Source of the DNA: Demequina sp. NBRC 110057
Lineage (GTDB): Bacteria; Actinomycetota; Actinomycetes; Actinomycetales; Demequinaceae
DNA length: 64,000 nt
Reading direction: 5' to 3'
Assembly: GCF_002090175.1 (NCBI RefSeq)
Contig: NZ_BBRN01000006.1
Span: 310,001-374,000, forward strand
Below, piece by piece: positions 1 to 64,000 of this stretch. The notes below the pieces were generated by a model. That model was not told the origin of the DNA, made no database searches, and saw only the letters and a list, made by a program, of their open reading frames with translations. The translations under genes were made by a program, and so were the position numbers. Position 1 is the stretch's first letter. Every line of letters starts with the position of its first letter.

Positions 1-127
1 ATGGTGGCTCCAGCGTACGGGAACGGGCGCCATGCCTGAAGGCCCGCGTACGCGCGCGCGTGCCCTGGGTACGCTAGGGGCAGCACCGCTCGGCTGTGCC
101 GGGCCCGAACGACAACGGAGAACAAGC

Positions 128-373
128 GTGGCCGTCTCGAAGAAGCGCGACAAGAACGTTTATAAGGCCCCGAGGAACCTCGGCAAGGCCGAAACCGAGA
201 ACCCCAAGTGGCTCGTCCCCACCGCGGTGACGCTGCTCGTGTTCGGTCCCGCCTGGATCGTCGTGTACTACATCACGCGCGCCAACTACCCGCTCCCCAT
301 CGGCGACTGGAACCTCGTGGTGGGCTTCGCGTTCATGGCGGCGTCCATGGCGCTCTTCACTCGCTGGAAGTAG
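128..373 (+). CDS. crgA: Cell division protein CrgA
   Basis: Small septation protein of Actinobacteria that helps recruit the divisome (FtsZ, FtsI, FtsQ and PBP partners in mycobacteria). The 81-residue product has a basic N-terminus (VSKKRDKN) and two membrane segments at about residues 29-49 and 62-78, ending in FTRWK, which is the family architecture and length. I chose the GTG at 128 because GGAG lies 7 bases upstream and the family begins at this basic tract; an upstream in-frame ATG at 32 would add a non-homologous arginine-rich leader. Its place beside rhomboid and ppiA is the usual one near the origin. A TACGCT that could be a -10 box lies at 70-75, without a clear -35. Confidence 0.93.
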   Translation: MAVSKKRDKNVYKAPRNLGKAETENPKWLVPTAVTLLVFGPAWIVVYYITRANYPLPIGDWNLVVGFAFMAASMALFTRWK

Positions 374-378
374 GAGTT

Positions 379-434
379 ACACCCGTGTAGTTCTCCCCAG
401 TTGGGGACAACGGTGGGGATAACTACACGGGTGT
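379..434. repeat. Long inverted repeat downstream of crgA
   Basis: A perfect 14-bp inverted repeat has arms at 379-392 (ACACCCGTGTAGTT) and 421-434. After one mismatch it continues for six more pairs (394-399 with 414-419), so arms of 21 bases pair in 20 positions around a 14-base loop. It starts 6 bases after the crgA stop codon. It could end crgA transcription, although no T-run follows; the inner arm contains a DnaA-box-like TGGGGATAA (414-422), so a protein-binding role is equally possible. Confidence 0.7.
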
Positions 435-639
435 TATTCACATATCCCCAGTGTTATCCCCAGTTTTCCCCCGTTCCTCTCCACTGCGATGAGAGTTATC
501 CACAACGTTGTGGGGCGAATGTGACACATGTGACTGGTGTGACAACTTTGAAGGCCATCGCTGGGGATAACTTTGCGGCGCGGCTACTCCTCCCCAGGGT
601 GTGAGGATCGCGCGACGCACCGTCTCAGCCTGTGGACAA
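414..639. promoter_or_regulatory. Cluster of DnaA-box-like 9-mers near crgA
   Basis: Five 9-mers fit the DnaA box. TTATCCACA at 496-504 is identical to the E. coli consensus. TGTGGACAA at 631-639 is the complement of the actinobacterial consensus TTGTCCACA. TGGGGATAA at 414-422 and 562-570, and TTATCCCCA at 454-462, each differ by one base. The box at 496 overlaps a perfect 14-bp palindrome (CCACAACGTTGTGG, 500-513). The density, five in 226 bases, exceeds what I see in the dnaN-dnaA gap. DnaA binding is inferred only. Confidence 0.55.
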
Positions 640-679
640 CCGTCCGGCGGGGCACCTGGACGGCCGCTACACCTGGCCT

Positions 680-767
680 CACCGTGACAAAGTGACGGTC
701 ATCCACGCGACTCGCCGCCGCATCGGCCGTATCGCTCGGCATGTCGCCGGCGCCAACCGTCGCTTTG
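680..767. repeat. 88-bp direct repeat, copy 1
   Basis: Nearly identical to 909-995, differing by about three substitutions and one single-base indel around 730-735. It begins CACCGTGACAAAGTGACGG, contains one GGCCGATGC element (720-728, complement strand) and ends CCGTCGCTTTG. It encodes no plausible product. Unit spacing is 229 bp. Confidence 0.85.
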
Positions 768-908
768 TCACGCGACCACGCTCGCCCGCACTGGCACTCC
801 GGCGCCAGTGCCGGTCCCCGCGCCCGGGAAGCTGACCACCGAACCATCGGGCAGCACGCTTCAGAGCCGGATACGCCGCGGGACGCGTCGCGCGCCCCAC
901 GCGACCGG

Positions 909-995
909 CACCGTGACAAAGTGACGGTCATCCACGCGACTCGCCGCCGCATCGGCCGGATCCCCGGCATGTCGCCGGCGCCAACCGTCGCTTTG
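909..995. repeat. 88-bp direct repeat, copy 2
   Basis: Second copy of the unit at 680-767 (87 bases here), including its GGCCGATGC element at 949-957. Together the copies make a tandem-like pair separated by unrelated sequence, close to the DnaA-box cluster. Confidence 0.85.
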
Positions 996-1077
996 AAGCG
1001 GACAGAGATGGGAAGGCGGCGCTACAACGTCCGATGCGGCACCGCGACGGGCATGGAGGCGCGCCTGCGAGCAACGC

Positions 1078-1839
1078 TCAGCGAGCGGAGCGGGCGGCGG
1101 CCTCGCGGCGGTCGACGCCGCGGAACATGACGAGCATGGTCGCCGCGCCCACCACGGCGCCGCCAAGGTGCCCCTGCCATGAGATACCCGGCAGAAGTCC
1201 AAGGAACGGTGCCCCAATAAAGATGACCGCGATCACGAGTACCTGGGTATACGGCAGTCGCAGGCGCTTCAAGACGATGCCGTAGGCGGCAATGAGACCA
1301 AAAATGGCGCCCGAGGCACCGATCGCTGCCGAGCCAAGAAGGACGACGGAGAGGGAACCGCCCAACAGGGAGAGCCCATACAACGTGAGGAATCGGTAGC
1401 GACCGAGCGCGGGCTCAAGGACGCTTCCAAGTTGGAACAGGGCGAGCATATTGAAGCCGATGTGCCAGATGCTGCCGTGTGCGAAGCCCGACAGAATCCA
1501 GTCGGACCAGTCGCTCTGAGGCCATATCGCCCAGGCGTTCTCCCAGGCAACTCGTGAGCCGTAGATCGACGGGCCGACGATATAGGCGATCACGTTCAGC
1601 CCAATGATCGCGTAGGTCGCGAGCGGCGGGCCGGCCGTCATCGTGAACCCCAGGCGCGACCTCACCGGTCGCGCCTTGGACTTTGCCTCGTTGAGGCAGT
1701 CGACGCAGAGAACCCCCACGGGCGCGGGGCGCTGACACTCGGGACAGGCCGGCCGCTCGCACCGCTGACACCTCACATAGGAGATGCGATCGGGGTGACG
1801 AGGGCAGGTCGGCGCACCGGCGCCCGCGGGGGTGGTCAC
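1078..1839 (-). CDS. Rhomboid-family intramembrane serine protease with N-terminal zinc-binding module
   Basis: Predicted membrane protease that cleaves transmembrane substrates with a Ser-His dyad inside the membrane. The 253 residues begin with a cytosolic cysteine cluster (C12, H15, C24, C27, C32, C35, C45, C48), like the B-box-type zinc module on many actinobacterial rhomboids. The rhomboid core follows: H126-x3-N130 in the HIGFN motif, the nucleophile S176 in GASG and the catalytic H224 in GHLGG, with about six membrane segments. The GTG start is 4 bases after the ppiA stop, so the two are one transcription unit. All catalytic residues are present; the substrate is unknown. Confidence 0.93.
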   Translation of the reverse strand: MTTPAGAGAPTCPRHPDRISYVRCQRCERPACPECQRPAPVGVLCVDCLNEAKSKARPVRSRLGFTMTAGPPLATYAIIGLNVIAYIVGPSIYGSRVAWENAWAIWPQSDWSDWILSGFAHGSIWHIGFNMLALFQLGSVLEPALGRYRFLTLYGLSLLGGSLSVVLLGSAAIGASGAIFGLIAAYGIVLKRLRLPYTQVLVIAVIFIGAPFLGLLPGISWQGHLGGAVVGAATMLVMFRGVDRREAAARSAR

Positions 1840-1843
1840 TCAG

Positions 1844-2383
1844 TTACTCGGAGATGGTCACCGAGGTGATCATCACGTCCTCGAGAGGACGGTCGCGGCC
1901 GTCCGTCGCGGTGGTGGCGATCTTGTCGACAACGGCCTTCGACTCGTCGTCGGCGACCTCGCCGAAGATGGTGTGGCCCTGGTTCAGGTGCGGCGTGGCG
2001 CCCACCGTGATGAAGAACTGCGAGCCGTTGGTGCCGCCGGGCTGACCGGTGATGGGGTTGAGGCGCTTGCCAGCGTTCGCCATCGCGAGCAGGTAGGGGC
2101 GGTCGAACTGGTTGTTCGGGTGGATCTCGTCGTCGAAGGTGAAGCCGGGGCCGCCGGTGCCGGTGCCGAGGGGGCAGCCACCCTGGATCATGAAGCCGTT
2201 GATGACACGGTGGAAGACGATGCCGTTGTAGAACGGCTCGTTGCTCTTCTCGCCCGTGGTGGGGTTGGTCCACTCCTTCTCGCCGGTGGCGAGGCCCACG
2301 AAGTTCTTGACGGTCGCCGGGGCGTCGTTCGGCATCAGGTTGATGCGGATATCGCCGGCGCTGGTCTCGATGGTTGCGATCAT
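1844..2383 (-). CDS. ppiA: Cyclophilin-type peptidyl-prolyl cis-trans isomerase
   Basis: Catalyses prolyl cis-trans isomerisation during protein folding. The 179 residues match cytosolic actinobacterial PpiA: FHRV, GFMIQGG, NGSQFFIT and GHTIFGEV are the cyclophilin active-site signatures, and there is no signal peptide. I chose the ATG at 2383 because GGAAG lies 10 bases upstream; an ATG three codons earlier (2392) sits too close to it. It heads a short leftward operon with the rhomboid gene and is divergent from the membrane protein at 2475. Confidence 0.95.
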   Translation of the reverse strand: MIATIETSAGDIRINLMPNDAPATVKNFVGLATGEKEWTNPTTGEKSNEPFYNGIVFHRVINGFMIQGGCPLGTGTGGPGFTFDDEIHPNNQFDRPYLLAMANAGKRLNPITGQPGGTNGSQFFITVGATPHLNQGHTIFGEVADDESKAVVDKIATTATDGRDRPLEDVMITSVTISE

Positions 2384-2474
2384 GCGGAACATTCTTCCAC
2401 GGCTCTCGCGTTGACACCCGGTAGATGCCAAGATGAGAGACCAGGAAACCCTGAGAACGTACGGAGGCAGACCA

Positions 2475-3371
2475 GTGGGACGCAAGAAGCACCAGGCCAA
2501 GGACGTCGACAAGTACCGGGCTCAGGCCGAGGAGGCCGCCGCCAAGGCGAAGGTCGCCGCCGACCAGGCCACCGCATCGGCCAAGGCTGCCGCTAAGCGT
2601 GCTCAGGAGTGGGCCGGTCCGCAGGTCGAGAAGGCCAAGAAGTGGGCGGGGCCCCAGGTCGACAAGGCCGTCGCATGGGGAGCTCCGCGCGCCGAGCACG
2701 TCTATCACGCGGGCGCCAAGAAGGCGTCGCCGTACGTGCGTCGCGCCGGAGGCAAGGCCTCCGAGTGGACCGACATTGCGCACGCCGCGATCGTAGGCGC
2801 GGCCATCCCCGCGGTGATCAGCGCGGTGGAGCAGGCCGCCATCGAGCCCAAGAAGAAGTCGGGCGGGGTCGGCAAGGTGCTGGTCGCGGGTGCCCTCGTG
2901 GCCGCCGGTACCGCCGCGCTCGTGGTCTGGGCGCGTCGCGACCCGGGCCGCGACGAGTGGGCCGGCGAGGACGACGAGTGGCAGTTCGACACGGACGGCG
3001 ACCTCAAGCAGCAGCTTCGCGACAACGTCAACAAGGCCGTCGACCAGGTGACCGCCGCCGCCAAGAAGGGCGCCGATGCGGCCACCGCGGCTGGCAAGGA
3101 CGCCTACGACAAGGCCGGGCCCACCATCGACAAGGTCAAGTCGCAGGCCGAGGGCACCATCGACAAGGTTGCCGGGCAGGCGCAGGACACCCTCGAGAAG
3201 GTGAAGTCCACCGCCACCACCGAGGCCGAGAAGGTCAAGAGCGGGGTGGAGGACGCGCGCAACCGCGCCACCCACGCTGCCGTGGACGCGATCGATGACG
3301 CCGAGGACGTCTGGGAGGACGAGGGTCTGACGGACGAGACCCCCACCACGGACGATACGAAGAAGAGCTAA
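2475..3371 (+). CDS. Membrane-anchored, Lys/Ala/Glu-rich coiled-coil protein (DUF5324-like by position)
   Basis: Function not recognised. The GTG at 2475 has GGAGG 7 bases upstream. The 298-residue product starts with a long alanine/lysine-rich helix (about residues 5-60) and continues with a Gly/Ala stretch. One membrane segment lies at about 132-155 (VLVAGALVAAGTAALVVW), followed by an acidic patch and a second repetitive amphipathic region with repeated TIDKVK, DTLEKVK and AEKVK units, ending in an acidic tail. This resembles apolipoprotein- or late-embryogenesis-type helical proteins. Streptomyces carries a DUF5324 protein next to ppiA, so family membership is a positional inference. It is divergent from ppiA and ends in a strong terminator shared with the next gene. 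Confidence 0.75.
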   Translation: MGRKKHQAKDVDKYRAQAEEAAAKAKVAADQATASAKAAAKRAQEWAGPQVEKAKKWAGPQVDKAVAWGAPRAEHVYHAGAKKASPYVRRAGGKASEWTDIAHAAIVGAAIPAVISAVEQAAIEPKKKSGGVGKVLVAGALVAAGTAALVVWARRDPGRDEWAGEDDEWQFDTDGDLKQQLRDNVNKAVDQVTAAAKKGADAATAAGKDAYDKAGPTIDKVKSQAEGTIDKVAGQAQDTLEKVKSTATTEAEKVKSGVEDARNRATHAAVDAIDDAEDVWEDEGLTDETPTTDDTKKS

Positions 3372-3384
3372 GCCGCCGCGTGGC

Positions 3385-3981
3385 TCAGGGGGTCCGGCTT
3401 CGCGCCGGGCCCCCTTCTTCATGCCCCGACGCCGCGCCCGTCGCGTCCTCGTCCTGGGCCGTCGCCGCGCCGATGCGCCGCGAGCCGCTCCACGCGGCGA
3501 TCACCACGCCGACGATGATGAGCACGTCACCCACCGAGAAGGTGTTGGAAAGCGGGAGGGGCTCGGGCCACGCGAACACGTCGCCGAGCCACGGCAGGAC
3601 GGGGTCGCTCACGACGGCGGAGTTAGCGAAGTCCGCGCCGCGGTCAATGCCCGCCGCCTCCACCGCTGCCTCCCGGGCGGGCAGCACCCCGCCATTCAGC
3701 GCAATGGTCAGGCCGTTGGAGAACGCGCCGGCACCGACCACCAGCGCCCCCGCGACGTCGCGGTTCAGCCACAGGAAAGCGATCGCGGCGACGTAGGTGA
3801 GCACGTGGACCACCGGGGCGAGGTTCTCCAGCGCGTCGAACTCGATGATGACGATCTGTGCGGCCAGGGCGCCCCAGATCAGCAGCGGCCACCGCCAGCG
3901 ACGCAGCAGCAGACCCGCTGGCCAACGGCCCGCGAACAGAGGCGAGGCCACGGCGAGCAGGCCGAGCGCAAGAATCAGCAT
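3385..3981 (-). CDS. DUF5317-family membrane protein
   Basis: Unknown function. The 198 residues form about five hydrophobic segments. The C-terminal third carries the family-like signature LSNTFSVGDVLIIVG, typical of DUF5317 proteins found next to regulatory genes in Actinobacteria and Firmicutes. It starts 4 bases after the stop of the GGDEF-EAL gene and is therefore co-transcribed with it. GAGG within the end of that gene is its likely ribosome-binding site. The last codons are formed by the terminator stem at 3388-3414. A role with cyclic di-GMP is suggested only by the operon. Confidence 0.8.
   Translation of the reverse strand: MLILALGLLAVASPLFAGRWPAGLLLRRWRWPLLIWGALAAQIVIIEFDALENLAPVVHVLTYVAAIAFLWLNRDVAGALVVGAGAFSNGLTIALNGGVLPAREAAVEAAGIDRGADFANSAVVSDPVLPWLGDVFAWPEPLPLSNTFSVGDVLIIVGVVIAAWSGSRRIGAATAQDEDATGAASGHEEGGPARSRTP
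3388..3414. terminator. Hairpin terminator between convergent genes
   Basis: GGGGGTCCGGC (3388-3398) pairs with GCCGGGCCCCC (3404-3414) over 11 positions with one G-T pair and a 5-base loop, followed by TTCTTC on the + strand. It lies inside the 3' end of the leftward DUF5317 gene, 17 bases after the rightward stop. Confidence 0.8.
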
Positions 3982-3985
3982 GGGG

Positions 3986-6037
3986 TCATCCTCGCCTGTC
4001 GTCCGACTCCTGTGCGAGCCGCGCGTCGATCTGATCCGCGGGCACCGGGCGGCCCAGGTGGTGCCCCTGGCCGATGACGTCGCCGAACGTCATGAGTTCG
4101 CGCGCGGTCTCCTCATCTTCGATGCCCTCGGCGATCACGCGCAGGCCCAGCGCGAGCGCGAGCTCGATGGTGGAGCGAACGATGATGCGGTCGTGGTCCA
4201 CCGACCTGATGTGCGTGACGAAAGACCGGTCGACCTTCAGCTCGTCGATCTCGAGGCGCCGTAGGTAGCCCAGCGAGGCGTTGCCCGTTCCATAGTCATC
4301 GATGGCGATCTCGACGCCCAGTGCACGCAGTCCGCGGATGACCACGTCTGCCCGCACGGCATCGGCCATGATGCCCGTTTCCGTGACCTCCAGCACCAGC
4401 GTATTCGCGGGAACCCGGTGGCGGCCGAGCGCATCGGCCACCTGAGCGGTCAGGGCGAGGTCGGACAGGTGGCGCGCCGAGAGGTTGACGGAGATGCGCA
4501 GGTCGTAGCCCGCGTCGCGCCAGCGAGCGAGGTCCCTCAGGGCCTGGTCAAGCACGAACGCCGTAATGGAAAACACCAGGCCGGAGTTCTCCGCGAGCGG
4601 AATGAAGTCGTCCGGCTGCACGACGCCACGCTCGGGGTGATGCCACCGCACCAGCGCCTCGACGGCGACGGTGCGCCGGTTCGCAAGCGTCACCTGTGGT
4701 TGGTACACGACGTGCAACTGCTTCTCGGAGATGGCGGCGCGAAGGTCGGCGAGGAGTTGAAGTCGCTCAAGCGTGTTGACGTCGAACTCCTGCGAGAACA
4801 GGGAGATGCGGTCGCGCTCAAGCTTGGCGTGATAGAGCGCGATGTCCGAGTGCTTCATGAGGGTCTCGGCGTCGGCGCCGTGCATGGGGGCCACGGCGAC
4901 GCCGGCGCTCGCCCGTACCAGTAGCTCCAGCGCGTCGACCTGGATGGGCGCCTCGAGCGACGACAGGGCGTCGTAGGCGGCGTGACGCGCGGCAGCGAGC
5001 CCGCCGGGGACCACGATCGCGAACTCGTCGCCGCCCAGCCGATGCACGGACGCGCCGGGAGGCACCGCGCCCACCAGCCGGCCCGCCACCTGGCGCAGGA
5101 TGGTGTCTCCCACGGGGTGCCCGAGAGTGTCGTTGAAGTCCTTGAAGTGGTCGAGGTCGATGAGGACCAGGCCGGGTCCGGAAGAACCCGATGCGCGCGA
5201 GCCGGCGAGCGCCTGCGCCAATTCGTGATCGGCCTGGCTGCGATTGCCCAGGCCGGTGAGGGAATCGTGCGTCGCATCAAAGGCGTGACGGGCAGCGGAG
5301 GCGGCGAACAGGTGGGCGGCCACCACGGGGCCGGCCAGGAGGATCAACACCCACGCTCCGTCGGCGGCGATGTAGGCGGCGATGCCGCCAACGCTCAGCA
5401 GCACGATGTGCGTCATGACGAGGTGCTGAGCATCGGAGCTGACGACCACGGAGAAGCGCTGGCCCACGGCGATGGCGACGACGCCCGCCACGAGCATCCA
5501 GTTGACCGCCACCATGGCGATGCCGGCAATGAGGAGTGCCGCCAGGTGCGTGTCGTTCGAGTACAGCGGCTCGGGGAAGCGCACCGCGCCGGCCAGCGAG
5601 GCGTAGACCATGCCGCCCACGAGGACGCTCACCGCGTACTGGGCTGTGTTGAACAGCGACTTGGTGGGGGCGCGACGCTGCAGAAGATCGTCGGTGAGGC
5701 TCGCAATCACCTGGACCACGACGGCGACGCCGATGCCGGCGACGGCGATGAGTGCGAGGATAAACGGCGCCGAGGTGGAGACGGTCCGCGGTTCCGCATT
5801 GCCGAGCACCAGCCGGATCGGCTTCACCTCACCCGCGATGGCGGCCACGGCGAGGAACACGGTGGGCCACAGCAGCCCCGTGTCTCCCACGTGGGACCAC
5901 GGCGTGAGGACAAGCGTGGCAAGGACGCCCAGCACGCCGACCGTGCTGACGGCGCCGACATAGACAGCAAGACGCGAGGGCGATGGGCGCCTCAGGGGCC
6001 GCCCATCGCCCTCGCGAGTGGTGGTGCTTAGTTCCAC
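3986..6037 (-). CDS. Membrane GGDEF-EAL protein (diguanylate cyclase / c-di-GMP phosphodiesterase)
   Basis: Predicted to make or break cyclic di-GMP. The 683 residues start with about eight membrane segments (roughly 23-245, a MASE-type sensor). A GGDEF domain (motif GGDEF intact near residue 336) and an EAL domain follow, with VEALVRW near 459, NLSARHL, DDYGTG near 578 and EGIED. Both catalytic signatures look intact, so it may be bifunctional. The GTG at 6037 overlaps the stop of the upstream 36-residue peptide by 10 bases and lacks a good ribosome-binding site, which suggests translational coupling. A perfect 17-bp hairpin covers codons 8-22. The next in-frame GTG (near 5934) would truncate the first membrane segment, so I prefer 6037. 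Confidence 0.88.
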   Translation of the reverse strand: MELSTTTREGDGRPLRRPSPSRLAVYVGAVSTVGVLGVLATLVLTPWSHVGDTGLLWPTVFLAVAAIAGEVKPIRLVLGNAEPRTVSTSAPFILALIAVAGIGVAVVVQVIASLTDDLLQRRAPTKSLFNTAQYAVSVLVGGMVYASLAGAVRFPEPLYSNDTHLAALLIAGIAMVAVNWMLVAGVVAIAVGQRFSVVVSSDAQHLVMTHIVLLSVGGIAAYIAADGAWVLILLAGPVVAAHLFAASAARHAFDATHDSLTGLGNRSQADHELAQALAGSRASGSSGPGLVLIDLDHFKDFNDTLGHPVGDTILRQVAGRLVGAVPPGASVHRLGGDEFAIVVPGGLAAARHAAYDALSSLEAPIQVDALELLVRASAGVAVAPMHGADAETLMKHSDIALYHAKLERDRISLFSQEFDVNTLERLQLLADLRAAISEKQLHVVYQPQVTLANRRTVAVEALVRWHHPERGVVQPDDFIPLAENSGLVFSITAFVLDQALRDLARWRDAGYDLRISVNLSARHLSDLALTAQVADALGRHRVPANTLVLEVTETGIMADAVRADVVIRGLRALGVEIAIDDYGTGNASLGYLRRLEIDELKVDRSFVTHIRSVDHDRIIVRSTIELALALGLRVIAEGIEDEETARELMTFGDVIGQGHHLGRPVPADQIDARLAQESDDRRG
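5973..6016 (-). promoter_or_regulatory. Perfect 17-bp hairpin at the start of the GGDEF-EAL gene
   Basis: CGCGAGGGCGATGGGCG (5973-5989) and its exact complement (6000-6016) flank a 10-base loop. In the leftward transcript it begins 11 bases after the stop codon of the small peptide gene and is followed by TCTTGCTGTC. It could terminate or attenuate transcription between the peptide and the GGDEF-EAL gene, or control translation. It lies inside the reading frame of the latter if the GTG at 6037 is used. Confidence 0.75.
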
Positions 6038-6138
6038 TTGAAGCCGGCGCCCGCAATGACGGCGACGGCAACGAGGGTGCTCGCGGAGGCCGTCGCGCGG
6101 ACGACCTTGCTGTTGTTGAGAAGGTTCCACTTCTTCAT
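6028..6138 (-). CDS. Small single-span membrane peptide, 36 residues
   Basis: Function unknown. The ATG at 6138 has an excellent ribosome-binding site, GGGAG, 6 bases upstream. The product starts MKKWNLLNN, has a basic stretch (KVVR) and one hydrophobic segment at about residues 18-32 (SASTLVAVAVIAGAG), and ends GFKWN, so KWN occurs at both ends. There is no cleavage motif that clearly makes it a signal peptide. Its stop overlaps the GTG of the GGDEF-EAL gene by 10 bases, and a strong hairpin follows. The arrangement suggests a leader or partner peptide of the cyclic di-GMP enzyme, possibly expressed at a higher level. Coding is supported by the ribosome-binding site and by the membrane-peptide character only. 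Confidence 0.6.
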   Translation of the reverse strand: MKKWNLLNNSKVVRATASASTLVAVAVIAGAGFKWN

Positions 6139-6351
6139 CGGTGACTCCCGTCCGCTCGGGACGACGTGCGCGGCTATGAGCCACCCGTGACGATCCGCCT
6201 GCCTCGGCGTAGGCCGGGTTGCGGTCGTGCCATCGTCCACGAAGGTGACGACCGCCGGTCGACGGCCGCAGTCCCCATCATCCCCGATGCAACGGCCGTT
6301 GGGAAGACACGATTTGGCAACCGCGGGGCCGGAACCAGGGATTTCGCGCGA

Positions 6352-6380
6352 GGGCCCGCCCACCGGCGGTGGACGGGCCC
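6352..6380 (-). terminator. Hairpin terminator of the LPXTG gene
   Basis: A 13-bp stem (6352-6364 with 6368-6380, one G-T pair, 3-base loop) made of GGGCCCG and CGGGCCC cores, 13 bases beyond the stop of the leftward surface-protein gene. No T-run follows. Confidence 0.65.
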
Positions 6381-6393
6381 TGGCGCTCGTGGG

Positions 6394-9300
6394 CTACAGC
6401 GCGCGCCGGCGCGACCTCCACCCCAGCCCCGCGCCGAGCGCGACCAGGAGCGCGGCCGCGACGGCCGCCGTGATCCAGGCATCGGAGGGGCCCGTCGTCG
6501 GCAACGAACCGTCCGCGGCCGTGACGACGAGCGTCGCGGATCCCGAGATCCCCGAGGTGGCGCCTTCCGCGACGAGCGTGTGCTCGCCCAGGGGGGCATC
6601 CGTCGGGATGGCCAGGGTGACCGCCACCGCACCGTCGGCATCGGCCGTCACCGCGCCGAGCACGATCGGGTCCGAGTGAAGCGTGAACACGACGCGCTCA
6701 CCGGGGGCAAAGCCCCCGCCTTCCACGCGCAGGGTGCCACCGACCCCGACCCGGTCGACGTCGAGGCTGAGCGTCGCGGAATCCGCCGGCTCGTCGTCGC
6801 CGGACGAGTCTGCACCCGAGGAACCATCGCCGGTTCCACCCCCGGACGCGTTGCCGGAGCCGCCGCTGCCGCCGGTCCCGCTGCCGTCACTGGAACCAGA
6901 ACCGGAACCATTGCCGGAGCCATCACCCGAGCCATCGCCGTCATCGGCCGTGACCGTGACCTCGCGGACCTCGGACACCGTCGAGCCGCCGTGCTCATCG
7001 GAGGCCACCATAAACCACGAGTGGGTCCCCTCACCGGGCTCCCAACCCGTCGACACGGTGGCGCCGCTCGCGACGCCCTCAAAGCTCGCGATGGACTCAT
7101 CGCTCAGCGCGTCCGCGCGGAAGGAGTCCGTGGCGAGGACCTTGGTGCGCACGTCGATCCCGAGGGTGTCGTAGCTCACCGTGAAGTCCTGGTGCTCGTC
7201 CTCCAGCGTGGAGTCCTCCGCGTTGTAGTCCTCGAGGTAGTCCGAGTAGGTACGGACGTGCAGCGTCTCGGACTCGTTGTCGAAGTGCAGCAGGCGCATG
7301 TAGCCCTCGCCGCCGTTGGGCAGGCCCTGGTAGTCGAACAGCATCGACGTCACCGTGCGGTCGTCCACACCGTCGCCATCGTCGTCAAACGAGTCATAGC
7401 GCGTGTAGGCGTCGTGATAGTGGCCGCTGGTCACCGCGCGCACGTTGGCGTTGGTGGCGACTACCTCGTCCATGATGCGCTGGGGCACCGGGCCCAGGCC
7501 ACCCGTCGTGAGCATGAACTCGTGGAGCTGTACGAAGGCGACACGCTCGGGGTACTGGGCCAACACCTCGTTCATCCAGTCGATCTGCTCGTCTTCGGGT
7601 CCCCATCCCATGTAGAGGAACAGGAAGTCGATGCCTCCGGCGGTGATGAGGTCGTAGTGCCCGCGGTTGTCGAGGTGGTCTCCTCCCCACCACGGGTTGT
7701 CCTCGTAGCGCGACGCGCCAAACCACGTGCTGTAGTCGGTGTAGTCGTTGGTGGCCTGGTAGACGTCATGGTTTCCCGCGAGGACGCCGTATGGAAGCCC
7801 GGCGTCATCCAGCATCGCGTACGCCTCATCGGCACGCTCCCACTGGTCCTGCGCCGACGAGACGTTGACGATGTCGCCGTTGTGCGCCAGGTACTGCAGG
7901 TTGATGTCCTCGCGCACCTCGAGGAGGTACTCGTGGATCGACAGCTGGCGGTCGTAGATGTTCTCGTATCCGCTCACGTTGTCCTGGTTGTAATACTGCG
8001 TGTCCGACTCCCACGCCAGGGTGAAGTCGTACTCGTCACGGGGGGTGTCCTCCGGGTGGTTCGGCTCAATGATCGACTCGCGCGTCGACTGGTCGTCGCC
8101 CGCGTAGCCCTCCGAGTGCTGAACCAGGGCGGTCACGATGCCGTCCTGCGAGTAGTCGGAGGTCGCGACGACACCCTCCAGGACCACGTCGGCGAGTTCA
8201 CCCTCGTCCGGATCGGTCACCACGCGGTCGATCTCCACCCACTCCTGCAGGGCAGGGTCGAGGACATACAGCAGGACCTTGGCGTCGGCGTTGGCCTGCC
8301 CGTCCCAGCGCAGCCGCACGTCGCCGTCCTGGTCGCCCACCTCGGCCTCGAGCAGGACGTAGGGGAGCTTCGCGTCAGAAGCGGTGGTCATCGCGTCGCC
8401 GTCGAGCGTCGCGATGGCCTCGGCGTCCGCGGCGCTGATCTCCGTGGCCTCGGTGCGCGCTACATCAAGCGCGACCGTGGCCTCGCCGGTCGACACGGTG
8501 GACTCATCCCCCACCTCGAGCTCGTTGCCCTGGAAGAACTCCACGGCGAGGCTGTCGTCCGTGGGGTCGGTCACCGTCGCCGTCAGCGGCACGCTTCCCG
8601 TCGCGGTCTCGCCATCACCGGGCGCCAGCGCAGTGATCTCGGGGTTCTCCACCGGAATGGTGAAGGGCAACGTGACCTCGGTGGTGTTTCCCACCTCATC
8701 GGTCGCGGTGATAGCCAGCGTGTGGTCACCCGCCTGGTCCTCGTCGAGCGACGAGACCGTCTCGGGGAAGTAGATCCGACGCCCATCCAGGCGCGCCTCC
8801 GTCGAGGCGAGACCAGAGCCCGCGTCAACGATGTCCGCGTCGAGCTCGCGCTCGCCGTGCACCACCTCGCCTGACGTCACGGTCGACGTCACCGTCGGGG
8901 CGGTGTTGTCGACGGTGACCGTGGCCTCGGCGCTGTCGTCGCCATCGACCGCGGCAACGGTGTGGTCGCCGTCGTCGACGGTCGTGGTGTCCCACGCGTA
9001 CGCGTGGCCCGTGAAGGCGTCATCCGGCGCCACGAAGGTGGCCTCGAGGTAGTCGACGGCCGTACCGGAATCACCGAGGTAGATCCAGGCGTCGGGGTCA
9101 TAAGCCTCCTGCGGACGTAGCGTGCGCCCGTCGGGCAGGATGAGGCGCAGGTTGGAGACGTTGAAGTTGTCGTTGTTCTCGTTGAGGTCGATCTCGGGCG
9201 CGGCCTTCGTGCCGGCATAGATGCGCACCGAGAACGATTCGCCGGGGTTGACCTTGTCGAGCGGAAGCTCCGTCGCGACGGTCACCTCGCGTGCGTAGTA

Positions 9301-11664
9301 GCCCTCCGAGAAGATCAGCAACTCTTCGCCGTCCATGACGACGCCGTTGCGGAAGAACGCATCGGTGGCGGTCGCCTCGAAAGCGAACACCGGGGCATCC
9401 TCGAGTTCCGCGAAGGTCTCGACCTCGGCACCGTCCACGCTCAGGGCGAGCGTGTCCGAGACGTCATCCCCCGATGCGGAGACGACGGTGGTGCCGCTCA
9501 CGTAGTCACCATCCGCGACGTTCAGGCGCAGGGGGTTCACCTCGGTGTTCGTGTCGATGGTCGCCTCGGCGGTGGTGACGGCATGGAAGCCGTCCGACGC
9601 CGTGAAGCGGTAGGTGAACTCCCTTTTGCCGATCGTGTCAGCGGCGGGGATCTCCACGGAGTAGGTGCCGTCCTCGCCCGGGGTGAGGTTGTACTCGACG
9701 TCGACGCCGTCGGCGGCCGAGCGGAGCGTCAGGGTCGCAGTGCGCACCGAGACGTCGTCCGTGATGGCGGCCTGCACGGTCAGAGCCTCGCCGGGGGTGA
9801 AGGTGGGACCCGTGAGGTCGGCGATGACGGGCGCGTTGCCCGCGGCCGGGGCGGCCGCGAGGCCGTCGTGAACCTGATCGGAGGTCACCACGCCGGGTGA
9901 GGCGGCAGCGGTGCCGAGCTTCACCTGGAGCGCGTCCACTCCATCGGCGGCCACGCCGTACTGGATGCCCTGGTCGGGCAGCGTGTCGTCGCCGCTGTCG
10001 TTGTACTCGGCGGCGTTGATCGACACGCCCGTGTTGGTGAGGAGCTCGATCGAGCGGCGTCCGCCGTTTGCCATTCCGCCGACCGTGATCTCGAACAGGC
10101 TCTCGTTCTCGATGAGCTCGGTCCCAAAGTAGGCGTTGAAGTCGGCGGCGGTCAGCGCGGTATTGCCACCGTTCTTAATCCACAGGACCACGGTGCCTCC
10201 GGCGGGCACCGAGCCCGCACGCACGTCGGTGGGCCACAGGGTCGAGCTCGTGATGGCGCCATTCACGTCCAGGTAGTTGTAGCGCGCGGAGATGTCCTCC
10301 CACGCCACGGGCGCGTCGGTCGGGTTGTAGACCTCGATGAACTCGTAGCCGTCCGCACTGTTCACGTTGCCGCTGTCGGGCAGCAGTTCAGTCACCTGGA
10401 GCAGCGACGTCGTGAGGTCGGGGTCAGTGGCTCGGCTGAGCGTCACGTCATACGCCGATGCGTCGAGGACTCCCGGGGTCGGCGCGCCCGCGGAGGTGGT
10501 GACGGGCTGCGCGGTCTCGCCGATGATGCTGGGGACCCCGAAGTGGGCCGACAGGTCGTTGCCGACGTCCGCGGCGCCGTAGTAGGCGTCCGCCACCACC
10601 GTGCCGGCCGCGTCGAGGAGACGGATCCCGCGCTCGCCACCGTTGGCGAAGGCCCCCTGGCCGTACACCTGGGCGACGAGCACCTCGTCGGACAGGCCGT
10701 AGTAGCTGCGGAACTGCTCCTCCGTCAGGTCGGTCGCGGCATCGTCGCCGATGTTCCACAGCACCACCGCGCGGCCTGCGGGGACGATGGTGTCTCCCAC
10801 CATGGTGAGCCCGACCGCGCTTCCGGCCCCGTAGTACTCGAGCGAGTACCCGGCGTCCGCAAGGTCGATGTCCTCATCGGTGAGGTTCGCGACCTCCACG
10901 TATTCGTACGTGTCCGCGCCGGAGTGGTTCGCCATGATCTCGGACACGACCACGGGCCACTCCGCGGCGACATCGTCGGCCACCGTGATCGCGGGGATGG
11001 AGGGTGCAGGGACCGGCTCCAGGAGGGAGGCATCGGCCACACCCGGCGACGGCACGGCGCGAGACTGACGGATCTCCAGGGTCGGAGAGGCGACGTCGTC
11101 CGCCACACCGAAGACTGCCGAGGTATCGGTGGAGACGTCGTCGGCCGAGTAAGTGGCCTCGGAAATCGTGGCGCCGGTGCCGTCGAGGACGCGGATGCCG
11201 CGGCCGCCGCCATTGGCCATGCCCGCCTGTCCGGTGGCGCGAATAACCTGGTAGTCGCCCGTACTCGCACCGAGTGCCGCAAAGGTCGCACGGAAGTCGG
11301 CCTCGTCGTAGGCGAAGCTGTCAAGCGTGCCGTCGGCGGTCGTGTAACTCACCCAGAACGCCACCGACTCACCCGCGGCGAGCGAGATCCCCTCGGGAAT
11401 GTCGAGGTCGACGGGGCTGGAGGCTCCGAAGTACTGCAGTGATACTCCGGCCGCATCGAGGTCGATCGGGACATCGGCGGTGTTCGTCACCTCGAAGAAC
11501 TCGAACTCGTCCGCGCCGGCCGTGTTGGGGACGATCTCGGTCACCATGAGGCTTGGCGGCACTGCGTCGTCGGCGGCGGCGGCGGGGACCACGGCGAGCG
11601 AGGTCACGGCGACCAAGGCCGTCGCGGCCGCGGTCATCCGGGGCGCTTTTCTGGGAGGGGTCAC
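6394..11664 (-). CDS. LPXTG-anchored surface protein with lamin-tail, Ig-like and metallophosphoesterase domains
   Basis: Very large secreted wall protein, 1756 residues. The GTG at 11664 has GGAG 6 bases upstream and opens a signal peptide (hydrophobic TALVAVTSLAVVPAAAA). Three lamin-tail domains begin near residues 40, 235 and 420 (repeated T/SEI-x-N and YEFIEV/YEYVEV cores). Ig-like or bacterial adhesion repeats run to about 1150. A calcineurin-like metallophosphoesterase domain occupies about 1210-1480 (ESDTQYY, HNGDIVN, AGNHD, SGHYHD metal motifs). A Gly/Ser/Asp linker near 1590-1630 and a last Ig-like domain follow. The C-terminus is a sortase signal: LPTTG near 1718, a hydrophobic span and RSRRR. 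It probably hydrolyses phosphoesters or nucleic acid outside the cell. No sortase gene is nearby. Confidence 0.9.
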   Translation of the reverse strand: MTPPRKAPRMTAAATALVAVTSLAVVPAAAADDAVPPSLMVTEIVPNTAGADEFEFFEVTNTADVPIDLDAAGVSLQYFGASSPVDLDIPEGISLAAGESVAFWVSYTTADGTLDSFAYDEADFRATFAALGASTGDYQVIRATGQAGMANGGGRGIRVLDGTGATISEATYSADDVSTDTSAVFGVADDVASPTLEIRQSRAVPSPGVADASLLEPVPAPSIPAITVADDVAAEWPVVVSEIMANHSGADTYEYVEVANLTDEDIDLADAGYSLEYYGAGSAVGLTMVGDTIVPAGRAVVLWNIGDDAATDLTEEQFRSYYGLSDEVLVAQVYGQGAFANGGERGIRLLDAAGTVVADAYYGAADVGNDLSAHFGVPSIIGETAQPVTTSAGAPTPGVLDASAYDVTLSRATDPDLTTSLLQVTELLPDSGNVNSADGYEFIEVYNPTDAPVAWEDISARYNYLDVNGAITSSTLWPTDVRAGSVPAGGTVVLWIKNGGNTALTAADFNAYFGTELIENESLFEITVGGMANGGRRSIELLTNTGVSINAAEYNDSGDDTLPDQGIQYGVAADGVDALQVKLGTAAASPGVVTSDQVHDGLAAAPAAGNAPVIADLTGPTFTPGEALTVQAAITDDVSVRTATLTLRSAADGVDVEYNLTPGEDGTYSVEIPAADTIGKREFTYRFTASDGFHAVTTAEATIDTNTEVNPLRLNVADGDYVSGTTVVSASGDDVSDTLALSVDGAEVETFAELEDAPVFAFEATATDAFFRNGVVMDGEELLIFSEGYYAREVTVATELPLDKVNPGESFSVRIYAGTKAAPEIDLNENNDNFNVSNLRLILPDGRTLRPQEAYDPDAWIYLGDSGTAVDYLEATFVAPDDAFTGHAYAWDTTTVDDGDHTVAAVDGDDSAEATVTVDNTAPTVTSTVTSGEVVHGERELDADIVDAGSGLASTEARLDGRRIYFPETVSSLDEDQAGDHTLAITATDEVGNTTEVTLPFTIPVENPEITALAPGDGETATGSVPLTATVTDPTDDSLAVEFFQGNELEVGDESTVSTGEATVALDVARTEATEISAADAEAIATLDGDAMTTASDAKLPYVLLEAEVGDQDGDVRLRWDGQANADAKVLLYVLDPALQEWVEIDRVVTDPDEGELADVVLEGVVATSDYSQDGIVTALVQHSEGYAGDDQSTRESIIEPNHPEDTPRDEYDFTLAWESDTQYYNQDNVSGYENIYDRQLSIHEYLLEVREDINLQYLAHNGDIVNVSSAQDQWERADEAYAMLDDAGLPYGVLAGNHDVYQATNDYTDYSTWFGASRYEDNPWWGGDHLDNRGHYDLITAGGIDFLFLYMGWGPEDEQIDWMNEVLAQYPERVAFVQLHEFMLTTGGLGPVPQRIMDEVVATNANVRAVTSGHYHDAYTRYDSFDDDGDGVDDRTVTSMLFDYQGLPNGGEGYMRLLHFDNESETLHVRTYSDYLEDYNAEDSTLEDEHQDFTVSYDTLGIDVRTKVLATDSFRADALSDESIASFEGVASGATVSTGWEPGEGTHSWFMVASDEHGGSTVSEVREVTVTADDGDGSGDGSGNGSGSGSSDGSGTGGSGGSGNASGGGTGDGSSGADSSGDDEPADSATLSLDVDRVGVGGTLRVEGGGFAPGERVVFTLHSDPIVLGAVTADADGAVAVTLAIPTDAPLGEHTLVAEGATSGISGSATLVVTAADGSLPTTGPSDAWITAAVAAALLVALGAGLGWRSRRRAL

Positions 11665-11908
11665 GTGAGGCTCCAGGTCGGGTGACGCAGGTGGGCGCCA
11701 CTGGCTGCGGGGGCGTCGGCACCGGCAAAAACCCACCGGGTAGGGCGGTGCCGTCACGAGTCAAGCGCAGCCCCGGCGCGGTCTAGACCAGATATGAGAA
11801 CGTTCAGCGCCCAGCAAGCGAGACGTCACCCAACGTTCACCCCGTCGGGCGAAGTGCCGGTTCGCCGAGCGCGGCGCTAGGGTCGAGGCCGAAGGAAGGA
11901 TCCCTCCC

Positions 11909-12568
11909 ATGCGCCTCACATTCGCCGCCGCCTCGCTCGGCTGTGCCCTCGTCGCCCTCACCGGCTGTGGCTCTCTACAGGACGAAACGGCGCCCACCCC
12001 GGCGATCACGGTGACGCACACCGCGACGCCGTCGCCTTCGACCACCACCGAGGCCGTGGCGAAGGCGTTCACGGAGCCCGGCGCGAGCGTCGCCGCGGAT
12101 GGCACGCTCGTGCTTCCCGCCCTCGCGGCATCGGCCGATGGCACGCAGACCGAGGTCGCGATCGAGTACTCCCTGGGGGACGTGGTCGAGGCGGAGCTCG
12201 AGGACCTCGCGGGGGTGCTGAGCGACGACGCGATCGCGACCATCCGCTTCCAATACCCCGTGTTCGTCCACTACACCGCCACCGTGAGCGGCCCCGCCGT
12301 GCCGTCGGGTTACACCGTCACGGAGCCGGCCGCGATGACGGGGATCACGACCACGGGCGACGAGGCCTCGGCACCGGTCGGGGACGGCAGCCCTGCGCTG
12401 TGCGAGCCGCTCGACGTAGAGGAGCTGACCGCGCAGTCGACCGCGGAGGGATGTTGGCCGCTGCTGGTCTCGACGGACGGGGACCTGGCGGCCCTGCAGT
12501 ATGCGGGAACCTTCAAGGGGAGCGCTGCCGACTACATGACGGCGCCGGTGACCTGGAAGGTGGGCTGA
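11909..12568 (+). CDS. Putative lipoprotein
   Basis: Function unknown. The ATG at 11909 has GGAAGGA upstream. The 219-residue product carries a lipoprotein signal peptide ending in the lipobox LTGC, with C20 the lipidated cysteine. A Thr/Pro/Ser-rich spacer follows (about 27-47) and then a globular domain with two further cysteines (ALCEP and EGCWP) that could form a disulphide. I recognise no catalytic motif. It is divergent from the LPXTG gene and convergent with the tRNA genes. Confidence 0.85.
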   Translation: MRLTFAAASLGCALVALTGCGSLQDETAPTPAITVTHTATPSPSTTTEAVAKAFTEPGASVAADGTLVLPALAASADGTQTEVAIEYSLGDVVEAELEDLAGVLSDDAIATIRFQYPVFVHYTATVSGPAVPSGYTVTEPAAMTGITTTGDEASAPVGDGSPALCEPLDVEELTAQSTAEGCWPLLVSTDGDLAALQYAGTFKGSAADYMTAPVTWKVG

Positions 12569-12584
12569 GCATCGGCCAGCCTGG

Positions 12585-12660
12585 TGGTGGAGCCTAGGGG
12601 ACTCGAACCCCTAACCCCCTGCTTGCAAAGCAGGTGCGCTACCAATTGCGCCAAGGCCCC
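12585..12660 (-). tRNA. tRNA-Ala (anticodon TGC)
   Basis: Full cloverleaf on the complement strand. The acceptor GGGGCCT pairs with AGGCTCC, the anticodon loop is TTTGCAA in a CTGC/GCAG stem, and the T-loop is GGTTCGAGTCC. The discriminator A is at 12588 and CCA is encoded at 12585-12587. Paired with tRNA-Ile upstream, the standard location next to gyrA in Actinobacteria. Confidence 0.97.
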
Positions 12661-12663
12661 TGG

Positions 12664-12683
12664 GGGATTTCCGGGGAAATCCC
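12664..12683. repeat. Short inverted repeat between the two tRNA genes
   Basis: GGGATTTCC (12664-12672) and GGAAATCCC (12675-12683) are exact complements with two bases between, so in RNA the innermost pairs would open to give a tight hairpin. It may be a processing signal between tRNA-Ile and tRNA-Ala. Confidence 0.5.
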
Positions 12684-12714
12684 GAGGGTGTTCGTTGCGG
12701 TGTGTCCACCTCGG

Positions 12715-12788
12715 TGGGCCCAGGAGGACTTGAACCTCCGACCTCTTCGTTATCAGCGAAGCGCTCTAACCGCCTGAGCTATGGGCCC
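12715..12788 (-). tRNA. tRNA-Ile (anticodon GAT)
   Basis: Cloverleaf on the complement strand. The acceptor GGGCCCA pairs with TGGGCCC, the D-arm is AGCTCAGGCGGTTAGAGC, the anticodon loop is CTGATAA, and the T-arm is GGAGGTTCAAGTCCTCC. The bases after the discriminator A are CCG, so CCA is not encoded. It lies upstream of tRNA-Ala in the same leftward unit. Confidence 0.97.
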
Positions 12789-12876
12789 TTTCGCGGCGAC
12801 TGCCGCGGCGACCAACCATACCCCACGCCCGCCCGCTTCTCCAAAACGGGGTGCCGGGGACGGCCGATGCGCGCGT

Positions 12877-13698
12877 TTAGTCGTCCGTCAGGGTGACGTA
12901 GACGCCGCCCACGACAGACGACACCGCGTTGTACAGGAACGCCCCAATCGCCGTCAGCGCGGTCAGCAGCACCACGTTCACGACCGAGACCAGCACCGCG
13001 GCGCTCATCCACTTGTCGAGCTGGAAGAACTGCATGAGGTTCAGGTCCTGCGGCTCCGTGAACAGCTGGCCGATCCAGTCGTTGGCGAGGATGAACAGCC
13101 CCTGGCCGTTCAGGACGTGCCACACCACGTAGGTCGCGACCACGGTCATGATGCCGATCGCCACGGACAGGAGGAAGCCGATCTTCAGCACGGACCACGG
13201 GTCGACGCGCGACACGAGCACGCGCGCGCGCCGCGGCGCACCCTTGCCTGCCACGGCCGCCATGTCGTCGCCCTCGGTGAGCGAGCGCTTGGCGCGGTCG
13301 CCGTACTGCTTGAGGCGCTCGACGCCGCCGCCGAGCACCGCCGTGAATCCGCCCTCGGTGGGGGCGGACGGCTGCTCGCCGGTGGGCGTCTCGTCCGCGG
13401 ACGTGCGCGGGCGGGTCGTGGGCACGGGCTGCGTGGCAGTGCTCGCGGCCGATGCCGGGACGGCCTCCGTCGGCGCGGTGGCCTGAGTGGTGCTCACCGG
13501 CGCGAAGGCGCGAGTGGAAGCCTGAGGCTGCTGCCCGGTGGTCGGCTGCTGGCCCGTGGTGGGGCGCAGAGAGGACCGGGTGGGGGTCTGGCCCGTGGTC
13601 GGGGCTCCACCGGTGGCGGGCACGTCACCGGTCGTGGGCTCGTAGGCCCGCGGGGTGAAGGTCTGTCCGGATCGGGTGGCGCGGTCGTCCGCGGTCAT
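12877..13698 (-). CDS. DUF3566 transmembrane protein
   Basis: Membrane protein of unknown role found between gyrA and tRNA-Ile across Actinobacteria. The ATG at 13698 has GAGGAG 5 bases upstream. The 273-residue product has a disordered N-terminal half with repeated PTTG-type units (PTTGD, PATGG, PTTGQ, TTGQQP) and then two membrane segments in the C-terminal DUF3566 domain (about 175-200 and 235-262, around VDPWSVLKIGF). Here it is separated from gyrA by about 8 kb of accessory genes, unlike the tight arrangement in most relatives. Confidence 0.88.
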   Translation of the reverse strand: MTADDRATRSGQTFTPRAYEPTTGDVPATGGAPTTGQTPTRSSLRPTTGQQPTTGQQPQASTRAFAPVSTTQATAPTEAVPASAASTATQPVPTTRPRTSADETPTGEQPSAPTEGGFTAVLGGGVERLKQYGDRAKRSLTEGDDMAAVAGKGAPRRARVLVSRVDPWSVLKIGFLLSVAIGIMTVVATYVVWHVLNGQGLFILANDWIGQLFTEPQDLNLMQFFQLDKWMSAAVLVSVVNVVLLTALTAIGAFLYNAVSSVVGGVYVTLTDD

Positions 13699-13822
13699 GA
13701 AAACTCCTCGTCGAGCCACGCCAGGCGCGCGGCATCAAGGCTCCAGGGTACTTCAGGCCGCTCTCAGGCTGAAGTGGCGCTCCGCGCGCGCCATCGCGCG
13801 TCCGTCACTAGCCTGAAGACGC

Positions 13823-16171
13823 ATGAGCTTCGATGCGCCACCAGACCGCGCGACGACGCTGGTGCGTCGGACCACTCGCTTGATGCGTGAGGCCCCGATC
13901 ACCCTCCTCATCGCGGCCATGGTGCTCATCGCGGGGATCGCCACTGGCGCGCTCTGGACCCCGGCGGAGGACGCGGGACTCGTGGAGCAGTGGGGATGGG
14001 GTCTGACGGCCTTCGAGGAAGGCCACTGGTGGACCCTCATCACCGGAACCCTCATCGCGCCCACACCGTGGATGTATGTGCTCATCCTCGCGCTCTTCGT
14101 CGCCGGCGCCGGATACCTTGAACACCGCTTCGGGTGGGCGCGAATGCTGATCGTCACGTTCGGCACGCACGTCGCGTCCGTCCTCATCGTCGCGGCAATG
14201 TTCTGGGTTCTCGGTGACGCCGGCCTGCCCTGGGTCGATGCGCTCTCCGGGGTGCCCGACGTCGGTCTTTCCAACGCCGCCTTCGGCGCGGTGGGAGCCG
14301 TTTCGGCAGCGCTCCCGCTCCTGTGGAGGCGGAGAATCCGGCTCATCGGTGTGGCGTACACCCTCGCCCTCGTCTTATGGTCCGCGGAGATCTGGGATTT
14401 CACGCACTGCGCTGCCTTCCTCGCAGGGCTCGCCGTCGGACCCTGGGTCGTCGGCAGGAGATTCGAACGCCCCACTCTGGTGTGGGGCGCCCAAGAGGTC
14501 CGCGACGCCGCCGCCGTCATCCTCACCGTCTCGGCATTACAAACGATTCTGGTCCACGTGTGGCCGGGGGAGGGCGGCATCCTCGCCTTCGGTCACCCCG
14601 AGGTGCCGACCACCACCATGGTGGGCGACCTCGGGATCGCGGTCATCAACCTCACCTTCGCGTACGCCATCCACCTCGGGTCGCGCCTGGCGTGGCGCTG
14701 GATCACCACCGTCAGCATCATCACCGCCGTCGGCGGTGTCGTCGTGGTGTTCATTGACCCCACCCCCACACTGATCCTGTCGGTGGCGCTGGACCTCATC
14801 CTGGTCGCGCTCCTGGTGGGCGGACGCCGCTTCTTCACGGTGCGGAGGGCCGAGCGGACCATGGCACGGGCATGGCGCCGGGTGGCGGTCGCGGGCGTCG
14901 CGACGCTGGTGTTTACCACGAGCGCGATCCTCGCCATGTCGGGATCGTTCTCCCACGAGCCCACGGTCGCCGAGGCCATCGGCACCTCCGTGGTCCGTCT
15001 CTTCGGTGGCACTGTGCAGGACTTGGAGCCGACCACGACCGGCGCACGCGTCCTCCTCTCGGCCATCGGCATGCTGTGGTGGGCAGTGATCGCCGTCTCG
15101 ATCATCTCCGTGCTGGTGACGACCCGCAGGTTCACGACCCACCCCGAGGCGCGCTCAGCATTCGAGGCGTTGCAGAGCGACGGCACCGGGATGACCTCCA
15201 TCGGATACATGGCGCGATGGGCTGGCATCGACCAATGGATCAGCTCCGACGGTGGTGCGGGTTGGGCTTTTCGCCTCGTGGGCAATACCGTCATCGTTCT
15301 CTCGGACCCGGTCGGCGCAGACAGCGCCGTCAAAGCGAGCATCCGAGAGTTCGAGGACTACTGCCGGGCGCGTGGGTGGCGAGTCGCGTGCTTCGCCATC
15401 ACTCCCCGCATGCGTGACCTGCTCGAGGGCGCGGGCTGGCGCAGCATCCAGGTCGCGGAAGACACGGTCATCGACCTCCCGGAACTGGAGTTCAAGGGGA
15501 AGGCGTGGCAGGACGTGCGCTCGGCGCTCAACCGTGCCAAGCGCGACGGCATCTCGATGCGCAGCATCCATCTACACGAGGCCCCGCGCGGCCTGCGCGA
15601 TCAGCTCGAGCACATCGAGGCTCAGTGGGCGGGAGACAAGTCACTGCCCGAGATGGGATTCACCCTCGGCACCCTTCGCGAGGCCGACGACCCCCATGTG
15701 CGCATGCACGTCGCCGTCGACGAAGACGGCACCGTGCATGGCATGACCAGTTGGCTTCCCGTGTACCGCGAGGGCGACGTGGTGGGCTGGACCATCGACA
15801 TCATGAAGCGCCGGCTCGATGACGGCGTCATGAGCGGCGTGATGGAGTTCCTCATCGCGCAGACTGCCCTCGAGTTCAAGGAGGCCGGCTACGCGTTCAT
15901 TTCTCTGTCGTGCGCGCCGCTCGCCAACTCAGGAGAGCCTGAGGGTCCGCTCGAGGTCCTTCTGGACCGGCTCGCCCAGGCGGCCGAGCCGTTCTATGGA
16001 TTCAGCAGCCTGGAGCGGTTCAAGGCGAAGTTCAAGCCGCGCCACGTACCGATGCATCTGGCGTATCGCGACGAAGGACAGCTTCCCACCATCGCCCTTG
16101 CTCTCGGCCGCGCATACCTTCCCGATGCCACCACGACCGACCTCATCAAGGCCGCCGTCGCCCGGGAGTAG
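13823..16171 (+). CDS. Rhomboid-like / DUF2156 membrane protein (MprF-like aminoacyl-phospholipid synthase C-domain)
   Basis: The 782 residues combine about 12 membrane segments with a cytosolic C-terminal domain. The first segment block (25-230) resembles a rhomboid-like fold and a second block covers about 230-445. The DUF2156 acyltransferase domain (about 455-770) is the domain of MprF and LysX that moves an amino acid from tRNA to phosphatidylglycerol; WRVACFAIT, KGKAWQDVRSALNRAKR and SLSCAPLA are typical of it. It may therefore modify membrane lipids and resist cationic peptides, but many DUF2156 proteins are untested. No rhomboid Ser-His dyad is visible in the N-terminal part, so protease activity is unlikely. 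It ends in a hairpin. Confidence 0.82.
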   Translation: MSFDAPPDRATTLVRRTTRLMREAPITLLIAAMVLIAGIATGALWTPAEDAGLVEQWGWGLTAFEEGHWWTLITGTLIAPTPWMYVLILALFVAGAGYLEHRFGWARMLIVTFGTHVASVLIVAAMFWVLGDAGLPWVDALSGVPDVGLSNAAFGAVGAVSAALPLLWRRRIRLIGVAYTLALVLWSAEIWDFTHCAAFLAGLAVGPWVVGRRFERPTLVWGAQEVRDAAAVILTVSALQTILVHVWPGEGGILAFGHPEVPTTTMVGDLGIAVINLTFAYAIHLGSRLAWRWITTVSIITAVGGVVVVFIDPTPTLILSVALDLILVALLVGGRRFFTVRRAERTMARAWRRVAVAGVATLVFTTSAILAMSGSFSHEPTVAEAIGTSVVRLFGGTVQDLEPTTTGARVLLSAIGMLWWAVIAVSIISVLVTTRRFTTHPEARSAFEALQSDGTGMTSIGYMARWAGIDQWISSDGGAGWAFRLVGNTVIVLSDPVGADSAVKASIREFEDYCRARGWRVACFAITPRMRDLLEGAGWRSIQVAEDTVIDLPELEFKGKAWQDVRSALNRAKRDGISMRSIHLHEAPRGLRDQLEHIEAQWAGDKSLPEMGFTLGTLREADDPHVRMHVAVDEDGTVHGMTSWLPVYREGDVVGWTIDIMKRRLDDGVMSGVMEFLIAQTALEFKEAGYAFISLSCAPLANSGEPEGPLEVLLDRLAQAAEPFYGFSSLERFKAKFKPRHVPMHLAYRDEGQLPTIALALGRAYLPDATTTDLIKAAVARE

Positions 16172-16197
16172 CCCAGGCAGCGTCGCCACTCACGACA

Positions 16198-16227
16198 ATG
16201 GCCGGGCCCCGCGAGGGACCCGGCCAT
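16198..16227 (+). terminator. Hairpin after the DUF2156 gene
   Basis: ATGGCCGGG (16198-16206) pairs exactly with CCCGGCCAT (16219-16227), starting 27 bases beyond the stop codon; the loop can form further G-C pairs. No T-run. Confidence 0.6.
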
Positions 16228-16260
16228 CGGGGATGCGACGCGCGCATCGGAGCCGATGAG

Positions 16261-16286
16261 CGGGAGGCCACCATCACGGCCTCCCG
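16261..16286 (-). terminator. Hairpin after katA
   Basis: CGGGAGGCC (16261-16269) pairs exactly with GGCCTCCCG (16278-16286), 13 bases downstream of the katA stop in the leftward transcript. Confidence 0.6.
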
Positions 16287-16298
16287 ATCAGGGGTGAT

Positions 16299-17813
16299 TT
16301 AGGCGTCGACGGGCTCCCAGCCGGTGCCGGGCTCGCCGGCCTCGACGGGCGCCTCGCCCGACAGGTTGGCGCGCAGCTTGGCGCCCAGGTCGGCGTCCAC
16401 GTTGGTCCAGTACTGGATGGCCCGCTCGCGGATGTCGTCCGACTTCACGGCGCCCACGTGGCCAGTGATCTGCTCGAGGATGTGAGCCTTCTGCTGGTCG
16501 TTGAAGACGTCGCGGTAGAGCGATCCGGCCTGGCCGAAGTCGTCGTCCTCGGCGTGCAGGGTCGCCGCCGCACGCACCATGGCGCCGTCGGACTCCCAGT
16601 TGCCGGCGTCGCCAGCGCGCTCGGGGTCGGCGTGCGCGCCGCCCTTGCTGTTGGGGGCGTAGACGGGGGTCGAGGCCGAGGAGAAGGAGTAGCGCATGGC
16701 GCCGTCCTTGGCGTACGAGTGGCCGTTGGCGTCCGCGGCGTGCGGGGAGTTCACGGGCAAGTCGGCGTGATTGGTGCCCACGCGGTAGCGGTGAGCGTCG
16801 GCGTAGGAGAAGATGCGGGCCATCAGCATCTTGTCGGGGCTGGCACCGATGCCGGGGACGAAGTTGCTCGGCGCGAACGTGGCCTGCTCGATCTGCGCGA
16901 AGTAGTTCTCGGGGTTCTTGTTCAGCTCCATCACACCGACGGGGATCAGCGGGTAGTCACCGTGCGGCCACACCTTGGTGAGGTCGAACGGGTTGAAGCG
17001 GTAGTCCTTGGCGTCCTCGTAGGGCATGACCTGGACGAACAGGTCCCACTTGGGGAAGTCGCCGGCCTCGATGTGCTCGTAGAGGTCGCGGATGTGGTGG
17101 TCGCCGTCCGAGCCGGCGAGCTGCGCCGCCTCGTCGATCGACAGGCCGTGCACGCCCTGCTGGCTCTTGAAGTGGTACTTCACCCAGAAGCGCTCGCCCT
17201 CGGCGTTGATCCACTGGTACGTGTGCGAGCCGTAGCCCTGCATCTCGCGCCACGAGCGGGGAAGGCCGCGCTCACCCATGAGCCAGGTGACCTGGTGGGC
17301 GGACTCCGGCTGGAGCGTCCAGAAGTCCCACTGCATGTCGTTGTCGCGCAGGTGCGAGCCGGGAAGGCGCTTCTGCGAGCGGATGAAGTCGGGGAACTTG
17401 ATGCCGTCGCGGATGAAGAAGACGGGGGTGTTGTTGCCGACGAGGTCGTAGTTGCCCTCGGTCGTGTAGAACTTCAGCGCGAAGCCGCGGGGGTCGCGCC
17501 ACGTGTCGGGCGAGCCGTTCTCGCCGGCGACCGAGGAGAAGCGCGCAAGCATCTCGGTCTGGACGCCATCCTGGAACAGCGCGGCACGGGTGTACTTCGC
17601 GATGTCCGGGTTCGTCGTGGTGAAGGTACCGAACGCGCCGCCGCCCTTGGCGTGCACCACGCGCTCCGGCACGCGCTCACGGTTGAACTGCGCGAGCTTC
17701 TCGACCAGGTAGTGGTCGGTCAGCGCAGTGACGCCGTCGTTGCCGACGGTCTGCGAGTGCTGGTCCGACGCGACGGGCGCTCCGGAGTTGGTGGTGGTGA
17801 ACTTGTCGCTCAC
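16299..17813 (-). CDS. katA: Catalase (small-subunit, clade 3 type)
   Basis: Haem enzyme that dismutates hydrogen peroxide to water and oxygen. The 504 residues match the usual length. The catalytic histidine is H54 in [13 protein letters not shown], the proximal haem tyrosine lies in [12 protein letters not shown], and [11 protein letters not shown] and the long TP-rich substrate channel are present. The GTG at 17813 has AAGGAGG 5 bases upstream, which rules out the longer upstream starts. It lies 31 bases downstream of a Fur-family gene in the same direction, so it should be repressed by that regulator and induced by peroxide. Confidence 0.96.
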
Positions 17814-17844
17814 GGCGACCTCCTTGTATGACAGGTGGGACATG

Positions 17845-18300
17845 TCAGGGCGTCGTCTCGCCGGCATCGGCCTGGCTGGCCTTGCAGGCGGAGCAGACGC
17901 CCCAGAAGGTGACTTCGGCCTCCGAGAGGTCGAAGCCGCTGGTCGTGCTCGGCGTCAGGCAGGGCGCGTGCCCCGTGACGCAGTCGACGTCGGCGACGGC
18001 ACCGCACCGCTGGCACACGATGTGGTGGTGATTGTCGCCCACGCGAAGCTCGTAGAGTCCGGGCTGGCCCGCGGGCTCGATGCGGCGCGCGATCCCGGCT
18101 TCGGTCAGGTCGTTCAGCACGTTGTGCACGGCCTGTCGCGAGGTGGAGGGGAGAACGGTGGCGACGGCGGTCAGGACCGTGTCCACCCCCGAGTGGGGCC
18201 GCTCGTCGAGCGCCGCGATGACCGCGACGCGGCTGTCCGTCACCCGCAGGCCGGCGCCGCGCAACAGCGCGATCGGCTCGGTGGTGGCGGTCGTCTCCAT
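17845..18300 (-). CDS. furA: Fur-family peroxide-sensing repressor (FurA/CatR type)
   Basis: Metal-dependent repressor of the adjacent catalase gene. The 151 residues have the N-terminal winged helix ([35 protein letters not shown]) and the Fur metal motif [10 protein letters not shown] plus a second CxxC (CSACK), giving a structural zinc site. The best start is the ATG at 18300. No ribosome-binding site exists, but a promoter at 18308-18336 would place transcription start at or next to this ATG, so the message is probably leaderless, as described for mycobacterial furA. A GTG and an ATG just upstream (18306, 18309) are alternatives. Confidence 0.9.
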
Positions 18301-18307
18301 GGCCACC

Positions 18308-18336
18308 ATGATGCCATCTTGTTTTTACTGTGTCAA
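18308..18336 (-). promoter_or_regulatory. Promoter and likely operator of furA-katA
   Basis: On the complement strand TTGACA (18336-18331) is separated by 17 bases from CATCAT (18313-18308; four of six bases match TATAAT), and the furA ATG follows within about 8 bases. The spacer CAGTAAAAACAAGATGG is strikingly AT-rich against this genome, as expected of a Fur-type operator. Confidence 0.6.
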
Positions 18337-18362
18337 AAGTAGGACGAACGTCCCCGATGTGA

Positions 18363-19127
18363 TCAGGCCCACTGCCCGCGTGCCATGAGGACCTCCTTGA
18401 GGAGGTCGGCGCGGTCGCTCACGATGCCGTCCACACCCATGTCCAGCAGGCGCTCCATGTGATCCCGACGGTTCACCGTCCACACGTGGACCTGCTTGCC
18501 GGCGGCGTGCGCCTTGGCGATGTGGCCCGGGAAGAGGATGGGCACGTTCTTCTGGCGCCACGGGATCTGCAGCGCGTCGACGTCGCCGAGCGTCTTGGCG
18601 GTGTCCGCGCCAAAGAACGTCCCCGCCCACCAGGCCAGCGCCTCGCGCTGGGCCGCCGGGCGCGCGACGGGACGGCTGAGCAGCGCCAGCGTCCGGCGGC
18701 GGCGCTGCACCGAAAATGAACCCAGGCAGACGCGGTCGTGAGCCTTGGTGCGCTCGATCGCCTTGGCGACGGGCTCGATGCCGGAGTCGCCCTTCACGTC
18801 GATGTTGAGCCTCACCTCAGGCCAGGTGCCGAGGACATCCTCGAGGGCCGGCACCGGCTCCACGCCGCCGATGCGCGCCGCCTTCACCGAGGACCATTGC
18901 CGCTCGTCCACACGTCCGGTCGCGTCGGTGGTGCGGTCGAGGGTCTCGTCGTGCAGGGCCACGGCCACGCCGTCGGCAGTGCCGTGGGCGTCGGTCTCGA
19001 GGTAGCGGTAGCCCAGATCGATGGCCGCCTGAAACGCCTTCATCGAGTTCTCGAGCCCCTCAAGGGAGAAACCACGGTGCGCGAGGGCGACCGGACGGCC
19101 GCCGTTGTCGAAGTACGGGTGGCTCAT
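18363..19127 (-). CDS. Glycerophosphodiester phosphodiesterase
   Basis: Hydrolyses glycerophosphodiesters to glycerol-3-phosphate and an alcohol. The 254 residues show the catalytic H17-R-G (AHRGFS), E44-T-D46 (YLETDAH) and H59-D (ALHDETLDRTT), and the barrel ends with VHVWTVN and GVDGIVSDR, all diagnostic of the GDPD family. There is no signal peptide, so it acts in the cytosol. Its ATG overlaps the stop of the upstream alpha/beta hydrolase by four bases (ATGA). The coupling with a lipase-like enzyme suggests joint phospholipid or lipid turnover. Confidence 0.95.
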   Translation of the reverse strand: MSHPYFDNGGRPVALAHRGFSLEGLENSMKAFQAAIDLGYRYLETDAHGTADGVAVALHDETLDRTTDATGRVDERQWSSVKAARIGGVEPVPALEDVLGTWPEVRLNIDVKGDSGIEPVAKAIERTKAHDRVCLGSFSVQRRRRTLALLSRPVARPAAQREALAWWAGTFFGADTAKTLGDVDALQIPWRQKNVPILFPGHIAKAHAAGKQVHVWTVNRRDHMERLLDMGVDGIVSDRADLLKEVLMARGQWA

Positions 19128-20092
19128 TCCAGCACCTTAACCGTGAAGGCCCGCACGGCGTCGAGGTAACGCTGACGAGGGGCATCGGCGCTGAGCGCCA
19201 GGTCGTGGATGGCACCCTCGACCACCAGCCTCTCGACGTCACCGCCGAGCCCGGCCGCCACCCTGTCGATGGCGGCGACGTCCACCACCGTGTCCTGGCT
19301 GCCGTGGCGAGGATTGTCGAGGCGATCGGGACCCGTCGAGTCCGCCGACGCGAGCAGGATGGGGACCTCGATAGCCAACCCCGCGGCCACCCGCGTGCGG
19401 GCCGCGAGGGTCGCGGCGAGCCACCCGGCGGTGGCGCCCACGCCCTCGGGCCGCTTCCACGACGTGTCGAACACCCACCCGCGCTGGCTCAGCCCCGTCG
19501 TGTAGGGCGACGGCGCCGGCACCACCACGCGGCGCGGCTGGTAGCGGGCGAGGGTGGGGACGATGCGCATGGCGGCCGCCTGCCACGCGGACAGCGGCAA
19601 CCCGAACAGCGGCCCGTCAAGGATGAGGCCGGCGAGGCCGGGGTCGGGGCGGTCGTGCGCCCAGATCGTGGCCGCCAGGCCACCCGTCGAATGGGCGTGC
19701 ACCACGAGGGGGAGCTCACCGAACCCCCTGACCCCCGCATCGACCCTCACCGCGGCCGCGGCATCGGCGATGTCCTCACCCAGCTCATCGATGTGACCGA
19801 TGTGGTGTGCCTGGTTACCCTCGCGCAGCGACCTGCCCGCCCGGCGCATGTCGACGGCGTAGACGGCGCAGCCGGACTCGGCGAGAGCATCGGCCAGGTG
19901 CGTGGCGAAGAAGTAGTCGTTGTAGCCGTGGACGATGAGCGCGACACCGCGCGGCGCCTCGGGCACCGCCTCCCGGCGGATGAGGGTCCTGGTGAGCGGG
20001 CCGTCCTCCTGGCCGCCCGCGGCGGCGGGCGCGCCGAGGTCCGCCGCCTCGTACCCGTCGAGGATGTCGTGGTGCCACTCCAGCGTGCTCAT
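19124..20092 (-). CDS. Alpha/beta hydrolase (monoacylglycerol-lipase-like, serine aminopeptidase S33 fold)
   Basis: Predicted cytosolic lipase or esterase of 322 residues. The oxyanion region is IVHGYND (about 53-59). The nucleophile S135 lies in HAHSTGG, a GxSxG variant with Ala in place of the first Gly. The acid/histidine end is around GAIHDLALS. Such 'Hydrolase_4' proteins cleave monoacylglycerols or lysophospholipids. It is the first gene of a coupled pair with the phosphodiesterase and is divergent from the transporter at 20166. Confidence 0.88.
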   Translation of the reverse strand: MSTLEWHHDILDGYEAADLGAPAAAGGQEDGPLTRTLIRREAVPEAPRGVALIVHGYNDYFFATHLADALAESGCAVYAVDMRRAGRSLREGNQAHHIGHIDELGEDIADAAAAVRVDAGVRGFGELPLVVHAHSTGGLAATIWAHDRPDPGLAGLILDGPLFGLPLSAWQAAAMRIVPTLARYQPRRVVVPAPSPYTTGLSQRGWVFDTSWKRPEGVGATAGWLAATLAARTRVAAGLAIEVPILLASADSTGPDRLDNPRHGSQDTVVDVAAIDRVAAGLGGDVERLVVEGAIHDLALSADAPRQRYLDAVRAFTVKVLE

Positions 20093-20165
20093 GACACGAG
20101 CCTATCCACGGGACCCGCCGCGTGGCCGTCACCCGCGATTCACCTGGCAGCGGCACACTTGGCGC

Positions 20166-21539
20166 ATGAGCGACCACGACGATGTGCTGCCCGCGACCGC
20201 GGACGCCCCCGGCCATCCCGACGCCGACAGCGTTCCCCGCCAGCAGGTGTGGGCGTGGGCGCTGTGGGACTGGGCCACGCAGCCGTTCAACTCGGTCATC
20301 ATCACGTTCGTCTTTACCGCGCTGTACCTCACCAAGGACAGCTTCATGGACCCCGCCGTGGTCGAGCTCGGCGAGAACGATCCCGCGTACAAGGCGGCCA
20401 GCGCCGCCCTCGACGCGAACCTCGGCTGGGGCATCACCGTGGCCGGCATCCTGGTCGCGGTCTTGGCCCCCGTGCTGGGGCAGCGGGCCGATGCCACCGG
20501 CCGGCGCAAGTCGTGGCTCGGATGGATGACACTGCTGCTCGTCGCCTGCGTGGGCGGGCTGTACTTCGTGGAGGCGACGCCCGACGCGTTCTGGCTCGGC
20601 GTGGGGCTCATCGCGGTCGGCTCGATCGTGGCCGAGATCGCGAATGTCAACTACTACGCGATGATGACGCAGGTCTCGACGCCCTCGACCATGGGCCGGG
20701 TCTCCGGGCTGGGGTGGGGACTGGGGTACATGGGTGGCATCGTGGCGCTCGTCATCGTGGTGTTGCTCGACACCTTCGACTGGTTCGGCATGGACACATC
20801 GAACGGCATGGCATACCGGCTCATCGCTGTGGGCTGCGCGGTGTGGACCCTCGCGTTTGCCTGGCCGCTGTTCGTCTACGTGCCGGAGACCAAGGTGCGC
20901 CGGCGCCCCACGGTGGGGCTGCTGCGCGGCTACGCGGTGCTCGTCGCCGACCTGCGCAGGCTGTGGAACGAGGCACGGTCCACCCTGTGGTTCCTGCTCG
21001 CCTCCGCCGTGTACCGCGACGGCCTCGCCGGCGTGTTCACCTTTGGCGCGATCATCGCGGCCAAGGCGTTTGGGTTCTCCGATCAGCAGGTCATCATCTT
21101 CGGCATCGCCGCGAACCTGGTGGCGGGAGTCTCGACCATCATCTTCGGCCGGTTCGACGACCGCTGGGGACCGCGCCGCGTGATCGTGCTGTCGCTCGCA
21201 ACGATCGTGGGCGCCGGCCTGGTGATTGTCGTGCTGCACTCGGTGGGCGCGATCGTGTTCTGGATCTGCGGCCTGCTGTTGTCGGGCATGGTGGGTCCGG
21301 CGCAGGCGGCGTCCCGGTCACTGCTCTCCCGCGTCTCGCCCGAGGGACGCGAGGCGGAGATGTTCGGCCTCTACGCCACCACCGGTCGGGCGGCATCGTT
21401 CATGGCTCCCGCGATGTGGTCGCTGTCGATCACCATCTTCGGTGCGACCATCTGGGGAACGCTCGGGGTCATCGCCGTCGTCGCGCTCGGCCTCGCGCTG
21501 CTGGTCCTCATGAAGACCCCGCAGCCCGGCCGCGCCTGA
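20166..21539 (+). CDS. MFS transporter, Atg22/UMF1-like
   Basis: Twelve-span membrane transporter of 457 residues. The N-terminal signature WAWALWDWATQPFNSVIITFVF and the RADATGRRK loop between helices 2 and 3 are typical of the Atg22-like (vacuole effluxer-like) MFS group, whose bacterial substrates are unknown; nutrient efflux is a guess. I chose the ATG at 20166, which has only a weak ribosome-binding site, because the family begins with a short cytosolic segment. Upstream in-frame codons overlap the divergent hydrolase gene. Confidence 0.9.
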   Translation: MSDHDDVLPATADAPGHPDADSVPRQQVWAWALWDWATQPFNSVIITFVFTALYLTKDSFMDPAVVELGENDPAYKAASAALDANLGWGITVAGILVAVLAPVLGQRADATGRRKSWLGWMTLLLVACVGGLYFVEATPDAFWLGVGLIAVGSIVAEIANVNYYAMMTQVSTPSTMGRVSGLGWGLGYMGGIVALVIVVLLDTFDWFGMDTSNGMAYRLIAVGCAVWTLAFAWPLFVYVPETKVRRRPTVGLLRGYAVLVADLRRLWNEARSTLWFLLASAVYRDGLAGVFTFGAIIAAKAFGFSDQQVIIFGIAANLVAGVSTIIFGRFDDRWGPRRVIVLSLATIVGAGLVIVVLHSVGAIVFWICGLLLSGMVGPAQAASRSLLSRVSPEGREAEMFGLYATTGRAASFMAPAMWSLSITIFGATIWGTLGVIAVVALGLALLVLMKTPQPGRA

Positions 21540-21640
21540 CTCTCAGTCTGCGGTCACCGGTTCGCGCGCCAGTGGACGGTGAGGGCGCGCCCGTACACCT
21601 GGGTGCCTCCTGGTGGGCAGTGAGGGTACCCAGACATGCG

Positions 21641-21676
21641 TCGAGGCCCCAGAGCACGGTTGCTCCGGGGCCTCGA
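21641..21676 (-). terminator. gyrA terminator
   Basis: TCGAGGCCCC-a-GAGCA (21641-21656) pairs with 21661-21676 at 15 of 16 positions around a 4-base loop, 11 bases downstream of the gyrA stop. Confidence 0.75.
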
Positions 21677-21687
21677 TAGATGTCGCG

Positions 21688-24333
21688 TTAGGACTCGTCA
21701 GTCGCGGGTGCCTCCGCCGCTGCGGCGGGGGTCTCGGCGGACTCGGGGGCTTCGGCGTCCTCGGCCTCGACCTCCTCCTCGACCTTGCGCTCGACGTTGC
21801 GGGCGATGCCGATGACCTTGTCACCCTTGCCGGGCTTGGCGAAGATGACGCCCATCGTGTTGCGGCCCTTCGCGGGGACCTCCACCACGTTGGACCGGAC
21901 CACCTTGCCGGACTCCATGATGACGAGCACCTCGTCGGTCTCGTCCACGAGCAGCGCACCCACCAGGTCGCCGCGCTCATCGGTGAGCTTGCCCACCTTC
22001 ACTCCCAGGCCGCCGCGGTGCTTGGCATCCCAGGCCGATGCGGCGGTGCGCTTGGCGTAGCCGAGCTCGGTCACGACGAACGAGTACGGGCCGTCGGAGA
22101 CCTCGACCTCGGCGCCTTCCGCATCGGTCACGGTGCCGTCGGCGTCGGTGCCCTCGGGGACCTCGGCACCGATGACGTCGAGAGCGAGCAGCTCGTCGTC
22201 GTCACGGAAGCTCATGCCCTTGACGCCCGAGGTGGCACGGCCGGTGGCACGGATCTCATCGTCGGTCGCGTGGAAGCGGACCGACTGACCCTTGCGGGAC
22301 ACCAGCATGAGGTCGTCCTCGGGGCCGGCCAGGCGGGCCGAGACCAGCTCGTCGGGACGCAGTTCGCCGTCCTCGCCTTCGACGTCTCGCAGGTTGATCG
22401 CGATGAGGCCGCCGGAGCGGTTCGAGTCGTACGCCGAGAGGTCGGTCTTCTTCACCAGGCCGCGCTTGGTGGCGAGCACCAGGTACGGCTTGTCCTCGTA
22501 GGAGGCGATGTCGAGAACCTGGGCGATCTCCTCGCCGGGCTGGAACGCGAGCAGGTTGGCGACGTGCTGACCCTTCGAGTCACGGCCGCCCTCGGGAAGC
22601 TCGTAGCCCTTGGCGCGGTAGACGCGGCCAAAGTTGGTGAAGAACAGCAGCCAGCGGTGGGTGGTGGTCACGAAGAAGTGCTCCACCATGTCGTCGCTGC
22701 GCAGAGTCGCGCCGCGCACTCCCTTGCCGCCACGCTTCTGCGCCCGGTACTGGTCCGACCGCGTGCGCTTGGCGTAGCCGCCGCGGGTGATCGTGACGAC
22801 GACCTCCTCCTCGGCGATGAGGTCCTCGATGTCGACCGAGCCGTCGAACGGGGAGATCTCCGTGCGGCGCTCGTCGCCGAACTTGCGGACAATCTCCGCG
22901 AGTTCCTCGGACACGATGGTGCGCTGACGGTCCTCGGAGGCGAGGATCGCCTTGAGGTCGTCGATCTCCGCCATGAGCTTGGCGTAGTCCTCTTCGATCT
23001 TCTGGCGCTCCAGGGCCGCGAGGCGACGCAGCTGGAGGTTGAGGATCGCGTTGGCCTGGACCTCGTCGACGTCCAGCAGCTCCATGAGGCCCTGGCGGGC
23101 CTCGTCGGCCGACGGCGAGCGACGGATGAGGGCGATCACCTCGTCGAGCTGGTCAAGAGCCTTCACGTAGCCACGCAGGATGTGGGCCTCGCGCTCGGCC
23201 TCCCGCAGGCGGTAGGCGGTGCGGCGCTGGATGACCTCGATCTGGTGGGTGATCCAGTGACGCACGAACGAGTCGAGCGGCAGCGTACGCGGCACGCCGT
23301 CGACCAGGGCGACCATGTTGGCGCCGAAGGTCTCCTGCAGCTGCGTGTGCTTGTACAGGTTGTTGAGGACCACCTTCGCGACGGCGTCGCGCTTCAGCAC
23401 GATCACCAGGCGCTGGCCGGTGCGGCCCGAGGTCTCGTCGCGGATGTCCGCGATGCCGGCGATCTTGCCGTCCTTGACGAGCTCGGCGATCTTGAGAGCG
23501 AGGTTGTCGGGGTTGACCTGGTACGGCAGCGCCGTCACCACGAGGCACTGGCGGCCCTGGAGCTCCTCGACGTTCACCACGGAGCGCATCGTGATCGAGC
23601 CGCGGCCCGTGCGGTACGCCTCGTCGATGCCCTTGCGGCCAAGGATCATGGCGCCGGTGGGGAAGTCGGGGCCCTTGATGCGCTGGATCAGCGCCTCGAG
23701 CAGCTCCTCGCGGGACGCGCCCGGGTGGTCGAGCGCCCACTGGACGCCGTCGGCGACCTCGCGCAGGTTGTGCGGCGGGATGTTGGTCGCCATACCGACC
23801 GCGATACCGGCGGAGCCGTTGACCAGGAGGTTCGGGAAGCGCGCGGGAAGAACCTTGGGCTCCTGCGTGCGACCGTCGTAGTTGTCCTGGAAATCGACGG
23901 TGTCCTTGTCGATGTCCTTGACCATCTCCATGGCGATGGACGCCATGCGGGCCTCGGTGTAACGGTGCGCGGCGGCGGGGTCGTTACCGGGGGAGCCGAA
24001 GTTGCCCTGGCCGTCGGCCAGCGGGTAGCGCAGGGACCAGTCCTGCACCATGCGCACGAGGGTGTCGTAGACGGCGGAGTCACCGTGCGGGTGGTAGTTA
24101 CCCATCACCTCGCCGATGATGCGCGTGCACTTCGAGAACGCGCGGTCGGGACGGTAGCCGCCGTCGTACATCGCGTAGATGACGCGACGGTGGACGGGCT
24201 TCAGGCCGTCACGGACGTCGGGCAGGGCACGCCCGACGATGACCGACATGGCGTAGTCGAGGTACGACTGCTGCATCTCGACATTGAGATCGACCTGGTC
24301 GATCCGGCCGTGGTTGTGAACCTCAGATGTCAA
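21688..24333 (-). CDS. gyrA: DNA gyrase subunit A
   Basis: Breakage-reunion subunit of gyrase, which introduces negative supercoils. The 881 residues carry the catalytic tyrosine Y125 (AHRYTEARM) and the GyrA-box QKRGGKG, and the C-terminal beta-pinwheel ends in an Ala/Glu-rich tail. The quinolone-determining stretch [11 protein letters not shown] has Ser86 and Asp90, the susceptible-type residues at the E. coli 83 and 87 positions. The start overlaps the gyrB stop by 11 bases, so translation is coupled. Confidence 0.98.
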
Positions 24334-26335
24334 GGAACCTCACGTCCTTCGCGTTGCGCTGGATGAAGTTGCGGCGCGACTCGACGTCGTCGCCCATCAG
24401 GATGGAGAACGTCTCGTCGGCGAGCGCCGCGTCGTCCATGGTGACCTGGAGAAGGGTGCGGGTCTCGGGGTCCATCGTGGTCTCCCACAGCTCCGAGTAG
24501 TCCATCTCACCCAGGCCCTTGTAGCGCTGGATGCCGTTCTCCTTGGGGATCTTCTTGCCGTTGGCGAGCCCGTCCTTCAGGACGGCGTCGCGCTCACGGT
24601 CGGTGAAGACGTAGTCGTGGTCGGCGTTGGACCACTTGATCTTGTACAGCGGCGGCTGAGCCAGGTACACGTAGCCTGCCTCGATGAGCGGACGCATGTA
24701 GCGGAACAGCACCGTCAGCAGCAGGGTGCGGATGTGCTGGCCGTCCACATCGGCATCGGCCATCAGCACGATCTTGTGATAGCGCGACTTTTCCAGGTCG
24801 AACTCGTCGCCGATGCCGGAGCCGAAGGCGGTGAACAGCGCCTGGATCTCGGCGTTGCCGAGGGCGCGGTCGAGGCGGGCGCGCTCGACGTTCAGCACCT
24901 TGCCTCGCAGCGGCAGGATCGCCTGGGTCGCGGGGTTGCGGCCGCGCACTGCCGAGCCGCCTGCGGAGTCACCCTCGACGAGGAAGATCTCGGAAATCGA
25001 GGGGTCCTTCGACGAGCAGTCGCGCAGCTTGCCGGGCATGCCGCCGGACTCAAGCAGGCCCTTGCGGCGCGTGGCCTCGCGCGCCTTGCGGGCGGCGAGT
25101 CGCGCCTGCGAGGCCTGGAGAGCCTTGCGGATGATCTCCTTTGCCTCGTTGGGGTGGGCGTCGAACCAGTCGCCCATGCGCTCGCCGACCATGCGCTGCA
25201 CGAAGGTCTTCGCCTCGGTGTTGCCCAGCTTGGTCTTGGTCTGGCCCTCGAACTGCGGCTCGCCCAGCTTCACGGAGATGACGCAGGTGAGGCCCTCGCG
25301 GACATCGTCGCCCGTGAGGTTGTCGTCCTTGTCCTTGATGAGGCCCTTCTCGCGCGCGTAACGGTTGACCAGGCTGGTCAGCGCGGCGCGGAAGCCCTCC
25401 TCGTGGGTACCGCCCTCGGTGGTGGCGATGGTGTTCGCGTAGGTGAAGACCGACTCGGAGTAGGAGGTGGTCCACTGCATGGCCATCTCGAGCGAGATCG
25501 CCTTCTCGGTGTCCTCGGCCTCAATGTCGATCACGTCGGCGTGCACCAGCTCCGCCTTCTTGGCGTCATTGAGGTGCGCGACGTAGTCGATGAGGCCGCC
25601 GTCGTACTTGTAGACGACGGTGCGCGAGGTGGGGGCGTCGTCGTCGCCCTCCGACTCGACGTCGTCCGATGCGGTGACGTGCTCGGGGCGCTCGTCCGTC
25701 AGCTGGATGGACAGGCCCTTGTTCAGGAACGCCATCTGCTGGAAGCGCGCGCGCAGCGTCTCGAAGTCGTACTCGGTGGTCTCGAAGATCTCCGGGTCGG
25801 CCCAGAAGGTCTGCTGCGTACCGGTCGCGTCGGTGTCCTCGCCCTTGACGAGCGTGCCCTGCGGCTTGCCGCCGTCGGCAAAGGACTGGCGCCACACGCT
25901 TCCCTGGCGGCGCACCTCGGTCTCGACCTTGTAGCTCAGCGCGTTCACGACCGAGATACCCACGCCGTGGAGTCCACCGGAGACCGCGTAGCCGCCGCCG
26001 CCGAACTTTCCGCCCGCGTGGAGGATCGTCATGACAACCTCGACAGTGGGCTTGCCCTCGGTCGGGTGCAGGTCGACGGGGATGCCACGGCCGTTGTCGG
26101 TGACCTTGACTCCGCCATCTGCCAGGAGCGTCACCGTGATGGTGTCGCAATAGCCCGCGAGGGCCTCATCGACGGAGTTGTCGACCACCTCGTACACCAG
26201 GTGGTGCAGGCCACGCTCTCCTGTGGAGCCGATGTACATGCCCGGTCGCTTACGGACGGCCTCGAGGCCCTCCAGGACGGTGATGTTCTCGGCACCGTAG
26301 GCAGGCTGAGCGGGCGTCGCGTCATTCTCGGCCAC
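24323..26335 (-). CDS. gyrB: DNA gyrase subunit B
   Basis: ATPase subunit of gyrase, 670 residues. The GHKL ATPase motifs NSVDEAL, DNGRGIP and GGLHGVG are in the N-terminal third. The Toprim motifs EGDSAGG and DADVDGQHI and the tail [10 protein letters not shown] are in the C-terminal third. The GTG at 26335 has AAAGG 9 bases upstream. A TAGAAT that could be a -10 box lies at 26401-26396 on the complement strand, about 60 bases upstream of the start, but I see no good -35. It is upstream of and overlapping gyrA. Confidence 0.98.
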
Positions 26336-26538
26336 AGATTTTCGCCTTTCACGGGACTGACGCGGGCTGAGACAGCACGCGATGTACTCCGTGGAATTCT
26401 AGCGCGTTCTAGGGCCCATCAGTGAGCGTACGTGGCCGTTTGGGGAGAACCCTGTGACTGCACTTTCAGGCTGCCGATGCCGAGGCTGCCGGCCTCACTT
26501 GACATAACGCACTGGCGGTCACGTTTCACGATGACGAT
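26336..26538. other. gyrB upstream region
   Basis: About 200 bases between gyrB and the DUF721 gene. It holds the possible TAGAAT -10 box of gyrB and, on the + strand, a TTGACA (26502-26507) with no gene behind it. The half-site GTTTCACG near 26523 resembles one arm of parS but is not a site. I see no terminator after the DUF721 gene. Confidence 0.4.
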
Positions 26539-27105
26539 TTACCCGTACGTGTCCCGTGGTCCACGGCCCGGGACCCTGCGCGACCCTCGCGACCACGACC
26601 GCGCCGTGGGGCCGAGCACCTTGAGCTCGCGCACGATGTCGCGGCCGAACTCCTCGTTGATCCGGTGGCGGATCTGGCCGTTCATGATCTGCAGCTGGGT
26701 GGCCCACGCCGTCGAGGTCGCCCGCACCGTGAGGACTCCCTCGTCGAAGGTCAGCGGCTCGCAGTGGTCGGCAATCTGGTCGCCGACGATCTGACGCCAG
26801 CGGCCCATGACGCCGGAGACCTCGATCTGGTCGGTCCAGCCCATGCGGCGCAGCAGCGCCTCGACCGCCTCCGACATCGGCTGCGGATCACGGCCGGGGG
26901 AGAACGGCTGCGAGTCTCGGCGCTTCTCCTTCTGTTCGCGCTTGGCCGCGGTGGGAGAGGTGCGGTACGCGCCGCGTTGACGGGCCGATGCCCTCGCGCG
27001 CTCCATCGCCTCGCGCGCCAGGTCGGCGCCGCTAGTGCGTGCGGGGGTGGGCTCGGGTGTGTCCGATGCTCCGGGGAGGTCCGATGCCTCGGTCTCGTCA
27101 GGCAT
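26539..27105 (-). CDS. dciA: DUF721 / DciA-family protein, predicted helicase-loading factor
   Basis: DciA is the ancestral bacterial factor that interacts with the replicative helicase DnaB, which is encoded near the far end of this window. The 188 residues have a charged, disordered N-terminal half (many Arg, Lys and Ser) and the KH-like DUF721 domain at about 78-165 (WRQIVGDQIADHCEPL, GVLTVRATSTAWATQLQ, LLRRMGW). The usual actinobacterial position is between recF and gyrB, as here. Its start overlaps the recF stop by 8 bases. The C-terminus is an Arg/Gly-rich tail. Confidence 0.88.
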   Translation of the reverse strand: MPDETEASDLPGASDTPEPTPARTSGADLAREAMERARASARQRGAYRTSPTAAKREQKEKRRDSQPFSPGRDPQPMSEAVEALLRRMGWTDQIEVSGVMGRWRQIVGDQIADHCEPLTFDEGVLTVRATSTAWATQLQIMNGQIRHRINEEFGRDIVRELKVLGPTARSWSRGSRRVPGRGPRDTYG

Positions 27106-28237
27106 CGGCCGTCACCTCGCCAGTGGTGACGCGCAGCACCTCGCCGCGAAGTTCTTCCGGCACGTCCTCGGCGACCGCCGCGGTGATCAGCACCTGGGAG
27201 GCCTCGGTCAGTCGGCCGGCGAGCGCGGCGCGTCGGCCCGAGTCGAGTTCGGCGAACACATCGTCGAGGATCAACACCGGCTCTCCGTCGTCGCCCGCGT
27301 CGGGTCCATCGTCGGCGGTGAGGAGGTCGTACGAGCCGAGCCTCAACGCCAGCGCGCACGACCAGCTCTCGCCGTGACTCGCGTAGCCCTTGGCTGGTAG
27401 GTCGCCGAGCGCGATGTCGAGGTCGTCGCGGTGGGGACCGGCGAGGGTGACGCCGCGTTCAATCTCCTTGGGACGCAGCTCGCGGAGGCGTTCGAGGAGT
27501 CGCTCGCCGATGGCGGCGGCATCGGCGTCGGCCTCCAGCGGTGCGGGGGTGTCGAGGGACGTCGCGTAGGCGACGTGGCAGTCGCCGCCATCCGGCGCCA
27601 CCGCGGCGTAGGCCGACTTGACATAAGGCGCAAGCGCCCCGATTGCGGCACGGCGCGACGCGACGATCCTGCCGCCCAGTTCCGCCAACTTCTCGTCCCA
27701 GATGTCGAGCATCGTCAGGTCACCGCGCGCATTCTTCGCGCTCTTGAGCATGCTCGACCGCTGCCGCAGCACCCGGTCGTAGTCCGACAGCTCCCCGGCG
27801 AGGCGCGGGTGAAGCGCGACGATGAGCTCATCCATGAACTGCCGCCGCCCCGCGGGGTCGCCCTTCACGAGCGCGAGATCCTCCGGCGCGAACACCACCG
27901 TGCGCAGGGTGCCGAGCAGGTCGCGCGGCTTGGAGATCGCACGGCCGATGCGCGCGGTATTCGCCTTGCCCTGGTTAAGGGTGACCTCGAGAGACAGCGA
28001 CCGGCCGGCCTTCTCGACCCTGGCGCGCACCACGGCGCGCGACGCGTCCTTGCGGATGAGCGGAGCATCGGCCGCGACGCGGTGAGACGAGAGTGTCGAG
28101 AGGTAGCGCACCGCCTCGACCACGTTGGTCTTGCCCTGGCCGTTGCGACCCACCAACGTCGTGACGCGCGGACCGAACTCGATGTCGACCTCCGCGTAGC
28201 TGCGGAAGTCGGTGAGGCTCAGATGCGTGACACGCAT
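27098..28237 (-). CDS. recF: DNA replication and repair protein RecF
   Basis: SMC-like ATPase that helps load RecA at gaps, 379 residues. The Walker A is GRNGQGKTN (about 29-37), the signature region is LAGPHRDD and the Walker B is LILDDVFAELD. The ATG at 28237 follows the dnaN stop by 7 bases, and the family N-terminus MRVTHLSLTDFRSY confirms the start. It sits between dnaN and dciA in the replication cluster, so one long leftward transcript from dnaN is likely. Confidence 0.97.
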   Translation of the reverse strand: MRVTHLSLTDFRSYAEVDIEFGPRVTTLVGRNGQGKTNVVEAVRYLSTLSSHRVAADAPLIRKDASRAVVRARVEKAGRSLSLEVTLNQGKANTARIGRAISKPRDLLGTLRTVVFAPEDLALVKGDPAGRRQFMDELIVALHPRLAGELSDYDRVLRQRSSMLKSAKNARGDLTMLDIWDEKLAELGGRIVASRRAAIGALAPYVKSAYAAVAPDGGDCHVAYATSLDTPAPLEADADAAAIGERLLERLRELRPKEIERGVTLAGPHRDDLDIALGDLPAKGYASHGESWSCALALRLGSYDLLTADDGPDAGDDGEPVLILDDVFAELDSGRRAALAGRLTEASQVLITAAVAEDVPEELRGEVLRVTTGEVTADA

Positions 28238-28244
28238 CGCCGGC

Positions 28245-29372
28245 TCACGACTGGATGCGGATGGGCACCAGCAGGTAGCGGAACTCGGTGGCGAGGTCGC
28301 CGCCGGGCTCGGACAGGCCCACGAACTCGACCGGCTTGGTCTCCTGCGTGAAGCCCAGCTGCACGTACTCGGTGCCGAGCGCGCCCAGGCCGTCGAGCAG
28401 GTAGGCCGGGTTGAACGCCACGGTGATGGCGTCGCCGTCGAGCGAGCACTCGAGAGCCTCGGAGGCCTGCGCGTCGTCGGTCTGGCCGGCGTCGAGCGTG
28501 ACCTCACCCTCGGAGAAGGCGAGGCGCACTGCCGAGTTGCGCTCGGCCACGAGCGACACGCGACGGGTGGCCTCGATGAGGTCGGTGGTCTTGACGACCG
28601 CCTTGACCGGGGTGTCGTCCGGGAAAAGTCGACGCACCTGGGGGTAGTCGCCGTCCATGAGGAGCGAGGTGGTCACGAGGCCGCCGGCCTCGAAGCCGAT
28701 GAGGTCGACGCCCTGGCCCGAGCTCAGCGCGACAGTGACGTCGCCGGCGCCCAGCGCCTTCGCGGTGTCGGACAGGGTCTTGGCGCGGACGAGCGCGACC
28801 GACGAGATGTCCGACTTCGACGGCTTCCAGTCGAGCTCGCGCAGCGCGAGTCGGTAGCGGTCGGTGGCAAGCAGCGAGATATGAGAACCCTCGATCTCCA
28901 TGCGCACACCGGTGAGGATCGGCAGGGTCTCGTCGCGGGAGGCCGCGGACGACACCTGGCTCACCGCCTGCTGCAGCTGCGATCCGTCGATGGTTCCCGA
29001 CTGCTCGGGAAGCTCGGGAAGCGACGGGTACTGGTCCACGGGCATCGTGGCGAGCGTGAAGCGCGATGCGCCACAGGTCACCGAGACCTTCGAGCCCTCG
29101 AGCGTGAACTCCACGGGCTTGTGCGGAAGGGCGTTCGCGATCTCGCGCAACAGGCGGCCCGAGACGAGCACCTCGCCCGCCTGCTCGACGTCGGCCGCGA
29201 ACTCGCCACGCGCGGAAACCTCGTAGTCGAAGCTCGCCAGGCGCACGGTGCCGGTGTCGTCGGCATCGATACGCACGCCGGCAAGCACGGGAACCGGGGG
29301 ACGCGCCGGCACGGCACGCGAGGTCCAGGCGACGGCGTCGGCCAAAACGTCGCGGTCGACGGTGAACTTCAT
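28245..29372 (-). CDS. dnaN: DNA polymerase III beta sliding clamp
   Basis: Ring-shaped processivity clamp, 375 residues with three clamp folds. The start MKFTVDRDVLADAVAW and the end FRYLLVPIRIQ are typical. The ATG at 29372 has AAGGAG 6 bases upstream. The C-terminal hydrophobic cleft that binds polymerase peptides is intact as far as can be judged. It borders oriC. Confidence 0.98.
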   Translation of the reverse strand: MKFTVDRDVLADAVAWTSRAVPARPPVPVLAGVRIDADDTGTVRLASFDYEVSARGEFAADVEQAGEVLVSGRLLREIANALPHKPVEFTLEGSKVSVTCGASRFTLATMPVDQYPSLPELPEQSGTIDGSQLQQAVSQVSSAASRDETLPILTGVRMEIEGSHISLLATDRYRLALRELDWKPSKSDISSVALVRAKTLSDTAKALGAGDVTVALSSGQGVDLIGFEAGGLVTTSLLMDGDYPQVRRLFPDDTPVKAVVKTTDLIEATRRVSLVAERNSAVRLAFSEGEVTLDAGQTDDAQASEALECSLDGDAITVAFNPAYLLDGLGALGTEYVQLGFTQETKPVEFVGLSEPGGDLATEFRYLLVPIRIQS

Positions 29373-29950
29373 GAGATCTCCTTCAAGTCTGGCGCACAGA
29401 CTACGCCACAGCACTGACGTGACAAGTGTGGATGGCGCGCGGGCGGGCCGGGCGGGGTCGGGCCAGATGAAGGCCGGGATGTGGACAGGGGAATGACAAG
29501 AAGAGAGTCGTAGTCATAGGGGACGTGGAATCTGGGGAAAACCACAAAAATCCCTGGCACCTCCCAGATTCTTGGTGTGCATGGGCTGGGGACGAATCAC
29601 AGGATCGTGTCATTCGCGTCGTGGATGACGTCCTCCAGCTCACAAGACTTGTCATTCCGTCCACATCTGCGTCCCAAGGGCCCTCCGTGTAGTTTCCACG
29701 ACTACTCACAGGTTTTTCCACATGTGTGAAAGACGTGATTTTGTCGTGTCGGGGGTTGCGGATCGGCGTGTCGCGGCCCGGTTCGCCGCCGTGTCGAGCG
29801 ATTCCCCAGGCATGGCGGGGCTCCTGCGACGAGTGTGACACGCATCGGCCAGCCGCGCGCCGCAGACGGTGCACGCGTGACGTCGCCCCTGGGGCGCCCC
29901 TGGGGCGACGCTGAAGCGACGGAGTGGCCGATGCAGGGGCCGGGTCGCGT
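29373..29950. promoter_or_regulatory. Origin of replication region (oriC) between dnaN and dnaA
   Basis: A 578-bp gap in the position of oriC in Actinobacteria. Box-like 9-mers are CCATCCACA (complement of 29427-29435), CTGTCCACA (complement of 29480-29488), CCGTCCACA (29657-29665) and TTTTCCACA (29714-29722). The segment 29490-29580 is the most AT-rich and contains an inverted repeat GAATCTGGG (29528-29536) / CCCAGATTC (29563-29571), a possible unwinding element. Two GGCCGATGC elements lie at 29842 and 29926. None of the boxes matches the consensus exactly, which is sparse for an origin, so initiation may also use the dnaA-rpmH gap. Confidence 0.75.
29882..29909 (-). terminator. dnaA terminator hairpin
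   Basis: GTCGCCCC (29882-29889) and GGGGCGAC (29902-29909) are exact complements flanking a further near-palindromic GGGGCGCCCC core; the whole 28-bp block is self-complementary except at two positions. It lies 41 bases beyond the dnaA stop. Confidence 0.65.
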
Positions 29951-31360
29951 TTAGCCGCGCGACTGCTGCTTGATGCGCGCGTGGATCTCGTTGACCTGGT
30001 TGTACATCTGGCGGCGCTGAGCGATCTGGTCCTCGACCTTCTTGACCGCGTACATGACCGTGGTGTGGTCCTTGCCGCCAAAGTGCTCGCCGATCTTGGG
30101 CAGCGACAGGTCGGTGAGCTGGCGACACAGATACATGGCGATCTGGCGTGCCGTCACATACACGCGCGAGCGCGAGGTACCGGTGAGCTCGTCCATCGAG
30201 ATGCCGAAGTAGTCGGCGGTGGTGCCGATGATCGAGGACGCCGTGATCTCGGAATCGTCGTCGGAGATGAGGTCCTTGAGGACCACCTGCGCGAGCGACA
30301 GGTCGACCGGCTGCTTGTTGAGCGCCGCGAAGGCCGTTACACGAATGAGCGCACCCTCGAGCTCACGGATGTTGCTCGTGATGTTGGATCCGATGTACTC
30401 GAGCACGTCTCCCGGCGCAGCCACGTCATCGGCCGCTGCCTTCTTGCGCAGGATCGCGATGCGGGTCTCGAGGTCGGGAGGCTGGACGTCGGTCATGAGA
30501 CCCCACTCGAAGCGGGTGCGCATGCGCTCTTCGATGCCGTCCAGGTGGCGGGGGCTGACGTCCGAGGTGATGACCACGTGCTTGCCCGCGTTGTGCAGCG
30601 CGTTAAAGGTGTGGAAGAACTCCTCGAGCGTCTGCTCCTTGCCCTGCAGGAACTGGATGTCGTCGATCAGGAGCACATCGACCTCGCGGTAGGTGCGCTT
30701 GAAGCTGAGCGACCGGTCGTCACGGATCGAGTTGATGAAGTCGTTGGTGAACTCCTCGGAGTTCACGTAGCGCACGCGCGTCTGCGGTTTGAGGTGCCGG
30801 GTGTAGTGGCCGATCGCGTGCAGCAGGTGAGTCTTGCCCAGCCCCGAGTCGCCATAGATGAAGAGCGGGTTGTACGTCTTTCCCGGGGACTCGGCCACGG
30901 CGAGGGCCGCGGCATGCGCGAACCTGTTCGAGGAACCAATGACGAAGGTGTCGAACGTATAGCGCGGGTTGAGGTGGGGGTCCTCGACGGTGGGAGCCGG
31001 CGCCGCTTCGCGGACGGCCGATGCTCGGGGCGCCGTGTCGACGACGTCCTCTTCCTCCGCGGCGGCCGCGGGCGGCTCCACGGAGGAGTCGACCGTCACC
31101 GCGATGCGGACCTCGCGTCCGAGCGACTCGGACAGCGCGCGGGTGATCGGCTCGCGCAGCGTGCCCTCGACATAGTTCTTGGTGAAGTCCTGGGCCACGG
31201 CGAGGAAGACGTTGTCCTCGACGATCGCGAGCGGCTTGATGAGCCGGATGAAGGAGCGGTTCTGAGCCGAGAGGCCCTCACCGTCGTTCAGGCGCCGGCA
31301 CGCACGGGTCCACAGGGTGTCGATGCCCTCGGTTGCATCGGCGTCCTGATCCGCGGCCAT
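29951..31360 (-). CDS. dnaA: Chromosomal replication initiator DnaA
   Basis: Initiator AAA+ protein that binds oriC, melts it and recruits the helicase; 469 residues. Domain I is the N-terminal 90 residues, followed by an acidic/Ala-rich linker. The AAA+ domain has Walker A GDSGLGKTH and Walker B LLIDDIQFL. The C-terminal domain carries the DNA-binding signature GGKDHTTVMYA. The ATG at 31360 has GAGGAGG 4 bases upstream. A perfect DnaA box lies 18 bases upstream of the start codon, suggesting autoregulation. Confidence 0.98.
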   Translation of the reverse strand: MAADQDADATEGIDTLWTRACRRLNDGEGLSAQNRSFIRLIKPLAIVEDNVFLAVAQDFTKNYVEGTLREPITRALSESLGREVRIAVTVDSSVEPPAAAAEEEDVVDTAPRASAVREAAPAPTVEDPHLNPRYTFDTFVIGSSNRFAHAAALAVAESPGKTYNPLFIYGDSGLGKTHLLHAIGHYTRHLKPQTRVRYVNSEEFTNDFINSIRDDRSLSFKRTYREVDVLLIDDIQFLQGKEQTLEEFFHTFNALHNAGKHVVITSDVSPRHLDGIEERMRTRFEWGLMTDVQPPDLETRIAILRKKAAADDVAAPGDVLEYIGSNITSNIRELEGALIRVTAFAALNKQPVDLSLAQVVLKDLISDDDSEITASSIIGTTADYFGISMDELTGTSRSRVYVTARQIAMYLCRQLTDLSLPKIGEHFGGKDHTTVMYAVKKVEDQIAQRRQMYNQVNEIHARIKQQSRG

Positions 31361-31377
31361 CGGCCCTCCTCGCTGCG

Positions 31378-31398
31378 TTGTCCACATGACTGTGCACA
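31378..31398. promoter_or_regulatory. DnaA boxes in front of dnaA
   Basis: TTGTCCACA at 31378-31386 is identical to the actinobacterial consensus. TGTGCACAG at 31390-31398 is a second, degenerate site on the other strand. Their place directly upstream of the dnaA start fits autoregulation or an origin-proximal site. Confidence 0.7.
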
Positions 31399-31440
31399 GG
31401 GGTTGAGAGGCCGTCACGCGTTCGTTACCCAGGGCACCGC

Positions 31441-31464
31441 GTGTCGCTCCGCAGGGAGCGACAC
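31441..31464. repeat. Perfect 10-bp inverted repeat in the dnaA-rpmH gap
   Basis: GTGTCGCTCC (31441-31450) and GGAGCGACAC (31455-31464) with a 4-base loop. It lies about 80 bases upstream of dnaA and 55 bases upstream of the rpmH -35 box. No gene ends here, so it is more likely a binding site or origin structure than a terminator. Confidence 0.6.
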
Positions 31465-31518
31465 CGTGTGGGGGAGCCTATCTTGTTCGGGGCGCGCGAC
31501 CAATGTGGACGCCTGGAT

Positions 31519-31547
31519 TTGACCTGCCCCGCGCGGGCGCGTAACGT
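31519..31547 (+). promoter_or_regulatory. rpmH promoter
   Basis: TTGACC (31519-31524) and TAACGT (31542-31547) with a 17-base spacer, about 49 bases upstream of the rpmH GTG. It resembles a vegetative sigma-70-type promoter and would drive rpmH-rnpA-yidD-yidC-jag. Confidence 0.7.
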
Positions 31548-31595
31548 TAGTGCGCTGATTTGACCATCACCACAACAACTGTCATGGAGTGACCC

Positions 31596-31733
31596 GTGAG
31601 CAAGCGGACCTACCAGCCGAACAACCGCAAGCGCGCCAAGACGCACGGCTTCCGCCTGCGCATGCGCACCCGCGCCGGACGCTCGATCCTCGCGTCGCGT
31701 CGTCGCAAGGGCCGCGGCAAGCTTTCGGCGTAA
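31596..31733 (+). CDS. rpmH: 50S ribosomal protein L34
   Basis: 45-residue basic ribosomal protein beginning [20 protein letters not shown] and ending RKGRGKLSA, the complete L34 sequence pattern. The GTG at 31596 has GGAG 6 bases upstream. First gene of the rightward rpmH-jag operon. Confidence 0.98.
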
Positions 31734-31736
31734 GCG

Positions 31737-32084
31737 GTGCTGCCGGCTCGCTCGCGCATGTCGGCGTCGGCGGACTTTCAGTCCGTCATGCGTCGAGGTG
31801 TCAAGAGCGGCCGCGCCACCGTCATCGTCTATATCAAGCAAACCGGCGCTGCTGAGTGCATCGCCGGTTTCGCTGTATCCAAAGCCGTGGGAGGTGCCGT
31901 GATCCGCAACCGCGTGAAGCGGCGACTGCGCGCCATCATGGCGGAGGAACTGCCGGGTCTCCCGGCGGGGTCCGCCGTGGTGATCCGTGCTCTCCCGTGC
32001 AGCGCGCAAGTGGATTATGTCAAGTTGCGCCGCGATGTGTCCGAGGCTCTCGTGACAGCGCAGCGCAAGGCGGCCCTCGTATGA
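31737..32084 (+). CDS. rnpA: Ribonuclease P protein component
   Basis: Protein subunit of RNase P, which matures tRNA 5' ends. The 115 residues start MLPARSRM, and the RNR motif region is [14 protein letters not shown]. The GTG at 31737 follows the rpmH stop by 3 bases. The length and the position between rpmH and yidD are standard. Confidence 0.96.
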
Positions 32085-32401
32085 GCCCCCGGTCCGTCCT
32101 GGCGACCCTGCGCGGCGCGCCCGCGTGGGTCCTCGGCGGACTCATCCGTGGGTATCAGCTGACGATCTCGCCGCTGACAGGCCCCACGTGCAAGTACTAC
32201 CCGAGCTGCTCCCACTACGGTCTCACCGCTGTGCGTCGTCATGGCGCGCTGAGAGGTGGGACCCTGGCAGCCTGGCGTGTGTTGCGATGCAACCCCTGGA
32301 GCCACGGGGGCGTGGATGACGTCCCCCTCAAGGGCGAACCCCTGTTCCGGCGCACCTCTACGACGTCTGCGGAGGCATCCGTCTCCGTGCATGCAACCTA
32401 A
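32081..32401 (+). CDS. yidD: Membrane protein insertion efficiency factor YidD
   Basis: Small amphipathic, membrane-associated protein of 106 residues that aids YidC-dependent insertion. The core [22 protein letters not shown] with its cysteines and the later [15 protein letters not shown] are diagnostic. The ATG at 32081 overlaps the rnpA stop (ATGA). Confidence 0.96.
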
Positions 32402-32410
32402 GGACTGCAG

Positions 32411-33466
32411 TTGAGCTTCCTCGATACGATCCTCTGGCCGCTCGAATGGGTGGTCGCCAACATCATGGTGATCTGGCACTGGCTGTTCACCGCGATCGGG
32501 ATGGACACCGCGTCCGGCTGGACCTGGGGTCTGTCGATCGTCGGCCTGGTGGTCACGATCCGTATCGCCCTGATCCCGCTCTTCGTCAAGCAGATCAAGG
32601 CGTCGCGAGCGATGCAGATGATCGCGCCGGAACTGCGGGCTATCCAGGCCAAATACAAGAACAAGAAGGACCAGGCGTCCCGCGAGGCCATGAGCCGCGA
32701 GACGATGGAGCTCTACGCCAAGCACAAGACGAACCCCTTCTCGTCGTGTCTGCCGATGCTGATCCAGGCGCCCATCTTCTTCGCCCTGTTCCGCGTGCTG
32801 AACTACCGCATCGAGGGTGTGGACGAGGCCCGTCCTATCGGCATGCTGACCTCGGAACTTGCCGCGCAGGCGCACGATGCCACCATCTTTGGTGCGCAGC
32901 TGTCCGACACCTTTACGACCGCTGACAGCGCCGCCACCCGCTGGGTCTCGGCCATCCTCATCGTGATGATGGTCGCGACGACCTTCACCACGCAGCGCCA
33001 GCTGACGCAGAAGAACATGCCCGCCTCGGCCCTCGAGGGCCCGATGGCGAACCAGCAGAAGATCCTGATGTACGCGCTGCCGTTCATCTTCGTCATCACC
33101 GGCCCGAACTTCCCGGTGGGTGTCCTGATCTACTGGACCACGACCAACCTGTGGACGATGGGGCAGCAGTTCTACGTGATCCGAAACAACCCGACTCCTG
33201 GCTCCGAGGCCGAGCGTCAACTGAAGGCACGCAAGGAGGCGAAGGCCAAGAAGAAGGGCCTCGTCATCGACGGCACCTCCGAGGACACGACGACGCTCAC
33301 CATCGACGCGCCCAAGGAAAGCCGCCAGCGCCAGCAGCCCAAGAAGGGCGGTTCGCGGTCGCAGCGTAAGAAGAAGCCGGGTCAGAGCGGTGGCTCCCCG
33401 GCTCCCGATGCAGACTCCACCGGCGCCGTAGGCGACGGTTCGAACACGAAGGACAACGATGACTGA
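32411..33466 (+). CDS. yidC: Membrane protein insertase YidC
   Basis: Inserts and folds inner-membrane proteins, alone or with SecYEG. The 351 residues contain five predicted membrane segments; the conserved hydrophilic-groove arginine lies in TIRIALIPLFVKQ, and FALFRVLN and PVGVLIYWTTTNLW are family signatures. The basic C-terminal tail (KKGGSRSQRKKK) is typical of Gram-positive YidC that bind ribosomes. The TTG at 32411 has AAGGA upstream. It has no lipoprotein signal, as usual in this order. It overlaps jag by 8 bases. Confidence 0.96.
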   Translation: MSFLDTILWPLEWVVANIMVIWHWLFTAIGMDTASGWTWGLSIVGLVVTIRIALIPLFVKQIKASRAMQMIAPELRAIQAKYKNKKDQASREAMSRETMELYAKHKTNPFSSCLPMLIQAPIFFALFRVLNYRIEGVDEARPIGMLTSELAAQAHDATIFGAQLSDTFTTADSAATRWVSAILIVMMVATTFTTQRQLTQKNMPASALEGPMANQQKILMYALPFIFVITGPNFPVGVLIYWTTTNLWTMGQQFYVIRNNPTPGSEAERQLKARKEAKAKKKGLVIDGTSEDTTTLTIDAPKESRQRQQPKKGGSRSQRKKKPGQSGGSPAPDADSTGAVGDGSNTKDNDD

Positions 33467-33947
33467 CGAGACCAAGACGAGCAAGCTCGAGGCAGAGGGC
33501 GACGTCGCCGCTGACTTCCTTGAGGAGCTGCTCGACATCCTCGACATGGACGGGGACATCGACATCTCGGTCGAGGCCGGCCGCGCCAAGGTCGCCGTCG
33601 TGGCAGATGGCCCCAGCCAGGACCTCAAGCGTCTCGTGGGGCCCGACGGCGAGGTTCTCGACGCGCTGCAGGATCTCGCACGCCTCGCGGTGCAGTCGGA
33701 GACAGGGGAGCTGTCGCGACTGATGCTCGACATCGCCGACTTCCGTGCCGGACGGCGTGAGCGTCTCGCCGAACAGGCGCGCGAGGCCATCGAGCGCGTG
33801 AAGGACAGCGGACAGCGCGAGAGCCTTCCGCCCATGAACGCGTTCGAGCGCAAGGTGGTGCACGACGTCGTTCTCGAGGCGGGCCTTGCCTCGGAGTCCG
33901 AGGGCGAGGACCCGCACCGCTACGTTGTGGTCCTGCCGGCGGCGTGA
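33459..33947 (+). CDS. jag: Jag / KhpB RNA-binding protein (KH and R3H domains)
   Basis: RNA-binding protein always found with YidC in Gram-positive bacteria and linked to cell elongation in streptococci. The 162 residues have a KH-like domain (about 20-95, with GPDGEVLDALQDLARLA) and an R3H domain (about 97-160; R-x3-H-like LPPMNAFERKVVHDVV, HRYVVV). The short N-terminal segment lacks the Jag_N domain, as in other Actinobacteria. The stop is followed within 4 bases by a parS site. Confidence 0.93.
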   Translation: MTDETKTSKLEAEGDVAADFLEELLDILDMDGDIDISVEAGRAKVAVVADGPSQDLKRLVGPDGEVLDALQDLARLAVQSETGELSRLMLDIADFRAGRRERLAEQAREAIERVKDSGQRESLPPMNAFERKVVHDVVLEAGLASESEGEDPHRYVVVLPAA

Positions 33948-33951
33948 CCGT

Positions 33952-33967
33952 CGTTTCACGTGAAACA
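33952..33967. promoter_or_regulatory. parS site 1
   Basis: CGTTTCACGTGAAACA: the ParB-binding consensus TGTTTCACGTGAAACA with one mismatch at the first base. Between jag and rsmG. Confidence 0.9.
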
Positions 33968-33981
33968 ACGCGGGGAGAGTC

Positions 33982-34659
33982 ATGAGCACGGGTGAACGGC
34001 CCGAGATGGATGTCCCCGCGGAACTTCGCACGCTCGAGAACGATCCGTTGCACGGGGACGCGAGGGTCGCTAAGTATTTCGGGGACACCTACCCGCGTGT
34101 ACTCGCCTTCGCGGAACTGCTCGCTGACCAGGGAGTCCTGCGGGGGCTGATTGGCCCCCGCGAACTCACACGCGTGTGGGAGCGGCACATCTTGAACTCG
34201 GCTGCGGTGCTGCCATTCCTGGGGGAGGGGACCATCGTCGACGTGGGCTCGGGTGCAGGGCTCCCGGGCATGGTGGTTGCCGCGATGCTTCCCGAACGTC
34301 AGGTGGTGTTGGTCGAGCCCATGGAGCGACGCACGGCGTGGCTCTTCGAGGCCGCCGAGCGGTGTGGGATCGACAACGCGATCGTGGTGCGAGGGCGTGC
34401 CGAGGACGTGCGCGAGTCGGTCGAGGCGGACGTCATCACCGCGCGTGCCGTGGCTTCTATTGACAAGCTGGTGAAGTGGTGCGCTCCGCTGCTGAGCGAC
34501 ACAGGTCGCATGGCGCTGCTCAAGGGCAAGTCCGCCCGCGATGAGATTGAGCGAGCCAAATACGTGCTGCGCCGCGCAGGGCTGGTGGGGGAGGCACACG
34601 AGGCGCCCACGGTGGCCGGCGTGGACCCCACGACGGTCGTGACCCTGAGCAGGGTCTAA
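33982..34659 (+). CDS. rsmG: 16S rRNA (guanine-527 N7) methyltransferase RsmG
   Basis: Methylates G527 of 16S rRNA using S-adenosylmethionine; loss gives low-level streptomycin resistance in many bacteria. The 225 residues show the SAM-binding loop VDVGSGAGLPG (about 78-88), LVEPMERR and ITARAVASIDKLVKW. The ATG at 33982 has GGGGAGA upstream. It lies between the yidC-jag operon and parAB, the usual order. Confidence 0.96.
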   Translation: MSTGERPEMDVPAELRTLENDPLHGDARVAKYFGDTYPRVLAFAELLADQGVLRGLIGPRELTRVWERHILNSAAVLPFLGEGTIVDVGSGAGLPGMVVAAMLPERQVVLVEPMERRTAWLFEAAERCGIDNAIVVRGRAEDVRESVEADVITARAVASIDKLVKWCAPLLSDTGRMALLKGKSARDEIERAKYVLRRAGLVGEAHEAPTVAGVDPTTVVTLSRV

Positions 34660-34671
34660 CTCTCACCCTCT

Positions 34672-34687
34672 TGTTTCACGTGAAACA
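34672..34687. promoter_or_regulatory. parS site 2
   Basis: Exact TGTTTCACGTGAAACA, 12 bases after the rsmG stop. Confidence 0.97.
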
Positions 34688-35072
34688 TCCGTACGCGGGG
34701 GGATCGAGTGCCTTGCGTAGCCCCGCCCTGGTACACACGTCCGGGAAACGAGATCGCATGGTGCCGTGCTCCTGGCTGTGCTTGCTGCGGCGCGGTCATG
34801 GTTCGCCCGCTGGATCGGATCATCCTTGCTTCTCCGGGGCGAGAAATTCCCTCCACCCGTTGCCGGCGGGCGACCGCCAGCGCTGAGTGTCCGCACAGGC
34901 ATAGTTCATACGCGGGCGGGGTAGTGGCGCGTGATTCCTTGCCGGGCATCGTGAGCAACACCGCATTCACACCACGCGCAGCCGCGCTTGCATGGCGGGT
35001 CTCGAGCGGTGGAGCTTCCATGACAGTGCGCGCGTGGACGGTGATCCCATGCGCCGCCTTACTCTCATGCGA

Positions 35073-35088
35073 TGTTTCACGTGCAACA
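35073..35088. promoter_or_regulatory. parS site 3 (variant)
   Basis: TGTTTCACGTGCAACA: one mismatch in the right arm, so it may bind ParB more weakly. Confidence 0.75.
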
Positions 35089-35292
35089 TCGGCGGGAGCG
35101 GGAGGACCAACCACCACGGACCGCGTCGGACCGTCGAGTTCGCTTGCAGTGGAGCTTCTGGTGGCCGCCGACCACGATCGTCGCGTGCTCGTGCCGTCTC
35201 GCCCCACGTCGGTGGTTGAGCTGACATCACATCCAGATCGTCCACGCGCGACGTTACTCCACGGCGTCGGCGACGTACGGTGCTCGCGCCCT

Positions 35293-35308
35293 TGTTTCAC
35301 GTGAAACA
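35293..35308. promoter_or_regulatory. parS site 4
   Basis: Exact TGTTTCACGTGAAACA in the rsmG-parA gap. Confidence 0.97.
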
Positions 35309-35629
35309 ACGATTGACGAAGCGTGCGGGCCGACGAGGCACGGGAGAGCACCTGTGGCGATGCCGCGGATGGAAGAGCACGGCGATCACCGAGCGACAAC
35401 ATCCTCCCCAATGGCGTCGGCGCGGTGCGGCAACGCCTACGCGCGACGCGGCGCTTGCGTGTCTCGCCGGATCCACCAGGACGGTTGACCGGTGACACGG
35501 TTCGAAGGAACCAAACCCAGTGCAGTGTCGCGTTCCGAGCGCTTTCGCGCGCCGGCGCCGGGAGCCGGTGCGATCAGCCGGAATAGGAACGTGGAGGGTG
35601 GCGGGAGGGGAGCGGTGCGAGTCGCTCGT

Positions 35630-35645
35630 GGTTTCACGTGAAACA
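35630..35645. promoter_or_regulatory. parS site 5
   Basis: GGTTTCACGTGAAACA: the full 14-bp palindromic core with a changed first base. Confidence 0.93.
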
Positions 35646-35834
35646 AGCACTGCCCTCGCTACGCCCAAGTGGCCACGTGCGCGGCTCAGAGTCACTCTCT
35701 CTGTGCGTAAACCTGGCGGCGGACCACGTCATGCTCGAGGGCCCGCAGAGGCAGTGAACTAGCCCCGGATCGACCACGTTCGCTCGGGCGGCGAGGTCGC
35801 GTCGCTAGCTCGCAGACAGATACGTTCCCCAGGT

Positions 35835-35888
35835 TTATCCCCACCGGTTTCGTGCGTGAAACGACCGATTCCCACAGGTTTATCCACA
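35835..35888. promoter_or_regulatory. Two DnaA-box-like sites upstream of parA
   Basis: TTATCCCCA (35835-35843) and the exact TTATCCACA (35880-35888), both preceded by CAGGT or ACAGGT. They could link chromosome segregation to DnaA, but this is inference. Confidence 0.5.
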
Positions 35889-36028
35889 GGCGCGTTGGGG
35901 CGCGCATTCGGTGTCCATGGTGGCCTGATGCGCGCCGTGTATCAGCGTCCGCGCCACGGTCCCCGGACGCCCGCGAGGTGCACGAGAGGCGGTAGAGTCG
36001 TGAGTCTGACGGTGTCACCACGAGCCGA

Positions 36029-36044
36029 TGTTTCACGTGAAACA
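36029..36044. promoter_or_regulatory. parS site 6
   Basis: Exact TGTTTCACGTGAAACA, ending 23 bases before the parA start codon; ParB bound here could repress parAB. Confidence 0.97.
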
Positions 36045-36067
36045 GCGATCACTCGGAAGGAGAGTGC

Positions 36068-37066
36068 GTGAGCAACGACGACCCGAACGCTACCGGGGGA
36101 ACTCAGTCGTACGGTGGCGCGGACCGCGATGTTTCACGTGAAACAAGCGACGCGTTTGCCGCGTTCGACGAGGGCGAGGACAGCCCGCTCGCGCGCGAGA
36201 TGATCGAAACCGAGCGGCGGCGCCGCGAGCTCTCGGAGGCCGACTTCCCGCACCCGTCTCGCACACGTATCTTTGCGGTCACCAACCAGAAGGGCGGGGT
36301 GGGGAAGACCACCACGACCGTCAACGTGGCGGCCGCCCTCGCCCAGAAGGGCGCCAACGTCCTCGTCATCGATGCGGACCCGCAGGGCAACGCGTCGACG
36401 GCCCTGGGAGCCGAGCACCGCTCCGGCACTCCCAGCATTTACGACGTCCTGCTCGACGATGTCCCGATGGCGCGGGTGGCGCAGCAGTGCCCGGACATTC
36501 CGACTCTCTGGTGTGTCCCCGCGACAATCGACCTCGCCGGTGCGGATATCGAGCTCGTCTCCGTGGTCCGCCGCGAGTACCGCCTCCACGATGCGCTTCA
36601 GAAGCTCATGAAGGGCCCTGGACGGGGCCTGGACTACGTCTTCATCGACTGCCCGCCCAGCCTTGGTTTGCTCACGCTGAACGCGATGGTGATCGCCCAG
36701 GAGATGCTGATCCCCATTCAGTGCGAGTACTACGCACTCGAGGGACTGACGCAGCTGATCAAGACCGTCGATATGGTGCGCAAGCACCTCAATCCGGAGC
36801 TCAGTCTGTCCACCATCGTGTTGACGATGTTCGATGCACGCACCAACTTGGCGCGAGAGGTCGCGCACGAGGTGCGCTCGCACTTCCCGCAGCAGACGCT
36901 GGCGCAGACGGTGCCGCGCTCCGTGCGCGTGTCCGAGGCGCCCAGCTTCGGACGTACGGTGATCACGCACGACCCCCATTCGAGCGGTGCGGTGGCCTAC
37001 ACTGCCGTCGCGCAGGAGATTGCCGAGCGAGGTCGGCACCAGGAACAGGAGAGTGGACAGGCATGA
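36068..37066 (+). CDS. parA: Chromosome partitioning ATPase ParA
   Basis: Walker-type ATPase that moves ParB-bound origins on the nucleoid. The 332 residues have an N-terminal extension of about 70 residues, then the deviant Walker [10 protein letters not shown] (about 75-83), DADPQGNAS and the Walker [18 protein letters not shown]. The GTG at 36068 has GGAAGGAGA upstream. A parS site lies within codons 21-26 and is read as VSRET. Its stop overlaps the parB start (ATGA). Confidence 0.97.
36130..36145. promoter_or_regulatory. parS site 7, inside parA
   Basis: Exact TGTTTCACGTGAAACA within the coding sequence of the disordered ParA N-terminus, where sequence is free to vary. Confidence 0.97.
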
Positions 37067-38091
37067 GTGGACGTCGAGGTCTCGGCCGCGGCCTGGGGGC
37101 ACTGATCCCTGAACAGCCTTCCCCGTCGGATGGTCCCGTCAAGGAGCGCCCGCACGACGTCTTCTTTACGTCGAGTGCCGCAGCGGATAGCGACAAGGCC
37201 GCCGGTGAGAGCGCGGGCACGGACGACCTGCTGCCCGTTCCCGGCGCCACCTTCGCGCAGATCGACCCGCAGGACGTCACGCCGAACCCCCGCCAGCCTC
37301 GCGAGGTCTTCGACGAGGAGGCGCTGGCGGAGCTCGTGGGCTCCATCAAGGAGATCGGCGTCCTGCAGCCCATCGTCGTGCGACGCAAGGACGAGGGCGG
37401 TTACGAGCTCATCATGGGTGAGCGTCGCCTGCGTGCCTCCAAGGAGGCCGGCCTGACGGCCATCCCCGCCATCGTGCGCGACACAGGCGACGTCGACATG
37501 CTCCGCGACGCCCTCGTGGAGAACCTCCACCGCAGCCAGCTCAACCCCCTCGAAGAAGCCGCCGCCTATCAGCAGCTTCTCGAGGACTTTGGCATCACCC
37601 ACGAGCAGCTCGCCGAGAAGATTTCACGCTCGCGCCCGCAGATCTCGAACACGCTGCGACTCCTGAAGCTCCCGCCGCTCGTGCAGCGACGTGTCGCCGC
37701 AGGCGTCTTGAGTGCCGGTCACGCCCGCGCACTCCTGCGTCTCGAGGACCCGGCGGCGATGGAGGCCCTTGCACAGCGCATCGTCGCCGAGGGGCTCTCC
37801 GTCAGGGCGACGGAGGAGGCCGTGACCGTGGGCGTGGACACGCCGCGAGAGCGACGCGGCACGGTGCGTGCCGGCGGCCGCACCTCGGCACTGGACGAGC
37901 TCGCCTCGCGACTGGGCGACCGCTTCGACACCAGGGTCAAGGTGGCCCTGGGCAAGGCGAAGGGTCGCATCACGATCGAGTTCGCCACCGTGGACGACCT
38001 CAACCGCATCATCCACGAGTTGTCGCCCGAGGACCCCGGCGTGCTCGCCGCAGCGGAGGAGGACGACGCCAAGGACGCCGACCAGGAATAA
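37063..38091 (+). CDS. parB: Chromosome partitioning protein ParB
   Basis: CTPase clamp that loads at parS and spreads. The 342 residues start with the ParA-stimulating peptide [13 protein letters not shown]. The CTP-binding box [12 protein letters not shown] follows, then the helix-turn-helix [20 protein letters not shown] that reads parS, and a C-terminal dimerisation domain (about 270-330). An acidic tail ends the protein. ATG at 37063, overlapping parA by 4 bases. Confidence 0.97.
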
Positions 38092-38107
38092 CACCCCTGG
38101 TAAATGC

Positions 38108-39043
38108 CTACTTGCGGTCGAAGGCCGCGCGCGCGATGGACGTGTAGACGTCGCCGAGCGCGCGTCCGGATGCCTCCACGGCCTGGGGCAGGAGCGAGGT
38201 CTCGGTGAGCCCGGGCGTGACGTTCACGTCGATCACCTGCGCATTGCCGGTGTCGTCGAGGATGATGTCCACGCGGGAAAGGTCACGCAGGCCGAGGTTG
38301 CGGTGGACGGCGAGGGCGGTCTCCGCCACCGTCGACGCGTCGGCCTCGGACAGGCGTGCGGGAGAAAAATACTCGACGCGGCCGGGGTTGTAGCGGGCGT
38401 CGTAGTCGTAGGCACCCTCGGCCGTGATCTCGACGCCGGGAAGGGCCTCTGCGTCCGCTCCGGTGCCCAGCACGGACACGGCGACCTCGGTCCCGGTGAC
38501 GGCTGCCTCGACGAGCGCCGTGTCGCCGTACGCGAAGCAGTGGACCAGGGCGCGGCTCATCGACTCGCGCTCGGTCACCAGCGTCACGCCGAGGGCGGAG
38601 CCGCCACGAGCGGGCTTCACGACGAGGGGAAGCCCGATGCGCTCGACGATCGCGTCGATGACGTGCTCGGCGCCTACCTCGCGGAACAGCGACTGGGGAA
38701 GCGTGACGTACTCGGGCGTCGCGATGCCGTCACGGGCAAAGACGGCCTTAGCGACCGACTTGACCCACGCCACACGCGCCTCGCGGGCCCTGGTGCCGAC
38801 GTATGGCACGTCCAGCAGCTCGAGCAGCCCCTGCAGCGAGCCATCCTCGCCCGAGGCGCCGTGGAGCATCGGCCACACGACGACATCGGAGCGCGAACGC
38901 AAAGTAGGAATCAAGGAAGAGTCAACGTCATGGAGGGAAACCTTCAAGCCCGCGTCGCGCAGTTCCTCCTGGACCCGTCGGCCCGACCTCATCGAGACGT
39001 CGCGCTCGTGGGAGAGGCCACCGGCCAGCACCATCACGTCCAT
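38108..39043 (-). CDS. ddl: D-alanine--D-alanine ligase
   Basis: ATP-grasp ligase that joins two D-alanines for peptidoglycan precursors. The 311 residues contain the N-terminal VLAGGLSHERDVS, the ATP-binding loop KPARGGSALGV, EAAVTGTEVAV and the metal/product motif NVTPGLTETSLLP. It is shorter than many Ddl proteins but similar to DdlB-size enzymes. It follows the aminotransferase gene by 24 bases in the same direction and is convergent with parB with only 16 bases between. I cannot decide from sequence alone between D-Ala and another D-amino acid as second substrate. Confidence 0.88.
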   Translation of the reverse strand: MDVMVLAGGLSHERDVSMRSGRRVQEELRDAGLKVSLHDVDSSLIPTLRSRSDVVVWPMLHGASGEDGSLQGLLELLDVPYVGTRAREARVAWVKSVAKAVFARDGIATPEYVTLPQSLFREVGAEHVIDAIVERIGLPLVVKPARGGSALGVTLVTERESMSRALVHCFAYGDTALVEAAVTGTEVAVSVLGTGADAEALPGVEITAEGAYDYDARYNPGRVEYFSPARLSEADASTVAETALAVHRNLGLRDLSRVDIILDDTGNAQVIDVNVTPGLTETSLLPQAVEASGRALGDVYTSIARAAFDRK

Positions 39044-39067
39044 GTCAGCTCCTTCAGCAGTCGGCAG

Positions 39068-40369
39068 TTAGGCCAGGTCGGGGGAGGGGAAGTCCACGGC
39101 GTCTCCCGCGGGCTCGCCCGCCGCGCCGAAGATCCGCACCGTCTCCATCTCGGCGTCGATGACGCCGGCGAGGCGGCGCACGCCCTCCCGGATACGTTCG
39201 GGGGTGGGGTAGCAGAAGGACAGCCGCATGTGGTCGCGTCCCTGACCGTCGGCGTAGAACGCAGTGCCGGAGACGTAGGCGACGCGCGCAGTCACGGCGC
39301 GCGGCAGCATCGACTTGGCGTCGAGCCCCTCGGGGAGCTTGACCCACACATAGAAGCCGCCATCGGGGACGTTCCAGGACGCCTCGGGGATGTGCTCCTC
39401 GAGGGCCGAGATCATCGCGTCCCTGCGCTCCCTGTACTGCTCGCGGAACTTCTTGATCTGGCCCTGCCAGTCGAAGTGCTCCAGGTACGCGCGGATGGCC
39501 AGCTGGGAGGCGTTCGAGGGCGACAGGATCGCTGCCTCGGACGCGAGCACCAGCTTCTCGCGCACGGCGTGCGGCGCGACAGCCCACCCGACGCGATACC
39601 CCGGCGCGAAAGTCTTGGAGAACGACCCCAGGTAGATGACGCCTTCCTCGCTCATGGAACGCATCGCGGGAAGGGGCTCGGTGTCGAAGCCCAGCAGTCC
39701 GTAAGGGTTGTCCTCGAGGATCAGGACGCCGTGCCGGCGGCAGATCTCGACCACCTGGGGGCGCCGCTCGAGGGTGAGCGTCACTCCGCCCGGGTTGTGG
39801 AAGTTCGGCACCGTGTAGAGGAACTTCACCCGGCGGCCCGCGGCGGCGAGCTCGCCGAGGGTGCGGTCGAGGGCCTCGGGGACCAGGCCGTCCTCGTCCA
39901 TCGGGACGTGCACCACATCGGCCTCGTGCGCCCGGAACACCCCCAGCGCACCGACGTAGGACGGGGCCTCGGCCACCACCACGTCGCCCGGGTCAAGGAA
40001 GACCGTGGAGACGAGGTCGAGGGCCTGCTGGGAGCCGGTGGTGACCACTACATCGTCCGGGTGGGCCGAGATTCCCTCGAGCGCCATCACCTGCGTGATC
40101 TGCTCGCGAAGGCCCTCGTCTCCCTGGCCGGAGCCGTACTGCAGCGCCACCTCGCCTTGCTCAACGATGAGCCGCTGCGCCATCGCGCCCAGCTCGTCGA
40201 GCGGCAGGCCGCCGATGTAGGGCATACCGCCGGCGAGCGAGACCACCTCGGGCCGGCTCGCGACGGAGAAGAGAGCTCGGATCTCGGACGCGCGCATGCG
40301 GTGTGCGCGGGCGGCGTAGGAATCGAACCAGGGGTCGAGTCGCGTGCCGTGGCTGTCCGAGGTGCTCAT
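39068..40369 (-). CDS. PLP-dependent aminotransferase, class I/II (MocR-catalytic-domain/2-aminoadipate type)
   Basis: Pyridoxal-phosphate enzyme of 433 residues without an HTH domain. The PLP lysine is in YLGSFSKTFAPGYRVGWA, GSQQALDLVSTVF begins the cofactor site, and VPNFHNPGG and EDNPYGLLGF are typical of the LysN-like (2-aminoadipate or aromatic) subgroup. The substrate is unknown. It is the first gene of a pair with ddl, so it could supply a D- or L-amino acid for the cell wall, but this is inference. A conserved aminotransferase often lies near parB in Micrococcales. Confidence 0.88.
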   Translation of the reverse strand: MSTSDSHGTRLDPWFDSYAARAHRMRASEIRALFSVASRPEVVSLAGGMPYIGGLPLDELGAMAQRLIVEQGEVALQYGSGQGDEGLREQITQVMALEGISAHPDDVVVTTGSQQALDLVSTVFLDPGDVVVAEAPSYVGALGVFRAHEADVVHVPMDEDGLVPEALDRTLGELAAAGRRVKFLYTVPNFHNPGGVTLTLERRPQVVEICRRHGVLILEDNPYGLLGFDTEPLPAMRSMSEEGVIYLGSFSKTFAPGYRVGWAVAPHAVREKLVLASEAAILSPSNASQLAIRAYLEHFDWQGQIKKFREQYRERRDAMISALEEHIPEASWNVPDGGFYVWVKLPEGLDAKSMLPRAVTARVAYVSGTAFYADGQGRDHMRLSFCYPTPERIREGVRRLAGVIDAEMETVRIFGAAGEPAGDAVDFPSPDLA

Positions 40370-40410
40370 AGGGGTCAGTCTCCCATGCGTCGATGGTGCC
40401 GGAACGCGAA

Positions 40411-40436
40411 AAGCCGGGGCCTACTGGCCCCGGCTT
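40411..40436 (-). terminator. trxB-trxA terminator
   Basis: Perfect 11-bp stem AAGCCGGGGCC (40411-40421) / GGCCCCGGCTT (40426-40436) with loop TACT; in the leftward transcript it is followed by TTCGCG, giving a four-T run at the base of the stem. Confidence 0.9.
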
Positions 40437-40458
40437 CAGCGCGTGAAGAGGGGTGCGA

Positions 40459-41778
40459 TCAGGCGAGTGCCTCGTCGAACAGTTCGGTGAGGGCGGGCTT
40501 GGGGCGCGCGCCGACGACGGACTTCACGACCTCGCCGTCCTTGAAGAACGCCATCGTGGGGATGGAGGTCACGCCGTAGGCCATCGCGAGCTGCGGGTTG
40601 GCGTCGGTGTCGACCTTCACCACCTTGATGCGACCGGCGTACTCGGCCGCGAGTTCGTCGAGGATGGGCGCCACGGCGCGGCACGGGCCGCACCAGGTGG
40701 CCCAGAAGTCCACGACGACCGGCACGGACGACTCGATGACCTCGGCCTTGAACGAGTCCTCGGTCGCCGCAACGGGCTCGGCGGGGAGGGCCGCCGCGGG
40801 CGACTCCTGCGGCGCCTCCACCTCGGCAACATCGGTGGCCTCGGCATCGGCCAGCGAGTCGAGGTAGTGCTGCGCGTCCAGGGCGGCAGAGCAGCCGGAA
40901 CCGGCGGCGGTGATCGCCTGGCGGTAGCGGTTGTCGACAAGGTCGCCACAGGCGAAGACGCCGTCGACGTTGGTGGCCGTGGTGCGGCCCACGACCTGCA
41001 CGTAGCCCTCGGCGTCGGTGTCGATCACGCCGGTGACGAGCTCGGAGCGCGGGATGTGGCCGATCGCCACGAACATCCCGGTCGCAGGGATGGTCGACTC
41101 GGCGCCGGAGACGCGGTCGCGCACGTGGATGCCGGCAAGCTTGTCGTCGCCGTCGAGGCCGGTGATCTCGGCGTTCCACACGAACTCGATCTTGGGGTCG
41201 TTCTTGGCGCGGTCGGCCATGATCTTGGACGCGCGCAGCTCGTCGCGGCGGTGGATGATCGTGACCTTGCGGGCGAAGCGCGTGAGGAAGGTGGCCTCCT
41301 CCATCGCGGAGTCGCCGCCGCCGATGACCACGACGTCCTGATCGCGGAAGAAGAAACCGTCGCACGTGGCGCACCACGAGACGCCCTTGCCCGACAGGCG
41401 CTTCTCGTCCTCGAGACCCAGCTCGCGGTAGGCGGAACCGGTGGCGAGGATGACCGCCTTGGCGGAGAACTCCTGGCCCAGGCCGGTCTTGACGGTCTTC
41501 ACCGCGCCCTCGAGGCTCATCTCGGTGACGTCGTCGAAGAGGATCTCCGCACCGAAGCGCTCCGCCTGGCCCTGGAGGGTCTCCATGAGCTCGGGGCCCT
41601 GGATGCCCTCGACGAAGCCGGGGAAGTTCTCGACCTCGGTGGTGTTCATGAGCGCGCCACCCGCGGTGATGGAGCCCGCGATCACGAGGGGCTCGAGGCC
41701 GGCGCGTGCGGCGTAGATGGCGGCGGTGTAGCCGGCGGGGCCGGATCCGACGATGATCAGGTTGCGGGTGTCGCTCAC
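40459..41778 (-). CDS. trxB: Thioredoxin reductase-thioredoxin fusion protein
   Basis: NADPH-dependent disulphide reductase fused to its own substrate. Residues 1-310 are a complete TrxB: FAD motif GSGPAGYTA, redox pair C136-A-T-C139, NADPH motif [10 protein letters not shown] and the C-terminal FAD motif GVFACGD. A Pro/Ala/Glu-rich linker (about 310-335) leads to a complete thioredoxin with WCGPC near residue 360 and the cis-proline in TSIPTMAFF. The GTG at 41778 has AAGGA 5 bases upstream. In most Actinobacteria trxB and trxA (trxB2-trxC in mycobacteria) are adjacent genes at this locus; a similar hybrid is known from Mycobacterium leprae. Confidence 0.95.
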
Positions 41779-41842
41779 GGAATGTCCTTCAGAGGGTGGC
41801 TGTCTGCGGGCCCAGGGGCCCGGCTTCGTAACAGATCGTAGA

Positions 41843-41873
41843 GGCCGGTTGTTCCGCGTCACAACGACCGGCC
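41843..41873 (-). terminator. Hairpin after the murJ-pseudokinase operon
   Basis: GGCCGGT-TGT (41843-41852) pairs with ACA-ACG-ACCGGCC (41861-41873) with a three-base bulge, starting about 11 bases after the pseudokinase stop. A GGCCGATGC element overlaps its base. Confidence 0.5.
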
Positions 41874-41883
41874 GATGCCGCCC

Positions 41884-43263
41884 TTAGCCTTCCCCCTCGG
41901 CTGGCGCCGTGGGTTCGGGTGAGTGGGTGAACTCGGGATACGAGTGGGTGGGCACCGAGGGGTTGTAGTCGTCGGGCGTGGTGGGAGTCGTGATGGAGCT
42001 GAACGCGATGATCGCGATCACGAGCACGGCCACGACGGTGACACCGAGGACGAGAGGTCCCGCGTTGAACGGGGCCGGGCGGTTGGCGCGTTCGCGTGCC
42101 CTCTCGAGCGCGGACGTGATGGATTCCGAACGCGGCCACCACCGGTGCAGCCTCTCGAGGAGGAGTTGCGAGACGGTGCCCCCGCGACGGGCGTCCTGCA
42201 CCGACACGATCTCCTCGAGCGCCTCGATCGGCTCGTGCTTGGCGTCGGGAACGCGGGGTGTCTCGGCGGGCGCGGCGGGCCGGAAGGCGGCCTCGAGCTC
42301 CTCGATGGCCGCGTCCTCGGCGAGGACCCGCTCAGCCTCGGCCGTTGCGGTCGCGGCGACCGCCGCCGCAAGGGTCGCCTCCTCGACGTGGGGCATCTCC
42401 TCGTCGGGCGTGGGAGCGGACGGGGCCGATGCACTAGCGGCCGACGCAGGCGAGGGCGTGGCTGCGGGGGTCGCCACGGACGGGGCGGAGCCTCCGAGGT
42501 CGGGGGTCAGCGCGTGCCGGGAGTCGTGGTGACGGGGCTTGGCGGCGGCGCGTAAGGCGCGCGAGTCAGCGGGGCCGAGCGCGCGTGACACCTCGGCGAG
42601 CGATGTCGGGGGGTCCTCGGCGAGGACGCCGAGCCACAGTGAGGTGCCCGCCGAACCGAGGCCCTGGGGGACATCGGAGGCGGCAAGGTAGTCCAGGGGC
42701 CCACCGGTGACGGCGAGGGCGTACAGGCCGGCCAGGGCCGCGGCATCGGCCTCCTGTGAGGCGACGGCCTCACCACTGGCGTCCGCTTCGACGAGTGCCG
42801 CCTCAATGCCGAGGCCCGTGACCAGCACGCGCCCTGCAGGGGTGACCGTCAGCGCCGCGGGGCGCAGGTGACCGTGGTGAATGCCGTCGGCGGCCGCCGC
42901 CTCGAGGGCTCGCGCCGCCTCGCCCACGAGGGCCGCCGCGGCATGGGGCGACAGCGGCGTCTCGCCGAGCAGGGTGGCCCCGTTCACGCCCCGGGGACGT
43001 TCGGTGACGATGTACGTGGTGCGTTCAGAGTCCTCGACGTGGACGCCTGAGGACAGCACGCGGGGGAAGCGGGCATCGCGCACCTTTGCCGTGAGCGCGG
43101 CTGCCCGCCTGGCGTCATCGGCGCGCGGACCGGTGAGGGCATCGAGCGTGACGCGCTGCGCGAGACGCGTGTCCTCCGCCACCCACCGCTCGACACCGGG
43201 GATGTCATAGGGCACGTGATGAAGAAGAGTGAAGCGTCGACCGACGGTCGTGCCCGCGTGCAC
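41884..43263 (-). CDS. MurJ-associated membrane pseudokinase
   Basis: Protein-kinase-like protein of 459 residues that looks inactive. The kinase-like domain covers about 1-240. The catalytic HRD is replaced by HGH (IHHGHLRP), the DFG by TGLG, and no VAIK lysine is visible. A long Ala/Pro/Glu-rich linker follows, then one membrane segment at about 385-408 (LVLGVTVVAVLVIAIIAF) and a short Pro-rich outer tail. In mycobacteria a pseudokinase domain is fused to MurJ (Rv3910) and binds the FHA protein FhaA when phosphorylated; here the two are separate neighbours. The GTG at 43263 has GGGG 8-9 bases upstream. Confidence 0.82.
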   Translation of the reverse strand: MHAGTTVGRRFTLLHHVPYDIPGVERWVAEDTRLAQRVTLDALTGPRADDARRAAALTAKVRDARFPRVLSSGVHVEDSERTTYIVTERPRGVNGATLLGETPLSPHAAAALVGEAARALEAAAADGIHHGHLRPAALTVTPAGRVLVTGLGIEAALVEADASGEAVASQEADAAALAGLYALAVTGGPLDYLAASDVPQGLGSAGTSLWLGVLAEDPPTSLAEVSRALGPADSRALRAAAKPRHHDSRHALTPDLGGSAPSVATPAATPSPASAASASAPSAPTPDEEMPHVEEATLAAAVAATATAEAERVLAEDAAIEELEAAFRPAAPAETPRVPDAKHEPIEALEEIVSVQDARRGGTVSQLLLERLHRWWPRSESITSALERARERANRPAPFNAGPLVLGVTVVAVLVIAIIAFSSITTPTTPDDYNPSVPTHSYPEFTHSPEPTAPAEGEG

Positions 43264-43365
43264 CGTGACGTGCCCCTTTCGCCCCAATTCCCTGCTGTGA
43301 GCCCTCATCCTACGTTGCGTGTGGCGGGGTCGGTGAGTCCGCGCGCCGCGGGCGGTGCAGACGGC

Positions 43366-45126
43366 TTAGCGGCGTCGGCGACCGGGGAGACGGCGCATGA
43401 GGGGACCGGCGACGACATCGAGCTCCGTGACCTTCAGGGCCTTCGTGACGGCTGCGTACACCACGAGCATCACGAGGCCGGCAGCCACCGTGACGCCGCC
43501 GGCGATGAACACACCTGACCAGCCGCTGAGGTCCTCGACGTCCGGCGCGGCCTTCAGCGCGAGCCATCCGACGACGCCGGCGGCGAGCGCACCGACCAGC
43601 GCCTTGACGTGGACCGTGAGGACCCGGCGCCCGTCGAGGCCACGCAGCCGCCGGCGCAGACCGCCCGCGCGCAGGAGCATGCCCGTGTAGTTCGATGCCG
43701 CGAGGCCGAGACCCACACCCACGGTCCACCACCGAGGCTCCGCGAGTGCCTGCACCGCATAGGCGGTGCCCACCCACGCGATCGACATGGGGATCTGCAT
43801 GAAGAAAATCGCCCGGGCGTCCTCAAGCGCGAAGTAGAGGCGTTTGAACAGCACGGTCGCACCCAGCGGCACCAGTCCCAGTGTCATCGCGATCACAATC
43901 GCGGAGATGGATTGCACCTCGTCGAGGGTGGCGGTGGGCAGGGCAACACGGACCAGGTACTGCGAGACGACGATCATCGCGACAGTGGCGAATACCGTGA
44001 AGACGCCGGCGGACCTCAGACCCTGGGAGAGGTCGGCGCGCAGGCCATCCATGTCGCGATTGGCAGCGTGCCGCGCCATCGCGGTGTACATCGCGGTCAC
44101 CAAGGAGATGGTGACGAGCGAGTGGGGAACGATATAGAGCGACAGGGCCTGGAAGTACGCGGCGTTACCGGCGATGGACGTGTCGATTCTGCCGTCGGGG
44201 AGGACCTGCGCGGCGGCGGAGACTTGGGTCACCATGGCGACGCCGATCTGCTCCAGGATGACCGCGGCGAGTGACCACGCGGCGATGGTGCCGATGCCGG
44301 ACAGCTCGCCCTTGGGTCCGCGCCACTGCCAGCGCCAGTGGTAGCCGCCGCGTACCAAGGGGACCAGCAGGATGAGCGCCTGCGCGGCGATGCCGAGCGT
44401 CGCGACGCCTCCGATGAGGGCGATGCGGTCGGGCGTCCAGAGGTCGGCCACCACGCTGAGGTCCTCCCCGGCCGGGCCGGGGGCGATGTACCGCCCGAAG
44501 GTGACCAGGTAGACGCCGAGGCCGGCGATCGACACCACGTTGTTGAGCACGGGAGCCCACATGAAGGGGCCGAACTGCTCGCGCGCGTTGAGGACCTGCC
44601 CCAGCAGCGTGTACAGGCAGTAGAAGAAAAGCTGCGGGATGCACCAATACGAGAATGCGACGGCGAGCGCCGTGAGCTCGCTTGGCCAGTCGTCGGTGTA
44701 GAGCTCGACCCACACCGGCGCCAACAGCGTGGCGACGATTGTCACGACAAGCGAGATGACGGTGCCGAGCGTCAGGATGCGGTCGACGGTGCGCTTGCCG
44801 CCCTCGCGCTGGAAGGCGCGCACGATCTGTGGCACCAGGACGGCGTTGAGCACGCCCGCGGCAAGGATGGCGAACATCGCATTGGGGAGCCGGTTCGCGA
44901 TGTCGTAGGCGTTAGCAGCGGCCGCGGTGGCGCCGATGGCGGCCACGAGCATCGCGTTGCGGACGAATCCCAAGGCACGTGAGACGGCCGTGCCGGCAGC
45001 CATGACCGCGGTGTTTCTGGTGATCGACCGCCGCCGGCGTCCGGCAAGAGTCATGCCGTCCTCGGACGGCGCAGCGCCGTCGCCGGCTCCGGCGGGCTCA
45101 CCGCCGCGAGGGGACTGCTCAGACAT
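43366..45126 (-). CDS. murJ: Lipid II flippase MurJ
   Basis: Fourteen-span flippase of the MOP superfamily that moves lipid II across the membrane. The 586 residues start with a short cytosolic tail. Family signatures are TAVSRALGFVRNAMLVAAIG, the arginine/aspartate positions of the first helices (DIANRLPN) and the core helix FSYWCIPQLFFYCLYTLLGQVLNA. The C-terminus is basic (RRLPGRRRR). The ATG at 45126 overlaps the DUF6049 stop by 8 bases. Confidence 0.95.
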   Translation of the reverse strand: MSEQSPRGGEPAGAGDGAAPSEDGMTLAGRRRRSITRNTAVMAAGTAVSRALGFVRNAMLVAAIGATAAAANAYDIANRLPNAMFAILAAGVLNAVLVPQIVRAFQREGGKRTVDRILTLGTVISLVVTIVATLLAPVWVELYTDDWPSELTALAVAFSYWCIPQLFFYCLYTLLGQVLNAREQFGPFMWAPVLNNVVSIAGLGVYLVTFGRYIAPGPAGEDLSVVADLWTPDRIALIGGVATLGIAAQALILLVPLVRGGYHWRWQWRGPKGELSGIGTIAAWSLAAVILEQIGVAMVTQVSAAAQVLPDGRIDTSIAGNAAYFQALSLYIVPHSLVTISLVTAMYTAMARHAANRDMDGLRADLSQGLRSAGVFTVFATVAMIVVSQYLVRVALPTATLDEVQSISAIVIAMTLGLVPLGATVLFKRLYFALEDARAIFFMQIPMSIAWVGTAYAVQALAEPRWWTVGVGLGLAASNYTGMLLRAGGLRRRLRGLDGRRVLTVHVKALVGALAAGVVGWLALKAAPDVEDLSGWSGVFIAGGVTVAAGLVMLVVYAAVTKALKVTELDVVAGPLMRRLPGRRRR

Positions 45127-47119
45127 CGTTGCGTTCCTTCTCGGGTGTGCCGGACTCTCCCGTGGCGTCGGCCTCCTGGAGGGCACTGACGTCGGTGAGC
45201 GGCTCGGCGGGCGCGGGAACGGGCTTGAGCCGAGTATCCGAACGGCCGCGTCGAATGGTGCGGAGCACTCCGGCGATGAGGAGCAGCACCAGCAGCGCCG
45301 TGAAGATCGTGGCGCCCGCGGTGCCCCAATCGGCACGGACACGGATGTCGAAGGTTTGGAGCGGGGCGATCTGCTCGCCGTCGGAGGTCTCGAGACCCAC
45401 CACCACGGTCACGTTCGCCGTCGACACCGCGGAAACCGACACGAGTGCCGTCGCCTCCTGGCCAGCCTTGACGGTGATCTCGGGGGCACTCTCGACAATG
45501 AGGTTGGGTGAGTTGCTCACCAGGCTCACGGTGACGGTCGCGTCTCTATCGAGGGTGTTCACCACCGTGATCGGGATGTCGCCGGAGTCGGCCAGCAGGT
45601 TGAGGTCGGATCCCTCGGCGATGGTGACTCCCATCAGGGTCGCCTCCGAGCCGGAGAGCGCCGACGTGAGGGCGGCGTCGCGCAGGACCGACGATGTGCG
45701 GCCCGCGGCCGGAACACCCGCGACCAGCCCAGAGCCCCATTCTTCGAGGGCGTCGTCCGGACGCTCGGTCACGGTGGACAGCGTGGCGAGGCTCGACAGG
45801 CGCTGGGTCAGCGTCGCGACATCGTCGGCGGGCAAGTCGTTGTCGACGTCGCGGCTGGCGGGAAGTTCCACCGACGCGTCGAACGCTGAGGCCTGCTCCG
45901 CCAGATCCTCGACCGACACGGGCGTGACCCACGGGGTGGCCAGCAGGGTCTCGACGAGGTGAGCCCCAGCGGGGCCCACGGCACCGTCGGTGCCGAGGGA
46001 GACGAGCACGGCATCGTCCTCGGTGAGGGCCGATGCCGCGACGAGCGCACCGTCGACGACAGGGTCGCTCGCGGCGCCGGCGATGATCTCGCTGAGGACC
46101 CGGTCGGGCGACAGGATGGGCATGGTCGAGTCCTGCGCTACCGAAAGGGACGAGGTCAGATCCTCGCTCCCGACCGTTCCGGGGAGCGCGATCGCGGCGA
46201 TCGACCCCGCTTGAGCCGCGAGTTCGAGTGTCGCCTGATCGAGGACCGGGACGGGTGTCACGAGGCCCATCTTGTCCGTGGTGAGGACCGTGGACCCGCT
46301 CGCTTGTGAGGTGGCGACGTCGAAGAGGCTTGCACCCTCGCCGTGAGCCAGCGATGTCATATCCGGGTCGCCTGCCGGCAGCCGCATCACCTCGCGCTCG
46401 AGCAGGGAATGATCAAAGACGGTGGCGTTCGTCAGCGCCGTCGGATCCACCGCGACGGCGACCCCCTCCAGAGCGGTGGACTCGAGGGTGGTGGCGACGT
46501 CCGCCGGGGTGCCATCGGCAACCGCGAGAACAGCCACGTTGAGATTCCCCGGCTGGGCGTCGACCCAGGTCGTCACTGCGGTCCGCACGTGCACGGTTTC
46601 CGTGCCCGACACGAGGTCGAGCGAGATGCCGTAGACACCCCACTCCCCAGTGGGGAGCCCCAACTCGTCCGCGGGGACCTCAATGTTCATCACCGTCGCG
46701 CCGCCCGCCTCGAGCGTCTCGCCCGTGGGGGTGACATCGGCGTCGGCATCGGCATCCGCATCGGCGTCCGTGCCCGAAGCGCTGGTGTCGGCGTCGGGCT
46801 CGGGCTCATCCTCGGGGGCGAGCGCGACCTGTGTGGTGGCCGCCGAGGAGGGGTCCTCGAGGAAGGCGGCCATCGCATCGGTGCTGTCCAGCGGCTCCGA
46901 GGTGAGAGACAGCGCGAGCTGGATACCCTCCACCGCCTCGGAACCGCCGTTGCGAACCGTGACGGACGCGGAGAGGTCGCCACCGGGTTCGAGAATGGTG
47001 GGGCCCACCGAACGCAACTCGCCGGTGAGGGTGCCGGCGGCATCGGCCTCCTGGACCGGGACGATGGCAGCGGTGGCCCCCGCGATGAGGGCGACGGCCG
47101 CGGCGAGGGCGGCGCGCAT
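45119..47119 (-). CDS. DUF6049-family secreted/membrane protein
   Basis: Counterpart of mycobacterial Rv3909, always next to MurJ; function unknown. The 666 residues have a signal peptide (MRAALAAAVALIAGATAAI) and an extracellular region with immunoglobulin-like ends. One membrane segment lies near the C-terminus (IFTALLVLLLIAGVLRTI), followed by a basic cytosolic tail. An Asp-Ala dipeptide run (about 115-127, DADADADADAD) sits in an acidic, probably disordered segment. The ATG at 47119 overlaps the NUDIX stop by one base (TGATG), so NUDIX, DUF6049 and MurJ are translationally coupled. Confidence 0.87.
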   Translation of the reverse strand: MRAALAAAVALIAGATAAIVPVQEADAAGTLTGELRSVGPTILEPGGDLSASVTVRNGGSEAVEGIQLALSLTSEPLDSTDAMAAFLEDPSSAATTQVALAPEDEPEPDADTSASGTDADADADADADVTPTGETLEAGGATVMNIEVPADELGLPTGEWGVYGISLDLVSGTETVHVRTAVTTWVDAQPGNLNVAVLAVADGTPADVATTLESTALEGVAVAVDPTALTNATVFDHSLLEREVMRLPAGDPDMTSLAHGEGASLFDVATSQASGSTVLTTDKMGLVTPVPVLDQATLELAAQAGSIAAIALPGTVGSEDLTSSLSVAQDSTMPILSPDRVLSEIIAGAASDPVVDGALVAASALTEDDAVLVSLGTDGAVGPAGAHLVETLLATPWVTPVSVEDLAEQASAFDASVELPASRDVDNDLPADDVATLTQRLSSLATLSTVTERPDDALEEWGSGLVAGVPAAGRTSSVLRDAALTSALSGSEATLMGVTIAEGSDLNLLADSGDIPITVVNTLDRDATVTVSLVSNSPNLIVESAPEITVKAGQEATALVSVSAVSTANVTVVVGLETSDGEQIAPLQTFDIRVRADWGTAGATIFTALLVLLLIAGVLRTIRRGRSDTRLKPVPAPAEPLTDVSALQEADATGESGTPEKERNDV

Positions 47120-47664
47120 CAGGATCCGTTCGCGAGCAGGTCGACCGCCACCTGGGCCATCTTGCGCTCGTTGGGGAAAGCGAGGCGACGGCACAGGTCG
47201 TTGACCGCGATCCACTCGGCCACCTCGGCCTCCTGATCAGGGTCGTTCTCGGTGGTGATGATCCCGCCCTTGGCCTCGAGGAGGTAGTGGTGAACCACCT
47301 TGTGAACGCGGCGATCGTCCCCGGTAAACCAGTAGTCGATGACGCCGATGGGACGGATGATTTCGGCCGTGATGCCGGTCTCCTCGGCGACCTCGCGGAT
47401 CGCCGCCTCCTCCGGGGTCTCGACGCCCTCGATGTGGCCCTTGGGCAGGCACCACTCGAGCTTTCCGGCGCGGTTGCGGCGCCCGATGCAGGCCGCGAAG
47501 GCTACGCCGTCGACGATCTTCAGCGCGATGCCGCCGGCCGAGGTCTCGTTCGAGACGGGAAGCTGCGCCGCCCGCTGCGCCGCGTTCTCGCGTCGACGCC
47601 GCAGCGCCGAGCCGCCGGGAGGCGGAGGCGCCGGGATCGGACGCGGGACGGGGGGACGAGGCAT
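47119..47664 (-). CDS. NUDIX hydrolase (MutT4-like)
   Basis: Hydrolyses a nucleoside diphosphate linked to another moiety. The 181 residues have a Pro/Arg-rich N-terminus and a complete Nudix box, GHIEGVETPEEAAIREVAEE followed by TGI. It occupies the position of mutT4 (Rv3908) between cca and DUF6049 in mycobacteria. It starts the leftward murJ operon and is divergent from cca, with 110 bases between. Confidence 0.93.
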   Translation of the reverse strand: MPRPPVPRPIPAPPPPGGSALRRRRENAAQRAAQLPVSNETSAGGIALKIVDGVAFAACIGRRNRAGKLEWCLPKGHIEGVETPEEAAIREVAEETGITAEIIRPIGVIDYWFTGDDRRVHKVVHHYLLEAKGGIITTENDPDQEAEVAEWIAVNDLCRRLAFPNERKMAQVAVDLLANGS

Positions 47665-47774
47665 GCGCCAACTCTAACGAGCCGGGCCGCGGCGGCGGCG
47701 CACCCCGCCCCGGTCGCCGCGTCCCCCGTTCGCGGGCGCCCCCGTGTTCACGGTGATCTGGGACGATAGGGACC

Positions 47775-49223
47775 GTGACCGCCCCCGATCTGCCCTCCCT
47801 CGACGTGCTGCGCCAGCGCGCCGGACTGCTGTGGGACGCGCTGCCTCCCGAGATCCTCGACCTCGCCGCGAGGTTCCATTCCGCCGGCCACGAGTTGGCG
47901 CTGGTGGGCGGTCCCGTGCGTGACGCGTTCCTGGGCCGCTCCAGCTCCGACATGGACCTCACCACTTCCGCGCGCCCCGACGAGACGGAGCGTCTGCTGA
48001 AGGAGTGGACGCGCACCACGTGGGATGTGGGTCGCGACTTCGGCACCATCGGCGGCCGCAAGGGCGACCTCATGGTGGAGATCACCACCTACCGGGCGGA
48101 CGAGTACGACGGCGAGACCCGCAAGCCCGTGGTGGCGTTCGGCGACTCGCTCGAGGGCGACCTTGCCCGTCGAGACTTCACGATCAACGCGATGGCGGTG
48201 CGCCTGCCGTCGAAGGAACTCGTGGACCTCCACGGCGGCCTCGAGGACCTCGCGGGCGGGCTGCTGCGTACCCCCATCGAGCCCGACGTGTCGTTCGCCG
48301 ACGACCCGCTGCGCATGATGCGCGCGGCGCGATTCGCGGCGCAGCTGTCGCTCGACATCGAACCCGCCACCTTCGCGGCGATGCACCGGCTTGCCGAGCG
48401 CATCTCGATCGTCTCCGCCGAGCGGGTGCGGGACGAACTGTGCAAGCTGCTCGTGGCATCGGACCCCCGGGCGGGACTGGCGGCGCTGACCGACTCCGGC
48501 ATCGCCGACCATGTGCTGCCCGAGCTTCCCGCGCTGCGGCTCGAGGTGGACGAGCACCACCACCACAAGGACGTCTACGAGCACACCTTGACCGTCGTGG
48601 ACCAGGCGATCGCGCTCGAGACTGGACCCGACGGCGCCGTCCCCGGCCCGGACCTCACCCTGCGCCTCGCGGCGCTGCTGCACGACATCGGCAAGCCTCC
48701 CACCAAGCGCAACGAGCCCGGCGGTGGGGTCTCCTTCCACCACCACGAGGTGGTGGGCGCCAAGATGACGCGCAAGCGCCTCAAGGAGCTGCGGTTCGAC
48801 AAGGAGACCATCAAGGCGGTCACGCACCTTGTCGAGATGCACCTGAGGTTCCACGGCTACGCCGACGCACGCTGGTCGGACTCGGCAGTGCGCCGCTACG
48901 TGACCGACGCTGGCGACCAGCTGGAGCGCCTGCACCGCCTCACGCGGGCGGACGTGACGACGCGCAACCGCCGCAAGGCCGACCGGCTCTCGTTCGCCTA
49001 CGACGACCTGGAGCACCGGATCGCCGAGCTGCGCGAGCAGGAGGAGATCGACTCGATCCGCCCCGACCTGGACGGCAACCAGATCCAGGCGATCCTCGGC
49101 ATCGGCCCCGGGCGCGAGATCGGCATGGCGTACAAGCACCTGCTGGAGCTGCGCATGGAGCACGGGCCGCTGGGTGAGGAGCGCGCGACGGCCATGCTGA
49201 AGGAGTGGTGGGAGGCGCGCTAG
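47775..49223 (+). CDS. cca: CCA tRNA nucleotidyltransferase
   Basis: Adds or repairs the CCA end of tRNAs without a template. The 482 residues have the class II nucleotidyltransferase head (LVGGPVRDAFLG, SDMDLTT), RRDFTINAMA, the arm region and an HD domain (LAALLHDIGKPPT). The HD domain is present in the actinobacterial PcnA/Cca type. The tRNA-Ile gene in this window lacks an encoded CCA, so this enzyme is needed. GTG start at 47775, divergent from the NUDIX gene. Confidence 0.96.
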   Translation: MTAPDLPSLDVLRQRAGLLWDALPPEILDLAARFHSAGHELALVGGPVRDAFLGRSSSDMDLTTSARPDETERLLKEWTRTTWDVGRDFGTIGGRKGDLMVEITTYRADEYDGETRKPVVAFGDSLEGDLARRDFTINAMAVRLPSKELVDLHGGLEDLAGGLLRTPIEPDVSFADDPLRMMRAARFAAQLSLDIEPATFAAMHRLAERISIVSAERVRDELCKLLVASDPRAGLAALTDSGIADHVLPELPALRLEVDEHHHHKDVYEHTLTVVDQAIALETGPDGAVPGPDLTLRLAALLHDIGKPPTKRNEPGGGVSFHHHEVVGAKMTRKRLKELRFDKETIKAVTHLVEMHLRFHGYADARWSDSAVRRYVTDAGDQLERLHRLTRADVTTRNRRKADRLSFAYDDLEHRIAELREQEEIDSIRPDLDGNQIQAILGIGPGREIGMAYKHLLELRMEHGPLGEERATAMLKEWWEAR

Positions 49224-49330
49224 CCCCCTCTTCCTCCCTTCCTGGCGCAAATGGGGACATTTGCGGTACACCGGGCGGGTTGCTGCCGCATTCCGGGCCA
49301 CCAGGAGCCGTCGATGGCTACGGTGCTCGC

Positions 49331-49882
49331 ATGCTGCTCGTCATCGCGATCCCGCTCGCGCTGCTTCCCTTCGCTACCGCTGTCGTCGCGATGGTGCTCT
49401 GGGGATTGGCGCGCCCCGGGTCGGCGCGATCGGCGAGTATCACCTCGGGGTATCCGACCACGGTGATGACATGGCTGATCGCCGGTCCAGCGGGCGCGGC
49501 GGCGGCGATGGGCCTCATCGTGGGGCTTCAAGGCGGGGAGCATGGGGGTGACGGGAACGGGCCGGAGGCGCATGACGACTTTCCACCGCCGTGGGACTTG
49601 GTCATGTTGATCCTTGCGCTGGGCGCGGCCGCGGTCATCGTCCTCGCGCATCTGACGCGGCGAAGGCCGGGCCCTCCGGCGTGGTGGATGCTCGTCGCCG
49701 CGACACCGGGTGTCGGCGCGGTCGGGTGGGCCGTCGTGTCGAGCATCGCGACAGGAGAGATCACGCCGACTGTGCTCGGACTTGTCATGATCGGCGGCGG
49801 GATCGCGAATGGGGTGCTGGCGATGCGTGCGCAGGCCGCTCGGGCCGCGACCATGCCCGCGTCGGCGATGCGCCCCTTCTAA
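49331..49882 (+). CDS. Small integral membrane protein of unknown function
   Basis: 183 residues with five hydrophobic stretches (about 2-24, 43-66, 88-106, 115-138 and 145-165) and a Gly/His/Asp-rich loop near 68-85. No family recognised. The ATG at 49331 has no good ribosome-binding site. The codon pattern and the membrane character are the only support. Its stop overlaps that of the convergent transporter gene by four bases. Confidence 0.6.
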   Translation: MLLVIAIPLALLPFATAVVAMVLWGLARPGSARSASITSGYPTTVMTWLIAGPAGAAAAMGLIVGLQGGEHGGDGNGPEAHDDFPPPWDLVMLILALGAAAVIVLAHLTRRRPGPPAWWMLVAATPGVGAVGWAVVSSIATGEITPTVLGLVMIGGGIANGVLAMRAQAARAATMPASAMRPF

Positions 49883-51180
49883 GCACGCTCCGCGGCAGCG
49901 GACGGCTCGCGCGGCGCTCGCACCCACACCAGCGCCACCACCACATACGCCGCGGCCACGCACGCCATCAACAGGTGCGAGTAGCCGTCGTCGGGAAGCG
50001 TGAGTCCAGCGATCACCGCCGCCCCGACAAAGGCAACGTTGTAGGCCATGTCGTACAGGGTGAACGCGCGGCCGCGATAGCGGTCGTCGGTGTCGCGCTG
50101 CACGATGGTGTCGACAGCGATCTTCGCGCCCTGGACCGCGAAGCTCACCACCACCGCGGCTCCCAGCAACGCCCACGGCGCCGGCGAGATCGCGAGCAAC
50201 GCCTGCCCGGCGGCGCCCACCCCCAGGCACACCAGGATCCACCGATGCCGCGAAATGCGGTCACCGAAGAGCGGGGTCAGCACCGCCGCGAGTCCGAAAC
50301 CCACCGCGGCCACCCCCACCACGATGGAGAACGCGCCGAGCGCCTCCTCGGGCCGGTCGGGATCTCCCAGCACGTTCCGCGAGATGAGGATCGATGCGAC
50401 GAACATCAGGCCGTACAGAAGCCGCTGCGCCGCCATCACGGCCAGCGCGTGGAACGGCGTGACCCGCGCGTGCAGGTACCGCACGCCGTCGGCCAGTTCG
50501 GTCGCCAACGCCCGCAGCCTGGCCCCGAGCTCGCCTGCCTCGAGGGGCTCAGCCGGGCCCAGTGCTCGGTGGCCGATGCGTGTGGCGGCCAGTGCCGCCA
50601 AGCCAAACCCGACGCACGCGCCGAGTAGGGAGGCCGAGGCGAGGCCGGCATCGGACGCCTGGGGGGCGATGAAGGTGACGATGCCGCCGATGCCGCCGCC
50701 CACCGCCGCCGCGATGGTGCCGAGCGTGGGGAGGACGGCGTTGGCGGTGAGGAGCTCGTGGGGTGCGACGACGCGGGGGAGTCCTGCGGTGAGCGACGCG
50801 AGCAGGAAACGGTTCACCGACAGCGCGACGAGGGCGAGCGCGTAGAGCGACCAGCGCGGGCCGTCGACGGCGAGCACCGCGAGGATGGCAGCCACGAGTG
50901 CGACGCGAATGAGGTTGGCGACCACGAGGATCCGCTGACGCTGCCACCTGTCGATGAGCGGCCCCACGAACGGGCCGATGACGGTGAAGGGCGCGAGCAG
51001 CACCGCGAAGCCGGCCGCGATGGCCTCGGGCGAGGTCGCCATCGTGGGGTCGAAGAAGAAGGCTGCGGCGATGCCCACCTGGAACATGCCGTCGCCGCCC
51101 TGGGACAGGAGCCGCTGGTACGTGAGCTGCCGGAAGCCGCGCGAATGCCACAGCGCGGCGACGTCTCGGGCGAGTGACAC
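49879..51180 (-). CDS. MFS transporter (Rv0037c-like by synteny)
   Basis: Twelve-span transporter of 433 residues. The long N-terminal loop FRQLTYQRLLSQGGDGMFQVGIA, DRWQRQRILV between helices 2 and 3 and the symmetric YRGRAFTLYDMAYN in the second half mark the enterobactin-exporter-like (MFS_3) type. It is near ino1 and padR as in mycobacteria. Substrate unknown. GTG start at 51180. Confidence 0.88.
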   Translation of the reverse strand: MSLARDVAALWHSRGFRQLTYQRLLSQGGDGMFQVGIAAAFFFDPTMATSPEAIAAGFAVLLAPFTVIGPFVGPLIDRWQRQRILVVANLIRVALVAAILAVLAVDGPRWSLYALALVALSVNRFLLASLTAGLPRVVAPHELLTANAVLPTLGTIAAAVGGGIGGIVTFIAPQASDAGLASASLLGACVGFGLAALAATRIGHRALGPAEPLEAGELGARLRALATELADGVRYLHARVTPFHALAVMAAQRLLYGLMFVASILISRNVLGDPDRPEEALGAFSIVVGVAAVGFGLAAVLTPLFGDRISRHRWILVCLGVGAAGQALLAISPAPWALLGAAVVVSFAVQGAKIAVDTIVQRDTDDRYRGRAFTLYDMAYNVAFVGAAVIAGLTLPDDGYSHLLMACVAAAYVVVALVWVRAPREPSAAAERA

Positions 51181-51285
51181 GCGGCAAGCCTAGGCGGTGC
51201 CCGATGCCGCGCCCGCGCGCATTCCCGGTCTCGCCAAGCGCGAACGCGGGTCGCGCCGCCGGGGAAGGCGCGCCATGGTGGAGGG

Positions 51286-51957
51286 ATGACTACTCCCCAG
51301 CGCATTGCCATCGTCGGCGGCCACGGCAAGGTCGCCCTCCAGCTCATCCCGATCCTCGTGGGGCGCGGCCGTGAGGTCGTCGCCCTCGCCCGCTCCGAGA
51401 GTCAGCTTCTTGAACTCGCAAGGATGGGTGCCGCGCCCCGCCGTCTCGACATCGAGAGCGCCACCGAGGAGGAGTTTGCCCAGGCCTTCCAGGGGTGCGA
51501 CGCGGTGGTGTTCGCCGCCGGCGGCGGCCCCGACGGGAACATCGAGCGCAAGCGAACGGTGGACCTCGAGGGCTCGACCAAGTCGATCGCCGGTGCCAAG
51601 GCCGCGGGGATCTCGCGGTTCGTGCAGGTCAGCGCCATCGGCGTCGACAATCCGCTTCCCGAAGACACGGAGCCGGTGTGGAAGGCCTACGTGGAGGCCA
51701 AGCGCGACGCCGATGCCGCGCTGCGCGAGTCGGGCCTCGACTGGACCATCATCCGGCCCGGCGGCCTCACCGACGACCCGCCCACGGGCGTGGTGCACGT
51801 CGCCGAGCAGGTGGACCGCGCCCAGGTGCCGCGCGCCGACGTCGCCCACGTCCTCGCCGACTGCCTCGACCAGGACGTCAGCATCGGCCACCAGTGGGAG
51901 CTCATCAGCGGAGAGACGCCCATCGTTCGGGCACTGCAGGCGGCGGCGGGAGCGTAG
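51286..51957 (+). CDS. NAD(P)-binding NmrA/SDR-like oxidoreductase
   Basis: Atypical short-chain dehydrogenase of 223 residues. The Rossmann motif is VGGHGKVALQL (about 10-20), followed by FAAGGG and the WTIIRPGGLTDDP segment near 150. The YxxxK pair is seen as Y139-V-E-A-K, so it may be catalytically active. Proteins of this kind are NAD(P)H-binding oxidoreductases or redox sensors. It is divergent from the MFS gene and ends before a strong bidirectional terminator. Confidence 0.88.
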   Translation: MTTPQRIAIVGGHGKVALQLIPILVGRGREVVALARSESQLLELARMGAAPRRLDIESATEEEFAQAFQGCDAVVFAAGGGPDGNIERKRTVDLEGSTKSIAGAKAAGISRFVQVSAIGVDNPLPEDTEPVWKAYVEAKRDADAALRESGLDWTIIRPGGLTDDPPTGVVHVAEQVDRAQVPRADVAHVLADCLDQDVSIGHQWELISGETPIVRALQAAAGA

Positions 51958-52046
51958 GCCGGCCACAGCATCGGCCACCCGTGCGGTGGATTTTGTCTCA
52001 TTGCCGCTCTTAGGCGAGCCAAATGGATCCATTTGACGGGAAAGAG

Positions 52047-52091
52047 CACGAGGCCCGGATCACCCCCACACTGGGTGATCCGGGCCTCGTG
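52047..52091. terminator. Perfect 19-bp bidirectional terminator
   Basis: CACGAGGCCCGGATCACCC (52047-52065) and its exact complement (52073-52091) with a 7-base loop, between the convergent SDR and ino1 genes. No T-run; the stem is exceptionally stable. Confidence 0.85.
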
Positions 52092-52132
52092 TCATGCATG
52101 GGCCGTGTCGAGGCGGCCCTTCCGGGGACTGC

Positions 52133-53224
52133 TTAGCGCTCGACCTCGCCGGCGATGAAGGCCTCGAGCTGGGCGCGGCCCTTGCCGTCCTCCATCTGGA
52201 CCGGCGGCGACTTCATGAAGTAGGTCGCGGCGGACAGGATGGGGCCGCCGATGCCGCGGTCCTTGGCGATCTTCGCGGCGCGCACGGCGTCGATGATGAT
52301 GCCGGCCGAGTTGGGGGAGTCCCACACCTCGAGCTTGTACTCGAGGTTCAGGGGAACCTCACCGAAGGCCGAGCCCTCGAGGCGCACGTACGCCCACTTG
52401 CGGTCGTCGAGCCAGGCGACGTAGTCCGAGGGGCCGATGTGCACGTCGCGGCCGTCCTTGATGCCACCGAGGGGGCCGGACAGGTTGGAGGTGACGGCCT
52501 GGGTCTTCGAGACCTTCTTGGACTCCAGGCGCTCGCGCTCGAGCATGTTCTTGAAGTCCATGTTGCCGCCGACGTTCAGCTGGTACGTGCGGTCCAGGCG
52601 CACGCCGCGGTCCTCGAACAGCTTCGCCATCACGCGGTGCGTGATGGTGGCGCCCACCTGCGACTTGATGTCATCGCCGACGATCGGCACGCCGGCGTCC
52701 TCGAACTTCTTAGCCCACTCGGGGTCGGAGGCGATGAAGACGGGGAGGGCGTTGACGAAGGCCACGCCGGCGTCGATGGCGCACTGGGCGTAGTACTTCG
52801 CGGCCTCCTCGGAGCCCACGGGGAGGTAGCAGACGAGGACGTCGGCCTCGGTGTCCTTGAGGACCTGGACCACGTCGACGGGGGCCTCGTCCGACTCGAC
52901 GATGGTCTGGCGGTAGTACTTACCAAGGCCGTCGAGGGTGACGCCGCGCTGGACCTGGATGTCGGTCTTGGGGACGTCGCAGATCTTGATGGTGTTGTTC
53001 TCGGAGGCGAGGGTGGCCTCGACGAGCTCCTTGCCGACCTTGAGCGAGTCGACGTCGAACGCCGCCACGAACTCGATGTCGGAGACGTGGTAGTCGCCGA
53101 ACTGGACGTGCATGAGGCCGGGGACAGTCTCGTCGGCAGGGGTGTCCTTGTAGAACTCGACGCCCTGGATGAGCGACGTCGCGCAGTTACCCACGCCGAC
53201 GATCGCGACACGCAGTGAAGCCAT
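52133..53224 (-). CDS. ino1: Inositol-3-phosphate synthase
   Basis: Converts glucose-6-phosphate to inositol-3-phosphate with NAD, the first step to phosphatidylinositol and mycothiol in Actinobacteria. The 363 residues have the NAD motif [38 protein letters not shown] and [16 protein letters not shown], all standard for the bacterial enzyme. The ATG at 53224 has AAGGAGAG upstream. It lies 13 bases after the padR stop and is probably repressed by it. Confidence 0.97.
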
Positions 53225-53237
53225 GCTTGATCTCTCC

Positions 53238-53822
53238 TTAGTTGTCACCGGCAGATGCGGTGTGGGGGTTCTCTCCGCGAGATGCGGAACGTTCGTTCTC
53301 GATGAGCCTGTCGAGCCACTCGACCTCGCGCTCGACGCGCTCAAGCCCATGACGCTGCAGCTCCGCCGTGTAGGCGTCGTGACGCTCACGCACGCGCGCG
53401 AGCCCCTCCGAGATCTCTTCGAGCCTCTCGGACAGTCGGGAGCGACGACCCTCGAGGATGCGCAGGCGCGTCGCGGAGTCGGTGCGCGTGAACAGCGAGA
53501 AGCGCACGTCGAAGGTTTCGTCGTCCCAGGCCGATGCGGTGGACGAGGCGAGCTCGTCGTGCAGCCGCTCTTGGCCGGGCTCGGTGAGGCGGTAGGCGAT
53601 GCGCGAGCGCTTGGACCCGGTGGGGCGCGCGGCGTCGTCGGCGTCGCCGACGATGAGGCCCGAGGCCACCATGCGCTTGAGGCACGGGTAGAGCGATCCG
53701 TAACTGAGCGCGCGGAACGGGCCCAGTTCGCCGCCCAGGCGCTTGCGGATCTGATAGCCGTGGAGGGGCTGCTCGGCGAGCATGCCGAGGATGGCCAGCG
53801 ACAGCACGTCGGTCTTGGCCAC
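53238..53822 (-). CDS. PadR-family transcriptional regulator
   Basis: Winged-helix repressor of 194 residues. The N-terminal domain reads [20 protein letters not shown] and [12 protein letters not shown], with [15 protein letters not shown] in the wing; the C-terminal half is helical ([19 protein letters not shown]) for dimerisation. GTG start at 53822. It forms an operon with ino1 (Rv0047c-Rv0046c in mycobacteria). A perfect palindrome 91 bases upstream is the likely operator. Confidence 0.93.
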
Positions 53823-53912
53823 TCTCGCCTCCTCGGCTTCACACGGCCGATGCCGGGGCGGGCATCGGGGGGGCTCGCGGCGGTGCCGCGGCGACTCACC
53901 ATAGCATCACGT

Positions 53913-53929
53913 TGTATCGTGACGATACA
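53913..53929. promoter_or_regulatory. Probable PadR operator upstream of padR-ino1
   Basis: TGTATCGT-G-ACGATACA, an exact palindrome with 8-bp arms and a single central base, about 91 bases upstream of the padR start and 145 bases upstream of ponA. It stands out as AT-rich in a GC-rich gap. Confidence 0.7.
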
Positions 53930-54074
53930 TCGAACGGCGTGTTGCCGGACGGCCGGAGGGGACATTTCCGGCGCCCCGGACGTTGGACGCCATGACCCGC
54001 TCCCCGCCTGGGGGAGCCGCCCCGACACGCCCGGCGCGCCCCGTGACGCCGGCCTACTCCTTAGGGTTGACTCC

Positions 54075-56450
54075 GTGACCGACTCCTCGAAGACCCCCGA
54101 GCGCCGCTCGACGCGCGCGACCACCGGCGTGCAGCGCACCGCGGGCGGCAAGCCCGCGATCGGCCTGCCGCAGTGGAGCGCCACCGGTGCCCACGCCACC
54201 CGCGGCGGCACGAAGACGGCCACCGCATCGGCCGCCGCGAAGCCCTCCACCAAGAGCGCGGGCGGCAAGGGCGGCTCCGGCGGGGGCAAGGGCACGGACG
54301 ACAAGGAGCCCCTGGGCTGGAAGGGCTGGCTCAAGCGCATCAGCCTGTGGCTGCTTCTCGCCATCCTGGCGGTGACGATCATCGGCATCGTCGCGCTGGT
54401 CATCGTCTACATGCGCATCGAGATTCCCGAGCCGGACGACTTCGCGCAGGCGGAGTCCTCGGTCTTCTACTACGCGGACGGCGAGACCGAGCTGGGTCGC
54501 CTGGGCGTCGCCGACCGCGAGTCGGTCTCGATCTCGACCCTTCCCGACTACGTTCCGCAGGCCTTCGTGGCCGCCGAGGACCGCACGTTCTACACGAACC
54601 CCGGCATCAACATCCCCGGCATGGTGAAGGCGCTGTGGGACACGATCGTGCTCGACCAGCCCCGCGGAGGCTCGTCCATCACGCAGCAGTACGTGGAGCG
54701 CTACTACGTGGGAGAGACCACGACGTCGATTCCGGGAAAGATCAAGGAGACGCTGCTCGCGGTCAAGATCGACCAGGAGCAGTCCAAGGACGAGGTCATC
54801 GAGAACTACCTCAACACCATCTACCTGGGCCGCGGCGCGTACGGCATTGAGGCCGCGGCGCGCGAGTTCTACGACAAGCACGCCTCCGAGCTGACGCTGT
54901 CGGAGTCGGCGATGCTCGCGGGCATCGTCCCCGCACCGAGCGCGTGGGACCCCAAGGAGAACCACGACAAGGCGGAGTCGCGCTGGAACTACGTGCTCGA
55001 CGGCATGGTCGACGCCGACTTCATCACCCAGGACGAGCGTGACGCCGAGTCCGAGTTCCCCGAGCCCATCGAGTACTCGAACCAGGACGTCTTCGCGGGC
55101 GCCGAGGGCTACATCCTGTCGACGGCGCTCGACGAGGTGGAGGCCGAGACCGGCATCTCGCGCGATGAGATCGAGTCCCAGGGCTACCGCGTGACGACCA
55201 CCATCATCCCGTCGCACCAGGAGGCAGCCGAGGCCGCGGTGGCCGACATGCCCGATGACCATGCGGACAACCTCGAGGTGGCCGCCCTCACCGTCGACGC
55301 CGCGACGGGCGCTATCACGTCGATGTACGGCGGCGAGGACTACCTCGAGCGCCAGCGCAATGCCGTGACTCAGGACGTGGCGCAGGCTGGATCCACCTTC
55401 AAGCCCTTCGCGCTCATCGCGGGGCTCGAGAGCGGCATCGGCCTGGAGAGCCGCTACCTCGCCAACAACAACATGGAGTTCCCCGGCTTCGACAACCCCG
55501 TGCGCAACTTCGGCGGCGAGAGCTACGGCTGGGTGGACCTCGTTGAGGCAACCGAGAAGTCGATCAACACCGCGTATGTGGGCCTCAACGAGGACGTCAC
55601 CCCTCAGGCGACCATGGAGACCGCGATCCGCGCGGGCCTTCCCGAGGACACCCTGGGCCTCGAGGCCAACCTGTCCAACGTGCTGGGTAGCGCCTCGCCC
55701 CACGCGATCGACATGGCCACCGCCTACGCGACTCTCGCCTCGGGTGGCGTCAAGCACGACTCGTACATCATCGCGAGCGTCAAGGACAAGGACGGCGAGG
55801 CCGTGTACGAGCCCGACACCGATGGCGAGCGCGTATTCAGCGAGGACGTCATGGCGGACACCACCTACGCGATGCAGCAGGTGGTCGAGAACGGCTCGGG
55901 TCGCACGGCGAGCGAGCTGGGCCGCCCGATCGCCGGCAAGACCGGCACGTCCAACGACAACAAGTCGGCCTGGTTCGTGGCCTTCACGCCGCAGATCGTG
56001 GGCGCGGTGTCGCTGTACCAGGTGGGCGAGGACGGATCCGTGGAGGACATCACCGCCTTCGGTGGCTACTCCCAGATCACTGGCTCGACCGTCCCCGCCG
56101 ACATCTGGACCGAGATGATGGGCCCCATTCTCGACGAGTACGAGGTTGTCGAGTTCCCCGAGCGTGCAGACGTGGGCGAGACCCAGAACGCCTGGACCCC
56201 CGCTCCCGCGCCCGAGCCGAGCGTCACTCCTTCGGCCACCCCTGAGCCCTCCGAGACGACGGAGGCGCCCGAGCCCGAGGAGACCGAGACCACGGAGGCT
56301 CCCGAGCCCGAGGAGACGGAGACGACGGAACCTCCCGAGCCGGAGCCCACGGAGACCGAGACCACGGAGGCTCCCGAGCCGGAGCCGAGCGAGACCACGG
56401 ACCCCGGTGACGGTGGCGGGAACGCCACCGCGGAGCCCGAACTCCCGTAA
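54075..56450 (+). CDS. ponA: Bifunctional class A penicillin-binding protein
   Basis: Peptidoglycan glycosyltransferase and DD-transpeptidase. The 791 residues have a disordered cytosolic N-terminus (about 1-90), one membrane segment (about 95-117) and a GT51 domain: [43 protein letters not shown]. The transpeptidase domain has the active serine in STFK, SIN and KTGTSN. The extracellular tail is a repeat of EPEETETTE and EAPEPE units. The position H of the EDxxFxxH motif is Asn. GTG at 54075 with AGGG about 9 bases upstream; GTG was preferred because upstream codons lie in the padR promoter. Confidence 0.94.
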
Positions 56451-56464
56451 CGGGGTGAGCCGGC

Positions 56465-57499
56465 CTAGCTCCTGAGCGCCCGCTTGGCGCTCAGGAGCCA
56501 GCCGAGCACCCGGTAACGCAGGCGCTTGACCGGCAGGTCGAAGGCAGGCTCGACCTCGACAACGTCACCGAACTGCTGCTTGAACTCGAGCACGCCCATG
56601 AGGGTCGGCGCGCGGTCCGAGCCCACGCCCATGAGGTCGTACTGCGTCACGCCCTCGGCCTTTAGCGTCGTGAAGATCTCCCACTTGAGGCGGATCGCGG
56701 CGTTGCAGTCGCGCGCCTCGGCGTTGCCGGCGGCATAGGTGTCGCAGCCGGCGCCGTCGTAGACCGTCGACAGCACCCACGAGATGGCGCGCCCGGGGCG
56801 CAGGTCGCCGTTCGGGCCGGTGTCGTGGCGGCGCGCGACCCACAGGCGCGCGTGCTCGCCGAGCGAGGACAGCAGGTCGAGGTAGGTCGAGGCAGGGAAG
56901 ATGCCGAACCCGTCGCGCTCGGCCGTCTCGCGGTAGATCGCGTACAGCTCCTCAAACTCCTCGGGGGTGCAGCCCGACTCCTCCGTCACCGTCATGTCGG
57001 TGTCCTTGAGGGTGCGCCTGGTCTTGTAGCGGCCGCGCTTGGAGAACGACGCGAGGATCGCGTCCTCGTCCCTGGTGAGGTCGATGATGATGGTGCGGTC
57101 GTAGGTGATGGTCTGCAGCACCTCGCTGAGGTCCGGGCCCTTGACCTCGGCGTGAAGGCGCACGAAGGTCGCCCATGGCGCCTCACGGCGCACGTACGAC
57201 GCCAGGGCCCCGCGCAGCGCCGCTGCGCGCTGGGGGGTCTGCTCCGCGACCCAGATGGGTCCGTGGCGCGCCCACAGGTAGCGGAAGCCGCGCCCCTCGT
57301 AGGAGGACAGCGAGATCACGGCGACCGGCTCGTCGTCAGCACGCACGACGAGGCGTCGCCAGTGCTCGCGGCCGTCCACGGCGGCGTCGTAGGCGTCCCA
57401 CACGGGTCCCTGCTCGATCGGCACGGGTTCGTCGTGGCGGCGGGCGAGTTCGAGGAACTCGTCGGTGGAAACGGGGCTGACGGAAAGGACGGCGCTCAC
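56465..57499 (-). CDS. FemX/FemAB-family peptidoglycan bridge transferase
   Basis: Predicted aminoacyl-tRNA-dependent enzyme that adds an amino acid to the side chain of lipid II. The 344 residues consist of two GNAT-like halves: SKRGRYKTRRTLK and GFGIFPASTYLDLL in the middle, then KWEIFTTLKAEGVTQYDLMGVG near the end, with the FemAB-type GVLEFKQQFG. It is followed in the operon order by nothing but a terminator, and preceded by the ATP-grasp gene 70 bases upstream. I chose the GTG at 57499 (GGAG 3 bases upstream). The amino acid is not predictable from sequence. Confidence 0.87.
   Translation of the reverse strand: MSAVLSVSPVSTDEFLELARRHDEPVPIEQGPVWDAYDAAVDGREHWRRLVVRADDEPVAVISLSSYEGRGFRYLWARHGPIWVAEQTPQRAAALRGALASYVRREAPWATFVRLHAEVKGPDLSEVLQTITYDRTIIIDLTRDEDAILASFSKRGRYKTRRTLKDTDMTVTEESGCTPEEFEELYAIYRETAERDGFGIFPASTYLDLLSSLGEHARLWVARRHDTGPNGDLRPGRAISWVLSTVYDGAGCDTYAAGNAEARDCNAAIRLKWEIFTTLKAEGVTQYDLMGVGSDRAPTLMGVLEFKQQFGDVVEVEPAFDLPVKRLRYRVLGWLLSAKRALRS
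56468..56498. terminator. Hairpin between ponA and the FemX gene
   Basis: Perfect 13-bp stem GCTCCTGAGCGCC (56468-56480) / GGCGCTCAGGAGC (56486-56498), 5-base loop; it starts 17 bases beyond the ponA stop and lies within the last codons of the convergent gene. Confidence 0.8.
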
Positions 57500-57569
57500 G
57501 CGCTCCAGGGTAACGGCGGACGGATGGCCGATGCCGTGGCGGGGCCGCGTACGGCCCTCGCCGGCGGTA

Positions 57570-58853
57570 TCAGAACCCGGTCTCGGTGGGGCGTGGGTAG
57601 TGCTGCAGGAACTTGCCCACGAGGCGCGCGTCGAGCGCGGCGACGTAGGCGCGCCTGGCGAGCGATGCATCGGCCGCATACTTCAGCGGATGCGCGGCGC
57701 CGCGCGCCTTGCGGGCCGCGTCGACCGTGGCGCGCAGGTCCTCGTCGGGAAGGTAGCGGCGCAGCATCGGCCACGGGACCACCGAGTACAGCGTGGGCTG
57801 GTTCGGGATCGCGGGGCCTGACGTCGCGGGCGTCTGCACGTGGTCGGGAAGCAGGTCGCGTGCCATCACCTCGGCGACGTTCACGCCCGACGCGGTGACG
57901 TAGTAGTTGTTGCGGCCGATGCGCGGGTTGACCTCGAAGAACACCTTCTCGCCGGTGCGCGAGGAGACCTTGTAGTCGAAGTTGGCGAAGCCCGTGTAGC
58001 CGGCGGCGTCGAGGAACCGGTGCGCCGCGTCGAAGGCCTCGGAGTCGAGACCCGTGAGGATCGCGGCCGGGATGCCGAGCGTGCCGGGGGTGTGCTCTTC
58101 GAGCAGCACCTGGCCTCCCGCCAGCAGGGTGACCTCGCCGGCGCTCGAACGGTAGGCGGTGAGGGAGCGCATGTGCGTCTCGTCGCCTGGCACCAGCTCC
58201 TGGAGGAGGAACTCGCTCGGGTAGTCGCGGGCCTCGAGGTGACCCAGCACGGTGGCGACCTCGTCGAGGCTGGTGAGGTGGTGGATCTTCTGCTTGCCGG
58301 GGAAGTCCACCTCGTACCAGTCGGCGCTTGCCGAGGGCTTGCCGATGAGCGGGAGCTCGAGGCCCAGTTGCTCGATCCTGGCGAGCGCCTCCGCCGGGGT
58401 CACGGCGCCTGCCGCGTGCTGCTCAGGAGTGAAGCCCACCGGGATGGTGATGGGCGTGCGGATCCCGACGGTGTCGCACAGCTCGGCGAAGGCGGTCTTG
58501 GAGGACACGCGGTCGAAGGCCTCGAGGTCGCACAGCGGGACGTGCCAGCGCGGGCTGAGTCGGTCGCGGTGCTGCGCGATGACCCGCACGGTCCAGTCGA
58601 GATTGGTGAACAGCACCAGCTCGTGGTCGGGGTGCTCGGCGGCCACCGCGTCGAGGCGCGCGAGGAGCGCCTCGGGGTCGTCCATGCGGGGCTCGTGCAG
58701 CCACTCGGCGAGGGTCGACTTCTTCATAAAGGTGGTCTCGACCCGGCTCATGACCTTGACGGTCCAGCCGAAGCGCTCGTGCGCGGCGCGCAGGAACGCG
58801 TACACGCCGATGTCGCCACCCAGGCCAAGGACCATGACCGGCTTGGTTCTCAC
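57570..58853 (-). CDS. ATP-grasp carboxylate-amine ligase (possible peptidoglycan side-chain amino acid ligase)
   Basis: 427-residue ATP-grasp enzyme. It begins with a nucleotide-binding-like VMVLGLGGDIGVYAFLRA. The ATP-grasp domain is at about 115-330 (LPLIGKPSASADWY, FLLQELVPGD, TGFANFDYKV, FFEVNPRIGRNNYY with the metal-binding ExN), and a helical C-terminus follows. Enzymes of this size and shape include the D-aspartate ligase of enterococcal cell walls. Together with the neighbouring FemX-type transferase it suggests a two-enzyme system for the interpeptide bridge, an inference from context. ATG start at 58853. Confidence 0.78.
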   Translation of the reverse strand: MRTKPVMVLGLGGDIGVYAFLRAAHERFGWTVKVMSRVETTFMKKSTLAEWLHEPRMDDPEALLARLDAVAAEHPDHELVLFTNLDWTVRVIAQHRDRLSPRWHVPLCDLEAFDRVSSKTAFAELCDTVGIRTPITIPVGFTPEQHAAGAVTPAEALARIEQLGLELPLIGKPSASADWYEVDFPGKQKIHHLTSLDEVATVLGHLEARDYPSEFLLQELVPGDETHMRSLTAYRSSAGEVTLLAGGQVLLEEHTPGTLGIPAAILTGLDSEAFDAAHRFLDAAGYTGFANFDYKVSSRTGEKVFFEVNPRIGRNNYYVTASGVNVAEVMARDLLPDHVQTPATSGPAIPNQPTLYSVVPWPMLRRYLPDEDLRATVDAARKARGAAHPLKYAADASLARRAYVAALDARLVGKFLQHYPRPTETGF

Positions 58854-58917
58854 GCTGCCTCCTCGTCTCGGGCGGCCAGTCTACGAGGGCCGGCGGCGGC
58901 ATCGGCCGTCCGTGGTC

Positions 58918-59023
58918 CGTACCGCTCAACACACGGCTGTGGTGTGTGAGGCGCACGTGACCGATGGGATGTCACACCGTCCACGCGTGTCACGTGTGTC
59001 CCACCTGTGTGGTGAGCGGTACG
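58918..59023. repeat. Nested inverted repeats upstream of rpsF
   Basis: Outer arms 58918-58934 (CGTACCGCTCAACACAC) and 59007-59023 are complementary at 16 of 17 positions, 72 bases apart. Inside, CACGTGAC (58954-58961) and GTCACGTG (58989-58996) are exact complements. Confidence 0.65.
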
Positions 59024-59140
59024 CGTGACGGAGGCCATCCACGACGGCCTGGCGCTCGCACGGGCGCGCGGGGTATCCTTGAGGGCCGTCAACGCGCGCT
59101 CCACCCGGTGCGGGCGCTGCACGGCAGCATCAACCCTCCT

Positions 59141-59159
59141 GCCATGGAACGTCCATGGC
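59141..59159 (+). promoter_or_regulatory. Leader hairpin upstream of rpsF
   Basis: GCCATGG (59141-59147) / CCATGGC (59153-59159) with loop AACGT, ending 30 bases before the rpsF start. rpsF leaders in many bacteria bind the S6-S18 complex, but I cannot show that this hairpin is that motif. Confidence 0.4.
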
Positions 59160-59189
59160 CGCTTAAGTCCAGAGGAGGTGGGTTACACG

Positions 59190-59480
59190 ATGCGTCAGTA
59201 CGAAATGATGGTCATCCTCGATCCCGAGGTGGACGAGCGCACGGTTGCACCGTCGCTTGAGAAGTACCTGAACGTGGTCACGACCGACAAGGGCACCGTC
59301 GACAACGTCGACGTGTGGGGTCGTCGTCGCCTCGCCTACCCGATCAAGAAGAAGAACGACGGCATCTACGTCGTCATCAACTTCACCGCGGAGTCCGCGA
59401 CGGCCAAGGAGCTGGACCGCCAGCTGGGCCTGAACGAGACCATCCTCCGCACCAAGCTGCTGCGTCCCGACGCCAAGTAG
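59190..59480 (+). CDS. rpsF: 30S ribosomal protein S6
   Basis: 96 residues beginning [16 protein letters not shown] with [20 protein letters not shown] and ending TKLLRPDAK, the complete S6 pattern. The ATG at 59190 has AGAGGAGG 11 bases upstream. First gene of rpsF-ssb-rpsR-rplI. S6 binds S18 in the ribosome platform. Confidence 0.97.
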
Positions 59481-59531
59481 CACTGATCCCGACCGCAACC
59501 AATTACTTAGACGAGACCTAGGGGAACACAC

Positions 59532-60038
59532 ATGGCAGGCGAGACTCCGATCACCATCGTGGGCAATCTGACCGGCGACCCGGAACTGCGATTCATCCAG
59601 TCCGGCGCGGCCGTTGCCAACTTCACGGTGGCGTCCACCCCCCGCACGTTCGACCGTCAGTCGAATGAGTGGAAGGACGGGGACACCCTGTTCATGCGCT
59701 GCTCCCTGTGGCGCGAGGCCGCGGAGAACGTGGCCGAGTCGCTCACCAAGGGCATGCGGGTCATCGTGACCGGCCGCCTGGTGCAGCGCTCGTTTGAGTC
59801 CAACGGCGAGAAGCGCTCGGTCGTCGAGCTGCAGGTCGATGAGGTCGGCCCCTCGCTGCGTTACGCCACCGCCAAGGTGAACCGTACGCAGCGCCAGGGT
59901 GGCGGCAACTTCGGCGGCGGCAACGGCGGCGGTGGCGGCTTCGGCGGCGGTGGTTTTGGTGGCGGTTCGGCTCCGGCTGGCGGCTCGAACAACGACCCGT
60001 GGGCTTCGGCCCCGGCGTCCGACGAGCCCCCGTTCTAA
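59532..60038 (+). CDS. ssb: Single-stranded DNA-binding protein
   Basis: 168 residues: an OB-fold domain to about 115 ([49 protein letters not shown]), then a long Gly-rich linker and the acidic tip DEPPF that recruits replication partners. ATG with GGGGAA upstream. Standard place between rpsF and rpsR. Confidence 0.98.
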
Positions 60039-60070
60039 ACACTTCACTTCCTTTACTCAGGAGCAAAAGA

Positions 60071-60307
60071 ATGGCTAAGCACGACATCCGCAAGCCGCGG
60101 AAGAAGGTGAACCCGCTCAAGGCGGCCAAGGTCGACAAGATCGACTACAAGGACACCGCCCTGCTGCGTAAGTTCATCTCGGACCGCGGAAAGATCCGCT
60201 CGCGCCGCGTGACCGGCGTGTCCGTCCAGGAGCAGCGCGAGATCGCGCGCGCGATCAAGGTCGCCCGCGAGATGGCCCTTCTCCCCTACGCCGGCTCCGG
60301 CCGCTGA
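60071..60307 (+). CDS. rpsR: 30S ribosomal protein S18 (cysteine-free form)
   Basis: 78 residues with the S18 core ([29 protein letters not shown] in parts; [19 protein letters not shown]). No cysteine is present, so it is the zinc-independent type. ATG with AGGAG upstream. Neighbours ssb and rplI as usual. Confidence 0.97.
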
Positions 60308-60321
60308 TCGGGGGCAAGAAG

Positions 60322-60768
60322 ATGGCCAAGCTCATCCTGACCCACGAGGTCGCAGGCCTCGGCATCGCCGGTGACGTCGTCGACGTCAAGGACGGCTACG
60401 CGCGCAACTTCCTCGTTCCCCGCAAGCTGGCCACCCCGTGGTCGGCCGGTGCGGAGAAGCAGATCGAGGCCATGCGCAAGTCGCGTCGCGCCAAGGAGAT
60501 CGCGTCCGTCGAGGAGGCCCAGGCCGCCCGTGACGCCCTCCAGTCCTCGCCGGTGAAGGTGTCCGTCACGGCGGGCGCCAACGGCCGCCTGTTCGGCGCC
60601 GTCACCCCCGCGGACATCGCCGACGCGATCGGCGACCGCGCGAAGGTCGACAAGCGTCGCGTCCACATCGGCCAGCCCATCAAGGCGCTGGGCGAGTACG
60701 CGGTGCAGATCTCGCTGCACGACGACGTCTCCGCGACCGTCACCGTTCAGGTGGTGGCCGCCAAGTAA
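60322..60768 (+). CDS. rplI: 50S ribosomal protein L9
   Basis: 148 residues: N-terminal domain AKLILTHEVAGLGIAGDVVDVKDGYARNFLVP in parts, then a long connecting helix and a C-terminal domain (GRLFGAVTPADIADAI). ATG at 60322. It ends the ribosomal operon before a strong hairpin. Confidence 0.97.
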   Translation: MAKLILTHEVAGLGIAGDVVDVKDGYARNFLVPRKLATPWSAGAEKQIEAMRKSRRAKEIASVEEAQAARDALQSSPVKVSVTAGANGRLFGAVTPADIADAIGDRAKVDKRRVHIGQPIKALGEYAVQISLHDDVSATVTVQVVAAK

Positions 60769-60784
60769 GGCGTCCGAGCAGTCC

Positions 60785-60826
60785 CATGAGGGCCCGGTTC
60801 CGCTACGGCGGGGCCGGGCCCTCATG
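60785..60826 (+). terminator. rplI terminator
   Basis: Perfect 13-bp stem CATGAGGGCCCGG (60785-60797) / CCGGGCCCTCATG (60814-60826) with a 16-base loop that can itself pair (CCG/CGG), 17 bases after the rplI stop. Confidence 0.85.
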
Positions 60827-60848
60827 CGTGTGCTGGCGGCCTAAGGCC

Positions 60849-61063
60849 TGTGGACAATGGCCGATGCGACACGCCGGTGGCGCGACACGCCGAGGAGTTT
60901 TCCTGGGGTTCTTTCCACAGGGTTGTGGGGGGAGTAATCCCAGGTAAAGACCGGTTCGCTCCGCCTTCCCGGCAGCTTTCCACAATCCTTTCCACAGTCG
61001 TTCCCGGGGGTTGTACACAGGTCATCCACGACTGGGGGGCCGGTTCTCCACCGGTTGTCCACC
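60849..61063. promoter_or_regulatory. Cluster of DnaA-box-like 9-mers upstream of dnaB
   Basis: TGTGGACAA (60849-60857) is an exact actinobacterial box on the complement strand. CTTTCCACA occurs three times (60911-60919, 60976-60984, 60988-60996). TTGTACACA (61011-61019), TCATCCACG (61022-61030) and TTGTCCACC (61055-61063) each differ from the consensus by one to three bases. Seven sites in 215 bases is denser than the dnaN-dnaA gap. DnaA binding is inferred. Confidence 0.55.
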
Positions 61064-61213
61064 GGCGTCGCTGGCCCCGGTTTGTTTCGCGTGCGCGGCC
61101 GCCCTATCTTTGCGTGGGCGTCTCGCGCGAGGCAGTCGATGTCAGCGGCGCGTGGCACCGTGGACGTGGGCGGACGAACAGTCGCCACGCAGGTCGTGTG
61201 AAGGGCGGACAGG

Positions 61214-62581
61214 ATGTCGATCGACGAGCTCGAGTCGGGCTACGACCCCGAGCCGCGCACCTACGAGCGCCTGCCTCCGCAGAACCTCGAGGCCGAGCAG
61301 TCGGTCATCGGTTCCATGCTGTTGTCCAAGGACGCGATGGCCGACGTCATCGAGTCGATCCGCGCCGACGACTTCTACAAGCCCGCGCACGAGAAGATCT
61401 TCGACGTCGCCGTGAAGCTCTACAACGGCGGCGACCCGGTGGACGCGCTGACCGTGGGAGCCGAGCTGCAGCGTACTGGCGAGCTCACCCGCGTGGGCGG
61501 CGCCGAGTACCTCCACACGCTCATCGCGATGGTGCCCTCTGCCGCCTCGGCCGGGTACTACGCGAAGCTGGTGCGCGAGCAGTCGATCCTGCGCCGCCTC
61601 GTCGAGGCGGGCACCCGCATCGCCGCGATGGGCTACGACGGCGACGGCGCTGAGATCGACCTCGTGGTCGACGGAGCCCAGGCCGAGATCTTCGCGGTGA
61701 CGGAGCGGCGCAACTCCGCCGACTACCTCGCCATCGGCGACATCATGGAGGCCACGCTCGAGCAGATCGACGCCGCTTCGGCCCACGACGGCTCGATGCG
61801 TGGCATCCCCACGGGCTTCGCGCAGCTCGACGAACTCACAGGCGGCCTGCAGGGCGGCCAGATGGTCGTCATCGCTGCGCGTCCCGCTATCGGTAAGTCG
61901 ACGCTCGGACTCGACATCGCGCGCGCGGCATCGATCGGCCACAACAAGGCCTCCGTCATCTTCTCGCTGGAGATGAGCCGCGAGGAGATCACCAAGCGCA
62001 TGCTCGCCGCCGAGGCGAGCGTGAAGCTGACGCGCCTGACCAAGGGGCCGATGGGCCCCAATGACTGGGAGCGCCTCGCGGTCAAGGCCGCGGAGATCGC
62101 CAAGGCGCCGCTGTTCATCGACGACTCGCCCAACATGACGCTCATGGAGATCCGCGCCAAGTGCCGCCGTCTCAAGCAGCAGCACGACCTCAAGCTCGTG
62201 GTCCTCGACTACCTGCAGCTGATGAGCTCGGGCCGCAAGGTCGAGTCCCGTCAGCAGGAGGTCTCCGAGTTCTCGCGTGCGCTGAAGCTGCTGGCGAAGG
62301 AGATCGACGTGCCGGTGATCGCGATCTCGCAGCTGAACCGTGGCTCCGAGCAGCGCGGCGACAAGAAGCCGATGCTGTCCGACATGCGTGAGTCCGGCGC
62401 CATCGAGCAGGACGCCGACATCGTCATCCTGCTGCACCGCGACGACGCGTACGACCGCGACAACCGCCCGGGCGAGGCCGACTTCATCGTTGCCAAGCAC
62501 CGTGCCGGACCCACCGACACCATCGCGGTGGCGTTCAAGAAGGACTACGCCCACTTCACGGACATGGCCCCCGACATGTGA
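61214..62581 (+). CDS. dnaB: Replicative DNA helicase DnaB
   Basis: Hexameric helicase that unwinds the fork. The 455 residues have the N-terminal collar domain (PQNLEAEQSVIGSMLL), and the RecA-like domain shows Walker A ARPAIGKST (about 222-230), Walker B LVVLDYLQLM and SQLNRGSEQR. The length is normal, so there is no intein. ATG at 61214 with GGACAGG upstream. Its predicted loader DciA is encoded near 26.8 kb. Confidence 0.97.
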   Translation: MSIDELESGYDPEPRTYERLPPQNLEAEQSVIGSMLLSKDAMADVIESIRADDFYKPAHEKIFDVAVKLYNGGDPVDALTVGAELQRTGELTRVGGAEYLHTLIAMVPSAASAGYYAKLVREQSILRRLVEAGTRIAAMGYDGDGAEIDLVVDGAQAEIFAVTERRNSADYLAIGDIMEATLEQIDAASAHDGSMRGIPTGFAQLDELTGGLQGGQMVVIAARPAIGKSTLGLDIARAASIGHNKASVIFSLEMSREEITKRMLAAEASVKLTRLTKGPMGPNDWERLAVKAAEIAKAPLFIDDSPNMTLMEIRAKCRRLKQQHDLKLVVLDYLQLMSSGRKVESRQQEVSEFSRALKLLAKEIDVPVIAISQLNRGSEQRGDKKPMLSDMRESGAIEQDADIVILLHRDDAYDRDNRPGEADFIVAKHRAGPTDTIAVAFKKDYAHFTDMAPDM

Positions 62582-62604
62582 TCTGGCCGCGTAGGGTCGG
62601 CGGC

Positions 62605-63432
62605 ATGCTTGCGCGCGTCGAGGGCCCCGTCCACGGCATCCCGGTGGTGCTGCTCCACGGCTTCGCGGTCGATCATCGGATCCTCACCTCGCTCGAGCCC
62701 GTCTTCGACAGCGCCGGCGCCTGGCGGCGGCACTACCTCGACCTGCCCGGTCACGGCACCACGCCGGGCGATGGGGTGGCCTCCGCGAGGGACGTGGCCG
62801 ATGCGGTGGTCGCCTGGGTCGAGGACACCCTGGGCGACGCGCCGTTCGCGATCGTCGGGAACTCCTTTGGTGGGCAGATCGCCCGCGAGGTCGCGCACCG
62901 GCTTCGCGCGAGGGTGCTGGGCCTGGCGCTCATCGTGCCGGTGATTGAGCCGGTTCACGAGCGGCGCGACCGGCCGGCACGCACCGCGTTGCGTGAGGAC
63001 CCGGGTGTCGTCGCGACCATCACCGTCGAGGCGGAGGGGTACGCCGACATGGCCGTCGACCCCACTCCCGCCGACGCAGCGGCCTTCGTCGCCCACGTGG
63101 CGCCTGGCCTCGGTGCCGCCGACGGCGCGACCCTTGACCGCATCGGCCGTGACTACGCGATTGACCCCTCCCCCGAGGAGGCGTCATCGGAGCAGTTCGC
63201 GGCGCCCGCGCTTATCCTGACCGGGCGCCAGGACCACAGCGTGGGTTATCGCGACGCGTGGGCGCTGCTCGACCACTACCCGCGTGCCACCTTTGCGGCG
63301 TTGGATGCCGCCGGGCACCACGCCCACCTTGAGCGGGATGCCCTCGCTCGGGCGCTCGTGACGGATTGGCTCGAGCGGGTCGCCCGCGAGCTCGCGTTCG
63401 CACCGCCGGCTCCGACCCCTCCCACTGGTTGA
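62605..63432 (+). CDS. Alpha/beta hydrolase
   Basis: Hydrolase of 275 residues with LLHGFAVDHR (oxyanion loop), LDLPGHGTT, the nucleophile serine in GNSFGG (near residue 87) and the acid/histidine pair around GRQDHSVGY and AGHHAHLERD. The substrate is unknown. I prefer the ATG at 62605. A GTG at 62578 overlapping the dnaB stop (GTGA) would add nine residues and couple the two genes. The stop lies within a strong hairpin. Confidence 0.85.
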   Translation: MLARVEGPVHGIPVVLLHGFAVDHRILTSLEPVFDSAGAWRRHYLDLPGHGTTPGDGVASARDVADAVVAWVEDTLGDAPFAIVGNSFGGQIAREVAHRLRARVLGLALIVPVIEPVHERRDRPARTALREDPGVVATITVEAEGYADMAVDPTPADAAAFVAHVAPGLGAADGATLDRIGRDYAIDPSPEEASSEQFAAPALILTGRQDHSVGYRDAWALLDHYPRATFAALDAAGHHAHLERDALARALVTDWLERVARELAFAPPAPTPPTG

Positions 63433-63475
63433 TTTTGGTCAACCAAGGGCCCTTAACTGACCAAAATTAACCAGT
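63424..63475. terminator. Bidirectional terminator covering two convergent stop codons
   Basis: ACTGGTTGATTTTGGTCA (63424-63441) pairs with 63458-63475 at 17 of 18 positions; the 16-base loop contains the palindrome AAGGGCCCTT. A T/A run lies inside the stem. Both the hydrolase stop (63430-63432) and the LacI-type stop (63467-63469) fall in the arms. Confidence 0.85.
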
Positions 63476-64000
63476 CTGGGCGCGGCTCACCGACGCGGAA
63501 CGAGGCGGCGCCGTCGACGCGCGCAGGACGAGCTCCGTCGGCACCGTGACGTCGGGGATCTCGGCGGTGCGGGGTGTGCCGATCTGGTCCATGACCAGGC
63601 GGAACAGCTGGGTGCCGATGGTCGTGAAGTGCTGCTTAACGGTGGTCAGCGGCGGCTGGGTGAAGCGGCTCAGGGACACGTCGTCGAACCCGATCACGGA
63701 GACGTCCTCCGGCACGCGGCGGCCAGCCTCGTGGAGAGCGGCCAGGACGCCGAAGGCGGTCTCGTCGTTCGCGCAGGCGATGGCCGTCACCTCGGGGTCC
63801 GCGGCCAGGGCCGTGCCAGCGGTGTAGCCGGAGTCCGCGGTCCAGTCCCCCACGTGTGGCTCGGGAACCTCGGCCCCCGCCTGGACCAGCCCGGTGCGCC
63901 ACCCGGCGCGGCGCAGGCGTGCAGGCTCGGAGTCCTCCGGCCCCGCCACGTAGTGCACCGTCCGGTGGCCGAGGCTCAGCAGGTGGTCCACGGCCATGCG
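63467..64000 (-). CDS. LacI-family transcriptional regulator (C-terminal part)
   Basis: The visible 177 residues belong to the periplasmic-binding-protein-like sugar-sensor domain: HLLSLGHRTVHYVAG, ACANDETAFGVLAAL, SVIGFDDVSLSRFTQPPLTTV and PTELVLRAST are diagnostic of LacI/GalR repressors. The DNA-binding half lies beyond the window end, so the gene is partial here. No target can be inferred. Confidence 0.92.
   Translation of the reverse strand, partial: RMAVDHLLSLGHRTVHYVAGPEDSEPARLRRAGWRTGLVQAGAEVPEPHVGDWTADSGYTAGTALAADPEVTAIACANDETAFGVLAALHEAGRRVPEDVSVIGFDDVSLSRFTQPPLTTVKQHFTTIGTQLFRLVMDQIGTPRTAEIPDVTVPTELVLRASTAPPRSASVSRAQTG

Follow-up and report, generated by a model that had tools for sequence, protein, structure and literature searches.

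A conserved 36-aa membrane peptide is encoded in the analysed window (the whole stretch of 64 kb of Demequina sp. NBRC 110057 DNA); its gene is coupled to the following GGDEF-EAL gene, a hairpin with covarying arms lies at the junction, and the peptide is paired with the sensor domain of the next gene product rather than with its c-di-GMP output. The recurrence of the peptide, the hairpin, and the sensor across many actinobacteria points to an undescribed peptide–sensor signalling module.

The peptide gene occupies positions 6028..6138 of the minus strand, stop included, and encodes MKKWNLLNNSKVVRATASASTLVAVAVIAGAGFKWN, with the ATG start at 6138 and the frame ending at 6028. The ribosome-binding site GGGAG is read from the sequence at 6145..6149 (minus strand); the match to AGGAGG is 4–5 of 6 at 39 of 40 peptide starts, whereas ahead of the enzyme GTG it is mostly 3 of 6. 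Residues M1, K3, W4, T21, A31, G32, K34, and W35 are invariant in 30 Demequina peptides, and pN of the peptide is 0.24 compared with 0.61 and 0.68 in two adjacent poorly constrained stretches. Members of the family have a basic N-terminus, a single hydrophobic helix, and a C-terminal GA-x-K-W; several carry Pro after the conserved Ala (GAPFKW, GAPRKW, GAPKKF). Comparison with Pfam and NCBIfam, known pheromone families of the AgrD and SHP type included, yields no family match, and nothing on the GA-x-KW peptide was found in the open-access literature; the 36-aa peptide is a member of a small-protein family missed by annotation. A strict GA-x-KW scan of the 64-kb window returns the known peptide only, and the reversed control returns none.

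The sensor enzyme (3986..6037, minus strand), delineated by its frame, Pfam, AlphaFold, and Foldseek, consists of an S-component-like membrane domain (approximately residues 20–250) followed by GGDEF and EAL domains (Pfam E 7.4e-37 and 1.7e-67, respectively). Its translation keeps the GGDEF (RLGGDEFAI) and EAL (AVEALVRW) motifs, and the protein is a predicted c-di-GMP enzyme. The frame is open from a GTG at 6037, so that the enzyme start and the peptide stop overlap by the 10 nt GTGGAACTAA (6028..6037, minus strand); this GTG derives from the invariant Lys-Trp codons AAG-TGG of the peptide. The overlap length is 10 nt in nearly all relatives and 13 nt in G033. In 37 of 40 loci the enzyme frame is open from the GTG, with the start ahead of the hairpin; when the length of a locus has changed, the frame is kept in 8 of 11 cases, with one third expected by chance and the lineages not all independent. 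The frame is broken in the other three (G017, G039, G043), where the enzymes must start elsewhere or the assemblies contain errors. Besides the GTG, no upstream start is common to the relatives. A start downstream of the hairpin was considered and rejected, as no conserved start codon is found there and several genomes have none at all before the first membrane helix. Translational coupling of the peptide and the enzyme is likely, because the peptide has a good Shine–Dalgarno sequence, whereas the one ahead of the GTG is weak or lacking.

The junction hairpin (5973..6016, minus strand; arms 6016–6000 and 5989–5973), recognized as an inverted repeat, by a fold test, and by covariation, has 17 bp, 100% complementary, and a 10-nt loop; its base begins 11 nt past the peptide stop, and it covers enzyme codons 8–22 counted from the GTG. 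None of 200 dinucleotide shuffles folds as stably as the region (z −3.4), and besides this hairpin the 64 kb contain just one other perfect gapped inverted repeat of at least 17 bp. In 29 relatives, compared without gaps by protein position, in-register pairing is 90.1% over the 17 positions, versus 39–55% when one arm is slid by 1–6 nt and 72% when the 3′ arm is taken from another species; pairing this high is not attained in any of 5000 permutations. Pair 36–51 covaries (C-G in 16, G-C in 13), as does pair 33–54 (C-G in 15, T-A in 9, T-G in 4), and both occupy third codon positions in both arms. Such covariation of third-codon-position bases argues for selection on the RNA helix, not on the protein alone. 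An exception is G037, with a poor, largely missing helix and three tandem peptides. Elsewhere in the window, a further perfect gapped inverted repeat of 19 bp with a 7-nt loop lies at 52047–52091; two palindromes GTTTCACGTGAAAC (33949–33970 and 36026–36047) look like parS sites, which suggests that this region is near the replication origin.

The elements reported in the preliminary description of this locus, that is, the peptide with its ribosome-binding site, the 10-base overlap, and the 17-bp hairpin in codons 8–22, were all recovered, and the peptide, overlap, and hairpin are kept in relatives with compensatory changes, the enzyme start preceding the hairpin at the 37 loci given above; neither of the two outcomes named there as refuting was thus observed. 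The same description had proposed an attenuator or translational switch, and, on the sequence evidence, an attenuator is the likeliest reading of the hairpin, weakened by the poor U-tract in Demequina. A G+C-rich stem-loop, one of the criteria for an intrinsic terminator, is present at the junction, and a terminator consensus scan finds no U-tract terminator there; in Demequina hairpins, T makes up 30% of the 10 nt after the stem versus 15% before it. For 14 of 21 distant peptides, a hairpin that outperforms dinucleotide-shuffled controls (p 0.05) lies within 90 nt of the stop, and for stems of at least 9 bp T makes up 39% of the 8 nt after the stem versus 18% before it; at the peptide–sensor junction of G074 (L227), a 19-bp perfect stem is followed by TTTTT, a textbook intrinsic terminator. 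The U-tract is clear in some distant relatives only. As T enrichment is weaker in Demequina and the consensus scan gives no terminator, an additional factor may be required for termination in this genus; alternatively, the hairpin may act by pausing the polymerase or protecting the peptide mRNA. At the galE–galT junction of Escherichia coli, a hairpin located at the end of the upstream cistron makes RNA polymerase pause and shields the 3′ end, and failed initiation of the next gene lets transcription end in a Rho-dependent manner (PMC9239205). The hairpin here is likewise situated where the upstream cistron ends; however, the galE–galT hairpin lies between two enzymes, and the present one within the second coding region.

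The peptide gene is preceded by a conserved structured 5′ leader RNA of 143 nt (6139..6281, minus strand), defined by covariation and a covariance model. Its long-range stem (6159..6238, minus strand) pairs GGACGATG (6238–6231) with CGTCGTCC (6166–6159). The two helices of the leader show both-side changes at 13 of 16 pairs, and the covariation score is above 500 of 500 shuffles. The covariance model finds a single strong copy, always at the peptide locus, in the 38 peptide-bearing genomes (G032 has the weakest, E 0.003), and a Demequinaceae MAG has one copy as well; elsewhere in the genomes the matches are weak, and those followed up (G040, G024, G027) have no peptide. Comparison with Rfam reveals no known RNA family, and for the leader no match to c-di-GMP or other riboswitches; the leader is a candidate cis-regulatory RNA. 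The upstream neighbour of the peptide gene (6394–11757, minus strand) encodes a protein of 1787 aa that looks secreted, has lamin-tail and metallophosphoesterase domains, and ends in an anchor-like C-terminus.

The peptide and the orthologous enzyme are found together in 38 of 44 Demequina genomes and are both absent from six (G007, G018, G022, G036, G038, and G040; the nominal peptide match in G038, E 0.57, was left out of the count). Contigs matched by the peptide are nearly all from Demequina. The same arrangement of peptide, overlap, and hairpin is seen in Cellulomonas sp. APG4 and in a Demequinaceae MAG, while in an actinomycetote MAG the order is two tandem peptides, hairpin, sensor. When 396 Actinomycetota genomes are searched with a profile built from 15 diverse peptides, many further short frames across the phylum are matched. 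A DUF5317 gene, located by a separate search, lies within 3 kb of 24 of the 38 independent matches (those outside the profile-building set, E up to 0.02), and within the same distance of 23 of 30 short-frame matches versus 3 of 29 long-frame ones. A search with the sensor membrane domain alone gives 16 loci beyond the genus; in 13 of them a peptide of the GA-x-KW type lies at most 420 nt upstream, and the other three have no recognisable peptide. Several loci have tandem peptides per sensor. At L201 (G561:C142:600-5200), an array of approximately six related small peptides, with DUF5317 genes in between, adjoins a probable sensor gene; at L062, L063, L064, and L065, two to four sensor enzyme paralogues stand in tandem, just one of them following a peptide.

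The genes after distant peptides have a common MASE9-like membrane domain and differing outputs: GGDEF-EAL in L190, L193, L196, and L199, and histidine kinase (HisKA/HATPase) in L189, L194, L195, L200, L202, and L203. Since members of the peptide family precede GGDEF-EAL proteins as well as histidine kinases, all carrying one kind of sensor domain, the peptide is tied to the sensor domain and not to the c-di-GMP output. The preliminary description had seen a switch for cyclic di-GMP enzyme synthesis; a link specific to c-di-GMP is not supported. Its suggestion of a partner fits both the co-occurrence (38 of 38) and the peptide–sensor pairing far outside the genus, while its other option, a mere leader, is not supported, as the amino acids of the peptide stay conserved also at loci lacking an overlap with the downstream gene.

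The sensor of the window scores 17.0 bits against Pfam MASE9, under the gathering cut-off of 24.3, which some distant relatives pass. The AlphaFold model of its membrane domain (pLDDT 79.8, pTM 0.79) matches ECF S components, namely TmRibU, ThiT, the biotin S component, and a transition-metal transporter component. For TmRibU, Foldseek gives probability 1.00 and TM 0.65 by target; the E-value is weak (0.03), hence the match rests on the probability and TM. A six-helix ECF S-component fold is tentatively predicted for the membrane domain; receptors in which a domain of this fold is joined to a GGDEF, EAL, or kinase domain have been reported (Partipilo and Slotboom, 2024; PMC11109136). Similar to these 5TMR-type receptors, the proteins considered here combine a predicted S-component-like domain with a GGDEF, EAL, or histidine-kinase output; however, the published family is 5TM-5TMR_LYT, the present sensor resembles Pfam MASE9 in sequence and comes with a separate small peptide. 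Quorum sensing and small partner proteins are both absent from the main text of that paper, according to a term search. The DUF5317 (PF17248) membrane protein gene (3385..3981, minus strand), directly downstream of the sensor enzyme, is the third gene of the module in Demequina and adjoins most module members. An LspA-like peptide-processing protease, considered for DUF5317 from its LGD and FSVGD motifs, is unsupported, because no fold in the PDB, protease-like or other, matches the DUF5317 model. In the open-access literature searched, no paper was found that deals with DUF5317 or with a sensor role of MASE9, and a lead from Thermotoga TM0504 was of no use.

Our first choice for the module, to which we give somewhat less than an even chance, is that the peptide serves the sensor as a membrane partner or intramembrane ligand and is overproduced relative to it by means of the junction; the attenuation, the excess of peptide, and the physical interaction are the parts that we infer. 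The two or three genes (peptide, sensor, and the DUF5317 neighbour) would form a signalling module, in which the peptide would be a membrane-embedded ligand-like or accessory helix on the S-component-fold domain of the next gene product, produced in large excess over the sensor, with the ratio set at the gene junction. The excess is proposed because the hairpin would attenuate read-through and the sensor has no ribosome-binding site of its own: the sensor GTG would rely on ribosomes finishing the peptide, and the strong hairpin right after the peptide stop would end, pause, or process most transcripts, leaving a dominant peptide-only mRNA and few transcripts that reach the sensor. Peptide occupancy of the sensor would then tune GGDEF-EAL here and the histidine kinase in other lineages. 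Against this partner role stand the negative terminator scan at the hairpin, with T after the stem at just 30% in Demequina, the three broken GTG frames, the largely missing hairpin of G037, and the three of 16 outside sensors that lack a recognisable peptide.

Small membrane proteins that regulate sensor kinases include MgrB and SafA, both acting on PhoQ. What they share with the present peptide is a single helix, a length of approximately 30–50 aa, and a presumed action on a membrane sensor; to our knowledge, MgrB and SafA have no sequence relation to the GA-x-KW peptide. Unlike them, the present peptide is tied to its sensor by the overlap and the hairpin, and is kept with one sensor domain phylum-wide.

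The second choice, plausible but doubtful, is an exported signal: the helix would cross the membrane, release or cleavage would occur near the conserved GA, and the x-K-W tail would be sensed outside by the S-component pocket. This would amount to peptide quorum sensing feeding into a c-di-GMP or two-component system, with DUF5317 perhaps serving in processing or export; the hairpin and coupling might serve the same excess of peptide. Consistent with export are the conserved C-terminal GA-x-KW, the tandem, slightly different peptides per sensor, which are signal-like rather than subunit-like, the sensor domain common to kinases and c-di-GMP enzymes, the binding of small ligands from outside by S-component folds (PMC11109136), and the constant DUF5317 neighbour; however, the Pro that follows the conserved Ala in several members would as a rule prevent cleavage by signal peptidase I, no protease or other PDB fold resembles the DUF5317 model, and the helix and the N-terminus of the peptide are conserved too. 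Peptide quorum-sensing pairs such as AgrD–AgrC and SHP–Rgg likewise have a small hydrophobic peptide beside its receptor (here putative), sometimes in tandem copies; in contrast, the peptide here has no Pfam or NCBIfam match and no recognised processing enzyme.

It is improbable that the peptide belongs to an independent small gene with an ordinary terminator, an antimicrobial, stress, or other job, and a downstream sensor read by leakage. Hairpins past distant peptides are indeed terminator-like, sometimes with a T run, and peptides also adjoin DUF5317, but the strict co-occurrence with the sensor in the genus and the conserved 10-nt overlap with a sensor start lacking a Shine–Dalgarno sequence argue against it. 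A leader switch, in which peptide translation decides hairpin formation in the style of an amino-acid attenuator and the peptide product has no role, is very improbable: a ribosome at the peptide stop would reach the hairpin base, and the peptide ribosome-binding site is strong, but residues are conserved along the peptide, also in lineages without the sensor overlap, the peptide has no run of one codon type, and copies occur in tandem. Hardly credible is an action of the inverted repeat as DNA, e.g., as an operator palindrome, as the repeat, although perfect and gapped, changes its arms between species with pairing kept, G-C to C-G flips included, as expected of an RNA helix and not of one regulator site.

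It is conceivable, if rather unlikely, that the GA-x-KW peptides are an undescribed phylum-wide signal for S-component-fold receptors with c-di-GMP or two-component output, the hairpin fixing the ratio. The locus adds an unannotated small-protein family and a junction hairpin inside coding DNA with covariation evidence, and the peptide–sensor pair is open to a simple genetic test. Few membrane sensors fused to GGDEF-EAL domains have a known ligand; the coupled conserved peptide is a concrete candidate for such a ligand or subunit.
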